A DNA stretch of 64,000 bases from Buxus sempervirens (Eukaryota; Streptophyta; Magnoliopsida; Buxales; Buxaceae): the NCBI GenBank assembly GCA_947561395.2, contig OX387190.1, positions 31,862,858 to 31,926,857 on the forward strand, in the 5' to 3' direction. Position 1 is the stretch's first letter. Every line of letters begins with the position of its first letter. Both the position numbers and the translations under genes were made by a program. A model generated the notes under the pieces. It was given only the letters and a program-made list of their open reading frames with translations, did not search any database and was not told the DNA's origin. Shown here one piece after another: positions 1 through 64,000 of the stretch.

Positions 1-1149
1 CTTCTAGCATTAAATATGTTGAATTCCACCTATGTTCAACATCTAGGGTAATTTTTTATATTGTTTTTCTAAAGTTTCACAATAATATTTAAATTCTCTA
101 GCGGTTGTGCTAGATTGTTTTATAAATCTTACTGCATCTCTAATATTTATTAAATGATGTTGAACAATTTTTAATCCATCTTGCACAACTAAATTAAGGA
201 TATGACAAGCACACCTAACATGAAATAAACTTCCATCTATATTTAAGTTTAATTGTTGTCTTAATATTCCTACTGCAACATTATTAGCACTTGCATTATC
301 AAGTGCTAGAGCCATTATTTTATTGTGTATTTTATAACTTCTTAGATTTCTACTTATAGCATTTGATATATTCATTCCAGTATGGCTAGCATCTAGTGGT
401 TCAAAAGTTATTATTCTTTTTTCTATATTCCAATTTTCATCAATATAATGTGCAGTTATAGCTAAATAGCTTATTTGTTGTCTACTTGTCCAAACATCTG
501 AGGTTAAAGCTATCTTAAAAGTACTGTTTGACAAAGTTTCTATTAATGCAGTTTTCATTTTTCCATATAATTTTATTGCATCTTTTCTTAAAGTGTAACG
601 TGAAAAAGGTTTAAATTGTGGTGCTAAATATTTAGTTATTAAACGGTTAAATCTTTTAGAATCTATTAATCTAAAGGGTAATTCTTCTTGAATTACCCAC
701 TTTACTATTTCAAGCCTAGTTTCTTCTTGATTAAAAATAAAATTACTCATAGCAACACTACTAGTAGAAATTTGGGTTTGCCTAGGGTCAATTTGGTCAT
801 GTTTTGGAAGGCATTTTTGCAAATGCTAGTTCAAGTGGCCTGTACCACCTTTGACTTTACAACTAAAATGTTTTTTGCAATGGTTACACACTACCTTCTC
901 TTCACTCCCTACACTTTCAATGGTAAAATTGAGCCAAACACCGGAGGTTCTACTCCTCTTGGTGTTCCTAGGTGGTAGGGAAGACGATCCCATATCCTGT
1001 GAAGGTAATTCTGTTTCAAGACCTTGGATGGGAGGGTCATTATATTGGGGTTGGGTTATATCATCAGAAAATACTGGGTCAGAAAGGGGTCTAAGATATT
1101 CCCTTTCTTCAGTGTCAAAAAACATAGGATACCTAGGGTCCATTATCAA
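1..1149 (-). pseudogene. hAT transposase with BED zinc finger (damaged, partial)
   Basis: Reading from 1149 leftward, the protein starts MDPRYPMFF two codons in, has an acidic and proline-rich lead, then a BED-type finger (CNHCKKHF with a following H in GTGHLN). The hAT core follows, with the RNase H-like segment TSDVWTSRQQISYLAITAHY and the CHILNLVVQDGL motif. One in-frame TAG at 826-828 separates the zinc finger from the core, where relatives read through (HLN then HLQKCLPKHD). A second lesion near 43-47 looks like loss of one C: past it the sequence reads in another frame as a normal hAT continuation (DVEHRWNSTYLML). Two simple lesions in about 370 codons mean the copy decayed recently. 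The C-terminal dimerisation domain lies outside the window. Confidence 0.85.
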
Positions 1150-1499
1150 ATTTTTTGAAAAAAAATTCTTAATAAATAATATTATAATAACTATTTGGTG
1201 ATATTAATTTATAAGAAAGGTAGAAGGAGAGACTTACTTATAATAATAATATTTATACTAATTTTAAAATCAGAAAATTAAATAGAAGAATACCTCTTTA
1301 GAATGAATCTTGAACTTTGCAATTGAAGCCTTCAACCTCCAGAATCCAATTTCCCACTTTTGATGCTTGAACAATTAGAAGAGATCGAGTATCACCAATT
1401 TCCAATTACAACAATTAGAGCAAAGAACTATTTGATAATCAATTAGAAGAGAGTAGGAGATTGTAGAAGTGGTGTGGTTTGGAGTGGGAAAGGGAGTGG

Positions 1500-1509
1500 C
1501 TATTTATAG
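1500..1509 (-). promoter_or_regulatory. TATA-like box for the hAT transposase
   Basis: The minus strand reads CTATAAATAG, about 350 bases upstream of the first transposase ATG. It sits inside the element, so the transposon probably carries its own promoter. Position and sequence are seen; promoter function is inferred. Confidence 0.5.
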
Positions 1510-1705
1510 AAAATTAAAAGTGGCTTTTTACTACCTCTACCCTTCAATATGACTGTTATTTTGCAGTTGGAAGGGTAGAAAAGGTCTTTAATTTTATCAT
1601 CAATTACAACTATAGCCCCCCAATATAGTTGTTATATGGCTGTTGGGGGGGGGGGGGGTAAAATGGGCATAAAATTGGCTAAAAGCCACTTGTATGGAGG
1701 GAAAA

Positions 1706-1851
1706 GAGAGCTAGCCAACGGCTAGCTCTCTGGCAGGCCGGCCCGCGTGCCCAACGGCAGGCACCCGTGCCTGCCGTTGGGGCGTGCCAAGCGGGCCGGC
1801 CCGCGTGCCCAACGGCAAGCACGCGTGCCTGCCGTTGGGGCGTGCCAAGCG
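1706..1851. repeat. GC-rich subterminal repeats and hairpins of the hAT element
   Basis: A perfect inverted repeat at 1706-1730 has an 11-bp stem (GAGAGCTAGCC) and 3-base loop. Next come two tandem units of about 58 bp (from 1736 and 1794). Each contains a second inverted repeat, CCCAACGGCAGGCAC followed by its complement in unit 1. Subterminal arrays of this kind are where hAT transposases usually bind. The block is far more GC-rich than its surroundings. Confidence 0.75.
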
Positions 1852-2029
1852 GGCCGACCCGCTGTAACCCGCGCGCGCGTGCCCCCAGGGCCCTAGGCCC
1901 GGCACGGCCCGTTGCTCATGCCTAGGGACAGGTTTGGGTTTAGCCCAACCCGCCACAAACCCCACCTTCATATATTAAAATATCAACAATAATATGTTTT
2001 ATTGGAGCATAATAAAGGGAATGTATCCA

Positions 2030-2244
2030 TTATTGAAGAAGGATAAACTTTATCTTCTGTTATTTAGTTTTGCTGAGTTGTGCATTCTGTTATCTGTATT
2101 TCTGTTTGCTGAGTTGTATAGAGGGACAATTATGTATTTTTCCCTTTTATAGGTTGTTAGAAGATTCTTTTGTAATTGTATATAAACGAGTGTACAAGGG
2201 AAAATATATCAGAGAACATTTTCTCCTTCATTTCTTCTCTGACA
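2030..2244 (+). mobile_element. Possible solo LTR (copia-like) nested in the hAT element
   Basis: The stretch resembles a short plant Ty1-copia LTR: it starts near TATTGAAGAAGG, has a TATA-like TATATAAACGAG, a T-rich tail with TTTTCTCC, and ends near TCTCTGACA. It interrupts the otherwise GC-rich hAT subterminal region. No coding part or second LTR is visible, so it would be a solo LTR fossil. The boundaries are approximate and the assignment is tentative. Confidence 0.3.
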
Positions 2245-2550
2245 TACCTCTGTTTGTCATCTTGTTACATGTTTTAAATATTATTTTCATACATATTTTA
2301 TATTCAATTTTAAACTCGTTTTTTTTTTTTTTTTTGACACTTTATACTCCAACCGGGGTTAGCGTCAACCAGCCCATAACCAACGCGATGGGGGCGGGTT
2401 TGGGTTCAGCAAGACCTCTCATGCTCCCCTGTTGACATCCCTAACACTCGCTTGTTTAGAGCATGGTTATATTGACCCACTACGTACCCTCGCTACCAGC
2501 TACAAGAAATTATATGCATCAATAAATAAAACTAGTTTAATGTTTATACA

Positions 2551-3721
2551 AGGAGCCTGGAACACATTCATTGTTGAAGAAGACTTTGAATTCATATCAA
2601 AGAATGGGTTGAACGCTGTGAGAATTCCCGTTGGGTGGTGGACGGCCCGCGATCCAACACCGCCAAAGCCCTACGTTGGTGGATCCTTGAAGGCTTTAGA
2701 CAACGCTTTCACATGGGCACAGTAAGATACCTAGCTGTTCAGTTACTAGTAGGATTGATGAGGTGAAACCTCTTTCCCTTCTTCCACCTTCAAACCTCAA
2801 CAAATGGCAAATTTTTGCAGGAAATATGGAGTAAAGGTCATAATAGATCTGCACGCAGCGCCTGGTTCACAGAACAGGGATGATCACAGCTCGTCCAGAG
2901 ATGGATATCAGGAATGGGGAGAAGACACCATTAAAGAGACTGTTGCTGTTATAGACTTCCTAACAGCAAGGTACTACGTACGATTAATTTGACCTCTCGC
3001 ATGAGTTGGGTGATCAGTGGTTAATATATTAATTCTTGGGCTCAACCCCATAAAAGTTTCATATTATTAATTAAATCAAAGCCACACATGACATGCAGAT
3101 ATGCCAAGAACCCCAGTCTCGTTGCAGTGGAGCTGATGAACGAACCTCGCTCTCCTGGTGTATCTCTAGACAGCCTGAGCAAGTACTACAGAGCCGGTTA
3201 TGATGCAGTGAAGAAGCACGCGCCGGCGGCTTATGTGGTCATGTCTAACCGGCTAGGAGAAGTGGATCCGAGGGAGTTGTTCACACTAGCCAGCGGCCTG
3301 AAGGAAACGGTGATCGACGTCCATTATTACAACCTCTTCTCGGATGTTTTCCAAGACATGTCTGTTCAACAGAACATCGACTTCGTCTGTACAACTCGAT
3401 CATCACAGTTGACACATCTCACCGCACCAAACATGAATGGTCCCCTAATCTTTGTTGGTAATTAATTAGGCATGAATGTGATCGATATCCATGGCTCAGA
3501 TCATATATAATATATGATGTAATCTGTTTTTGCATGCAGGGGAATGGACAGCTGAATGGCAGGTGAAGGAAGCAAGCAAGGAGGACTACCAGAGATTTGC
3601 TGAAGCAGAGTTAGAGGTGTTCGGGCGAGCGACGTTTGGATGGGCTTATTCGACTCTGAAGAACGTGAACAATCACTGGAGTCTACAGTGGATGATCAAC
3701 AATGGTTATATAAAGCTGTAG
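2551..3721 (+). CDS. GH5 glucan 1,3-beta-glucosidase-like gene, C-terminal exons (copy 1)
   Basis: Four exons encode the catalytic part of a plant GH5 enzyme of the exo-1,3-beta-glucosidase type (rice GH5BG-like, with a fascin-like N-terminus): about 2551-2721, 2821-2970, 3099-3457 and 3540-3721. All have GT-AG borders and compatible phases. Motifs seen: LNAVRIPVGWW, VKVIIDLHAAPGSQN, the acid/base Glu in LMNEPRSPGV, VIDVHYYNLF, and the nucleophile Glu in GEWTAEW. The product likely hydrolyses beta-glucans in the apoplast. These exons show no stops. The first exons (signal peptide and fascin-like domain) are missing because the hAT element ends at 2443; they may lie left of it, or be lost. The start of the first visible exon does not give the phase seen in copy 2, so this copy could be broken too. 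Confidence 0.8.
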
Positions 3722-4187
3722 ATTAAATGGATGATACATAGTAGCTATCTATTAATAATCCTTTTAGACAGTCTAATTAAGCTCAATATATATATATCCT
3801 GGAGTTGTATCTCTGTTCCAATACTCTCTCAAGCTATATTAATTAATTATAAACTTGTGACTCAGCTTACAATTTATCTCGTCTGTGTTCTGTTTTGGCT
3901 CTGCCTAGGGTTGAGAATTGGTCCAGCTCAGGTTCTGGTTAGATCAACTAAAATTCTAGGGCTCTTTCCAAAGAGATGAAAAAACCTTAAGGAGAGGAAG
4001 AAAAGACTCGAAAAAACTGCATCCTGATTAGTCTATAAAAATTAAAAAAATTCAATCACTGGTTCTTCTCAAATTTGTTAATTTTTATAGATTGATATCG
4101 TCTTCTTCGACGGCAAGCAATTACAAGAAAAAAGTATAAAATAAATCTTTTATTTTTCAATGCGGAAGGGATAATATCAACTATCAA

Positions 4188-4201
4188 GCGCTTGAAGATG
4201 A
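4188..4201 (+). repeat. Target site duplication, left copy, of the L1 insertion
   Basis: GCGCTTGAAGATGA here is repeated exactly at 5551-5564, right after the poly(A) tail of the LINE. A 14-bp duplication fits target-primed reverse transcription. Confidence 0.9.
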
Positions 4202-5516
4202 TCTGATTGGAGATCCTGGTTGGAGAACTCAGGTTCTCATGGACACTGATGTCTATCTTTTGGAGCACAGAAATCTGATGGTGGATAATCTGATTGACCA
4301 ACATACTACGGAGTGGAGACTAAACAAACTAAAGGAGATTTGGACAGAGGAGGTGGCGGACCAAATAGCAAAGATCCCGATCAGTAAGTATGCGGTTGAA
4401 GACCAACTCAGGTGGAGCGGAACGGCCATTGGTAAGTTCTCGGTATCCTCCACTTACAGACTGCTTTGTGAGCATGATGATATCACTGAGCAAAATTTGA
4501 AGTGGCTCAAGGTATGTAAGCTACCCTGCCCCCAAAAAATAAGGTTTTTTCTTTGGAAACTCATACATGAGGGAAACCACACCAATGATATTTTTCACTA
4601 TAGATTGGGTGTCCCTGCTGAGCTATGTGTGCTGTGCCAAAAATCCCAGGACTCAAATCATCACCTTTTTCTCGAATGTGATTTCTCCAGAGCCCTCTGG
4701 TTCGGTTCGATGGGAGGCCGCCTTCCTTCTGCCTCCCAAAACATATCTTGCAAGGATTGGACGTTTGACCATTTGCTACAACTGGGTGCCACTGATGGTC
4801 TCTTGACTACTGCTGCTTGGGCAAACCACTGTTGGGTCGTCTGGTTGGCGAGAAATCAGCTAATTTTTGATAACATACAACCATCCTTAACTCGTGCTCG
4901 GGTGTTTTTTCAGGCTCTTCAAGGCGACTCTGCATTCCTTCATGAACCTAGTGGTGGGTCTGGAAGAAGTACAAGAAAGGAGATCTTCATTAAATGGTGG
5001 ATGCCTGGAAATGGTTGGTTTAAAATCAATGTGGACGGCGCGGCTAGAGGTAACCCAGGAAGAGCTGCAATTGGAATTGTCCTCAGGAACGATCAGGGAA
5101 GAGTGAAGGGAGCGATCTCAAGCCGGATTGCAAACGTTACTGCTATTGTGGCGGAAGCTACTGCTGCCACAGAAGGACTCAAGTTGGGTCTTGCTTTGGG
5201 CGTCACAAAAGTCATCCTTGAATGCGACTCTCAGGTGCTTGCAAATTGTCTCCGGAGCTCGGGTCCCCTTCCATGGAGCATCTGCACCATTGTTGAAGAA
5301 GCAAGACATCTTATGGGGTTATTTTTGGATTGTCAAATCTCTAAAGTATTCAGGGAAGCAAATATGGCTGCGGACGTGCTTGCAAATTTTGCGATTGATG
5401 AGTTCTCCTGTTACTGGCTGAAGAATTTTCCATCTTGCCTTAACTGTGTAGTTAGGGACAATATTATGGGGCGTTCTACCCCTCGTTTGGTCCCTCTTTG
5501 TACTGATTATCCTTAA
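4202..5516 (+). CDS. L1 ORF2 C-terminal fragment: zf-RVT and RNase H
   Basis: The frame is open from the insertion point to the stop at 5514-5516; the first ATG is at 4239, giving 425 aa. The first half has the zinc-binding region after reverse transcriptase (LPCPQKIRFFLWKLIHEG, then CVLCQKSQDSNHHLFLEC) and the W-rich linker WVVWLARNQLIF. The second half is RNase H: D in FKINVDGAARGNPG, E in AEATAATEGLKLG, D in VILECDSQVLANC and D in FREANMAADVLANF, so all four acidic active-site positions are present. The reverse transcriptase and endonuclease domains are absent through 5' truncation, so this is a dead-on-arrival copy with no host function expected. Confidence 0.9.
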
Positions 5517-5550
5517 TTTATTTATCTCGTTTTCCAAACAAAAAAAAAAA
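4202..5550 (+). mobile_element. 5'-truncated L1-type LINE, young insertion
   Basis: The insert lies between two identical 14-bp target duplications (GCGCTTGAAGATGA at 4188-4201 and 5551-5564) and ends in a run of As (5539-5550). It keeps only the 3' end of ORF2: the zinc-binding post-RT region and the RNase H domain typical of plant L1 elements. Perfect duplications and an uninterrupted reading frame argue for a recent insertion. It lies between the two GH5 copies and disrupts no visible exon. Confidence 0.92.
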
Positions 5551-5564
5551 GCGCTTGAAGATGA
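5551..5564 (+). repeat. Target site duplication, right copy, of the L1 insertion
   Basis: GCGCTTGAAGATGA follows the A run immediately and matches 4188-4201 exactly. Confidence 0.9.
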
Positions 5565-5679
5565 GAAAAAATAAGAAGAAGCACCAATGAACCCTTAAGC
5601 CCATAATAAATAAGAAAAAATGCATACATCAATTAAATAAATTTACCCAAAAAATTACTTTATTTTTAATAATTATTTT

Positions 5680-6018
5680 ACATTTATAGCAGCATTTCAT
5701 AGTAAAGTGCCGTAATACAATATTTTATAAATTATTGTATAGCAGCATTTGATAGATAAGCGTCGTAACAAATTGTTTTATAGGGGTATTCAGTTAAAGA
5801 ATGCCGTAATAAATTATTTTATAACAGTATTCACTAGGAAAATGCCGTAATAAATCGTTTTATAGTGCCATTTTCTAGGAAATGCGGTAATAAATAGTTT
5901 TATAATGGCATTTTTAGAAAAATACCGTAATAAATTGTTTTATAACGGCATCTACATATGAAATGTCGTATTTAGGCACTTATAAGGGCACTTTTTTATA
6001 AGTGCCCTTATATTAGTG
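5680..6018. repeat. Degenerate tandem array, CACTA-like subterminal region
   Basis: At least seven units built on GCCGTAATAAATTGTTTTATA start near 5709, 5760, 5803, 5844, 5884, 5924 and 5964, a period of about 40-50 bp. The array runs into a perfect hairpin (ATAAGGGCACTT, six bases, and its complement) and ends near TTAGTG at 6018, whose reverse complement starts CACTA. This resembles the subterminal repeats and terminus of a non-autonomous CACTA element. No transposase and no opposite end were found. Confidence 0.45.
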
Positions 6019-6132
6019 TCGTCATATCACTTTTTTATAAGTGCCCTTAAGGTTTGCCAAGAAAGAGGAACGATGAAGATGAGAGGAGATGCTTTGCAAA
6101 GAAGATAAAAAAAACATAAGGTAGAAAATAAA

Positions 6133-6230
6133 AGGGAAAATTATGAAAATCACCCACTTGTCTCAAGTATTTATAAAAACATGCTTTGAAAAAGTCAAAT
6201 GTTAAAAAACATGCAATTTTTCCCGTCTAG
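6133..6230. repeat. MITE-like end, related to the element at 33413
   Basis: The segment starts GGAAAATTATGAAAATCACC and continues with TATTTATAAAAACATGC. This resembles both ends of the foldback at 33413-33873 (GGAAAATTATGAAAAAGGCTC at its left end). I could not find a matching opposite end, so this is a fragment or a diverged copy. Confidence 0.35.
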
Positions 6231-6778
6231 TTGTGTTTCAGTCCGAAATCGAAGATATAACTTGTATCTTACGACGACAAACATACTGGGCACTTTTCAA
6301 AATTCAAAAATTGCCTTTCGAACTAATGTACCAACGTTGAACCAGACTTTCATCATGCATCCATGAATTTCAATCAATCGGAGACCTTTCGATTAATCGC
6401 AAAACAACGATTTAAGGTTTCGGTTAATCAAATTTTCAAATCATCAAAGGATACATATTAGATATTCAAGGATATCAGACAAATTATCAATGGATACAAG
6501 TATGATCTTCGTAGGATACATACAACACAAACATAAGATATTAGGTTTACCATCATGGAAACAAGCATGATCATTGTAGAATACAAGTTAAATCTTTGAA
6601 AAATACAAGTATAATAATCCAAGGACACACGTTAGTTCATCGTGAATTTTCAATAATCATCGCGACTTTTCGATTAATCAAAACTATCATTCGATTAAAC
6701 TCCTCGTTCAAGTCTTGTAAACTTCTATATTAATCACCCCTCTTTTCTCTGTATTAACCAGATGACAGAGAGAAAATA

Positions 6779-6785
6779 TACATAC

Positions 6786-6840
<55 letters not shown>
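6779..6840. repeat. CATA and AT microsatellite before the GH5 copy 2 start
   Basis: About five CATA units pass into about 20 AT dinucleotides that end at the ATG of GH5 copy 2 (6840-6842). The length is likely to vary between individuals. Confidence 0.85.
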
Positions 6841-6844
<4 letters not shown>

Positions 6845-9800
6845 CAGCCACTTTAACATGATACACCTGTTTGTTTTCTTTGTTTCCTTGGCTTTTGCTC
6901 AAAGTGCAAAACCTAATTTGCCTCTTAATGCTATGAATCTTGGAGCATGGCTTATTATCGAGGGATGGATGAACCCATCACTATTCAGAGACATACCCAA
7001 CCCTGATCTTCTTGTAAGGTGCTTCCATTCTGTTGAATTTCATGCTTTTGTTCATGAACATTTTTATGATTTAAGCTCAAAATAATTTGCACAATGGACT
7101 CTTTAAAGTTGTAGTTTTCTTTCAAAATGATCTTCATAGGATGGAACTCAAGTGCAATTCATGTCTACAAAGCTACACAAGTATCTCTCCACCGAGAATG
7201 GCAGCAGAACAATGGTGGTCGCCGACTAGCTCCATGCCTCCGATTGGGAAGCTTTCATTGTTAGTCTGCTTCTTCACACTGGACTTGTATCTCCATTTTA
7301 TTTCTTTCATGCAATAATGTCGAATAACCTTGTTGGATTGAACTAAGGCATAGTTGTTCTATTCTACTAGTAAATATACACGTGCGTTGCACGTGGGAAT
7401 TTTATTTAGATTAAAAGTCAATGATGATCCCTTGTTAGTTTCCTTACATGAACAATTATATAAAATTTTATTTTTAATAAAGTCATAATGACTTCTTTAA
7501 AAAATAATATTTTGTTTTTTATATTTATTTATTATGCCTAGGTTTAGAGATTAAACTATAGTTATCTATACCAATATTTTAATAAAATATTGATATTGAT
7601 ATGGATAGTCCAATATTAAATATATATTAATTTCAAAAATATGATTCCGTCCAATTTTCCTTCATATTTTTAAGTATCCTATTATATACTAAAATATAGT
7701 TATCCAAAATATAGTTGTCGATATTTTAATAAAATATAGATATAGATAGTTCATTTTTTTAAATATAGTTATATTTATCTAAATATAGTTTAAATTAAAA
7801 GCATTTTAATTTAAAAGAATTTTCAATTATTTTTAAATATTTAATAATTTGGAAATTACATTTTGTTTATTTTCTAGCCTTGAATGTATGAAAATCCTAT
7901 GGAATTCGATAAGCCTTAATTATATTTACCCAGTGTTCTACGATGTAGAATTTCAAAATTGTTTATACTTATCTAAATGAATTTTATTGAAAACATTGAA
8001 AAAATAAAGCAAAATACAATGACAAAGAAAATTAATCAATTAATTATATAAATTTTTTTTTATTATGATGATACCTATTAATTAGAAGGAACCGAAACAT
8101 GTTTTTAGTACAGATAAGGATATTCGTTCCTATTAATTCTCCTATTATATAGAATTTTCTTTAAAGTTTCCATTGATGGCTCCTATTAATTATCCTAATA
8201 TGTATTTCATGATAAGATAAAGATGAATTAAATACGTAAGATAAAGATAACATGCAAACGCTGTTTGAAACATGAAACACATATCATCAAACATTAAGAT
8301 ACTGATCAAGAGATAAGTGACATTAAGAAAAAAAAAAATAAGGAACAATGATTAGATAAAAACGAATTAAATATGTAAAAGATAATATGCCAACACCTTT
8401 TGAAACAAATACATATCATCATTCATTAGGATACTAATCAATAGATAAATGACATGAAAAAAAAAAGGGAAGAAAGAAACTAACCGGTGGTTCTTCACTT
8501 CTCTTTGGAGATTTGCAATATAGGACATATTCAATTGGAGACTTGAGACATGAAGAAGATAAATAGCAACTTTTTATTTATACATTTGAAATTTGGAACA
8601 TGACGTTTAGCAATGAGATATTCTTATAACTATCTGGAAGTTCGAAAGGAGATCATGGTTGGAAGAGAAGAGGGGCGTCGGTACAATTGGACGGGTGCCA
8701 AGGTAGTTTGAAAATAAGAGGAAACATGGTTAAGGGCGGGGATATTTCTGGAAAGTAAAAATGGACGAACAATAACGCCCTTCGTAGTAAAGATATACGC
8801 GGTGCTGTGGAGGATCAACCAGTCAACATTTAACTTGAGAGTAATTAGCAAGCAGTTCGTGGGACTGAGTGATCAAGGTCGAGGGATTAACAAAAAAATC
8901 AAGGTCGAGGGATTAACATGGTTGCAGTTTCAACTACGGCTGGCGGATCCGAAAGGTTTCAGATCGTGAGGAAACAGGGCGAACCGGATCGAGTTCGCAT
9001 CAGAGCACCCAATGGGCTTTTCCTACAGGTAATACCTGCGACTGGACGATTGTGCCATCACCAGGCCTCGGATTAAGCTCCGGAACCATCTTGGAATTCT
9101 TACTTCTTAAGGCCATATGATGATTCATGCTGTGATTAGGCGAAAACGGAGGAGGCATCAGTGACAGCTGATTACAGAGGAGACTCTGGTTGGGGAGATG
9201 ACGATCCATCTGTGTTCAAGATGAACATCATCAAGAGATTACAGGGCGAATACCAAGTTACAAACGGTTATGGCAAAGATATAGCTCCTCAAAAAATGAG
9301 GGTAAGAGAATGCTACATTATCCCCAATAGATCAACAACAGAAGCTGTATGACTGTATCCACGATGACAACGTAACATTAATCTTCCCTGTGCTTGTCCT
9401 TAAAAAGCGAATCACCTGACCTTACCCGCTACCCCATATCACAGGATCACTGGAATACTTATAACAGAAGAGGATTTTAAGTTCATGTCTGAAAATGGTC
9501 TTAACGCCGTCAGGATTCCAGTTGGGTGGTCGATAGCAACTAATCCGTCGCCACCGAAACCTTTCGTTGGGGGTTCCTTAAAAGCTCTAGACAATGCCTT
9601 CACATGGGCACAGTAAGTGGCTCCATCCATCAGTTAGTTTGCTAACTGTTTCATATTTTGTTGTGTGTTGTAATTGATGGCCTTAATTATCACACCATTA
9701 TCATGACAAAATTTGCAGATTACCACCGAGGCAGTTGAAATGCTGCCTCACAAGCATTTTATTATAACTAGTTTTTAACTCTTTTGTCCGGGTATTCATC

Positions 9801-10953
9801 GCAGGAAATACAAGATGGGGGTCATAGTCGATCTGCATGCAGTACCGGGTTCTCAGAACGGAAACGATAACAGCGCAACAAGAGATGGAACCCAAGAATG
9901 GGGAGACTCTAGCAGTTAATAGACTTCCTAGCAAAAAGGTTCAAGAAATTGCCCTAGTGTGTCACTCTCTCAAGCTAAAACCACCCCCAGAAGAAGATTC
10001 CAAGGAATGCTCCCAAGGGATCATTCAGTTCATGAACCCTAATTACTGCAGGCTGATAATTAACATCAACCACCACCTGATATTGCCTTGGGTTCACTCA
10101 TTTTTTCAGGTATGCTAACAACCCAAGCCTTGTTGCAGTGGAGTTGATGAATGAGCCCTTCGCACCAGGAGTTAAACGAGGTGTCCTTGAAAAGTACTAC
10201 AGAGCAGGTTATGATGCTGTAAGGAAATATACTTCAAGTGCCTATGTGATCTCATCCGCTAGGTTTAGGTTTGGTGCTGACGCTACGGAGTTCCTCCAGC
10301 TTGCCAGAAGCCTCCCTCGTACCATCATTGATATCCATTACTACAGCACATAGGATACATCTAACCAAGCCTCTGAACTAAACACTCTGACTGTATCCAA
10401 TGGTGAATGGCCCCCTCATTTTGTGGGTAAATTCCTACATATTAGTTCTGGCAATCTAAAGACAGTACCTTTTCAACAGTATGTAGTCTTAGCAGTCTAT
10501 AGAAGTGCACTTTCACCTGCTCAAAGTCAGCTGAGGTCAGAGGATGAGGTCTCCCAAAGTCAGCTGTAATAGTAATTGGGTTATGATGTGTGCATGCATG
10601 ACATGGACACAACCTAGTTTTAACTTGGATAACAACAAATGTGTGGCAGCAGATATGAAAAATAAAAAATGGAGTTTATAATACTTTAAGATCAAGTAAT
10701 ATAGGAATCAAGCACACGGAAGTTTCTAAATCAATGCTCAACTATTTTCAGGGGTTCAAAATTTTTTGCAGGGGAATGGTCCGCAGAGTGGGCAATTAAA
10801 GGAGCTACAATGGCAGACTACCAGAGATATGCTAAAGCTCAACTGGATGTTTATGGGCGTGCAACTTTTTGATGGGCATATTGGTCATTCAAGAATGTGA
10901 ACAATCACTGGAGTCTCTACTGGATGATCCAGAACAATTACATAAAGCTGTAG
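6840..10953 (+). pseudogene. GH5 glucan 1,3-beta-glucosidase-like pseudogene (copy 2, full gene layout)
   Basis: A duplicate of the 2551-3721 gene that retains introns, so not a processed copy. Segments: 6840-7013 (signal peptide, then MNLGAWLIIEGWMNPSLF), 7140-7259 and 8805-9028 (fascin-like domain), 9140-9301 (GWGDDDPSVFKMNIIKRLQG), 9445-9612, 9805-9938, 10110-10426 (acid/base Glu in LMNEPFAPGV) and 10772-10953 (nucleophile Glu in GEWSAEW). It is disabled many times: a TAG in segment 2 after TMVVAD; a 26-bp tandem duplication in segment 3 (8872-8917); two bases missing near 9456; a deletion plus an extra base near 9905-9920; a deletion with a stop after IIDIHYYST near 10351; and TGA for the Gly codon in ATFGWAY near 10870. 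No acceptor is visible before segment 3. The final exon has the same length as in copy 1 (182 bases). Confidence 0.9.
7363..7397 (+). mobile_element. Possible Helitron 5' end inside GH5 pseudogene intron 2
   Basis: TCTACTAGTAAATATACACG is followed by the perfect hairpin CACGTGC-GTT-GCACGTG. A TC start and a CACGTGCGTTGCACGTG-like hairpin are common at plant Helitron termini. The intron between segments 2 and 3 is about 1.5 kb and very AT-rich (7400-8600), which would fit an insertion. The preceding base is T rather than the usual A, and no 3' CTRR end was identified. Confidence 0.35.
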
Positions 10954-12889
10954 GCTGCTTCTAAGGCTCCACACCTCCTTTGACCTGCTTTCACCATAAA
11001 TAACACTTAACATTAGTTCATGGGCTTGCATCAGCCAAGAAGTGTATTTCTAAGTCCATAGTAGTTCAAAAGAAGTAAAAAAATGATGCAATGTTCAGCT
11101 TCTGGCCTACTCAAATATTACTGTAATCATACCCTCTACTTCAGTTGTTTTGGCTGCTTTAATAAAAAAGAAGCAGAAATAAGAAAATAAAAGAATATAT
11201 ATACGTTTGAACACCTATTGCATATGTAATCAACCATGTTTGTGCAAATGTGTGCCCATGACATATCAGTCCAGCAACATTGGCATAAAATCAGAAAATC
11301 ATCGCATAAAGAACAATCTAGGTTCCTGTATCAGCCCATGTTTGCAAAAACCAGTTCAAAGACACATTCACGGTCATTTAGCATTTAGGACCACATAGAA
11401 ATACCAGAAATGAGTAAGCAATACTTTGCGATGTAGGAAAGTGCAGGACAGATACAAGCATCTGTGCACCTAATTTTTAAGTGAACTTTCAGGGGCTGCC
11501 TGGAAAAATCCAAAACGCAGGTGTCTGTATTTTTAATGTAAATTGACTGGATTTTGGGATTTCTGATGTCTGGGCAGTTCATAAACTTAGCCTGAGCATT
11601 TTCACAAGGGCACAGCATGAACATTGATTTAGGTAAAATACCTTGTCCTGAATGGTTGAGACGAGCAAGACCGATGTAGTTCCACCATCTCAACCTATCA
11701 AAAACCATATCTTTAGTCACAAAGTCATGAACACGCATCAACTAAATATTGTGCATCCGCGTTTCCACAATGCCCAATTCCTGCCTTGTGAATCATGCCA
11801 TCCATAAGATATTACAAATCATTATCTAACCTGTGATGCAATTTTGAAATGTGTTTAGAGGAGACAGGACACTTTGCATCTATGAAGTTACGCTACACCA
11901 ATTTCTGTACCAACTAATTATAGCATTACAATAGAAAGTTAGAAACATCAATGCAAAGTAAACTCCTGATGTATTCTTGAGGTAAATAAAACATACCATC
12001 CAGTCCATCCCATATGACTGCTATACATATCGTATTCACTATGAGAAAATTTTCCGTTGCAACAAAATCCCTCTTTCTTCTATCCACCTAACATACAAGT
12101 TCCCTTCCTCACAATCTGCCAGTCTATACCATTGCAGCTTTATAACAGCGGACTGTTTTCACTTATGCACAAGAATGTTTTAATCTATTATCAATGTCCC
12201 AATTTCACATATACCCCATTTGCGTCTTCCTACTCTTCCATGATGCCTGCTAAAGTTAATAATCTGTTGGGAGAGGTCTAAATCAAAAACCATTAATCCA
12301 GTTCTCCAAGGCCTCATAAAACAACTGTTCCGAATCATAGAGAACCCTTTTTGTCTTCCTTTTGGGTCTATTTGTTTTTGGCCCCACGCATTTTATGAAA
12401 TAGATTAAGACAGACAAAATCAACTCTAGTGTTACCAGAAATACTTGTGAAGATAATATATAATTTCCATTTGCTTCTTATTTCTGTTTCTACTAGCTTT
12501 CCTGATTCTTCTCCTTTGTCTTTGATTTTCAAGTAGGTGTTCAAAGACCGTGCATTCTTGCCTGCATCTCAAACACTATCAACACTTGGTGGCTAGAGCA
12601 TCTCTGCCACCAAAAGAGGAATTCCTAGGACAGCCATTAAAGCCATTTTCAAACACAACACCCCACACACACCCCCCCACCCCCCAAAAAACACACAGAC
12701 ACACACAAAAGTGATAGAAATTAAAGAAGAAAAAACAGAATAAAAAGGAAAATACAAAGAAGAAAATAGGAAGCATAAAGAAAGATCCCAAAATAACAAT
12801 AACAAAATGGCGTATCCCAACTAGTTGAAGTCGTCAAGAAAAATCATATTCCTTCATCCCATCTATTGAATCCATATATTAAGTCAGAA
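10954..12889. other. Intergenic, no gene recognised
   Basis: I see no coding region here. A 118-codon open frame on the minus strand (11385-11741) has no recognisable motif and poor protein-like composition. 12655-12720 is a C- and CA-rich low-complexity patch. The start of the region probably includes the 3' end of the GH5 pseudogene. Confidence 0.5.
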
Positions 12890-13870
12890 TACAAGCATCC
12901 AAATCCTTTTTGCTTTACTCCATCTATGTTTTTCTTGGTCTTCATGTAGCACTCTTATGTCGCTCAATGAGTAGACCTTTACACATTTTCAAGATTGTCC
13001 CTTTAGAACTTCACTTTATGTACCTAGAGCTTATCAAAACCTATTTCTCTTGTACCATCTCATACTTGGGCTACACCTAAACACTCTTGGTTAAGTTCAT
13101 TCGTTTCATTATCTTTCGTCAGGCTTCCCAGACATCCATCTCAACATCCATATCTCTAAAATCATCATCTTGTGTATATGTTAATTTTTGTCGCTGAAAG
13201 TTATAATCCATAGATCATGCTAAGCCTGATAGTCATCCTATAACATTTTCATTTGAGTTTAAAGGAAACATGTTGACACATAATCATAATTCAAAAGCAC
13301 CTCTCCTTAAGCCATGTAACAGTAGTTTTAACAGAAACATTCTCATACAAAGTCATCGTTTTTACCTTCCCACAAAAACCAAAAAAAAATGCTGATCGAA
13401 GATCAAGAAACTTATTACTTTTACAGAACTTTTGATTCTTGATTCTTACATTGTTTCACCTATACTGTTAATTCCATGAAAGTAACACTCTATATACTCA
13501 GTATTAATTCAACTTTTTAAAAAGAAAAATTGTTTGCTTCCTAGATATCTTTATCTAAAATCTAACACTCTAACTTTGCACTTACTCCATCTCTACTTTC
13601 GTCCACAAAAATCGCATAATCTGCAAATAGCATAAAATATGGGACCATCCCTTAATATGAGTAGTTAGTTCATTCATAATTAAAGTAAGAAGATAGGGAC
13701 TTATAGCTAACCCTTAACTTAAACCTATAACTTCCAAGAACTTATTGTCTTGCTATCCATCACACTCACCCTAGGTAACACTCTCGTTCATCTTTAATAA
13801 CCTCAATGCATTTTATGATACTGTACGCCTATATCAATTAATATTCATCAAATTAAAGAGAAGAATTAGT
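12890..13870 (-). mobile_element. Decayed RTE-type LINE, reverse transcriptase remnant
   Basis: On the minus strand the stretch around 13560-13660 translates as YFMLFADYAIFVDESRDG, followed by VSAKLE. This matches the RTE-clade reverse transcriptase catalytic block (WCMLFADDIVLVDETR-like), with the second catalytic Asp changed to Tyr. Flanking sequence to 13870 fits the N-terminal side of the same domain, and to about 12890 the C-terminal side. The frame is broken many times, so this is an old fragment. The ends are approximate. Confidence 0.65.
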
Positions 13871-14614
13871 TACATGAACAATAGTAATTGGAAAAAAAAG
13901 CAGACAGAAAGAAACTTTATATCCACTGCCCTTTTTTTTCATATCCTACATTTTCCATCCATGGGTACCCAGAGGCATGCAGAATTAACAATCAGTAATG
14001 TTAATGGGTTGGCGTAAATTTGGTATTCATGCCTAGGGGAAATTGAAAAAGCCTCCCAGTATGCTAAGACAACCAACCAAGCTATCTGGCGACTTATACC
14101 TTTTTTCCCTCTTTAATGATCGTTCCCACTGTGTTTGAGAAGGTGTGAGACTATAGCAAACTTCTGCGTTCACAGAAAACATCTACATGCCAATGGCTAA
14201 ATAACGTAAAGATAACTCCTTTTTCTTTTTCTTCTTCTTCTTTTTTTTTGGGTGAAGCGTAAGGAAGAGAATTGAGAAACCCAAAAATAAATAACCAGCA
14301 ACAAAGATCGAAAAAAATCATCATGATTCTAATTAGCAGAATAAAACCAATCTAAAGGACCAGCAATCACAACCATAACCATAAAATATCATGTCCAGAT
14401 AATTACAAGAAAACAAAATATGAAATCTTCCTATAAAATCTATCAAAACGATGGGATGGACACCATAACTGTAATTTAAGTTCAACTGAAGCCTACGTAA
14501 ATCACAAATAAAGATAGAAATTCCTCATACTCTGTACTTCCTGTGATCATGAATTTTTTTTTTCATTGTAAGATGACGACTGATTACTGCCAAAGATAAA
14601 TGTCTACTAAATAA
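13871..14614. other. Intergenic, 3' flank of the hyccin gene
   Basis: AT-rich, with a pyrimidine run near 14220-14250. It probably contains the 3' UTR of the minus-strand hyccin gene in its right part. No other feature was seen. Confidence 0.4.
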
Positions 14615-15829
14615 TCATTTTGAAACTAAAAGAATCTCTGGTTTCTTAGCTTTGCTAGGTGTATTAGCATTTGAAGCAGCACTAGCAGATGCAGCTTCCT
14701 TTGCAGCCAAGCGCGCCCTGTTGTCAAGTTGAATCAGACTTCGCGTGGCCAAGATTGCCTGCGTGACCAGCTCATGGGACGCCCTAGCATACAAACGCCT
14801 CACTGCAACGGAAGCCGCATCCCTAACATCCTCCGAATTAAGAGGAGCCAACAGGCAGTGCCCTATAATTCTCAACAATGGCTGTAAAAGCTCCCATGGA
14901 AGCAGAATTCTCGCTCCTTTAGTAATCCCAGTTTCGTTGTCTTCTTCCCCCATCCCCAATTTCTTCATCTCTTCCACAGTATCTACAATATCCTCATTCT
15001 CCACCAAAATCGAATCTTCAGAGGAAATTTCATTTCCATCGCTGTTTTTATCAAACTCGTTCGCACAAGGGCAATTCTGTCCCGCCCACGCCGCAGCAAA
15101 CTGACATAGCTCGAGCTTGGACCAGCTCGGCATCTGAGAAATTTGCTTATAGTAGCAATCGAGTGCAACGCCGACAATTAGATTCCTTTTCGTCGACTTA
15201 ACAGCATCCTGTGGCTCAAGCGCCGGACAAAGAACGCCTACAGATGGCTTCGACGGTACGGAACGATGAGCCGGCTTGGTCCGAGGGGCGTGGTAAAGCG
15301 ACGGCTGAGACAAATCAGGAATGGTGACCAAGATAGGTTTACCAGCTCGGGATTTAGTTTCTGAAACATAGAGAGAGAGGAGAACGGCTTCGAAGCCAGC
15401 AAGAGAAGGGATCGGGTTCTGGGTAACCGAAGAAGTGACACGGGAGAGGTAAAGCCCGGCAACGAGGGGAATGACGGAGAGTACAACAAGGCGGAGGTCC
15501 GGATCGGAGGATTGGAAGGTTACGTAGAGCCACTCACAAAGAGGGTCATCTCCAGACCCAGAGAGAGGGTCGAACAGAGCAGAGGAGAGAGCTTCGTAGG
15601 CTTCGGAAGACTGGAGGAGAGATCGAGCCGGAGTATCGGAGTCAGCGAGAGAAGATATGGACGAAGAAGAAGAGGAAATGATGGAGGATAGGGCATTAAT
15701 GCGTTCGCGCGCTTTGGACATGGCTTCCCACCAGGTGTGCATGGGATCACGGTTATGGTTCGAATTAGGATTTGGATCCGACGAAGACGACGAAGGAGAA
15801 CCACCGATAATGTTCAGTTGAATCTCCAT
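14615..15829 (-). CDS. Hyccin (FAM126) family protein
   Basis: A single uninterrupted exon of 404 aa. Plant hyccin proteins (Arabidopsis HYC1 and HYC2) are the FAM126 subunits that help anchor phosphatidylinositol 4-kinase alpha at membranes together with TTC7 and EFR3-like partners. Seen here: a serine-rich N-terminus (SSIISSSSSSISSLADSD); a helical hyccin domain from about residue 75 to 340 with EWLYVTFQSSDPDLRLVVLS, VGVLCPALEPQDAVKSTKRN and VGVALDCYYKQISQMP; an acidic insert around residues 240-280; and an Ala/Lys-rich tail. The length is normal for the family. It is divergent from FabZ with 1.27 kb between start codons. The family call rests on remembered sequence pattern. Confidence 0.85.
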   Translation of the reverse strand: MEIQLNIIGGSPSSSSSDPNPNSNHNRDPMHTWWEAMSKARERINALSSIISSSSSSISSLADSDTPARSLLQSSEAYEALSSALFDPLSGSGDDPLCEWLYVTFQSSDPDLRLVVLSVIPLVAGLYLSRVTSSVTQNPIPSLAGFEAVLLSLYVSETKSRAGKPILVTIPDLSQPSLYHAPRTKPAHRSVPSKPSVGVLCPALEPQDAVKSTKRNLIVGVALDCYYKQISQMPSWSKLELCQFAAAWAGQNCPCANEFDKNSDGNEISSEDSILVENEDIVDTVEEMKKLGMGEEDNETGITKGARILLPWELLQPLLRIIGHCLLAPLNSEDVRDAASVAVRRLYARASHELVTQAILATRSLIQLDNRARLAAKEAASASAASNANTPSKAKKPEILLVSK

Positions 15830-17102
15830 TGCCGCTGCAGATGTGGTTCCAGTGGTGGGGTGTTCTACCGACGATATGCGAAAGCCTGTTTGGGTTTGCT
15901 TCGAATAAATGTTTGGGGTTGCATCGAATAAAGCAGTTTTTTTTTTTTTTTTTGGGTAATGAGAATAAAGCAGTTTTGAAAGCCAACTGGAAGCGCGAGT
16001 ACAATAAATAGATAATTTTGTTATATAAACATTATAAATTATTTTTTATAGGTAATTTTATTAATTTTGAGAATTAATAAGATTCTCATGTATATTTATA
16101 CACGTGTATGCTACAATGAATATGATATTTAGACGAACATCCTCTACAAGAAGTATTGTGCTACATCACAAATACAATAAGTTAGTATTACATTTTAATC
16201 TTTTTAAGAAATAAATTTATTAAGTGCATTTTTCCAAATTCAAGGGATCAATCAACATGCATTTGTACTATAATAGATGATTTTAATTAATGATATTCTA
16301 ATATTTGTATTTATAACAAAAAAAATGAAAGAAAATATCCAAAATTTGGTTCAACCCGAACCCAATATGCACCCGGTATGCACTCAAATAATATAATGTT
16401 TGAATTGAGTTTAGGTTAGTACTGACCAAGATAAGTTTAGTCTAATAATTCTTATATTAGGTTGAGCCCAAATGCATCATAACTCAACCCAACCACCCTA
16501 CTTACAGCTCAACCCTCACTACATCAAATTTAAATAAGTTAGAAATATTATAAATGTAACCAACAAGAAAAATTCTCTCGTTATTAACTAACTTATGTCG
16601 AGACTTACATAGGCTGCAATGATTTATTTGGCACATTACTGTTACTCTTAAAATAAATGCTTGCTACGGAGTGTTGAGAGGTGGTCTCTACTAGCCTTCA
16701 AAATCGTTCATACGGGGACTATGGACTCACTGAGTTCAACACTGAACTCTAAATGGCGGAAAACAGCTGCCGACTTCACTCGACACACACATGTTCACGG
16801 CTTTTTCAAAGCTAGACTGACGACTTCTTAATTTCGCTCTCCAACTCTCCGACTTCCAATTTCCCATTCGGATCAATCAGTGGAGCCCCGTCTGAGGGCC
16901 GTGCTCCCTCGGACTCGATTCGATCAAGACGTTGGAATCTCCGCTGTCGCTTACCTCCGGCACATATCATCCCTCTCATTCCCTCGTTAACTACGCCCGC
17001 CTCTGCAGCTTTAAATAGCCCGATCCGTATTTCTTTTCTCTCACCGTTCTTCTCTTTCGATCTCCCTCCTTCCTTCATCCCCCCCTCAAGGCTTTTTCAA
17101 TC
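15830..17102. other. Shared upstream region of hyccin (minus) and FabZ (plus)
   Basis: The two genes are divergent, so both promoters lie here. 16990-17100 is a pyrimidine-rich leader before the FabZ ATG. 16340-16520 is AT-rich with repeated AACCCAA-like words, as seen in hAT-derived MITEs, but no ends could be defined. I did not find a convincing TATA box for either gene. Confidence 0.45.
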
Positions 17103-19229
17103 ATGGAAGCTACGGCTTTCTCGAATTCCATTTTATCTCCGCTCCCTTCGCATTCATCTCTACCGCAAAACAATCTCAATCACTTCTTCTTACCCTACTC
17201 CCCTGCTTTACCTCAACGAAGAATCTCGTTTTCTCTAATCCACGTTCCTAACCCTAAACGTCGTAACCCTTCTTTCGAATCGAACAATCAAAGAACGCTC
17301 GTCACGCGCTGTTCCGTAAATTCGGAAGAGCATAAAGATGAACAGATTCCGATCGAGAAAAGTACGTTTCGTTTCGTGATCCCTTTTTGAAGTGTTAAGA
17401 TTTTCTTCTTTCTGGTTTCGATGAACCGGGTTTCTTTTCCCCTTTTTTTTTATGCCGTGGGTTGCTCGTTGCAGAGTATCCAGCATTTCCAACTGTAATG
17501 GATATTAACCAGATTCGACAGATTTTGCCCCACAGGTGAGACCTTTATTTTTGATAAGACACGCGCTGTGCTTGTATTTAGTGCATTTTACAATGCATAA
17601 TTTTGTTGTTGAAATATGAAGTTTAAATCCAAGTTTGCGTCTTTTATGTTTTTACTTAGAGCATTTTTTACTATTCTAATTTTAATCATACTACATTTGG
17701 CCCTGGTTTAGGTTCCCATTTCTTCTCGTGGATAGAGTGATCGAATACAATCCTGGAGTTTCAGCTGTTGCTATAAAGAACGTAACCATAAATGATAACT
17801 TTTTCCCCGGCCATTTTCCCGAGAGGCCGATTATGCCTGGCGTTCTTATGATTGAGGTATTGCTTATTGCCTCAGTTTCTCTCTCACGCACTCTCTCTCT
17901 CTCTATTTGGAAGTAACAAGGAGCAATACTGTTTGTATGTAAGGTTCTGGCATATCTTTGAATAATCCCTCTTCATTTGACTAGGCCTGTTTAAATTCAA
18001 TTGGCGATTTCTGAACTGTTGTGATAATATCGTAATGGGTTTTAGATTTTCTCAATCGTATGATTCATATGGGACTTTGTTCTTGTTCATTTTAGGGATT
18101 TAGAGTAATTTACTAATGGAATGCGTCAATGGCCTTTTCTTTAATATCTTACCTTAAAATACCTTTTTGACCAATCCCATTTCCTATCTCTGTCATATTT
18201 GGAGTTATGTTTTGTAATTGACAACTGAATTTTGTGTTTGTTCATGTCAGCTAATTTTTATTTCGAATTTTCTTGTAAAGTTGAAGTCGAGAGTGTGTAA
18301 TTTTATGGTTCTTAATATATATTCTCAGGAAACTATAAATTTTAAACCATGATATTAACTATCGACCCTGTACAAGCTGATGGCTTGTTACACTAAGACC
18401 ATGAGCTCACACAGCATTTGCGATATTTTCACCACGGACAAGATGGTGAGTTTTGAGTCTGATCAAGTATCCATGGTAATGAGTGCTATGAAATTTAGAT
18501 TTTTATTTGTGCTTTTTCCTTTTTCTGTGGCAATGTATAACCTTGAACATCTGAGGAAATGGTTTTGAAAATTAATATATGATGTTATTTCCGGCAGCAT
18601 ATAGCTTGTTTCCCAATAATAGTGATTCTTAGCCTGTATATTTTGTTTTTGTTATATGTCAAGATATTGGTGTGATTCTCTATTTTTGAAAATTTTCTTC
18701 CTGGATGGGTTGGCAGGGAGTATATATTTTTTTGTTTTTTCTGTGAAAGGGTTGTCAAGAAATGGTCCTAGATTTTTGTGGATATTATGAAGAACAATTT
18801 CCAAGTTGTGGTCTTGACATTGAAGCAGATGGTACCTCCTCCATGTCAATCTAATGTCCAAAGCAATACTATGTATATCAGGACAAGGGTGGCCATCTCC
18901 CTTGTCCAAGGTTGAGATATTGATCCATTCATAGGGTTCTTGTCCTCATCCTCTGCAATGATATAAATCAGATACGGAGTATCACACTCTTCATTACCCT
19001 ATAGCCTTTTCTCTGCTTGCTTTCTGTTGCAATTTTTTGTTGTAATGCTAGAAGACAACTTTTTGTAACTTGTTTCAGACTGGCTGATTTTGTGATTTGT
19101 GTGGGGCAATGCAAACACATGTTGTTTTTCCTTGCATGCTAGGGAAGATTTTTTTATGAGAGGACATTGAGAGGTAAGCCTTGAGCCATTGGAAAATCTG
19201 TCCATTATTCATCCATCACTTTGCAGGTA

Positions 19230-19262
<33 letters not shown>

Positions 19263-20694
19263 CATTACCCAGTAGCCTTTTCTCTGCTTGCCTCTTTTGC
19301 ACTTTTGTCTTGTAATGCTAGATTGTGATTTGTGATTTCATGCTGATCAATGCAAAGGCATGTTAGTTTTCCTTGCATGCTAGGGAAGAAGTTGCTTTTG
19401 AGAGCATATAGAGAGGTAAACCTTGAAGCATTGGAAATTCTGTCCCTTTCTCATCCAACACTGTTCTGTTAACTCTGTGTATGTTTGTGCATGCACACCT
19501 GTGATAGTACGTGTTTTTGATTTAATGTAGATCAATGCAAACGAGTCCTTCGCTTTCACAAAACATAAGTTTTGTAAAGAGGAGCTCATGTTAGTTTTAG
19601 TTACTATATTATGTATATGCTAGAATAGATGATAAAAGATTGTACCTCAAGACATTCTAAAATTGATATAAGAGCAGAAATTTGGGCCCCAAGAGAGGGG
19701 CTTCAAATGGCACGGGAAGCTGGAATTCATAGTTTGGAAGGGGAAATGGATTCAAAAGCAACAGTAATAGAAGTAAACAGAGATTATATCAAAGATCAGT
19801 ATCCCAATTTCAATATTTATGAGTGATATCAAGAACATACTGAATGAGGATTGGTGTGTAAATTTTGAACATGTATTTAGAGAAGCAAATATGTGTGCTG
19901 ACATTATAGTTAAGTTAGGTTACAACCTTAGTGCTGTAACGATATTACATGAACCACTAGATGATATCAGACAAATCATTGTTGACCAAAAATTTGAATC
20001 TTAATCATTTATGATCAAACATGATTTCACCCAATTATGTGGGTTTTTATTTCATGGGGTACGGATCCATCCAGGGCGTCTAGGGTACAGAACAATCCCC
20101 TTAATTACATCTCTAGAAAATTAGAGAAAACCCTTTGATTCTAACTTTACTTCATAAGTCTTGATTACTTGTATGGTTGGGAATCATTTGGTTTGTTTTA
20201 ATTGCGATTGAACCAGGTTTAATTTTTTTGGGTTGCCTACGTACCCAATTATTTGGGATCAAGTCATAACATAGTTCAAAAGTAATTTAAGTTTGAATTT
20301 AAGGTATTAGACTATAAAAGATCCTACCTTATATTTAATTTGGTTTATTTTAATTAATTGGATCATTAAGATCCGGTTCAATTAGGTTTAATTTGAATGG
20401 TTTAATGTTTAAGGCATTGGACCGTAAAAGATCATACCTTTGATTAAACCATTTGAGTTTAATTTGAATTAAATCACAAAAAGGAAACAGTTTGATTTGA
20501 AAAGATCTGATTTGATTTAATTTGAGTGGTTCAATTTCAAAGGCATTGTTTGCACCTAAAAAAAGTATTTATCTTTGATGGCGTGGCACTGTAGGCCATG
20601 TCCCAAGAGAACCCCAAAACAACAACAAAAAAAAGAGGTTTTAAATTAAAAAAATTGCATGGTCGTGCACATGCATGACCCTTGCCCGCCCCCC

Positions 20695-20727
<33 letters not shown>

Positions 20728-23700
20728 CAAAAAAAAAAAAAGAAAGAAAACAAAGAGGATCCTATCAGATAGAACACATCCTGTTAAGGATAACTAACAA
20801 AAGAAAATAAAATAAAATAAAAGGATAATCAAAAGAGGATTGCATGGGTCATACGCTTTATCTTGGAGTCGTAATTCTTCAAGAGAGGAAGGGGGACCAC
20901 ATGCCACGTCCCTCCTTTTTATTTAAAAGAAAAAGAGGGCAGAGAGAGGGAGCCAACGGCTCTCTCCCGATTCTTTGCCAATCATGGAGTGTGGGAAGTT
21001 ACAACTTCCCACACATGTTGCAACAAACCTACTTTTATAAAGAGGCTAAGTGATAAAGAGGAGGTTGGTTGGAAAAATGGTTGAAGAGGATACGGAGAGT
21101 TTAGAGATTGAAGAAAACAAAAGATAGCTTTGAAGGCTTGAACACTGCATCACAGAGAACAAAAGGTAAGAAATTACGTTTATCTTTTCTCTTATTTCCT
21201 TCAATATTCGCCCTTATCTCGAATTTTTCTTCGATTGATTCCAGAGAGTCAGGGACTCTCATTAGGATCACCTGGATTCTGTGTTTTAATTGGATTACAA
21301 TTAAAGATGAAGGGAATTTCAATCTTTTCCTTCAATTAAACAAATCTGAAGGGCCAGGGTTCTTTTCAAGACCACCTGGATTTCACAAAGATGAACTCCC
21401 AAAAAAAAGGAGAGTTGGGGACTCATGTTTGGATCACCCGGACTCCTATCAGAAACTACCCTAAAAAAAAGGAGAAGATGGTAGAATAATTTGTAAGCTC
21501 TCTAAAAGGAATTAAGATTGTTAAAACAAGTTTTTGGGTTGAAATCTGAATTTACAAGGCCAAAAATCGGCTAAAAATACTCAAAATTCGGCCAAAAACG
21601 AGTCTGCAAACATCCCGTGGTTGACATGTGGTAAAAATTGCAAATTCGAAGGCAAAATAGGGTTTTAATGCGTTGGGCCCAGTGACTTGGGCCGTGCGCC
21701 AGGCCCAAGTGCACAAACGGTTGGTGCATGGTCCTAGGCGCTAACACAGGCCCATGCGCCCCGTCTTAAACTTGTGCACCCCGCGACTCATCATTCAACC
21801 CGCACGCGGTCCGCCCCATCGACTCCGGCCCTGTACCCACGAGTACACCCAAGCTCATCGGTTTTAACCCGCGCGCACAAGCCCGTGTTCAATACCGGTC
21901 CGCACCCATCTCATCCGACCCGAGCAACAAACCAGTCCCGCTTCGCCAACCCACCCGAACAAATAAAAAAAAAGGATAACGAGCCGAGCTGGCCCATGCG
22001 CATAATGCGTGACTCGCGCATGCCTATTTCGGCCCAAACCCAGAAGTTCCGACCTGTTTCACCTTGCCCGGATGACCTGACCCAAACCATTTGACCCGCA
22101 AATAAACACAGGCCCAAATCGTCTGAACCATAAATTAGCCCGGTTTAACCCGAAATTGCGTGTTTTTGCTAATTTTAAACCTAATTTGACCCCAAAAAAT
22201 CCAAGAAAATTCATAAAAATCCCAGAAGTCTTCTAAAACCTAAATTCATCAAAATTACATCAAAACTGTGATGTAAAAATAAAATTGCTTTTCGTTTCCT
22301 CATAAAAGCATTTAAAACCACCAAAAGTGCTTTGAATCAACCTAAGATGTTTCCAAAAGTGTTCAATATTAGACCAAAAGGTCTCAAATCAATTGAACCA
22401 TTAAATTGATCCAAACCATAAATATTCTAAATTGGACCAAAATGTCCTAAAACTAAATTGAACCAAATTAAACTAAAACTAGACTAAAATTGTTCTTAAA
22501 CTAAAATAAACCAAAAACCTCTTAAATTGAACCAAATTCCACGCGCGCGGCCCAAGTCACCGGTCCAACACACTGAAAACCCATTTTTGCCCTCCTGTAA
22601 GCTTGGGCCTAATTCACGTCTGGGCCCAGCACGTTTAGTCTAAGTGTGCTTGGGCCTGTGCGCGGCCTAGCTTACACTCAGGGCGCGCGTGGGCCCAGAT
22701 CGCAGCCCAGAACACATAAAAAGTCAATTTTGCCCCTGTTTTTTATTCAAATTTGCAATTTCTACCATTTGTCGACCCTGAGACATTTTCAAACTCGTTT
22801 TTGGCCATATTTCGCGTATTTTTGACCGATTTTTAACTCTGTAAACTTAGATTTCAATCCAGAAACTTGTTTTAATAATTTTAGTTCATTTTAGGGAGCT
22901 TACAAATTATTCCACTCTCTTCTCCTTTTGTTAATGGTAGTTTCACATAGGATTCCGGGTGACCCAAATATGAGTCCCCGACTCTCCTTTTTTTTGGAGT
23001 TTATCTTGTGAAGTCCAGGTGGTCCTAAAAAGAACCCCTGGCCCTTCGGATTTCTTTAATTGAAGGAAGCGATTGAAATTCCCTTCATCTCTAATTGTAA
23101 TCCAATTAAAACACAGAATCGAGGTGACCCTAATGAGAGTCCCTGACTCTCTGGAATCAATTGAAGAAAAATTTGAGATAAGGGAGAAGATGGAAAGAAA
23201 TAAGAGAAAAGATAAACGTAATTTCCTACCTTTTTGTTCTCTGTGATGCAGTGTTCAAGCCTTCAAAACTATCTCCTGTTTTCTTCAATCTCTAAACTCT
23301 CTGTATCATTTTCAACCCTTTTTCCAACTCCCTCCTCTTTATCACTTAGCCTATTTATAAAAGTAGGTTTGTTGCAACATGTGTGGGAAGTTACAACACT
23401 CCACAATTGGCAAAGAATCCGGAGAGAGCCATTGGCTCTCTCTCTCTCTGCCCTCTTTTTCTTTTAAATAAAAAGGAGGGGGGACGTGGCAAGTGGTCCC
23501 CCCTTCCTCTTTTGAAGAAGTACGACTCCAATATAAATCGTACAACTCATGCAATCCTCTTTTGATTATCCTTCTTTTTTTTGCCCTTTTGTTAGTTATC
23601 CTCAACAGGATTTGTCATATCTTATAGGACCCTCTTTGTTTTCCTTTTTTTTTTAATTAAAAAGGAGAGAGAGGGGGGGATGTGGCATGTGGTCCCCCCT

Positions 23701-26502
23701 CCTAATAAATGTGAGATGGGCTGTGGTCAGTTGATTGGTTTCTTTACCATATACATGTCTTTTTATACAACCTAATAGTGATGTGCACTTTATGTTGGTG
23801 TTAGATCAAGTTATTTGATGATCTCTTGTTGCAAGGATTGACATAAGCCTTAACCATTCAAGCTTTCCACCAAGTCTATTAATTAACTTGGATGACCATT
23901 GATTGACCATGCATGTGACATGGCCTCAAGGAAGGCACCTACTAGAGTTGTCATTCAGCTGAGCATTGCCCATCTTGGATTGGGCTTACAAATGGCCACT
24001 AAGGTTCATTCTCAATACAACATCATTGATGTTTCAACTTTTATATTGACTTAAATGATTTAACTTACATGATAGGTTTGAACTTTGAAATATAATATTT
24101 AGTTATGTACTGTCATTGGATGGGCATGTATTTTATAAAGGAAATTTAAGCAAACAATTATGATACTTATTAAGGTATTTTTTTATTTCTATGAATAATT
24201 TGAAATTATAAATAATATATTTATAATAAAAATGATTTTAGCTTTAATCAAGTGATGCTACCGAATCTTGGATCAATCTCATCAAGGAAGTGAGCTATAT
24301 TTCAAGCTTAGGCTCGCCTTTTGGGCCTAATTATTAACCTCAAGCTTGGGTCATACTATTATATTAGCATGAGCTTGAGCTGAAGTAGCTCATCTCATTA
24401 ACAGCCCTAGGCTCCAAGTGTGCGTACATCAAATGATATGTTGGCTTTGCATGGAAATAGCACATCTTCAAATGGACCGTGCCACAATTTCAGGAGGGTT
24501 TAGCCCATGGATCTAGCATTTGGAAGGGTAACTGGGGACTTTTGTACAGGTGGGCATGAATGGGCAGTATGATATTCGAAGAATGAAAGTTCTCAGGGTA
24601 CACATGTTGATGCACCCAGGTTGGCTTGGCGCCACAATACAGGAGGCATGTCAACATCAAAATATGGTTGGACTGTTGAGAGTCTTGAAAATATCATGGT
24701 TAGTGTATGTCTTTGGTTCTCAGCCATTTTCACGTTGCTTCACTTCAACTTACCCCTTCCTCTCTACTTTGGATTCAAATATTTAGAACAGTTCTTGTAT
24801 CCTTTACTGGGAACCTACCCATATTAATGAAATTATACACCTATAATTAGATCTTATTGAGTGGACATGGTTGAGTTCTGTGTCAACTTCCCAATCTCTG
24901 AACCATGGAAACTACCTCTCCTTCCTCGTGGCTTTTTTCATTAAATAATTGTAGGAACCCAAAGGCTTATAGCCATGTAATCCTACCATAAGCTAAGCAT
25001 AAACCTTTTGTTGCTTTGAATTTCTATTTATTGCTTTGTGGAGAAACTTCTGAAGCCTTGTTGTTGTAAAATATATGGGTATTTGAAGTATGATATGGTT
25101 TTGAAGAATGATAAAATTAAAATATCATGCATATGCTTCAATTATATATTTAAATGAATCAGTGTCCTCATAGAATGCCAATGAATTAATTCTATTGATT
25201 ACAATTACATGGCCTGGAAATTATTCTCCTGAGGCAATTTTGACCTTATAATCATTAACTCCTTTGATGCTTCTATCACAATTCTCCCTTAAGCTATATT
25301 AATTTTTTATCTTTGTGATTCAGAAATATGGGGGAATTATTTGTTCCTGCATTTGAATGTGAAATCACTTCCTTGTAAATCAAAGATTCAAATTATCCCT
25401 GTTCCTTTGTTTGAATTGCTAGAAGATCTTCTCTTCATGAAGAGATGTAATCACAATCAAAGATGCTGCAGCTTCTCATTCCATTTTTTTTTTCTCCTTT
25501 TAGAAGTCCTGTTTTTTATTGTTTAGGTGTGAAGTTTGGGCCGTAAGAAATGAATGAAAAATCAGTCTTTCTAGTTGCTAAGTATATTAGAGAAACTCGT
25601 ACCAAGAGGAGAGCTATTATACAATATAAAGTTTTATACATTTGGGCTGCACATACTCCATATGTTCAAGTTTTGAGTAGCATATTTTGGTTTCAATCCC
25701 CTGTTCACTGTGTAATTGTACCACGTTGTATCTTCAAGGCTTAGAGTGGAGGCCCTTGTGATGCTTTAAGATCCGTGGCACGTATCCACTCAGAGCATCT
25801 CCCAAAACTTGGATATCTTTTATAGTTTTGTTGTATTATACCCCATCTGTAGGTGACATGTATGCTTTGCAACTTTTTATGCCAATTGTTGCTGTGCTGG
25901 TAGATTATTTTAAATATCTCGCAACAAGATTCCTACACAATCCCGTCTGCCACTTAAACTTGTATTCTTGTAGCAAAGTGCATTTGAATGAATTTGTTTA
26001 CCAGAGAGCATGCCAGGATATAGGTATGCTAATTAGTTTATAATAGTATCACAGATTCTTTGCACCAAACCATCATTATGGTTCAGCTTCTTGGGGCAAA
26101 TCTCAAATGCTTACTAAGCTTCTTTACCACTTGGGTTCTACCTGAATTTTTTCAAAAACAAAAGCCAGTTTTTTCAAAAACTGGCTTTTGTTTGGAGCCT
26201 GGATCTGCATTATTGATAAGTAGTTGATGATGGGTCGTTGTTGGGTGCAGGCAATGGCCCAGGTTGGAGGCTTGGTTATGCTGCAACCAGAAGTGGGTGG
26301 CTCTCGTGAAAATTTCTTCTTTGCTGGAATAGATAAAGTGAGGTTTCGGAAACCTGTAATTGCAGGAGACACCTTAGTTATGAGAATGACACTCATAAAG
26401 CTGCAGAAACGCTTTGGAATAGCAAAGATGGATGGAAAGGCATTCGTTGGAGGTGAGTTGGTGTGCGAGGGTGAGTTTTTGATGGCCACGGGTAGCGAAT
26501 GA
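17103..26502 (+). CDS. Plastid 3-hydroxyacyl-ACP dehydratase FabZ, 4 exons
   Basis: FabZ removes water from 3-hydroxyacyl-ACP in plastid type II fatty acid synthesis. Exons are 17103-17361, 17475-17535, 17712-17856 and 26251-26502 (717 bases, 238 aa), all with GT-AG borders. The first 60-70 residues are rich in Ser, Pro and basic residues with few acids, as in a chloroplast transit peptide. The mature part starts near [20 protein letters not shown]. The hotdog active site is complete: His141 in [12 protein letters not shown] and Glu155 in IEAMAQVGG. Exon 3 ends exactly after the Glu155 codon, so the two catalytic residues lie on opposite sides of intron 3. That intron is 8394 bases, far longer than introns 1 and 2 (113 and 176 bases), and full of transposon material. 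The C-terminus ends FLMATGSE, normal for the family. Confidence 0.95.
18990..19470. repeat. Diverged direct duplication in FabZ intron 3
   Basis: A unit beginning TAGCCTTTTCTCTGCTTGC (near 19002) and ending with CATTGGAAAATCTGTCC recurs from about 19270, ending CATTGGAAATTCTGTCC. Both copies contain TTGCATGCTAGGGAAGA. The copies are about 200-230 bases, clearly diverged, and separated by an AT microsatellite (19236-19259). Confidence 0.65.
19629..20004 (+). mobile_element. LINE RNase H remnant in FabZ intron 3
   Basis: Two overlapping open stretches read as the end of an L1-type RNase H domain: [20 protein letters not shown] with the catalytic Glu context, [10 protein letters not shown], then [17 protein letters not shown], which resembles the FREAN-ADVLA block of the LINE at 4202. 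A shift near 19820 joins the two. It lacks the first RNase H motif, is in the sense orientation of FabZ and is an old fragment. Confidence 0.7.
20296..20447. repeat. Short direct repeat, GGTTTAA-rich
   Basis: AAGGTATTAGACTATAAAAG at about 20300 recurs as AAGGCATTGGACCGTAAAAG at about 20411, followed in both by ATC-TACCTT. The surroundings (20150-20560) are rich in GGTTTAATTTGA-like words. It looks like a local duplication, about 110 bases apart. Confidence 0.4.
20684..20727. repeat. Poly(C) and CT microsatellite
   Basis: A run of Cs passes into about ten CT units and then a poly(A) tract (20729-20740). It borders the left arm of the foldback element. Confidence 0.9.
20748..21670 (+). repeat. 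Left arm of the foldback element, with inward promoter-like block
   Basis: The arm contains a 12-bp palindrome-like pair (GTGTGGGAAGTT-ACAACTTCCCACAC, about 20990-21014), TTGCAACAAACC, then a TATA-like CTTTTATAAAGAGG at about 21032-21045. A leader-like stretch ends in GAGAACAAAAGGTAAG (donor-like) near 21155-21170. It could drive transcripts towards the centre of the element. Confidence 0.6.
22725..23640 (-). repeat. Right arm of the foldback element, with inward promoter-like block
   Basis: This is the mirror image of the left arm. Reading the minus strand, CTTTTATAAATAGGCTAAG (about 23345-23365) is the TATA-like counterpart and GAGAACAAAAAGGTAG the donor-like counterpart near 23230. Both arms therefore point promoter-like sequence at each other, as the terminal repeats of MuDR-type elements do. 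Confidence 0.6.
23700..26158. other. FabZ intron 3, right part
   Basis: AT-rich intron sequence between the foldback element and exon 4. Open frames here are short and show no recognisable domain. No further element was resolved. Confidence 0.5.
26159..26190. repeat. Perfect 15-bp stem hairpin just before FabZ exon 4
   Basis: CAAAAGCCAGTTTTT, two bases (TC), then the exact complement. It ends 60 bases before the exon 4 start at 26251, in the zone where branch point and polypyrimidine tract are expected. It could form in the pre-mRNA. Confidence 0.8.
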
Positions 26503-28895
26503 GGTGAACAAAATGTTGTTATTCTGTTATTGCCTTGACAATTGCTCGACTTTTGTTCCTTGTTTTGTGTCATCAATCAAAGAATTCTGATTACTTGTGT
26601 ATGCCTCCTGAAATTTAATAGCATCAGTATCTCATGCGGAACCTCCATGGTAATTGGACTCTCAAACAGTAGCAGTTGCTTTTGGGAAGCAAGTGACACT
26701 TCTAGTCAAGATGACGTCGTTGTTGTTATTATTATTATCATTATTTTGGATAAATAAGGATTTATATGACTAAGCAATGCAGGTAAAGTCTCGCGGATAC
26801 ATCCTTGTAAGTAGATAACTTTTGGTACGACTAGAATGGGATATCATCCTAATGACTTTTTTGGATGTCATAATTTCACAAGAGAATCAACGAGTAGACT
26901 TGGCTCTCTCTTTCTAGAAGGCTCTTGTGTTTTTTATTAGGAGTCCTCTGTATACGATGAATGAATTCCAATTTTGCTCTGGAGTCCTTTGTAACCTTTA
27001 CCAAGAGCAGCCCTATTTGGAAAGACTACAGTTAATGCTCTTGCGTTTGTTACGGTTCCAGTCTCCATGCGACTTCCTAATTTCACAGCAGCCCTCCTAT
27101 TGAGGCTTTGTCCGGATGGTTATTGAAATTGCAGACCACTAAAACTGAACGGTTTAGAGACTCGTTCCGGCTTCAAATTGGTTTCAAGAAATGAGTTGGG
27201 GTCTCCTCCACTTCGTCATCTCCTGCATAAATTACTTGGGAGAATATTGAAAGCTATCATCCTATGTATGTCCTCGGCTTTTTCAGCTTTTGCATTATTG
27301 TGATTGTTGTGTGCGCTTTTCTCAGCTTTTGCATACAACTACAACCTAAAGTGGAGTAAATTATTCATGGCGCAAGGCTGTGAAATTGTAAAGCTTTATG
27401 CTGGCTGAACATCCATTACTAAAATTAGCCAACGGAATCTCTCATCTCTCCGATGAAAAGGTATCATCGCAACCAAACCGAGCCTTTTCCTTTCGTAAAA
27501 GCTCTCTCTCCGCACCCTTAATCAAACCTGCCATGATTATTGCATACGTTAGACAGCTTAGCTTAGTGGAGTGGATTCCTTTTATGTACTGCCGTAGAAA
27601 TGACATCACCCATCTACAACGGTTCCACTGGCAGAGAGAGATTCTAGTGGTATAGCTCTAAAGCCATTTCTTTATTGCTTTCAATTATTGAAATTAGACG
27701 ATGGTATCCCCATAGCCATACGAACTCATACACGCAACACAAATACGAAATGGCTTATCCTATCTGGTTAGAATTGACAGATCAGAACTCCATCATTTCT
27801 CAGAGCTGCAACTCACATTTTCCCATCTGGGCGAATGGGAGAGCCTCGATCATCAGTGGCGAGCAAGTGTTGAAGCCTGTACTGCTTGGGTTAGCTTTTG
27901 TTCACTCAAAGTGGGTTGTGAGTTCAACCCAACACTGTTAGGGCTTGTTGTGTCTCCCTCTCCGATCCTTTTCACTCCCTTTTCTTGTGTTTAAGGAAAA
28001 CGTGACATGAGAATCACTCTGTGCGGGGAACATGAATATCACCAGGATCTTCTTGGATGGATATTATACTTGGTGTGATGAGAAAGGCATCAGAACCAAA
28101 TCAATCTCAACTCAAAAGGTCTCCCATTGTTAAAGTCCGACTTTGGTGCGATGGATGATGCGCTGGAAAGAGAGAGAGAGAGAAAGGTCACAATAGACCG
28201 TCGTCTCTCCAGAAAGAAACGAAAAGTGCAGAAGGTAAAGAGTCGGTTAAACAGGGGGCCGTAAAAGTGGGAAGGGGGACCACCGCATCCTTTGAGAGTC
28301 TGCCACCTGGAAGCACAGAATCTACTGTGACATCTATAACGTATATGGGCCCACAATATGGCGTCATTGGACACTTTGGTGTGACCTTGTAGGTTAGCCA
28401 GGTTTTTACTTTCGTACTTTAATAGGGCCCTAACCCCACTCACACGGTCCTCCCGTATATCTTTCTATGATTCTGTATCATATACAACGGGAATGACAAG
28501 AGTGCCGACAAGTATGCACGATTTTCTTAAAAGGGTTTTACCCTCCGCAAAAGCATTATCAATACAAGGTTTTTTTTTTTTTGGTAGAAATTATCAATAC
28601 AAGGTTAAATTAGTTAAAATTCTGCCTGTTCATTTAATATCTGAGCAATTTGGGCATGAAATTCACATTATATTTTTGTTTTTATTAAAAAATTAAGCAA
28701 AGATCAGTGGTTGCATTACACAACAAATTTCAGGCCAAATCTTTTCCTTCCCTTTAAAACAACATAGATGTGCATATCACTTTAAACCCAAAAAAATGCA
28801 CACATGCTAAATTATGATTGGTACATTCACTTAAAAATTTATTTTACGGAAGAAAATTTATTTTATGTTTTTTTTTTCTTTTCCACAGTTTAATA
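26503..28895. other. Intergenic, FabZ to non-autonomous hAT
   Basis: The first few hundred bases likely hold the FabZ 3' UTR. Short open frames on both strands have no recognisable domain. A GA run lies at 28163-28183. No gene is supported. Confidence 0.45.
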
Positions 28896-29694
28896 TAGAG
28901 CTGTCAATTTTTTAACTGACCCATCAACCTGCCGGAACCCAACTCTAATAAATGGTTTCGGGTTAGTCTGTTTATTATTTGAGTTGGGTTTGGATTGAGG
29001 TTTTCTCAACCTGTCTAGAAAGGGGTCAACTCGAACCAAACCCATCAAACCGTTGGGTACTCAACAATGTACCAATTTATATATATATTTTTGAATAAGT
29101 ATTATAAACCATTAATCAAACTAACACGTAAATAGCAAAAAATTAGTAAGTTAGTTTTGAAAAATGAAAACAAAGAAAGTAGAATAAAAGCTTTGTTTGC
29201 GGTCTATCTTCAACCCTTATTCAACACGTAATAGATTTGCACCTTCTTCAACTCCCATGTTTTCACTTTTAAATTAGGTGGCTTCTTATTGGTTAAGATA
29301 ACAAGAAATCCTTGTAAATATGCTCGATCCTTAGTACTCGCTTTTCTACTCAATATCATATAAATTTAGTAATGAGGATAGCACATTTAAGGAAAAAATA
29401 TTTTATGATCTTTATCTTCTCAATTTTCAAAAAATAAACATCTAACATCAAGCCGAAAAACAAATTTTAAACATCTACTTTAAAAAAAAAACAATGATCC
29501 ACACCTCCATGACTTCTATATTCTTTAAATGCTAAATTTAAAGATTTTTTTTTAATTTAAGTTAAAAAATTAAACTGGTTGGATCGGGTTCAACCCGTTT
29601 ATTTGTGGGTTGAGTTTGCTTCCATATTTTCCAACTGACCCAACCCATTTAAGACTCAGCCACCAAGACCCGACCCGACACATTGCCACCTCTA
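28896..29694. mobile_element. Non-autonomous hAT element, 799 bp
   Basis: The left end reads TAGAGCTGTCAAT and the complement of the right end TAGAGGTGGCAAT. These are imperfect terminal inverted repeats of plant hAT type, followed inside by GGGTTGGG/CAACCC-rich stretches at both ends. The flanking 8 bases are GTTTAATA (28888-28895) and TTTGAATA (29695-29702), 6 of 8 identical, fitting an old 8-bp target duplication. No transposase is encoded. Confidence 0.75.
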
Positions 29695-30134
29695 TTTGAA
29701 TATTTCAAATTTTCAATCACAACAGGCGGTGCTTGATTCCTGCGTGCATCCGTAGAGAACGGTGGAACTCAGATTCCGTGTAGGGTGAACCAATATATAG
29801 GTCTAGACCTGATTTTACTTGTACGGCTCACCGAGAATTGGCAAATCTTATGACGCTACACGACAAAACCAACACCTAAATATCTTAATTGAGTCCTGTG
29901 GATCCTCTTAATATCTACAGTTAAAAATAAAAGAAAAGGGCTGACGTGGATTTCATATAATCATTGAAGGAAAGGACGGCTCAGATTCGTTCCTGGTATT
30001 TGTGGCCCTCCGTTTATCTTCCCCGCACCCTCCTCTCTTCTCTTCAGAGTTCAGACCTCCCAAAATCTCTCTCGCCACACTCTCTCTCTCTACTTCTTCT
30101 TTCTAGTCAGCGTTAAAGAGAAGAAGAAGAAGGG

Positions 30135-31166
30135 ATGCTTCTGGGCAAGCGTCCTCGTCCTACGATGATGAGGACCACGAGCATGACAGAGATCACCCTC
30201 GATCTAAGCAACGTTGAAGCTCCGGCGCCTTCTGATCCCCAGAATCCCATACAAGATCAGCAACAAGCTGCGAGTGTTGAAGCTCAGGCGAGTCGAAACG
30301 TGGGTTTTGGTGGTTCCGATGGGTTTGATAACAGGTTCCTAGCGACTGTCTCACCCAGAAACTCTACAAGGAACTCGGCCGATTTTGTGGAGACGGCTCA
30401 CTTCCTCAGGGCCTGCACTCTCTGTAACCGTCCATTGGCACCGGGTCGTGATATCTACATGTACAGGTACCCTTCTCTCTCTCTTTATCTCTCTTCTGTT
30501 AAATCGATCTTGGTTTTTTTTTTCCTTTTTCTTGTGGGACTTAAAAAGACACGGACTTGCGATAATATGACTGGTAACTTGGTAAGTGATCTTTGTGGTG
30601 TTCTTACTGTGTTCAGTCCATTGTGTAACCTTCCATTGGAAAAAAGCTTGTTTCCTTTATCGAGCTCCGTGATGATCTTGACTCTTGGAGGTTACCTTCC
30701 ACCCCCACCATCCTAAATCACTTACCATTTGTAACTTTTCTTTCTTATTTCTCAAGTCAAATCCAACACAAAAATGGTTTTTTTGCCTTTCTTGATCTGG
30801 AGCACCATCTCAACTTTCTCGGATGTCGTCATCTCTTTCTATATGCACAAACTCTAACATGATGTTCATCTCAAGTTACTAAGCAAATATCACTTTTAGT
30901 ATGAGCATTATTTTCTTGGGTTAAGTTCCATAATATCCCTTGCTTTGGGGTGCTGATCGAGAGAACTGACAAACAGCTTGGTTAATGGATCGATTTGGTT
31001 GGTTGTCAGGGGAGATACCGCTTTTTGTAGCCTGGAATGCCGGCAGCAGCAGATGAATCAGGACGAGAGGAGAGAGAAGTGCTCTTTTGCTTCCAAGATA
31101 GAAGGTGCACCGTCGGCGACTGCTTCTGAGGCATCGAGCAAGGGTGAAAGAATAGCTGCTGCTTAG
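30135..31166 (+). CDS. FCS-like zinc finger (FLZ, DUF581) protein
   Basis: Two exons, 30135-30466 and 31010-31166 (489 bases, 162 aa). FLZ proteins are plant-specific adaptors that bind SnRK1 kinase subunits through a short zinc-binding domain. That domain is seen at about residues 89-136: [19 protein letters not shown] (Cys94, Cys97), [19 protein letters not shown] (Cys117, Cys121) and [10 protein letters not shown]. The intron splits the domain after Tyr110, within the Arg111 codon (TACAG/GGGAG), a position typical of the family. The N-terminus has a basic start ([10 protein letters not shown]) and a short TEITLDLS stretch. The C-terminus is Ala/Ser-rich. The leader is CT-rich (30060-30130). 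The start is the first ATG after that leader. Confidence 0.93.
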
Positions 31167-31965
31167 AGTTTCCTCACCATTATTATGGCTAATCTTCATA
31201 TCCTTGCCTACGTATAATGCATACAAGGTTACATTTTGTATGTGGGTGAAGCTATATATCTTTGTATGAAACAAAAACTGGCCTCTAAAGCCTTGATTAT
31301 AAGATTCCATACCCAAATATCCACCATATATAATTGCCTTCTGTATAATTTCATGCTTGTTCATTCATTCTTCCGCTCTAGTTTATGCTATTTTTCTGTT
31401 CCGTTTACTTTCCCTGGTGGAAGAAATTTGCACGCAACCAGTCTTATTTTCTCCCCTTTTTTTATTTTCGGAAGGTTAATTATAAGAATTTAATTATTAT
31501 AACTTGAAAAGGAAATGATTTTAGTGATGAAAGAGGGGACAAAAGAAAAAAAGGATGTCACAACTTGAAAATGCTTTGCAAAATGCAAGATGAAAGCCAA
31601 ACAATTTTCCAACATGGGGTTTGGACCAGTTGGTAGGTGTTGCATAGAGATTCCCATCCTTTTCTTGTGATACAGACCTTTCTGTCCTTTTGAATGGTAT
31701 GTCAGGGACATCTATCTACCTCCACTTCAGAAAAAACAAAAGAAAAAAAGTGTGGTTTTTCACTGTGAAAGCATGAAGAATTGCTAAATATATGGAAATA
31801 TAAAATAAAGCAACATAGGAAAGCGCATTAAGTACTTCCACTTGACCCTGCAACACTGTAGGATGTGATGTGTATGCCAAGAAAAAAAATGTGAAATGTG
31901 AAAGTGTTACCAATAGTTAAAGAATAATTTAAATTTAATATCCGGGTCTTCTAAGAAAGGAAGGG
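31167..31965. other. FLZ 3' flank
   Basis: Includes the probable FLZ 3' UTR. No gene or element was recognised. Confidence 0.4.
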
Positions 31966-32344
31966 AAAATTACTTTCGGTTATCTTTTGGATGAAATTTG
32001 ACTTATTAGTTATACCTTTTTCCGCAAATGACTAAATTAGTTCGAAAGCAAGAAAATATAGACCATTTGGTCATATTACGAGGATTACAAGTAGATGATG
32101 GGGAATTATAAGTTTGATTACAGGAGTTAAATATCTGTTTAAGGTATTTACAAGTATGTTAATAGGGAATTATAAGTCTATTGATGAGAAATTACAAGTC
32201 AGATAACAGGAGTTACAAGTCTGTTAAAGGAAATTAACATGATTATATATATATATATTAATTTCTAGAATCATTTGGTCATTTACTAAAAAGGTATGAC
32301 CAATAAGGTTATATGTCATCCAAAACGTAACCGAATTGTTACCA
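31966..32344. mobile_element. MITE-like foldback, about 380 bp
   Basis: The left end TTACTTTCGGTTATCTTTTG with following GATGAAATTTGAC is mirrored by the right end, whose complement reads GGTAACAATTCGGTTACGTT followed by TTGGATGACATATAACC. Both then continue with a GGTCATACCTTTTT-like block. The similarity runs about 75 bases into each end. The centre holds repeated ATTACAAGT words. It has no coding capacity. Confidence 0.7.
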
Positions 32345-32998
32345 ATGGTGAAATCCATGGGCTAAGGTGCATGTGCGTTTGGGTTGGTGTTTGGTTGGCA
32401 TGGAATGCGGTAAAAACAAGTTTTTGCTCAACCCCAACTGCCCATTTTTACAAACAGCGGGGTTGAGAAACTTAAACCCGAACCCTACCCTCTTAATTAT
32501 CGATCTGACCAATTCAACTCGCATTTAATATAGTAAATAAATATTTATCTGATATTTTATAAGTAAATATGTTACCAAAAAAAATTTTATAAGTAAATAT
32601 AAATAACCTGATTTGATAATTACTGAATTGTTGTGTCATTTTCTCCGCCCTTCGACCAATTACCTGATTTGATTTGATGTGTATTGAGGTCGCCCCCTGT
32701 AGAATCTAGAATCCAACCAATGGTTATTTTGCTTTCCGGTACGACTCTGTTTTCGGGTCAAAACCTTTCTTTCGCCTTCTGCATGAACGTTCTGAAATCC
32801 AAAGGTAATTCTGAGAAAGCTGAACTGGTTTGCTATCGAATCAGTATCGATCGAGTTCCAACTTCCAAGTGAACTTTGAGCGTGAGGAGGCTCGGCCTCG
32901 AAGCAACTGGTTTAGTGGGCAACCTCATGTGCAAAGGGGGTGGCAGCAGCATGATTAGGTTAGAAACCCACGAGGACTGGAATCAATTTCCTCTCTGA

Positions 32999-33347
32999 CC
33001 ATTTCCTTCGTACCTTCCCTTAGACATGGGCTCTTCTTGCGACACGCGTCTTATCTCTCTACCGGTTAAGTTCTCACATTACAAGCCTGGTTAGGTACAT
33101 TTTTTGTTCACGATGACCCCGGTCAAACCCCTTTCCTTACGAGTCAATGGAGATTTTCCCAAACTTGACTCATTTGGGAACAAAAAGGGGTTTGACGAAC
33201 CGGGTCGCCGTGAACAAAAAACGAACTGTGAAATAAATGGAACATAACTAGGCTTGTAAGTTGTAACGTGAGAACTTAACAGGAAAAGAGGTAGGACGTG
33301 TGTCGCAAGAAGAGCCCATGTCTGAGGGAATGTCTTAAGGGAAATGG
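32999..33347. mobile_element. MITE-like foldback, about 350 bp
   Basis: The arms are nearly complete inverted repeats. The left has AGACATGGGCTCTTCTTGCG (33024-33043) and the right has its complement (33303-33322). The match continues inwards through TTAAGTTCTCAC, CAAGCCT, TTTTTTGTTCACG and GGTCAAACCCC. Arms are about 150 bases with a short centre. A transcript would fold into a miRNA-precursor-like hairpin. Confidence 0.85.
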
Positions 33348-33412
33348 ACTGATTGCGAGGGCTGTTGAAACATCGGTGGTGTTAATTCACAGGGGATGAT
33401 GATTAATAATAA

Positions 33413-33873
33413 TGGAAAATTATGAAAAAGGCTCACTTTTCGTTGATATTTATAAAAGTATGCCACTAAGATCCCAAATTACAGAACAGGGCCACTTTTT
33501 GTCCATATTTGTAGAAATGTCCGTCAAAATTAAATTATAAGATCACTTTTCAAAAATAATTAAATTCGATGATAATTTTCTTGGGACACAAGCTCATTAT
33601 ACATAAGACTCAAGTTCACAGCATAGAACACAAGCTCATCATTTATAGGTTACAAGCGTATTTTACGTGAGATGCGAACGCATCATACGTGGATTGTGGA
33701 CTCAAGCATGATTGGTTGGGATATAATAAAATGACACTATTTTTAAATGATTTTTTAGAAGTGACCCTTCAATTTAATTAATTTTAAAAAGTGGCCCTTT
33801 TTTACAATTCAACATCTTAATGACATGTTTTAATAAATATCGGGGAAAAGTGACTCTTTTCCATAATTTTCCC
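33413..33873. mobile_element. MITE-like foldback, about 460 bp
   Basis: The left end GGAAAATTATGAAAAAGGCT is the imperfect inverse of the right end, whose complement reads GGAAAATTATGGAAAAGAGT. Both continue with CACTTTTC, GATATTTATAAAA-like and CACTAAGAT-like blocks for about 130 bases. A single end of the same type occurs at 6133. There is no coding capacity. Confidence 0.75.
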
Positions 33874-34769
33874 TAATAATAATGTGAGAATAAAAATGAA
33901 GAGATAATGAAATACATGAAAGGAACAGGAGCTGAAGTGAGGCCCATTAGACCCCAGCACTCACCAACCTTTGTAGCTTTACAACTAATCTTTCCCCTTA
34001 TATGCAGGGGTTGTCTTCAATATTGCCAATCTCAATTCATTAGCACATGCTGTGTCTACTTCCTACTTCTTTGGATTGGATTGGGTCCCTCTCTCTTCCC
34101 TCCCCTCGTATTTTAGTGTTGACAATCGATTTTAATTGAATGCCTCTTGGCATTAACCAAACTCCATTATTCTATTTGCGTCCGCATCCTCACCTGTCCC
34201 TGTTGAAGAGAGCTGTTTCGATGCTTCTTATGGGCAGAAGATGTCCGGGCCTAGTCATCGGTTTCGTAAGATCTCAAAGCACAAGTTGCTTATTACTGTT
34301 ATTTTCTTCGCTTTCCTTTTCTCTCCCATCAAATCTCAGAACTATTTGTCTTGCATGTCTTCTTTATTAGTAGACTTAAATTCAGCGGCAATATAGAATT
34401 TTGGTTTTGATAAAATATCTAGACAGTAGCTTACAGTGAAATTACCCATGAAAAGTGATTAAAGTAAGTACTTATCATAATTATTTTCTGATCATAGGGA
34501 AGGGATGGTGAAATAGAAAGATTAATCCTGATTTAGTATAGATATATAAGAAGCCCAGATCCATCTAAATGGACCATCCAGAGCTAAATCAGAAACTTCT
34601 GGCCTGTATTATTGCTTTTTCTCTCTCAAACATGGGAGACATGATGATGTATGGTGCTTGGCTTCTACATTTTTGGCTTCTTAAGGTCATCATATCAACA
34701 AACAAATTTTAATCCTCCTAATGATCGGATGTAATGTCACTGTGACACCGTGAAGGTATAAATTACAAT

Positions 34770-34920
34770 TGAGATCCTGTGGGATCTTTATCTACAACCT
34801 TATATGAAGCTTGTATCGGGATCATGCCATGTGTATTGTGAATGGCATATCTGTAAATTTTTAAGCAATCTTATGAAAAGCTGCAAATAAAGTTGTGGAT
34901 AAAAATCCTACAGGATGTGA
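34770..34920 (+). mobile_element. Short MITE, copy A (about 151 bp)
   Basis: It starts TGAGATCCTGTGGGATCTTT and ends with ATCCTACAGGATGTGA. The ends are inverted repeats of about 34 bases with mismatches. The same element lies inverted at 45942-46093. Inside is CATGCCATGTGTATTGTGAA, shared by both copies. Confidence 0.8.
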
Positions 34921-37604
34921 ACTGATAAATTATGGTATGAATCCTCATTTTTCAGTTGAAAAAGTTGAACAAAGAGAAGTTAAAAGGAATAAGAGCTCGA
35001 AGATGGAAGCAGACGGTAACAATCAATGCCAACTACTGAGGAGCCACGATACCATCAAACACAAGCTGCCGCTTGGGTCAACTTTGAAGAGAACTAAGCC
35101 TGAAAAGTAAAAGTAGGCCTAAACCGAGCCCTTTTGTTGGCTGTCTTGGATGGGCCTAAAGATATATTATCTTTAGACTACCCGTTATAGCAACCCATCG
35201 TGCCATCCAAACCTCCAAAATTAGTCAAACAACTACGCTTTTTCATTAAACCTTTTAAGCCAACTCTCACTAACATGCTAACTTTCAAAACCATGCGAAT
35301 AAAGTTTTACTAGACATAAAGGGAACCAGGACCCTTTTTCTTTTCTTTTAATCTAATGAAATTAACGTTTAGCAGAGTAACTATAAAACAGAACCTGTCA
35401 GGCTTTTGTTACAAGTCATATTCATGGGATTAGATACCTTGTTTCGGTAACTCCAGATCCAGAGATCCTGCTGCAAGGAGTAAAGCCCGAAGGCACTCAC
35501 GGTCAAATTGAATACAAGTAACCCAAGTCATGGTAAAAGTAAAACATATATAACAGTACTTTTGATATTTCTCGTGTGAAAATTATTTTTTCTAATTTGG
35601 ATGATCCACTTCCCCCGTTAATTTTATTACTAACAACAAAACATAAAATATTTGAAGAGCAATTAAAGACTCATGCTAATTAATTTCATTTGGGGGGGAG
35701 GGGGTGGTTGTTTTGGCATATTTACTACAAAAAAAAAAATTTAGACTCTGATTGGCATATTTTACTCCAGTGTTTTCTTAACCAAGGTTTCCCTTGGTTT
35801 TCACCCGTACAAAACCCTTCGATCAAGCTTGACTTGATCTGAAGAAAGGGTCCCCCAATCTGCTTTTTAGTGTCCAAAACCATGATGGGTTCTTAAGCAT
35901 CACGCATCTATCTTATAGTTACTGTAAAGCCAAGTTTGCGGAATATTCCTCAGATTTTGACCCCCTTTTTTTCTTTCCTTAAATATCCTCAAACTAATAA
36001 ATCAATTAGTATTCATCCCCAAACATTCTTAAGTCAATGCACATTCAAACCCAATATGCTCCCTCAAACATTTTTAACCTGTACTTGATAACGTTAAGCA
36101 TCTAGTTTGGGGTTTGAATTCTCGTAATCATTTCCATGGTCAAAAGCTCAATGAGTTAGAATCATTTCCTTTTCCTTTTCATTGATTATTTTCTAAGATC
36201 CCTTTTAGTTTCTTTTTTCAAATAATAAAGCCAAGAAAAAGCATTTTCGATTCCTATATTACATTTTCGAAAATGAAAGAAAAATTAAATCATCCTTAAA
36301 TTAATCTGTTTTGAGGGCAAAGCAGGATAGCTTTCACCATCTATGAGTTGGAGTCACATGCTACAGGCTCCACCCTTTCCAGAAGAAAAGCCCAATGATT
36401 GGAAGGCCACTTTTTTTCAAACTATAAACCCTAAAACGACAATTAATTAAGAGTCCAACATTAAACAAGTAAAGCCTGACGATGCTAAGCCATCTGGGGT
36501 TCCTCCACATGCAAAACTCCACATGATACAGCCCCACCCATTTCCATCCATAATGACTAAGTGCTCCTACAACTACCACCACCACCGCCTCCTACACTCA
36601 CACGCCTCCACACGGAGAACCAAATCAGTTCACGGCAATTATGGTGTTGCTGCAAACAACAAATGGGCCCCACGCGCAATGCATGCATCATCATGATGAC
36701 AGAACCCACTTTCGATATAACGTTCTAATAAGAGTCCAAGTGTTAAAAGGAACCAGCATCTTTTTCGATGGTTGTTGGGTGAAGACTAAAATTAAGACCT
36801 AGCTACTGGCTACTAAGAGATCGCTGTTAAAAAAATTTTTATATGAGCTTTCGTTTGTTTTTTACTTTTTTCTTCTTTCGGTACTTTTTCCTATATTGAA
36901 TTTGAATAAGTTCGGTCAACAATGTTTCTTTTTATGCCCTAAGCACACTATAGGTTAATATGAAATCAAGATGATCTATGTTAAGAATTAGTGCATGCTT
37001 TTTGTTAAGAATATAATTAAATATATAAATTTCACCTCTACTATCAACTTAAGCTTTTGGTAAGAATGGTGTTCTGCAAAACCTTAGGCTAACGCCAAGA
37101 CACCCTACCAAGTGAATCTTCCTAGTCCCTACTAGGGCACGACTTTGTCGGTTAAAATTGAGGAGGATTCACCCAAACCGATTTTAGGATGGTTTGGGCT
37201 GGGTAGCAAAAGATGTGATTTGGTTTTGGTTATGAAATCTGTAACTCCAACTAAAAGTTACTTGGGTCTTGGATTAATGTCTTGATTAAACCAAATCAAA
37301 AAAACCAGTTAAAAATGTCACTAAAACACAATTTCCCCGAAAAGCAGCAGAAGCAATGCGACGGGATTAAAGAGCAGATTAATCTTTACCACGTTATGGT
37401 CTTCAGGACCGAATATCAGAACTTTGTTAATTGGAAATGCCACGTGTAAAACCGCCGATGATTAAGGCCGAAAGGAATTGGATTCGCGCATGGTAAGCCC
37501 TCGTGCTTTGAGAGAGTGGGCCCCACCCAAAAGTCTCTATTCTCCACTTAAAAATATGAGTTTTTTTCTAACCAGCATCCTTCTGTTCCCATCTTGGCAT
37601 CGCC
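34921..37604. other. Intergenic, FLZ/MITE cluster to LTPG
   Basis: AT-rich with no supported gene. A G-run lies near 35693-35705. 37440-37447 has CACGTGT-like sequence upstream of the LTPG gene. Short open frames (34895-35110, 36361-36585) have no recognisable domain. Confidence 0.45.
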
Positions 37605-37612
37605 TATTTATA
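37605..37612 (+). promoter_or_regulatory. TATA-like box of the LTPG gene
   Basis: TATTTATA lies 115 bases upstream of the LTPG start codon, a normal distance for a plant core promoter. Confidence 0.6.
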
Positions 37613-37726
37613 GAACATCTCCAGCCCTAAAGCTATCCTCTGCTTCAACACTCCCAAATCTCTGAAAGGCTTGTGCTTCTGCCGAGCTTTTGGGTCTCCT
37701 CTGTTTCAGTTCTTTTCTTGTCTGAA

Positions 37727-39139
37727 ATGGCCAGAGCTTCGATTCTTCTACCCGTTTTGCTTGCTTTATGTGCTGCTCTGGTGGTGAACTCTGCGTCCTC
37801 TCAGAATGCACCGGCACCGTCCGTGGACTGCACTAGCCTGGTTTTGAACTTGGCGGATTGTTTGCCCTTCGTTACAAATGGGAGCAAAGACACAAAGCCA
37901 CAGGGTTCGTGTTGCACTGGGTTGAAGACCGTGTTGAAGACGGACGCTGAGTGTCTCTGTGAGACATTCAAGAAAAGTTCTAGCTTTGGGATTGTTTTGA
38001 ATGTTTCGAAGGCTCTGACTCTCCCAGCCTCTTGTGGGGTTTCCGCCCCTTCCGCCAGTAAATGTGGATGTGAGTGACTTTCCCTTGTGAGACGAGCCTT
38101 TTTCGAAATTTGCATTCTTCTGTTTCGTCATTATTTTCCTAATTTATTTCCATCTGTCCTCTTGTTCCTGGTTTTCTTACTTTCTTTAATAATCTTACCT
38201 TCTTTATGATGGGTTTTGTTTGGTTTTTTTGGGATTTTGCAGTGTCTCTTGCTACGGGTAACTCTCCAGGTATGCCAAGTCTAAGTTCTTGTTGACTCAC
38301 TTCTTTTCCATAATTTCGTATCGATAAAAAAATAAAATGATCAGGTGTTATTTTTCTCTGATATAACTTTATTTCAAACTGCGTTATAAACACAGCTTTT
38401 TGTTTGTTCGAGACACAGAAGTAAAATGAAACAGAAGTATAACTTTCTAATTGTCTTGTTTAGATTCTTTTTGTTGTTTGATATTTTGTAAAATAGATTA
38501 TCGGGTTTTAATGGGTCAATCTTCTCGAAGTGGTTTAAGGTTGGATTTCTACACATATCAATGATTTCATATGAGTATAGTTTGAATCGAAAATCTTCAT
38601 TTTGGTTTATTTATCAATTTTTCTGATCCTTGCTTTTGAAACAACGAATTGATTTGGGCCACCCATTAGTCATTCAGAACGTCTTGTTCTATCAATCAAT
38701 GAACTAACAAAGAAAACGACAAACTTCCTAAGTTCCTTCCTTCAGAATCTGTTTCTGGTACTGTGAAGTTTTTCAGAACAATGCGTTTTCAAAATATGAG
38801 GTGAAGTTGAGTTTTTTTTTTTTTTTCCAAATATAGATATTTCTTTCATCCAAGTTAGGGGTACAGAAATGTTATATTTGTCATGAACTGCGCATTGAAT
38901 CCCCCTTCTTTGCCCTCTTGTTTTGCTTGTGCTTTGCAGCTCACTCTCCCATGGGTGCTCCAACTCCCATGTCTTCTACATCACCTTCTCTGTCACCTAC
39001 CGGGGAGCCTGTCAGTGATGCTGCAACTACCCCAGCCCCAGCTCCATCTCCGGGATCTTCGGGGGCAGCCGGAGTTCAGATTTCCATTGCAGTTCTTCTT
39101 GTTAGTCTGGTCGTTGTTGCTTCATGCTCTTATTTCTGA
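37727..39139 (+). CDS. GPI-anchored non-specific lipid transfer protein (LTPG-type)
   Basis: Three exons, 37727-38069, 38243-38269 and 38940-39139 (570 bases, 189 aa). LTPG proteins sit on the outer plasma membrane and help export or move lipids such as cuticular wax. Seen: a signal peptide ([20 protein letters not shown], cut near NSASSQ); the complete eight-cysteine motif (Cys35, 45, 62, 63, 76, 78, 103 and 113, with the CC and CLC elements); a Pro/Ser/Thr-rich linker (about residues 122-162); and a C-terminal hydrophobic tail ([17 protein letters not shown]) preceded by small residues (SSGAAG), the GPI signal. Exon 2 is only 27 bases. The exon structure, with the cysteine domain almost wholly in exon 1 and the tail in exon 3, is normal for the family. 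Confidence 0.95.
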
Positions 39140-39527
39140 GCATAAAATTTTATGGTGTCCATTATCTTTCACTTGCTACTCTGAGTACAGAGATTGGAGA
39201 GGGTATTTATTGGATGAGATGAGGAATTCTGTTTGATTGTTATGCCTTAGAGATTAGATTAGCTAATGTGTTCTAGTTTTCTTTTGACATATTTTTATAT
39301 ATCATATATGTAGAGAATTTTCTTGTTTAGATCTACATAAGCTGGTTGATACTACTTGGTTTCCTCTAAAACAGTTTTGCCCTGTGAACTTCAATTGCAA
39401 AGCTGTGCACTTGGTTCTGCTTTGGGTCTGACATATCAGTGACTCAGGCTTGAATCAGTCTAATTTGTTGAATTTAATGGTCTTTACTTCCTGGAAAGGG
39501 TGGGTGGCTCATCTTTCTGGACTGAAC

Positions 39528-40400
39528 TTTTTTTTTGTAGGGAAACTCAAAAAACAATTTTATTTCTACTAAGCTGTAAATCTTACAAAAGAACCTCCCA
39601 AGTAATCAATACTTAGAGATCTAGCCAAAAAATCAGTATAATTGCCAACCCACAAGCACGGGAAGAGGTCTAGGGCATGGTTGGCAAGGCAATCTGCCAC
39701 ACTATTAACTTCTAGGCAATCTGCCACACTATTAACTTCTCTATATCATGACGAATAGAAAAAAAAAATTCAAAACACTCTTTGATGTCCTTAGCTTCGT
39801 CAATTATGCCGGAAACTCTCCATGGGATGTTATCAAAGTCTTCGTTCATGATTTATGCCACAATCATTGAATCTGTTTCCATTTCGACCCTTCCGAAGTT
39901 CATTGCTTTAGCCATTCTCACACCTTCTAGCAGTCCATATGCCTCAACCACCAATGCCGAAGTTTTTCCTAAAAGAACAGCTGCTGCTGCTATGAATTCA
40001 CCGCTGCTTCCTCTGCAAACAACTCCACAGGATGCCCAACCACTGCTACTTCTTGAAGCCCCATCAATGTTTATTTTGACATTGCTTCCTTTCGGTCTTT
40101 CCCATCATGATATGTCTCTTCCTTTCTCCTATTATTATCCTCTTTCTTCATGCAGAGTCTGGAATCTTCATGATTAGTGATGAATCTGGAAATGTGTTCC
40201 TTGATATTCACTCTTGTGCCTTCGAAAGTCACCTGATTTCTCGTCTTCCATATTGTCCAGCTCAGGTTTGCCGAGGCAGCTTCTCTTTCACTATTCCCAT
40301 TAGTTTCCTTCAGTCTGTCAAACCACCACTCAGCAATGTTGTCTCTTGTTTCTGGCGTGAACTTACCTTCATCCCATGTGCTGGTTATTCAAGAATGTTC
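39528..40400 (-). mobile_element. L1-type LINE fragment, linker and RNase H, minus strand
   Basis: The minus strand begins (high coordinates) with the pre-RNase H linker, EAASANLSWTIWKTRNQVTF, and continues into RNase H. Near 39640-39690 it ends with ADCLANHALDLFPCLW and LARSLSIDYLGG. A run of Ts at 39529-39537 is the poly(A) tail in this orientation. The frame is broken in several places, so it is older than the LINE at 4202. It belongs to the same broad group but is not a close copy. The 5' border near 40400 is approximate. Confidence 0.8.
39687..39740. repeat. Exact 27-bp tandem duplication inside the LINE fragment
   Basis: The unit starting AGGCAATCTGCCACACTATT occurs twice back to back (39687-39713 and 39714-39740) with no difference. 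It covers the ADCLA codons of the RNase H domain. Identity of the units shows the duplication is recent compared with the fragment itself. Confidence 0.9.
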
Positions 40401-42052
40401 ATTCGTTGATGAACGTGAAGAACTCGATTCTCGAGCTGCGTGAAACAGGAATGATGAGGGTTCTCTCGATGAGCAAGGCTTGGGTGACATATAATGAGAT
40501 GTATCGTCAGAAAGATAAGACTCGATTCTCGAGTTGCCTGAAATATTCCTAAGAAACCGAATCAAATCCACGGGACTAATGGAGAACCGGATTCGGTTCA
40601 GTAGTTAAAAAGGGGTAGAGTTATAGAACAGAGTACGATGCTTCAGCTACGAACTCATTCTAACATGTCCTGGGCTAATGATATCAACCATATGCCCTAA
40701 ATTACCCAAAGTTGGGGTGCAACTCTGTTCGTTTTGGTCCGGGTTGACATAACCCATAATCAAACTAAGCTCCTTGGCTGGTAACCCAAAACTGAATCGA
40801 ATCCAATTGAGAAACAACCTCTCCTATCCCAAAACCAAACCAAAATTACATTAGAAACCCTTAAAACCAAACCAACCCAAACAAATTACGAATTCGTTTT
40901 CATTTGGCTCGGTATAGGTCAATTTGTAACCGACCATGAGGCTAAGGAATACAATACAGATGCGTCTGTAACAAAACTACTAAATAACTCAGCAAAATTT
41001 GTATATGCATCACATATAAGTAGCTTCCAGTTCAATCCAAAACCGACTTGAGGGCAAGGCACCCCATTAGGCGTGCCTAGGCTTTGGGCTGTATTAGACC
41101 ACAGGATTCGTTTAAAATAAAATAATAACTATAAAATATCGTATTTTCATTAAATTGCATATTAGAAATTCATAACAAATGCATATTAGAAATTTATTGT
41201 TATATAGTTCAAGAAAAAGGAATTTTCAGGATTCAAATTGAAAAACTGTTTGGATTCTGGAAGATTGTGATCAATTATTGTTAGAAGATAATCCAAGGTA
41301 GTTAAAGTGATGCTCTTCAGCTGATTTGAACGGATGCAACCCAGTTCCACAAATGAACAGCACACTCGGCGGGCAGGAAAAGAAAAACCTAGAGAATAGG
41401 AACACTTCTTATAGTCTTTCAAGAGTCTTCGAAGGCTATCTTCTCCGAAACTTTTTAAAGGGAATCTTGTGCGAATGTTTTTTAAGAGATAATGGGAGCA
41501 TTTAAAAGGGCATTTTTTGCCTGATCTTTGTGCTCTCCAATTGTTGTTTAGATGAGTATATAAGAACCTTTGACACATTTCGAAGGCATACCATACGTTA
41601 AAAAGTTTTCAAACAAGACTAAAGCAAAAGGCAGAGAAATACCTAAATCATATTTCCATCACATCTAGCAACTTCCACAATCTCCAAACAAGAGGATACG
41701 AGTAGCTTTCTTGCGCTAAATTTTTTTTTTTTTTTTGTTGCGACAGGGCAAAACAACAAAATTCATAAATGCGAGAAGACATTATTTTGACGACTTACCG
41801 TACTATTGTAATTATTGCCTAAGGCAGAGAAAGACAAGCCTGACAAAAGGCCATGTCTGTTCTTCATGCATCACCCGTGAACAAGCGGTTAAGTACTACC
41901 ATTATGTACGAAAACAAAATAACAGAAACCCAAAGATCACTTTCCCTACACATATTACCTATGTTACATTTCTGGGGACAAAAATAAGATCAAAATAATA
42001 AATTAAAATCCATCGTCGAGTCACTTTTGCTAGGTCCATGCCCACTCTCTTT
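40401..42052. other. Intergenic, LINE fragment to MIPS 3' end
   Basis: The right part (about 41750-42052) is probably the MIPS 3' UTR on the minus strand. 40680-40920 is rich in AACCAAACC words, with no definable element ends. Open frames at 41186-41578 (minus) and 41735-41998 (plus) have no recognised domain and I do not call them genes. Confidence 0.45.
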
Positions 42053-44539
<2,487 letters not shown>

Positions 44540-44693
44540 CTTTCCACAGAAATGAGAAAAGGATCCCAAAATATGCCTACAACCGGAACAAGCAGCCAGA
44601 AGAAGAAGAAGAAGAAGAAAAAAGCACCTTTCTCCCCCTCTTCTCGCTTCTCACTCGTATACGTTCTCGCACAAATCTGCTAAGAAAGTTCCG

Positions 44694-44703
44694 CATTTAT
44701 AAG
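44694..44703 (-). promoter_or_regulatory. TATA-like box of MIPS
   Basis: The minus strand reads CTTATAAATG about 155 bases upstream of the MIPS ATG. The leader between contains a GAA/CTT run (44597-44620). Confidence 0.6.
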
Positions 44704-44715
44704 CGGCGAGAGGGG

Positions 44716-44721
44716 CACGTG
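44716..44721 (-). promoter_or_regulatory. G-box just upstream of the MIPS TATA box
   Basis: A perfect palindromic CACGTG lies 12 bases upstream of the TATA-like box; a second lies at 45076-45081. G-boxes bind bZIP and bHLH factors in light and ABA responses. Functional use here is inferred from position. Confidence 0.5.
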
Positions 44722-45377
44722 GCGAAAGAAGATAGGGTCGGGCCATTTTTTGTGGAGTTAAGCTCTCACCTCTCGATTGTGCGAAATGAGACCTTACGAG
44801 AAGATGATGAAATTCACTTAACCACTCGTACGGGCGACACGCTCGAGACGAGAGCGACATGTGTGGGAAAAAGCAAGTTGCGCTTTACGCGTGTCACAGT
44901 AGGAACGTGCTCCATGCGTGCTTTCGCTTTCCTTTGTGGACCTGGGAGAGGGAAGCTACGCGAAGGAAACTTCGAGAGTCCCCATTTTAATAACTCCTTT
45001 CAACTGGCTTTTTTAACATTTTTGGTGAAAAGAGCAGGCCATTTCCGCCACTTGTTTATTGTTTACCGTGATGTACACGTGGGCCTGAGAAAGGCCAACA
45101 GGTGAGAATTGGGATCTTGGACCACTGGGTTTGATCAGGTGGTCCCATGACAAGACCAACATTCAATGCCAATCAAAGAGGAGATGCAGACAGCTCGACT
45201 TCATGACCCGACCCATTTCATTCTCTTTGATTCCATGATTTCATGAGCACAGGATGAACCTCAACACTGCGAACAGAGCACCAGATCTATCAGGTGATCG
45301 ATCCTCTACCTGCAAAAACCGATTGATCAACCATTACAAGCTCCTTATAGCAAGTTCAGACTTCCGAGAGCAGTAAA

Positions 45378-45470
45378 TCTATACTATATATAACACAAAG
45401 TGTCCTCTTGAGATTTGCGTCAAATAAAGTGCAAGATTTTCCATCATACACGCCATTATAAAGATACATC
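45378..45470 (+). mobile_element. Helitron-like 5' end (1)
   Basis: TCTATACTATATATAACACA follows an A, then a segment with GTGTCCTCTTGAGATTTG. The TC start after A and the following ...CCTCTTGAG... resemble many plant Helitron left ends and the two others at 45739 and 54181. No 3' end was assigned. Confidence 0.45.
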
Positions 45471-45738
45471 AATAAAAAGATATAACGCTAAAAAAATGGC
45501 TTAATTTTTTCTCTGAAACTCAATAGTTATGCAATGCAACTGTTCCTCCCACAACATACAATACCGCTAATGCACCTTGCTAGTTCTTATAAAAAGGATA
45601 GAGGGTATAATTTAATCAACGACGACAATGCCCGTTTCGTTTTTGTTCTACATTCAATCAAGCTGATCGGGTTGGGCTAACCCCCACCCTCAACGCTTAA
45701 AACTCTTTTGTCTTGCAACTTCATTCACCGCATCTATA

Positions 45739-45882
45739 TCTATACTATATTTAACGGGAGAAGGACCCTTGGGAAACATACCGAACAAAATGTGCAACTT
45801 TCCAAAAACGTCTCCCACGTTCTCCCTCTCTCCCTTCCTTCTTACACACATGCAGCACTGCACGTGCATGTCTATTATCTAT
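45739..45882 (+). mobile_element. Helitron-like fragment (2), about 145 bp
   Basis: The start TCTATACTATATTTAACGGG follows an A and leads into GGACCCTTGGGAAACATACC. Near the right side is a hairpin-forming stretch (GCAGCACTGCACGTGCATG) followed by CTATTATCTATTAG, similar to Helitron 3' ends. The 3' border does not show a clean CTRR-T, so the extent is tentative. Confidence 0.45.
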
Positions 45883-45941
45883 TAGAGCTTTCTCACACGT
45901 TTATTTAATTCTATTATCATTTTGCCCCGTAGATTGACAAA

Positions 45942-46093
45942 TCACATCCTATAGGATCTTTATCTACAACCTTATTTGCAACTTTTCACAAGATTGTTTA
46001 AAATTTTACAGATATGCCATTCACAATACACATGGCATGATCCCAATTCAGGCTTCATATAAGGTTAAAAGATAAAGGTCCCACAGGATCTCA
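45942..46093 (-). mobile_element. Short MITE, copy B (about 152 bp), inverted relative to copy A
   Basis: The complement of this stretch aligns end to end with 34770-34920: it starts TGAGATCCTGTGGGACCTTT, shares CATGCCATGTGTATTGTGAA and ends ATCCTATAGGATGTGA. Both copies are flanked by CAAT on the same side. Confidence 0.8.
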
Positions 46094-47104
46094 ATTGATA
46101 GATTGTTGTCCTTACTTTTCTCTTGGTATGACGCCATGGTTTGAAACCCACAAACATTATTCTCAAAATAAGAAATAAATCATCATCACGACACTGAAAT
46201 CGGATGTCTAGATTCAAAAAGGAGAGTAGCCTTTTCCGGAAGCAAGTAAAACGTGAGAAGCAAAATGCAATTTCGACTCTTACAAGCACATCTTTTATTC
46301 CCATGGAAGCCGATAGATTTAAATTTTCCATGTTGGATTAATGTTAAAACTTGCATCATTGTTGATGAAGTTTGCATTGAGTTATCCAACCATAAACGTA
46401 AGGACGGCTTGCTTTAAATCATGTTCTAGCATCCAATGAGATGAAGGGGGTGACAGGAAGAATGTGATGGACAGACGTGAAGGTGACGGCTCGACGCAAT
46501 TCAAGGCGTGCAAGACAACGGACTCAACATGAAAGCAAATAATGCAGAATGGGTAATAGGGACTCTGTATGACTAGAGCTTGGGGACAAGCTTATGCCGA
46601 GAATGACTAGCGACCACGAGTGATTTTTGTGGCTTTGTGCCGCACACGTGCTGGTTCATACCAGAAAGAAGGAATTACACCCACACTCAACTTGCCACAC
46701 GGCCCTTCCTCATAAAAACCATGCTAGGGGCCAATTCTGTCAATCAATCATATATGTTCAATCATTATACACAAATAGCATCAGATTGCTCATATTCATG
46801 TAGCTATCTCCATTATTACCAACAACAAAAAAATGTAGCTATCTCCATAAAAAATTGAAAAAAAAAAGCTATCCAGCTTCTTCATTTCCTTTACAAATTA
46901 CATCTACAGCTAATGTATCTACACTGTTGTTAACATCATGAAATATCTCTCATGTTTTTCCAAATTTCAAATGCCAAAACAACTCTTACCAACAAAGTGA
47001 TAAACTTAAAACTACACGTTCTAAAAATTTTCACCTTTTTTAGAACTGCATAATTAAAACCATCTGTATATTTATATGGTTATTTTTAAATCTTAATTAC
47101 AAAG
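46094..47104. other. Intergenic, no gene recognised
   Basis: AT-rich. Short open frames on both strands lack recognisable domains. No further repeat was resolved. Confidence 0.4.
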
Positions 47105-47250
47105 AGGGCTAGTCTAGTGCATGAGGCTCCTGTTGCTGCACAGACCTAGGGAGGGTCTGATGTACATAGCCTTATCCCCGCAAGCAAGGAGGTTGCATTC
47201 TATGACTCGAACCCGTGACTTTTAGACTCCAATGGAGCAACCTTCTACAT
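47105..47250 (-). mobile_element. Au-type SINE (tRNA-derived), diverged
   Basis: The complement reads AAGGTTGCTCCATTGGAGTC and then CACGGGTTCGAGTCATAGAA, which contains an RNA polymerase III B box (GGTTCGAGTC, plus-strand 47204-47213). Next come TGCGGGGATAAGGCTATGTA and CATCAGACCCTCCC, ending in ACTAGCCCTCTTTG. This order is that of plant Au SINEs. The 5' A-box region is poorly preserved and the far 5' end is unclear. Confidence 0.75.
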
Positions 47251-49653
47251 GTTTATATGCTTGTTTTTAAAACTTAATTGCACCCAAAAAAAAAAATTTC
47301 TGCCGTTCCTTAACCAATATTTTCATACATAGAAAAATTTTAAAAACACTAGAAAACATTCAAAATTACTAGAGACAGCAATATAGCCTTTAATGAGTTC
47401 AATCAACCGAGACAAAAAAGACCAAGCTGAACATTGAAATCTTTGATTTTTGCTAACAAATATTATAAAATATTTCTCTACTTTCATTATTAAAAAAGCA
47501 TTTAAGATTTACATACTCAAGATCTTGTAATTAAATCTTTTAAAGGATAAAATAAAATAATCTATAATATACACAACAGGATAAGGCATCAAAGAGAGCA
47601 TGCTAAGAAATATTTTTTTGTCAAAATAACCTTACAATACTATGTTAAAACATGTTTTTATGGGGACAAGTAGGTCTTTTTGTTTTTAATTTCCAAAGAA
47701 TGCCCATTAGGCTTTATTTATTTCAACAGAAACTATTCTTAGAATTTAAATTTCTTAAGAAAAGAATTTTCTTATCCTTGGCTTCCTTTCAGCTGTTTGG
47801 ACGCAAGAGGAAAAATTTCCAGGATTTTTATTTTTTTGGGTCTTCTTTTCTTTTCTTATCAACACTGGAAGAACATGTACGAAAACAAATTTTTGATAAT
47901 GATAGTGGTGATGTGGTGGTGATGGTGCGGTGGTTGTTATGATCATGGTTGTGCAGTGGCGATTTCAGTGTATCAGTGTTGGTGGTGGTATTGATGGTAA
48001 TTGTCATTTTTCTCAAAAAAAATAACTACGCGTTAAAAATAGTTGAAGTTTTTTAAAGTACTAATTACTAAAGCAGCTAGAATATACATAAAATGAAAAT
48101 TAAAGACATATTAGCCAGAAAAGAAAAAGGGGCATACTCTCTGCGATTCTACATTATGAGAGCACATTAAATGACTTTTTAATGCAATAATATCATCATA
48201 GGACCCACAAGTAGTTGGTAAAAGTCACATCATATTAAATTATCAATATATCTATTATTAAAAACATTAAATGCAATACACCAAAAAAAATTAAATGCAA
48301 TACACAGGCAATTTGGACAAAAATATAAGCACCCAAACATTTTACCCTTAAAAAAAAAAGAGAGCACCCAAACATTGTTGGAATACACCCATAACAAAAA
48401 ATAAAAAAAGTGCATACCGAATCTTCAAGTAAGGTACACGTACCTGTTCTATACCAAAGTTTTGGCACAGGATTCCTCTATAAAAACAGTATGCACAATA
48501 GGCCATAATCCCACAACTAACTGAATTTCATCGATCTCTGGCATCCGCTTTCTGTTTACCAGTGCATCACTGGAACTAGAATTAAACTCTCCAAAAATGG
48601 TTGTCCAGAAGAACAGAAAGAGTTTTCATTTATCATCTTGCCTCTACCAACTACAAATTGCAAACAAGACTTGGCTGACCATTGTAGAGAACAACAGACT
48701 AGTGAGGACACATCCAGATAAGTGAGGTGCAACAGAGTAAGAAGTCAAATGAGATGTGGATTGCACATGTGGATAGAAACAAATTATCTATATTCTCTTC
48801 TGCATGACTTCACTTAAAGAGACCAAGTTTCAGCTGCAAACTTGTTTTTTGCAAGCAAGATGGAAGGAAAACCTAAATTACCTTATTCCTTGGATAAAAG
48901 TAAAACACAAAAAGCTAAAAGATTTTATGGCTAGTAGCCTAGTACCACAATTATAAGATCCAACATACATGCTAATGTGGCTTATGCAGGTGGGATTGTT
49001 GTCCAGAAGATCCCATGTCGGGTTGACAGTTTAGTCCATTATTCTTCTAGAATAGTCCATGTCTCATCAGGAAATTGCACGTGGTGAGACAAACTGAAAT
49101 TATTTGCCTAATATTAAGAATCTTCTGCAGTTCAAATATAAAGTTTAAAAATATTAACAAATGAGAGACTAGTGATAGAATCTCAAATTTGGAAAAATGT
49201 TAAGATGTCATCACTAATTCAACTGCTAGAAATTTGAAATTAAGATGCAAAAACCGAGACTATCAATGAAGTTGGTAAACAAGATGAAACAGATTTATGC
49301 ACCAAAAAAGGGGCCAAATGGAGATCAAACTGCATACAACAGATTTAATGATGAGGAAGTTAAAAAAGTAGTAAAAATATATTAAAAAAAACTAGCTAAA
49401 TCTTCCAAATATCGATTATATAACACCATATCAAACAGTAACTATTAACAGAATGTACCTGCGTGTAATTAGGTCTATTTTATGTGCTCAAAGCATCTAA
49501 ATTAAGAAAAAACTATTGACACTATTAATAAGTTTTAAATTAATCAGGCACACTATCTTGTAAGATACAATCACTTCAACTCCATAATTAGTTACCTGGC
49601 ACTCCTTGTCTCAAAATATAATTCTTTCAACTCATTTAAGTAAATTTCATCAT
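47251..49653. other. Intergenic, no gene confirmed
   Basis: Mostly AT-rich. 47880-48000 is a degenerate GGT/GAT-rich low-complexity stretch that makes spurious open frames. On the minus strand near 48540-48610 an open stretch (DALVNRKRMPEIDEIQL) looks protein-like, but no splice partners or family were found. Confidence 0.35.
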
Positions 49654-49661
49654 AACATGTG

Positions 49662-49833
49662 TAGGGACGGAAATGGGGCGGGTTAAATGGGTAACCTGCC
49701 CCACCCCGTCCCTAATAGTTAGGGTTTGGTATTGCCAAAATCAGGTAAGGGCGGGTCAAAGTTCGGCCCAAACCATCCCAACCTATAGGGGCAGATCAAA
49801 ACCCGCCTTGAACCTGCCCCATTACCATTCCTA
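49662..49833. mobile_element. hAT MITE, 172 bp, with perfect 8-bp target duplication
   Basis: The left end is TAGGGACGGAAATGGGGCGG and the complement of the right end is TAGGAATGGTAATGGGGCAG. The flanks are identical 8-mers, AACATGTG, at 49654-49661 and 49834-49841. Terminal repeat type and duplication length define it as hAT-derived. The perfect duplication points to a fairly recent insertion. Confidence 0.92.
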
Positions 49834-49841
49834 AACATGTG

Positions 49842-51790
49842 CCATGGCTCAATATCTTTATGGTTAAGAATAAATGCATATTCCAAAATTGAGCTCCAGT
49901 TTTTGTATGTCAATAATTTAACTGGTTTAGGTCCATTAAAGTTTCAATTCCCAATAAATTAGGAAGTGTCTCAAATGGTTCATGACTTGCAAGAAATCAT
50001 AGAACAAGATGTCACCAATGAAAAGGAAAAAGTTGCTTGTTTGGATTAAGGATTAAACTTATCCTTCCCATATCTACAAATTTTGTGGAAAGAAGTGTAC
50101 TTCAATTTTTTTTTTCTTTCTCCTGAGTAATTGAAGCTTTGATCCAACTCCTTAGTCCGTGAGAACAACTGTCACTTCATGCCTTTAGTCAATGATGCAA
50201 CAGGAGTATTGATGTTTCTCATAGAACACCAACAATGTGCAACAGTTCAGAGATCAGCCTCACCGATGGTAGTCTCTGTTGGCTGCTTCACAATGACAAT
50301 ATTTACCCACTTTAAGGACAAAACAAAACCCAGAAAAGGAAAAAAAAAGGGGAAAAAGTGTCATGAAGAAAGAACACTTGTTTGAAATGGCATAATTTGC
50401 TATTGAAAACTTCAGCTAAATTGTGATTAGTACATCTCTTCCTTGCTTCAATTTTACACTAAATTTGTTCCTCAATAATCTACAGGATAATGCCATTTTG
50501 GGTACCACAAAACCAAAATGCTCATGAGCATTATGTTTCAGGCGTACTGCTTGGAACAACATGTCACTTGTAGCCATTCCTTGTACCTATTGAGACGCTT
50601 AGGAACCAAATAAAAGGTCAAGCAGAAACTCAAAGCAGTAAGAGATTGATATTTCATAGTTGTCTGGTTAGTTGATCACCTATCAACACAAATCCTTTTT
50701 ATAGGTAAATACCGTGAGTAAACTGCTTCTTATATGTTGAATGCTAAGGATTCATACATTCTTCCATCAATGGCTTGAAAAGCAACTCGTCACCTTGCAT
50801 ACAAAGCTCCTTGTACCAATTGGTTCACTTTATAATGTCCACATTGCCTAGTTGAGCTGACCTCTTGGGAAGTAACTCAATGAGGCGATGAATATCATAG
50901 ATTTGAGATAACAGGGAATCTCATCTCATATTGCATACTAAACTAAAACTCTTGATGTATCCTTATTTCATATCCTTGTTGCATACTAAACTGAAAACGG
51001 ATTCTTATTCGTCTCCAATTTCTTTTTTCATTTGGTTTGTCCATATATATTTATTACTCCTCATAAGCTACTTATTGTTCATACAGTGACTTCTTCGCCG
51101 TCACCATGTCCCTCCTGCTCTGTATTCAAGGTAATTTTCCTTTGGCATCCATGAGCATGTCATCTTGAGGCTATCTTTTTTATTGTACTAAAAAAGTTCA
51201 CTAAAGATCTGCAACCTACATATCTTGCTTAATCCAAGCAAGTTTTTAAGTTGGGAGATGAGACTCACCAATCAACATCGTTTTATCCACAATGCTTTGA
51301 AAGATGATATCTTCAAGCCTTCCCCATCAATTGTTAACATAATTTCTCACCACACGTGACCGATATAGGAATAACATATTTCTTCTGCTGACCATTTGGA
51401 ATAGCCCGTCAGATCACTAGGATTAGACTAAGGCCTTTGGACAATTCAAGGTGAGCCTCCTATCAAAGGGCCCTCAATGGTTTTCTCCTTTAAATTACAG
51501 TTTCTATGAGTTTAATGCCACTTTTTGCACTGATACAGCAGTCATCCCATCTTTTTGTAGGTACAAGACTTAATAGATTAGTTGCTGTGCTGATGATTTT
51601 AAGAGCTTTCGTTGCTTCATTCCAATATTATTATTTCAAAAAGAATTAGGATTCCATTTTTATCTGAAAGCATGAAAAAGGGTTTACATAACTGGTTAGT
51701 CCACAAAATGTGACCAAAGGTACACAAAGACAGCAAAAAAACCAACTACAAATAAACTCCAAAAGAAAACATGTAATTATGAGTAGCGTG
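49842..51790. other. Intergenic, no gene recognised
   Basis: No coding region or repeat boundary could be supported. Open frames are short. Confidence 0.4.
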
Positions 51791-53822
51791 TCAGTTAGCA
51801 TCCCCCTGAAACTCGTCATAGATTTCACTGTCATGATCAAGCATTATTACACAGGAATCTTTTATCCCTTATCCTCCCAAAATAGCTCGCACGGTTAACT
51901 AATTAGACATTTCATGTTATTGTCTGTATAACTAGCACCTTAATTGAGTTTATAACAGAAGGAAGAGTAGAAAAAGGACTAAGATTAATGAACTGGTACA
52001 GGACATCGCCATGACAACTTCCAATGACCAAATATTTCCACATCAACTCAATTTTAAGATCACTGCCATCTATTTAATTTTGTATGATGAATAAAAAATT
52101 GCAAAGTTAAATTTATTGAAAGATCCCTCCACCCAGAGAAACAATTTATAAATAAATAAATACACACACACACACAAACATTTAATAACTACTATTAAAG
52201 AATATGGTGTCATTTCTAAAAAAATAAAAATGATATTATCAATAAGTATAAGAAAAGGTTGCCTGCATAAATCTTTTACCATAATGATTAGAGCTTGCAT
52301 CTGATCCACCGTTCTGCTAAAAAATGCAACCATGCAGGGAGCTGCTCCAAAAGGGAAAAACAGGAATACCATATAACATACATGAACAAGAAAAGGTTAA
52401 ATTCATGAAATTCAAAAGCTAGACTTATTTTTCAAACATCTGTCAGATATACAGAAGCACGCTAGCCAGAAATCACTCATAAAAGATCGAGTTGAAACAG
52501 AAAACAAACACTAAAGAGCACAAAATAGGCTTCTCATAATGGAAACATACTTGTCTGTTGTTTCATTGTATCTCAAGGAGTTGATAGTTTCCTCAGAAAG
52601 CACAGCATGTGACCAATTTTCCATATCTGTTGGAGCAAGACTGAATCCAAACTCATAATATTCAATAGTTATGGTTGAAAGTTCATTTTCCTGTAGCATT
52701 TTTTTTTCATTTACTATATCTTTTATGATAGTCATTATAACAGTTAACAGCAAGCAGCTTGAAATATTGTTACATTAGTATATAATGTTAGAAATATAAC
52801 CTATCATTCTGGACCCATTTATAGCAATTTAGCATTATTTTATAGTAATGTATCCAATCATTTTATTCATTTAAAGTAAGATATCCCCATTTAAGTGATA
52901 AAATTTTGATGTTGTATTCTTCTTAATTTACATTGTAACGATACGTTATGGTCAAACCCCTTACCATTATAACTATTGCCAATGCTATTTCACATAATGG
53001 TTCTTCTTCTTCTACTTGGTTATAATTTATCTCAAACAAGATAAACAACCCTGAAAATGACACAACCAAATTGCTGCTCATTGCTACTTGATTTCCTTTT
53101 GTTCGATGTGTTATCTGGATATTCTCTTTCCATACAGGGTCATTGAACAGACTGGATTACATACATTGTTTTGGATTATTGCCAGGTTGGGTTCACTATA
53201 AACTACTAGTGATTTGGTAAAGTTTTGACATTCCGTTATTATATCTCATTATTGGATTGAGATTACATTATAATCGCTAGCAACACTCTCAATCTCCCCA
53301 GCAAAACTTTCTTGTTTCCCATCATTATTTATCAGCAAAACCAAACCAATGCTTTAGAAATTCACTATGGTTTATCGATCAAAGTAATATCCAGGGAAGG
53401 AAAAAAATGCAAGACATAAAAAATCTTAATCTAGCACGTATACGACCAAAACGTACAGACTCAGAGGGTCCAAGAAAGGCAGATTTGATAAGGATAAATA
53501 ACTTATACAGCAGAAGAACACCTCCTCAGCCATTTCGGAAACAATCTAGTTTCAATGTAACAAGAGATTCAGACATTCGATTCAATCCCTTCCCAATCAA
53601 AGTTAAAACCGATAATCCTAGAAGGAAAAGAATTATGCTCCAATAGATGATTAATTAAATCTAACAAATGAGTGCAAGTATTTCAAGCGACATCCGTGCA
53701 ACTTTCGTTCAGTTCGAAGTTGAAAAAACATACAAGAAAGGATCGCAAAGCCCTATAATTAGTAGTTTTAACGCAATAATACAAACAAATTACTTACCTA
53801 AACGACGACAAGGAACGGACAT
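51791..53822 (-). CDS. Possible multi-exon gene of unknown family
   Basis: I do not recognise this gene. Four exon-like pieces lie in order on the minus strand. 53822-53798 is an ATG with MSVPCRRL and a GTAAGT donor. 52690-52551 has good acceptor and donor and encodes ENELSTITIEYYEFGFSLAP and TDMENWSHAVLSEETINSLR, a helical, protein-like stretch. 52316-52280 joins it in phase and encodes RTVDQMQALIIM. 51827-51791 is a possible last exon ending EIYDEFQGDAN and a stop. Piece 1 does not join piece 2 in phase, and piece 3 does not join the last, so at least two exons are missing or some pieces are wrong. The second piece is the best supported. It could also be a decayed gene. Confidence 0.35.
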
Positions 53823-54180
53823 AGCAGCGACAGGGGCAGATGCGGTGACGGATTAGAGAAAATCGCACAGTTCACGCTAGGGCTCCTTAGACCGACTCCG
53901 GACTGAATCGACCTATTGGTACGAGGGTTCGATTCGGTTCAGAACGCATGGAGTGGGCTGGGGCGGGAGCGGGAATATCTGCTGGTCCAGGGGTGGGTGA
54001 GGTGTACAAGTCAGCATCATCCACAGACGTGTACATTCCCCTCACCATTAGACCAGCAGATGTTCCAACAAGGGGCTCCAGCCGATTTCAAGTCAAGTTC
54101 TCTTAGCAAAATGATTGATACTTTATTTCAAACATCTATCCATTTTTTTTGTTCGTGAAATTGTACTTTCAACACATGTA

Positions 54181-54689
54181 TCTATACTGTATATAAAGAA
54201 GCGACCCTTTGGAAAGCGTGCCAAAATAATAACTTTTTTTTTCCCAAAATATTCTTTAGAATTCTTACAATAATGCATTTTTTTCACTATTTTGGTCTTT
54301 CTATTGTTTTTTTCTTAGATGATTGAGAGATTCATTAAAACAGAATTAAGGAAATCCAAAAAAAAAACCAAATGAGTGATTTTTATAAAGTATATATTTG
54401 TTTTATAAAGTATTCGTGTACATTTCTGTAAAATTATCTCTAGTAATTTTTAGGCATGTCCCAAATAATTATTTATATTTGATTTTTAATAATTTGCACA
54501 TAGTATACACATGCCACCCACTAATACTTTATAAAACAAATATAGATGACGTGTTATGAACAATAACAAATACGCCTAATTTTCAAAAAAAAAAATTTTA
54601 AATTAATAGTTTACTGTTATAATTTTTAACTGGACTAAATTAACTATTAACATCATAGTACACAATACATGCCGTAGGGCACATACTAA
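54181..54689 (+). mobile_element. Non-autonomous Helitron-like element, about 509 bp
   Basis: The left end TCTATACTGTATATAAAGAA follows an A and leads into GCGACCCTTTGGAAAGCGTG, matching the pattern of the two Helitron-like ends at 45.4-45.7 kb. The right end is CTAA followed by T (54686-54690), five bases after a small hairpin (TGCC-GTAG-GGCA). A-TC...CTRR-T fits Helitron insertion between A and T. The 3' hairpin is weak, and there is no Rep/helicase. Confidence 0.5.
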
Positions 54690-57113
54690 TATAGTGTGCC
54701 ATCTGATGATGTGGTGTGTACCCTATGACAGTTTCGTGCATGCCTTGCTATAATGAATGGGTAATTTGGTTTAGGTAAGCATTGCAACATTCAATCATAA
54801 TTTCAATATTAAATTATCTCTAGTAGTTTTATTAATAAAGCAGACTTTAAATATTTATATTAATTTCTTTTTTAATACTTATTTTCAACAGTAGCTCTTA
54901 TCTTGAGCTACCTCCACTCATCATTCCTAAATTTATTCATTTGGAATTTTGGAGGGTAGTCCTGTTGAATCATATGGATATAACCACTTGAATGAGGATA
55001 TTTATTTGACTTTGAAGCTGCCAAGTATGGGCCTCTCCTTTCCACTCCTATTCTCGCTTGTATTAGCCTATTGAGTCTTGTGTCTGGGTGTGGATTAGTG
55101 GATGCTGTAGTACTTATTGATCCCGAACAATTTTTAGGGTAAGATCTCTTGATTCACCTCTTTCTTTATCTTGTCCAATCCTCCTAATGGCCTTAAATTC
55201 TCGTAAATGTCCTCCTAAGGCTGTTGTGACGTACGAATTTCAAGCATATAAATTATTGGCCTCCTAACGCTATCTTGCATGTTAAGTCAAGCATACTTAT
55301 CTTCTTCCTCTTAATTTTTTATTTATTTTTAAATAAAATTATCTTAGGTCGTCGTTTTCTAGATGAGATGATTTTGTTACTTTTCCGAGGTTATAAGGTT
55401 AAGATAAAATATTTCTTGAGGTCATAGCCTTCTAATGATGCTATTATAGTTAGAAAAACTATAAATTTAATGTGGTTTTCAAAAGTCAAAGGTCTTTGTA
55501 ACCGGCTTTGAATTCAAAATATGATTTGCAATAAGATGTTTGAATTCATAGAATTGTATTTTGGGCTTTTTGCATCCATATCTCTACATTATGATAATTT
55601 TGCTTTTATATTATTTTGTTTTTATATTAAGTATTTATGTTCATTCGTTTAGCATAAATGCTGCAGATGTACCCTCGAGGTTAAAGTCAGTTAACTTTTA
55701 TTATTTAGTTTTATTAAACGAATAAAAATAAAAAATAGTTGACATCCACCCTCCTATTGCATCTTATATTTTCACTTATGTTTTTGTATTATTGTATTTG
55801 CTCCATATATACATGAAGTCATTGATATTAATATACTAAATTAATAATTATTTATTTAAACTCAACAATCGCATAGTCATTTTGCTAATACAAATTTTTT
55901 TTATATTATAGAAAGTTACTTTAATCATTTAATAAAAATAAACAACAACAGTTAATGAAATTTAACGTTAAGTGTAAAGTTATAACGATTATATTAAATC
56001 TAGGGATATAAATAAAAATACTTAGAAAAAAGAATATATGCAAATTTATTATAACGTAGGGATATGGATGCAAAAAGCCCTATATTTTTCTAGAATTAAT
56101 TTGAATCAATCAGATGACCTCTCCTGTTCAAAATATCACATGTTGGTCACCTGTTTTTCTAACGGGTCTTTTATAATGCATCGATTAGGAAGCCTTTTTG
56201 TTCCCAGCCTACGTGAGACTTAGAGATTCTTTTATTGGTCTCATATTAGTCCCTAACCCAATCAAATTATAGTTCACAATATTAAAATTCAAATATGCTT
56301 GGATCCAAGTTTTAGGCTCCATATTCGAACTCGGATCGAACTAGTCCCCCACGTAACCAAGAGAATTTATGTTAAAGGCGCCCCTTAACCACCATCCTGA
56401 AAAGTCAAAATGGACCCCACTTGTTCAAATTGATCCAACTAACCCGACCCGGACATGATTGAGGCGACAAAGGCATGGGTGTACCAGTACCTAACTCCCA
56501 ACCGTAATCGAACGCCATGCAAAGTAAAACCCTCATTTTATTAGTCATAAAAATCCCATAAACCCTAATCAATGAATCTAATCTCATTCACTCATTCAGG
56601 AATACATGGACCCCGCTAATTTAATGAGCATGTGTTCCAACCTCCTCCATGAAAACACAGTAAATGTGCAAATCCTCTCACGGCCGATCGGGCTCTCCTC
56701 CTTTAATTTCTCGGGTCGCGCCTTTGATTATCACGTGGAAGAGAGAGAGACAGATGAACCTGCAAATCATCAAACACTTGATATTAGGGGGGTCGGGGTG
56801 TTTTGGTTATCAAACTTTTCACCTCCCATTCTTCTCGTCTTATAAGAAGGGAAGGTTTGGTCGACTACACCACCCAACTCACAGTCAGAACACGCCAAGC
56901 TTACCCGAAAAGGAACAAATTGGATGTTATTGACACCCGGTGCGGAGCTTTCGAGCTTTCTGGTCTTTTGGAGTTTAATTTGTCATTCATATCTGTATTT
57001 CAGGAGACTGAGATGTACAGATGGAACACTGGGGTTTTCTGATTTGGAATTCAATTATATCGAGTTAGAGGGTAGTTGGGAACTACTACCAGAGAAAGTG
57101 TGGCAGGTAACAC
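54690..57113. other. Intergenic and ACCase upstream region
   Basis: 54690-56380 is AT-rich with no supported gene. 56600-57113 likely holds the ACCase promoter and start of the leader. A TATA-like CTTATAAGAAG lies near 56838. I cannot place the transcription start. Confidence 0.4.
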
Positions 57114-57313
57114 GTGCAGCTCTCATTAAAGCTGTCAAGAACCTTCCCCCTTCTCTTACATTTCTCAGCTAAGCTCTCTCACATTCGCATTCATCATGGG
57201 TTCTGTTGGTTCTGCCTTTCTTCTTGGCTCTCCATCGCTCCTAATGAACTTAAGAAATTAGAGAAATCTGATTTGTGTTTTAGATATTCTGGCTTGTCTT
57301 GCCGTTCTTTGAG
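57114..57313 (+). other. ACCase leader exon (3' part), with a 21-codon uORF
   Basis: The stretch ends in a good donor (TTTGAG/GTAAGT) and would join the acceptor at 57951-57952. It contains one ATG-started uORF, 57196-57261 (MGSVGSAFLLGSPSLLMNLR plus one residue and TAG), out of frame with the main coding sequence. The frame that joins the main ATG is open through this exon without an ATG. The exon limits upstream are unknown. Confidence 0.5.
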
Positions 57314-57953
57314 GTAAGTTTACCAAATTCTTCATTTTTTTGGTTTCTTCCTGTCCTGCCTTTATTTTGGTCTGTTGCTTTTATTGTTGTAGTTGGTTTT
57401 GTTTTGTTGTTTGTTTTTTTTTTTTTTTGTTGAAGTTATTATTTCGTTGAGTTAGTAGTTGTGATCCCTATTGGGTAATTGAATTCTCTTACTAAGTATT
57501 GCCTTTGTGGATGGTGAACATCTGAGCTTTTCCGTGGGAGATGTTATTTTGATTTCTCTGATTTTGTTTTTGGTCTGATCAAATTTTTAGTTTTTCCCTT
57601 TTTCTGGTGCTGTTTTCTTATGTTGGTTTCTGCTGTCAAGCTGCAAATATTTACATGATAATACATCTGAGAGCCTTTAAGCAGAGTTTGAGTTAATCGA
57701 TTTGTTTCTATTTCATTTTCTAGTAATGGTTTCATTGGATTACTTCAATAGAACAGTTTAAGCACCATTTCCAAGATTCTTGTTCAAATTTTAACTTTTA
57801 AAAAATTTAACGATGCTTATTTCGGAATACACTGCTCAATCTAGTCTTCGAAATCGTTAATGAAAAGATGGTTTTGAACAAAAGAGAAGCAAATAAAAAA
57901 ACTACGTTTCAAATCTTACGGTTCATTGATCATGTAGCTTCTTATGCCACAGC

Positions 57954-58367
57954 ATGTTTGAGGTTGAAAGAAGTCCCACAATGACTGGAGCTTGGCGTGG
58001 CATTGGTACTACAAACGGAACATTCCCAATCAGGCACGCAGTTACGGTATCTAAAGTCGATGAGTTCTGCTATGCTCTTGGGGGAAAGAAGCCCATACAT
58101 AGTATCTTGATTGCAAACAATGGAATGGCTGCTGTGAAGTTTATGCGGAGTGTCAGGACATGGGCTTATGAGACCTTTGGAACAGAAAAGGCTATCTTGC
58201 TGGTGGGTATGGCAACTCCTGAGGATATGAGAATCAATGCTGAACACATTAGAATTGCGGATCAGTTTGTGGAAGTTCCTGGTGGGACAAACAATAATAA
58301 CTACGCAAATGTGCAGCTCATTGTAGAGGTATGCATTTAACTTGGTTTAACACACACACACACACAT

Positions 58368-58432
<65 letters not shown>

Positions 58433-61400
58433 ATGTACGTAGCTATGTATCCTTTTTTCTGTCCTTTTCTCCACTTCACGACTAATGTATCATATTGAAA
58501 ATGAAGGTGCAAAAATGCAAATTTGAATGTATACTCTTAACTGATGTTGAGGTTTCAAATCATTATCAAATAATTTTGATCTGTTTTATCATAATAGGAA
58601 GAGAGAGAAGATGTCGATTCTAAAACAAGTTGAAGGGCAATGAATCATGAGAAAATATAATTTTGTTTATCTATCCATTTCCGTTATTTTTCATCCAATT
58701 CTTATATGAAAAAGAAATGGTGGGTCTGCATCATCAAAAGCACAGCTTGTTTTTTGAAATTCATATATCACATGACCTTAGTCAACTACTCATTATTTTT
58801 GGTTCATCCTTTAGATGGTCCAATCTACAAGATGACCCATTATGTTGCAAACTTGATAGATATCTGGTCCATGGATTTAGATACCAAGTCTACATCTCTT
58901 GCCCTTCCAGGCCTTAGCTAGAATATTGTCAGACCATAGTCCAGTTTTGCATTTTTATTGAAGTGTTTGTGATGGTCCCTCCCCTTTTAGCTTTGGGTAT
59001 ATTTGGCTGTCCTGTTACTCTTTTCAAAATCAATGAAAAATTGCTGGAAAGAGAAATTCAGAGAATATATCTGACAGGGCTGGCATTAGGTTAATGAAAT
59101 CCTTTAACCATGCTAAGTCTATAGTCAGATTTTGAATAGAGATACCTGTATGTTGATTCATGACGATAAGATATTAATTTGGTAGGATGGAGAAGCCGGA
59201 TTTACTGGAGGAAACTAATCTTTTAATTGAGGCAGAGATAGGCAGGGCCTTTCAAACATAATTTTGGCTCAGTAGGTTGTGGCTTCTGTTTGATTTTGGT
59301 TGATTGACTTTGTTGAAAACATCTCTTTTAGTTTTAATACAACCAATTTTGACTTTGTAACTTTTGTGGTGTCCAGATGGCAGAGGTAACACACGTGGAT
59401 GCGGTTTGGCCTGGTTGGGGTCATGCATCTGAGAACCCTGAGCTGCCAGATGCGCTGAATGCAAAGGGGATCATATTTCTTGGGCCACCTTCTACTTCTA
59501 TGGCTGCACTGGGAGACAAGATTGGCTCATCCTTGATAGCTCAAGCAGCGGAAGTACCAACACTTCCGTGGAGTGGCTCTAATGTATATCCTCTTTATCA
59601 CAGTTTCTGTTTCTATTCCTCATTCTACCGATGTAAATCTGTCTCAAATATTTCAAATGTTTCTTTTTCAGGTGAAAATTCCTTCAGATAGTTGCTTGGA
59701 GTCTATCCCAGATGAAGTCTACCGGGAAGCATGTGTATATACAACAGATGAGGCAGTTTCCAGCTGTCAAGTGGTGGGTTACCCTGCAATGATCAAGGCA
59801 TCTTGGGGTGGTGGTGGTAAAGGAATACGAAAGGTATGCCACATCACAGAAATATATACATATATACACACATACATATAAACCTGGAAAAATCACTGTA
59901 GGAGCTTAGTCACCAGTAGTTGAATATATATTTAGGTATACAAAGTAATTTTGGTTTCGGCCTACTTTGGGCCTTATTTTCAACTCAGGATTGGTCTGGT
60001 ATGTATCCTTTTTTTTCTTCTTTTACTTCTCTAGGTTCATAATGACGATGAAGTAAAGGTATTGTTCAAACAAGTTCAAGGTGAGGTCCCAGGCTCTCCA
60101 ATATTTATCATGAAGGTTGCATCGCAGGTGAGACCATCCATTGCATTATGATCTGTTTAACATGGTACTTCTCATTGACATTTTATGTGCTTATAACTAA
60201 TATGGTAAAAATTTTGGTGTCTCCACCCAGAGCCGGCACTTAGAAGTCCAATTACTTTGTGACCATTATGGAAATGTTGCAGCCTTACATAGTCGTGATT
60301 GTAGTGTCCAGAGGCGGCACCAAAAAGTAAGTTATATTTCACCTACTGTTGTGTCTTGTCCCAAATTATAATTTATTTCTGGGTCCAAAATTATACTTTT
60401 TAGATCATTATTTTGAGAAAAGTGTGTTGTTTTTCCTAGTTGGTGTACGTATGAATTTTTGATTCCATAATAGGGTTATAATTTTAGGGTTTCTATTGAA
60501 GTGTTCTTATGCATAGAATTTTAAGACACATTCTCTCAATTGTGAAGATTTAAGGTTTCCACCTAAGAGGTTCTTTGTTATGTTATGTTGCTCTTTGGAA
60601 AAGGTTATCTCTTGGTGCTAAAGTATGTTACTTGAGTAGAGCTTTGATATGGTTCTTTTTATTCAGATTTCCTTAAGATTATACTTCCAAGGTTCTGGGA
60701 ATATGATTCTTGCTAAGAGTATTTTGTGACTATTCTTAGATTTAGGCTATGATGGAGTGCTCTCTTTGGTTTTAGTTTTTGGGACTAGTTTCCAGAAACA
60801 ATTTGTAACTGCAATCTGTATTATAGTGGAAGTTCAGGATTTTTTTTACCTGTGGATATGGCTCTATTTTGGGTAAATATTGTATTTGTTTTCTTTTTTC
60901 AACTTTTATTCTTGGTTATTTTTCACAGTTCACGTATCATTTTGCAAGATATTTGGTATAAAAGCATATTGTTCATGCTTAGTAAAATTCAATGTCATGA
61001 CACCAAAAAAAAGAGCTGGATTTTTTTTTTAATGTAGCTAATTTCTGTTCTTATGTCGTTTTACTAGCTTTTATAGGAAATTGGGTATTTATTCTTTTAC
61101 ATTGTTTATTTATATCCATTTTGAGATATTGGAACCTTAGCATCGTTTCTTAAGAATAGTGTTTTTAAAAAGCATTGATGTGATCATTTATGTGAACTAG
61201 ATTATTGAAGAAGGTCCAATTACAGTAGCACCGATTGAGACAGTGAAGAAGTTGGAGCAAGCTGCTAGAAGGCTAGCCAAATGTGTGAACTACGTTGGAG
61301 CTGCAACTGTTGAGTATCTATATAGTATGGAATCTGGCGAGTACTATTTCTTAGAACTCAACCCTCGATTGCAGGTTTGTATGAATTCTCAAAGTTAACT

Positions 61401-63588
61401 TAATGTGACATGAGTTTGTGTGACTGTAAAGTGAGTGGATCTTCAATGTAGGGTTGCATGGACAGTCGTGATGAAATTATCCTTATCGGATTTTTAGCAT
61501 CTAAATAAAGGGATTATTATAACTTAAAGTATGTGTAAATTGTTCATATTCGTGGACTAGATGGCTATCAATTCGATATCCCAGGTTTCAAACTTGAGCA
61601 CTGTTCCTTGGGTATGCTTAATATATTTGATCTGTACGCTGAAGTTTAATAAGAAATGGGATTGCAAGATGCATTGTACAACCATAGAAAATATAAACTT
61701 TTAGATATACATCTTGCTTCTATGGCTCAAAACATCCTATCAAGGTAGCGTATCAGTACAAATGAGAACTCATGGATAATAAAAACAAGATTCATGTAGA
61801 TAAAAAAATAAGCTAAAAAAATGATAAATTAACAACAATTTTCTATCATAAACCTGCACCCTTTATATATATTCTTGTGGAAACAGATTGGTATATGCAT
61901 AGAAATGTATAAACCTTAAAAGAAAACTTGTTAAATGTAAATAAAAGCTATATTATATTATTTAAACTAATGAAGTTCAAAGAAAATCACTTGTATCTTT
62001 TTGGATTTATTAATTGTTTATAAGGAATATGATTTAATCAATTTCAAGCTATATAAGCATACTTTCAACTGTCAAGAAAAGAACTCAAAATGCCATAAAA
62101 AATCTTCAAACAAGCAGGCACAGATTTTTTTTACTTGATACACACATCAGATTTAAGTGTTGATCCCAAGAACGTAATATATCCATATTTGACCCAACAT
62201 CAGTGAATAATGAGAGGTCTACATCTGTTAGATTGTATATGGATATATAGACTTTTGAATTCAGATACATTCAGTTATTTACATGATCACTTTTGTTTGA
62301 TCCCACAGCCTAAGTTACCTTCTTTTTTTTCCCTCTAAACATCATATATAAATATTTTCATGATAGAAAATTATTTTTGTCTAAATATTAAATGTATCTA
62401 TGTTTTCTAAAATGAAATATAATGTTTTGTCAAGGTGACTTTTTTGTTAACAATCGCTAGCTGATGAATCCTTATCTTGAGGTTCTTTTTTTATCTTTAT
62501 TTTTTTATTTTTTATTTTTCGTGGATGGGGTGTGTGGTTGCCATTGGGGGTGGATTGTAGAATACTAGCCCCACCAATGCTCTATATAATAGCTCTCACA
62601 TTCTAATGGGACTTTTGGTTGGGCAGCTTAATTAATGGTTGAATCATCTGGTCCAATTCTAGATCAGTAATTAAATAAGAAATTTTATCATCATTCAGTC
62701 CATTTTCAAATTTTAAAATGTATTGGATTTATTGGGCCTCAAATCTTAGATTTGAAGACATATCTGGAACATTCATTGGATATTTGTTCAAACATGGATT
62801 CTCAGATTATTAAATCAGATAAAATTTTGGTCATATTAGATCCATACTCTTCTCAACCAGTTGACAGCTCAACTCTCACTTTTGTGAATTTGTTTGTTTT
62901 ATAGCTAGTATTTCTGCTGATACTATACTGTATACTAGGTGGAGCATCCTGTCACTGAGTGGATAGCAGAAATAAATCTCCCAGCAGCCCAAGTTGCAAT
63001 TGGAATGGGCATTCCTCTCTGGCAAATTCCGGGTACTACTTTTATCATTCTCCAATCTACTGTTCTGGATCTTTTTCTATGTCATGTTGATCCCCTTTTG
63101 GGTTGCAATGCCACTAATTAGAAATAAGGCGATTCTACGGAATGGAACATGGTGGAGGGTATGATGCTTGGAGAAGAATCTCAATTGCAGCCACCCCATT
63201 CGATTTTGACAAAGCAGAGTCTTCAAGGCCAAAAGGTCATTGTGTAGCTGTACGTGTGACAAGTGAAGACCCAGATGATGGTTTCAAGCCTACCAGTGGT
63301 AAAGTTCAGGTTAGATTTGCTGGGTTTCTGAAGTATTGCACTTCTAATCTTCTCTGTTTTACCTCTATGATGGATCCAATATGATTTAATTGACTTTTTA
63401 CAGGAACTGAGTTTTAAAAGCAAGCCCAATGTATGGGCATACTTCTCTGTCAAGGTATATCTTCTGGGAAACTGTCTAAGATTGGCTTTACTGTACTATC
63501 TCCAAGGCTTAATTGTGACTTGATGCTGTGGAATTTTATGACTTGCAGTCTGGAGGAGGCATTCATGAATTCTCAGATTCTCAGTTTG
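57954..63588 (+). CDS. Homomeric acetyl-CoA carboxylase, N-terminal biotin carboxylase part (continues past right edge)
   Basis: The multidomain enzyme makes malonyl-CoA, in plants mainly in the cytosol for fatty acid elongation and flavonoids. Coding exons: 57954-58328, 59377-59583, 59672-59833, 60035-60127, 60231-60326, 61201-61374, 62939-63032, 63122-63309, 63404-63454, 63549-63588; about 493 aa in the window, all GT-AG and in phase. Motifs: [60 protein letters not shown], the ATP-grasp loop GGGGKGIRK (240-248), [28 protein letters not shown] (to 369), [20 protein letters not shown] and EFSDSQFG. The biotinyl and carboxyltransferase domains lie beyond 64000. The first ATG is one base after an acceptor; a second in-frame ATG with better context follows at codon 10 (MTGAWRGIG). 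No lesions were seen. Confidence 0.96.
58350..58432. repeat. CA microsatellite in ACCase intron
   Basis: More than 30 CA units, interrupted once by TGCAAA, followed by a short TA run. Lies in the first intron after the start codon and is likely polymorphic. Confidence 0.9.
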
Positions 63589-64000
63589 GTAAGCTTCTGC
63601 TTCAAGCATAGGATAAAACTTGCTCGAGGAAAATTCAAGTTGATCCAATTTTTGTTCTGCCTGATGAGAACCTGAGACTTGTATCTGTTGATTGAGGCAA
63701 TGTACTTAAAACATTGGTAAAAGTAGCTCATCATAAGCACTCAATCAGTTCTCTGTGGGACTTCGCGGTTGAAGAAGAAAAATTGTGGTTCTAAAATTTT
63801 CAGAGTTTTAAAACATAATTTTCTTGGGAGTTCTTTTGTACTGTATTATATTGTGTTATATATTCATATATTGAATAATGAACCATGAAATCAAGTTACT
63901 CCGCTTCACATACTTAGGTCAATTCAAGTGTTTTTGATTTCAAACAATGACCATCCAAAACATGTTCCTCAAAATATCTGTCTATGTAGAATTGAATTAT
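63589..64000 (+). other. ACCase intron (right edge)
   Basis: The next coding exon would start with the codons for HVFAFGESRA and does not appear before 64000, so the window ends inside an intron of more than 400 bases. Confidence 0.7.

Follow-up and report, generated by a model that had tools for sequence, protein, structure and literature searches.

The window analysed here, a stretch of 64,000 nucleotides from Buxus sempervirens (G000:C12:31862858-31926857, in an assembly of 676.5 Mb), carries a long inverted repeat within a FabZ gene, which raises the question of what the two arms are and how they came to face each other inside an intron. The preliminary description had placed the repeat in FabZ intron 3, and exon borders, reading frame and profile score bear this placement out. 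Indeed, the spliced exons form an uninterrupted frame of 238 aa, the four-exon gene being intact, and the protein (scored as a splice variant that differs from this frame by one residue) reached 176.5 bits against TIGR01750, for which the cut-off is 155.15. Searching the genome with the PF07977 profile returned three places, two of which are the FabZ exons of the window. Given the intact frame, the LTR composite described below would leave together with the spliced intron.

17103-17361, 17475-17535, 17712-17856 and 26251-26502: FabZ exons, with GT-AG borders at all of them
17857-26250, plus strand: FabZ intron 3, which holds the LTR composite, between the end of exon 3 (17856) and the start of exon 4 (26251), with GT-AG borders and an intact spliced frame
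20713-21662, plus strand: left arm of the inverted repeat, from the arm alignment
22734-23673, minus strand: right arm of the inverted repeat, from the arm alignment

Two inward-facing arms of about 0.9 kb around a non-coding spacer of about 1 kb had been proposed, and all of these features were recovered when the arms were aligned. Positions 20713-21662 and 23673-22734 share 85.9% identity over 958 aligned columns with 26 gaps (BLAST E value of 0) and lie 1,071 nt apart, and no stop-to-stop open reading frame of at least 150 aa was found within the inverted-repeat region. A local pairwise alignment gave 86.5% identity over 960 columns (89.2% at ungapped columns) and a comparison over 988 columns gave 86.7%; judged from these alignments, the similarity is far beyond chance. 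The repeat is therefore present, but its reported span was too short, since it forms part of a longer LTR composite at 19980-23710.

Identity of the arms

The left arm, searched together with part of the loop, matches at least 40 places in the genome (40 of 112 candidates were scored). Among the relatives, C3:8172127-8190964 is a complete LTR retrotransposon with two LTRs of 2,950 bp at 100% identity, both of which carry the arm and loop pieces of the window (main pieces at 71-78%).

L029 128-3077 and L030 516-3465: the two LTRs of the full-length relative, identical over 2,950 bp

The LTR ends of this relative are TGTTGAAA and GGTCAACA (TG..CA ends), the target duplication CCGTG stands on both sides, and a PBS-like site behind the 5' LTR is directly followed by a long open frame of 2,695 aa. 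Five pieces of this polyprotein gave the order gag-PR-RT-RH-aRH-INT, in which aRH is a second RNase H-like domain (RVT_3) between RH and INT, and in which the protease scored 18 bits where Pfam's cut-off is 28.2, and rve, at 32.5 bits, narrowly missed its cut-off of 32.6. The solo LTR L018, a closer copy, measures about 3,055 bp, has the target duplication GTGAT and carries arm, leader and 3' end in normal LTR order. The TG..CA ends and the 5-bp target duplications are thus seen in the relatives (L029/L030 and L018), while the window copies show single LTR ends only.

Because the second RNase H sits between RH and INT, an arrangement given as the mark of the Tat clade (Ogre or Retand) in the available text of PMC6317226, the relative is of Tat type (Ogre/Retand-like). 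On this sequence evidence, the window arms are 5' parts of the approximately 3-kb LTR of a Ty3/gypsy Tat-type retrotransposon, each arm being a separate LTR copy; the Ogre/Retand-like placement goes no finer than the Tat clade. As far as that text goes, the family resembles Ogre and Retand in its long LTRs, its 5-bp target duplication and the position of the second RNase H. The same source gives a plant mobile domain in 57% of Ogre elements, compared with weak PF10536 matches, both below cut-off, beside two relatives here; and it describes an intron-split frame in the Ogre of pea and Medicago, whereas the relative has one open frame that starts shortly after the LTR and extends through INT.

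The LTR identity also accounts for the TATA-like and donor-like motifs that had been described in each arm as mirror images, and that were found again at the following places.

21036-21041, plus strand: TATA-like box of the plus LTR, a motif in the window and in other LTR copies
21166-21170, plus strand: donor-like GTAAG of the plus LTR (AAG/GTAAG, break at 21166)
23354-23359, minus strand: TATA-like box of the minus LTR, a motif in the window and in other LTR copies
23225-23229, minus strand: donor-like GTAGG of the minus LTR (AAG/GTAGG, break at 23229)

Most LTR copies that cover these places have both the TATA-like box and, about 130 bp beyond it, the donor-like site. The latter reads AAGGTA in 23 of the 30 extracted arms, a count in which L014 and L015 are one locus counted twice and in which two of the seven arms lacking the motif (those of L009) end before the site; the full-length relative L029 has ATGTAAG there. 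By comparison among copies, the mirrored motifs are the LTR promoter region, present once per LTR copy, and no separate genes, so that mirrored promoter-like blocks can be simply two LTR promoters. The open frame of the full-length relative begins about 2 kb past the donor-like AAGGTA. A spliced leader starting from this site is possible in the LTR copies.

Map of the composite and relationship of its arms

Comparison with L018 and L029 divides the composite into three LTR parts.

19980-20546, minus strand: LTR 3' end, the presumed host LTR of a nested insertion, starting with TGTTGACC, the reverse complement of GGTCAACA
20547-22538, plus strand: the first approximately 1,980 bases of the plus LTR, from the exact LTR terminus TGTTTGCACC, matching L018 LTR 1-1979 in pieces
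22543-23710, minus strand: minus LTR part, of which 22687-23710 matches L018 LTR from about 139 to about 1214 in pieces, the inner edge 22543-22687 being less certain

The first of these parts is 92.6% identical to L018 LTR 2494-3055 (in minus orientation) and 88.2% identical to L029 LTR 2399-2950; in a genome search with it, 40 of 479 candidate places were scored. At the junction 20546/20547, which reads GGCAT/TGTTTGCACC, the first base of the plus LTR directly abuts the broken 3' end of the minus LTR, and at the point matching 20546 all 12 other LTR copies displayed run on (TGGACC, TGGGCC or similar) without an insert. In its sequence, this junction looks like an integrase-made insertion into an LTR. 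The other boundaries are damaged: the minus LTR part lacks its first approximately 138 LTR bases, and both LTRs are cut at the centre, around 22538-22543, the far end of the plus copy not being visible. Checked by eye, the composite has no outer target duplication, the left flank being ATCAT at 19975-19979 and the right edge being cut near 23710.

Whether the two arms stem from one event was addressed with an arm tree of 29 rows (30 extracted, with one L014/L015 duplicate dropped, and L036 and L038 absent). The left arm of the window is sister to a copy on C1 (support 98/97) and the right arm is placed close to the L011 pair at low support (80/74), while L010 (100/98), L011 (100/100), L013 (100/100) and, less strongly, L032 (93/90) have sister arms in the same tree. 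Forcing the window arms to be sisters cost 41 log units (p-AU 0.0002), in an AU test that was done after the tree had been seen, on a pair that was a hypothesis given beforehand. In a sliding comparison of the window arms, the non-sister result could not be traced to any one breakpoint. Since the arms are not sisters, the window repeat joins two different LTR copies, which favours nesting. For the U3 type of the window arms (20740-21010), 40 of 55 candidate places were scored, and strong matches are limited to five: both window arms, both L011 arms and L012, so that four of the five are in head-on pairs. Distances among these five close copies are nearly star-like, and the order of events therefore rests on one well-supported split.

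Head-on LTR pairs in the genome and the origin of the FabZ composite

Among the 40 scored places of the search with left arm and loop (112 candidates), we counted by eye five neighbouring pairs at most 6 kb apart, all of them head-on. This orientation is not a rule of the family: an array on C14 and L036 hold head-to-tail copies, and the direct LTRs of intact elements lie about 16 kb apart. The C14 array (G000:C14:4386000-4394500) has three LTR starts in the same orientation with 3.8-kb spacing. Eight head-on pairs were inspected (the window, L009, L010, L011, L013, L032, L036 and L038). In two of them, L013 and L032, both outer LTR starts are intact with no adjoining element sequence, and both have perfect 5-bp duplications; two randomly chosen points of these loci would share a 5-mer with a probability of 0.0015.

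The L032 dimer (G000:C4:15223500-15230200, 256-6501) has its LTR starts outside and is flanked by TAATT; at its centre, plus LTR 1-2957 is followed by 10-11 nt resembling a reversed LTR/PBS spacer and then by an intact minus LTR end. Its outer arm parts are 96.4% alike, compared with 81.9% for the last 700 LTR bases, of which the plus one is 96.5% identical to L029. Because these last 700 bases are only 81.9% alike, plain fold-back copying of one strand does not account for L032, which weakens a simple snap-back as the origin of the dimers flanked by target duplications. L013 (G000:C15:34246500-34252800, 901-5239), flanked by ATAAC, is likewise a head-on dimer, with arms 94% identical, a minus arm that has undergone an internal deletion, and a TTG microhomology at its centre; its arm starts are each other's best genome match (97%). 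By their sequences, L013 and L032 resemble head-on dimers of cDNA that were each inserted as one unit.

The remaining loci vary in structure. L036 (G000:C1:1074600-1081000, 386-5949) begins with a plus LTR part and an inverted LTR part (identity 96.6%); some 200 nt of other sequence separate these from an LTR that is shortened internally but keeps its start and end. ACATC stands on both outer sides, at the start of the left LTR and at the end of the next LTR, and a head-to-tail pair is also contained in this locus. In L010, L011 and L038, one arm of the head-on pair adjoins a PPT-like stretch (degenerate in L038), and in L010 and L011 the other arm begins at the first base of the LTR. L009 (G000:C15:21404500-21413500) is a palindrome with 4-kb arms that are 99.8% identical and include gag open reading frames, and may be a young inverted duplication or an assembly fold. 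Outward-facing LTR pairs were seen at G000:C22:18921510-18933777 and G000:C14:16717236-16725871. At each of them, the left LTR end leads into GGGTTT(T), the spacer up to the PBS, and from there into DNA of no relation, as though a cDNA end had been joined without processing. The C22 pair encloses inverted sequence with an open reading frame that weakly matches the plant mobile domain; no matching flanks were found on C22, and the right end is cut on C14.

For the window, it is probable that two partial LTRs of one Tat-type family came to lie head-on in FabZ intron 3 by nested insertion. The integrase would have inserted a plus-oriented copy into a resident minus-oriented LTR, leaving the clean junction at LTR base 1, and the head-on centre and the right edge would later have been deleted. 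Plant nested LTR retrotransposons and autoinsertions, as covered in the available text of PMC6911290, are alike in that a Ty3/gypsy copy lies inside an older copy of the same family; they differ in that the target here is an LTR and the head-on centre is lost. LTRs were not commonly targeted by nested elements in that survey, which counts against nesting here, as does the second target duplication, which is not visible since the inner LTR ends and right LTR start are missing. A chance insertion would also not predict that both arms share a rare U3 type with four of its five strong matches in head-on pairs, and the two other head-on pairs with outer target duplications indicate that dimers can arrive as units. 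Because a chance host LTR would seldom share the rare U3 type, we retain as a possible, rather unlikely origin that the composite is a decayed head-on dimer, whose two LTR ends would have become linked while reverse transcription was under way or afterwards, before insertion into a resident minus LTR. Such a link could stem from a strand switch, a snap-back or the joining of ends, and two co-packaged RNAs may have been involved. In addition to the shared U3 type, the perfect 5-bp duplications around L032 (TAATT) and L013 (ATAAC) and the similarly asymmetric centre of L036 speak for a dimer; against it, the window arms are not sisters, unlike those of L010, L011, L013 and the outer part of L032, and with the right LTR start and its duplication missing there is no direct sign of one.

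Other readings of the repeat fare far worse. Its long, inverted, inward-facing arms had suggested a MULE with a transposase between them, and a MULE or other DNA transposon with terminal inverted repeats of about 0.9 kb would have such arms, as foldback elements do; we nevertheless reject this reading as having next to no probability, since the arms lie within the direct LTRs of a gag-pol element. Moreover, the left outer sequence continues to an LTR terminus and then into another LTR, the right edge is cut, and no MULE transposase domain was found in the nine open reading frames and five polyprotein pieces scanned. A negligible probability likewise attaches to an assembly artefact or a fresh inverted duplication in situ. 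The 99.8% palindrome at L009 could be such a case, but the window arms are about 14% different and not sisters; this divergence rejects an artefact, and the arm tree and AU test reject a duplication in situ.

That FabZ pre-mRNA could fold into a long hairpin, as had been suggested, agrees with the predicted fold of 20713-23673 at -1584 kcal/mol, in which 835 of the left arm's 950 bases find partners in the right arm (values given with no shuffled control). The arms share 72 perfect 24-mers, with exact runs of up to 39 nt. As modelled, the hairpin RNA could be a Dicer-like substrate, and a small-RNA or splicing role of the composite is possible. With both arms in one pre-mRNA, this pairing would be compatible with an intronic hairpin that acts through small RNAs against its own family or tunes FabZ; we consider such a function very improbable, as the arms have diverged by about 13%, with numerous indels, and bear no sign of kept complementarity. 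Under nested insertion, hairpin RNA from the composite would be a passive by-product unless shown otherwise.

The window repeat is thus ordinary in kind: two remnants of LTRs from the same family face each other head-on within a long intron, and the gene around them is intact. This reading takes the place of the supposed MULE hairpin. The head-on LTR dimers with target duplications elsewhere in the genome are a more novel lead. No description of such dimers was found in the literature searched for head-on or palindromic LTR insertions, a search outside which most subscription papers lie; papers that do mention inverted LTRs report, in their available text, no head-on dimer with flanking target duplications. 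An inverted pair of LTRs, and an inverted LTR in an intron of the PAH gene, were described for locust Gypsy-25 (PMC8786324), and both resemble the window; in the available text of that paper, the inverted pair is the classic structure of that insect family, and neither head-on fusion nor target duplication is discussed. We raise, with considerable doubt, the idea that head-on LTR dimers of the Tat-type family form at the cDNA stage, the two LTRs being joined close to the LTR/PBS boundary or within the LTR. Integrase would insert these dimers via the two LTR-start ends with 5-bp duplications, and the FabZ composite would be an aged product of this process that has since been damaged. If this is true, mistakes in reverse transcription or in the joining of cDNA directly produce inverted-repeat loci able to seed small RNAs, and head-on dimers with target duplications would lead straight from retrotransposition to silencing loci of the inverted-repeat type.
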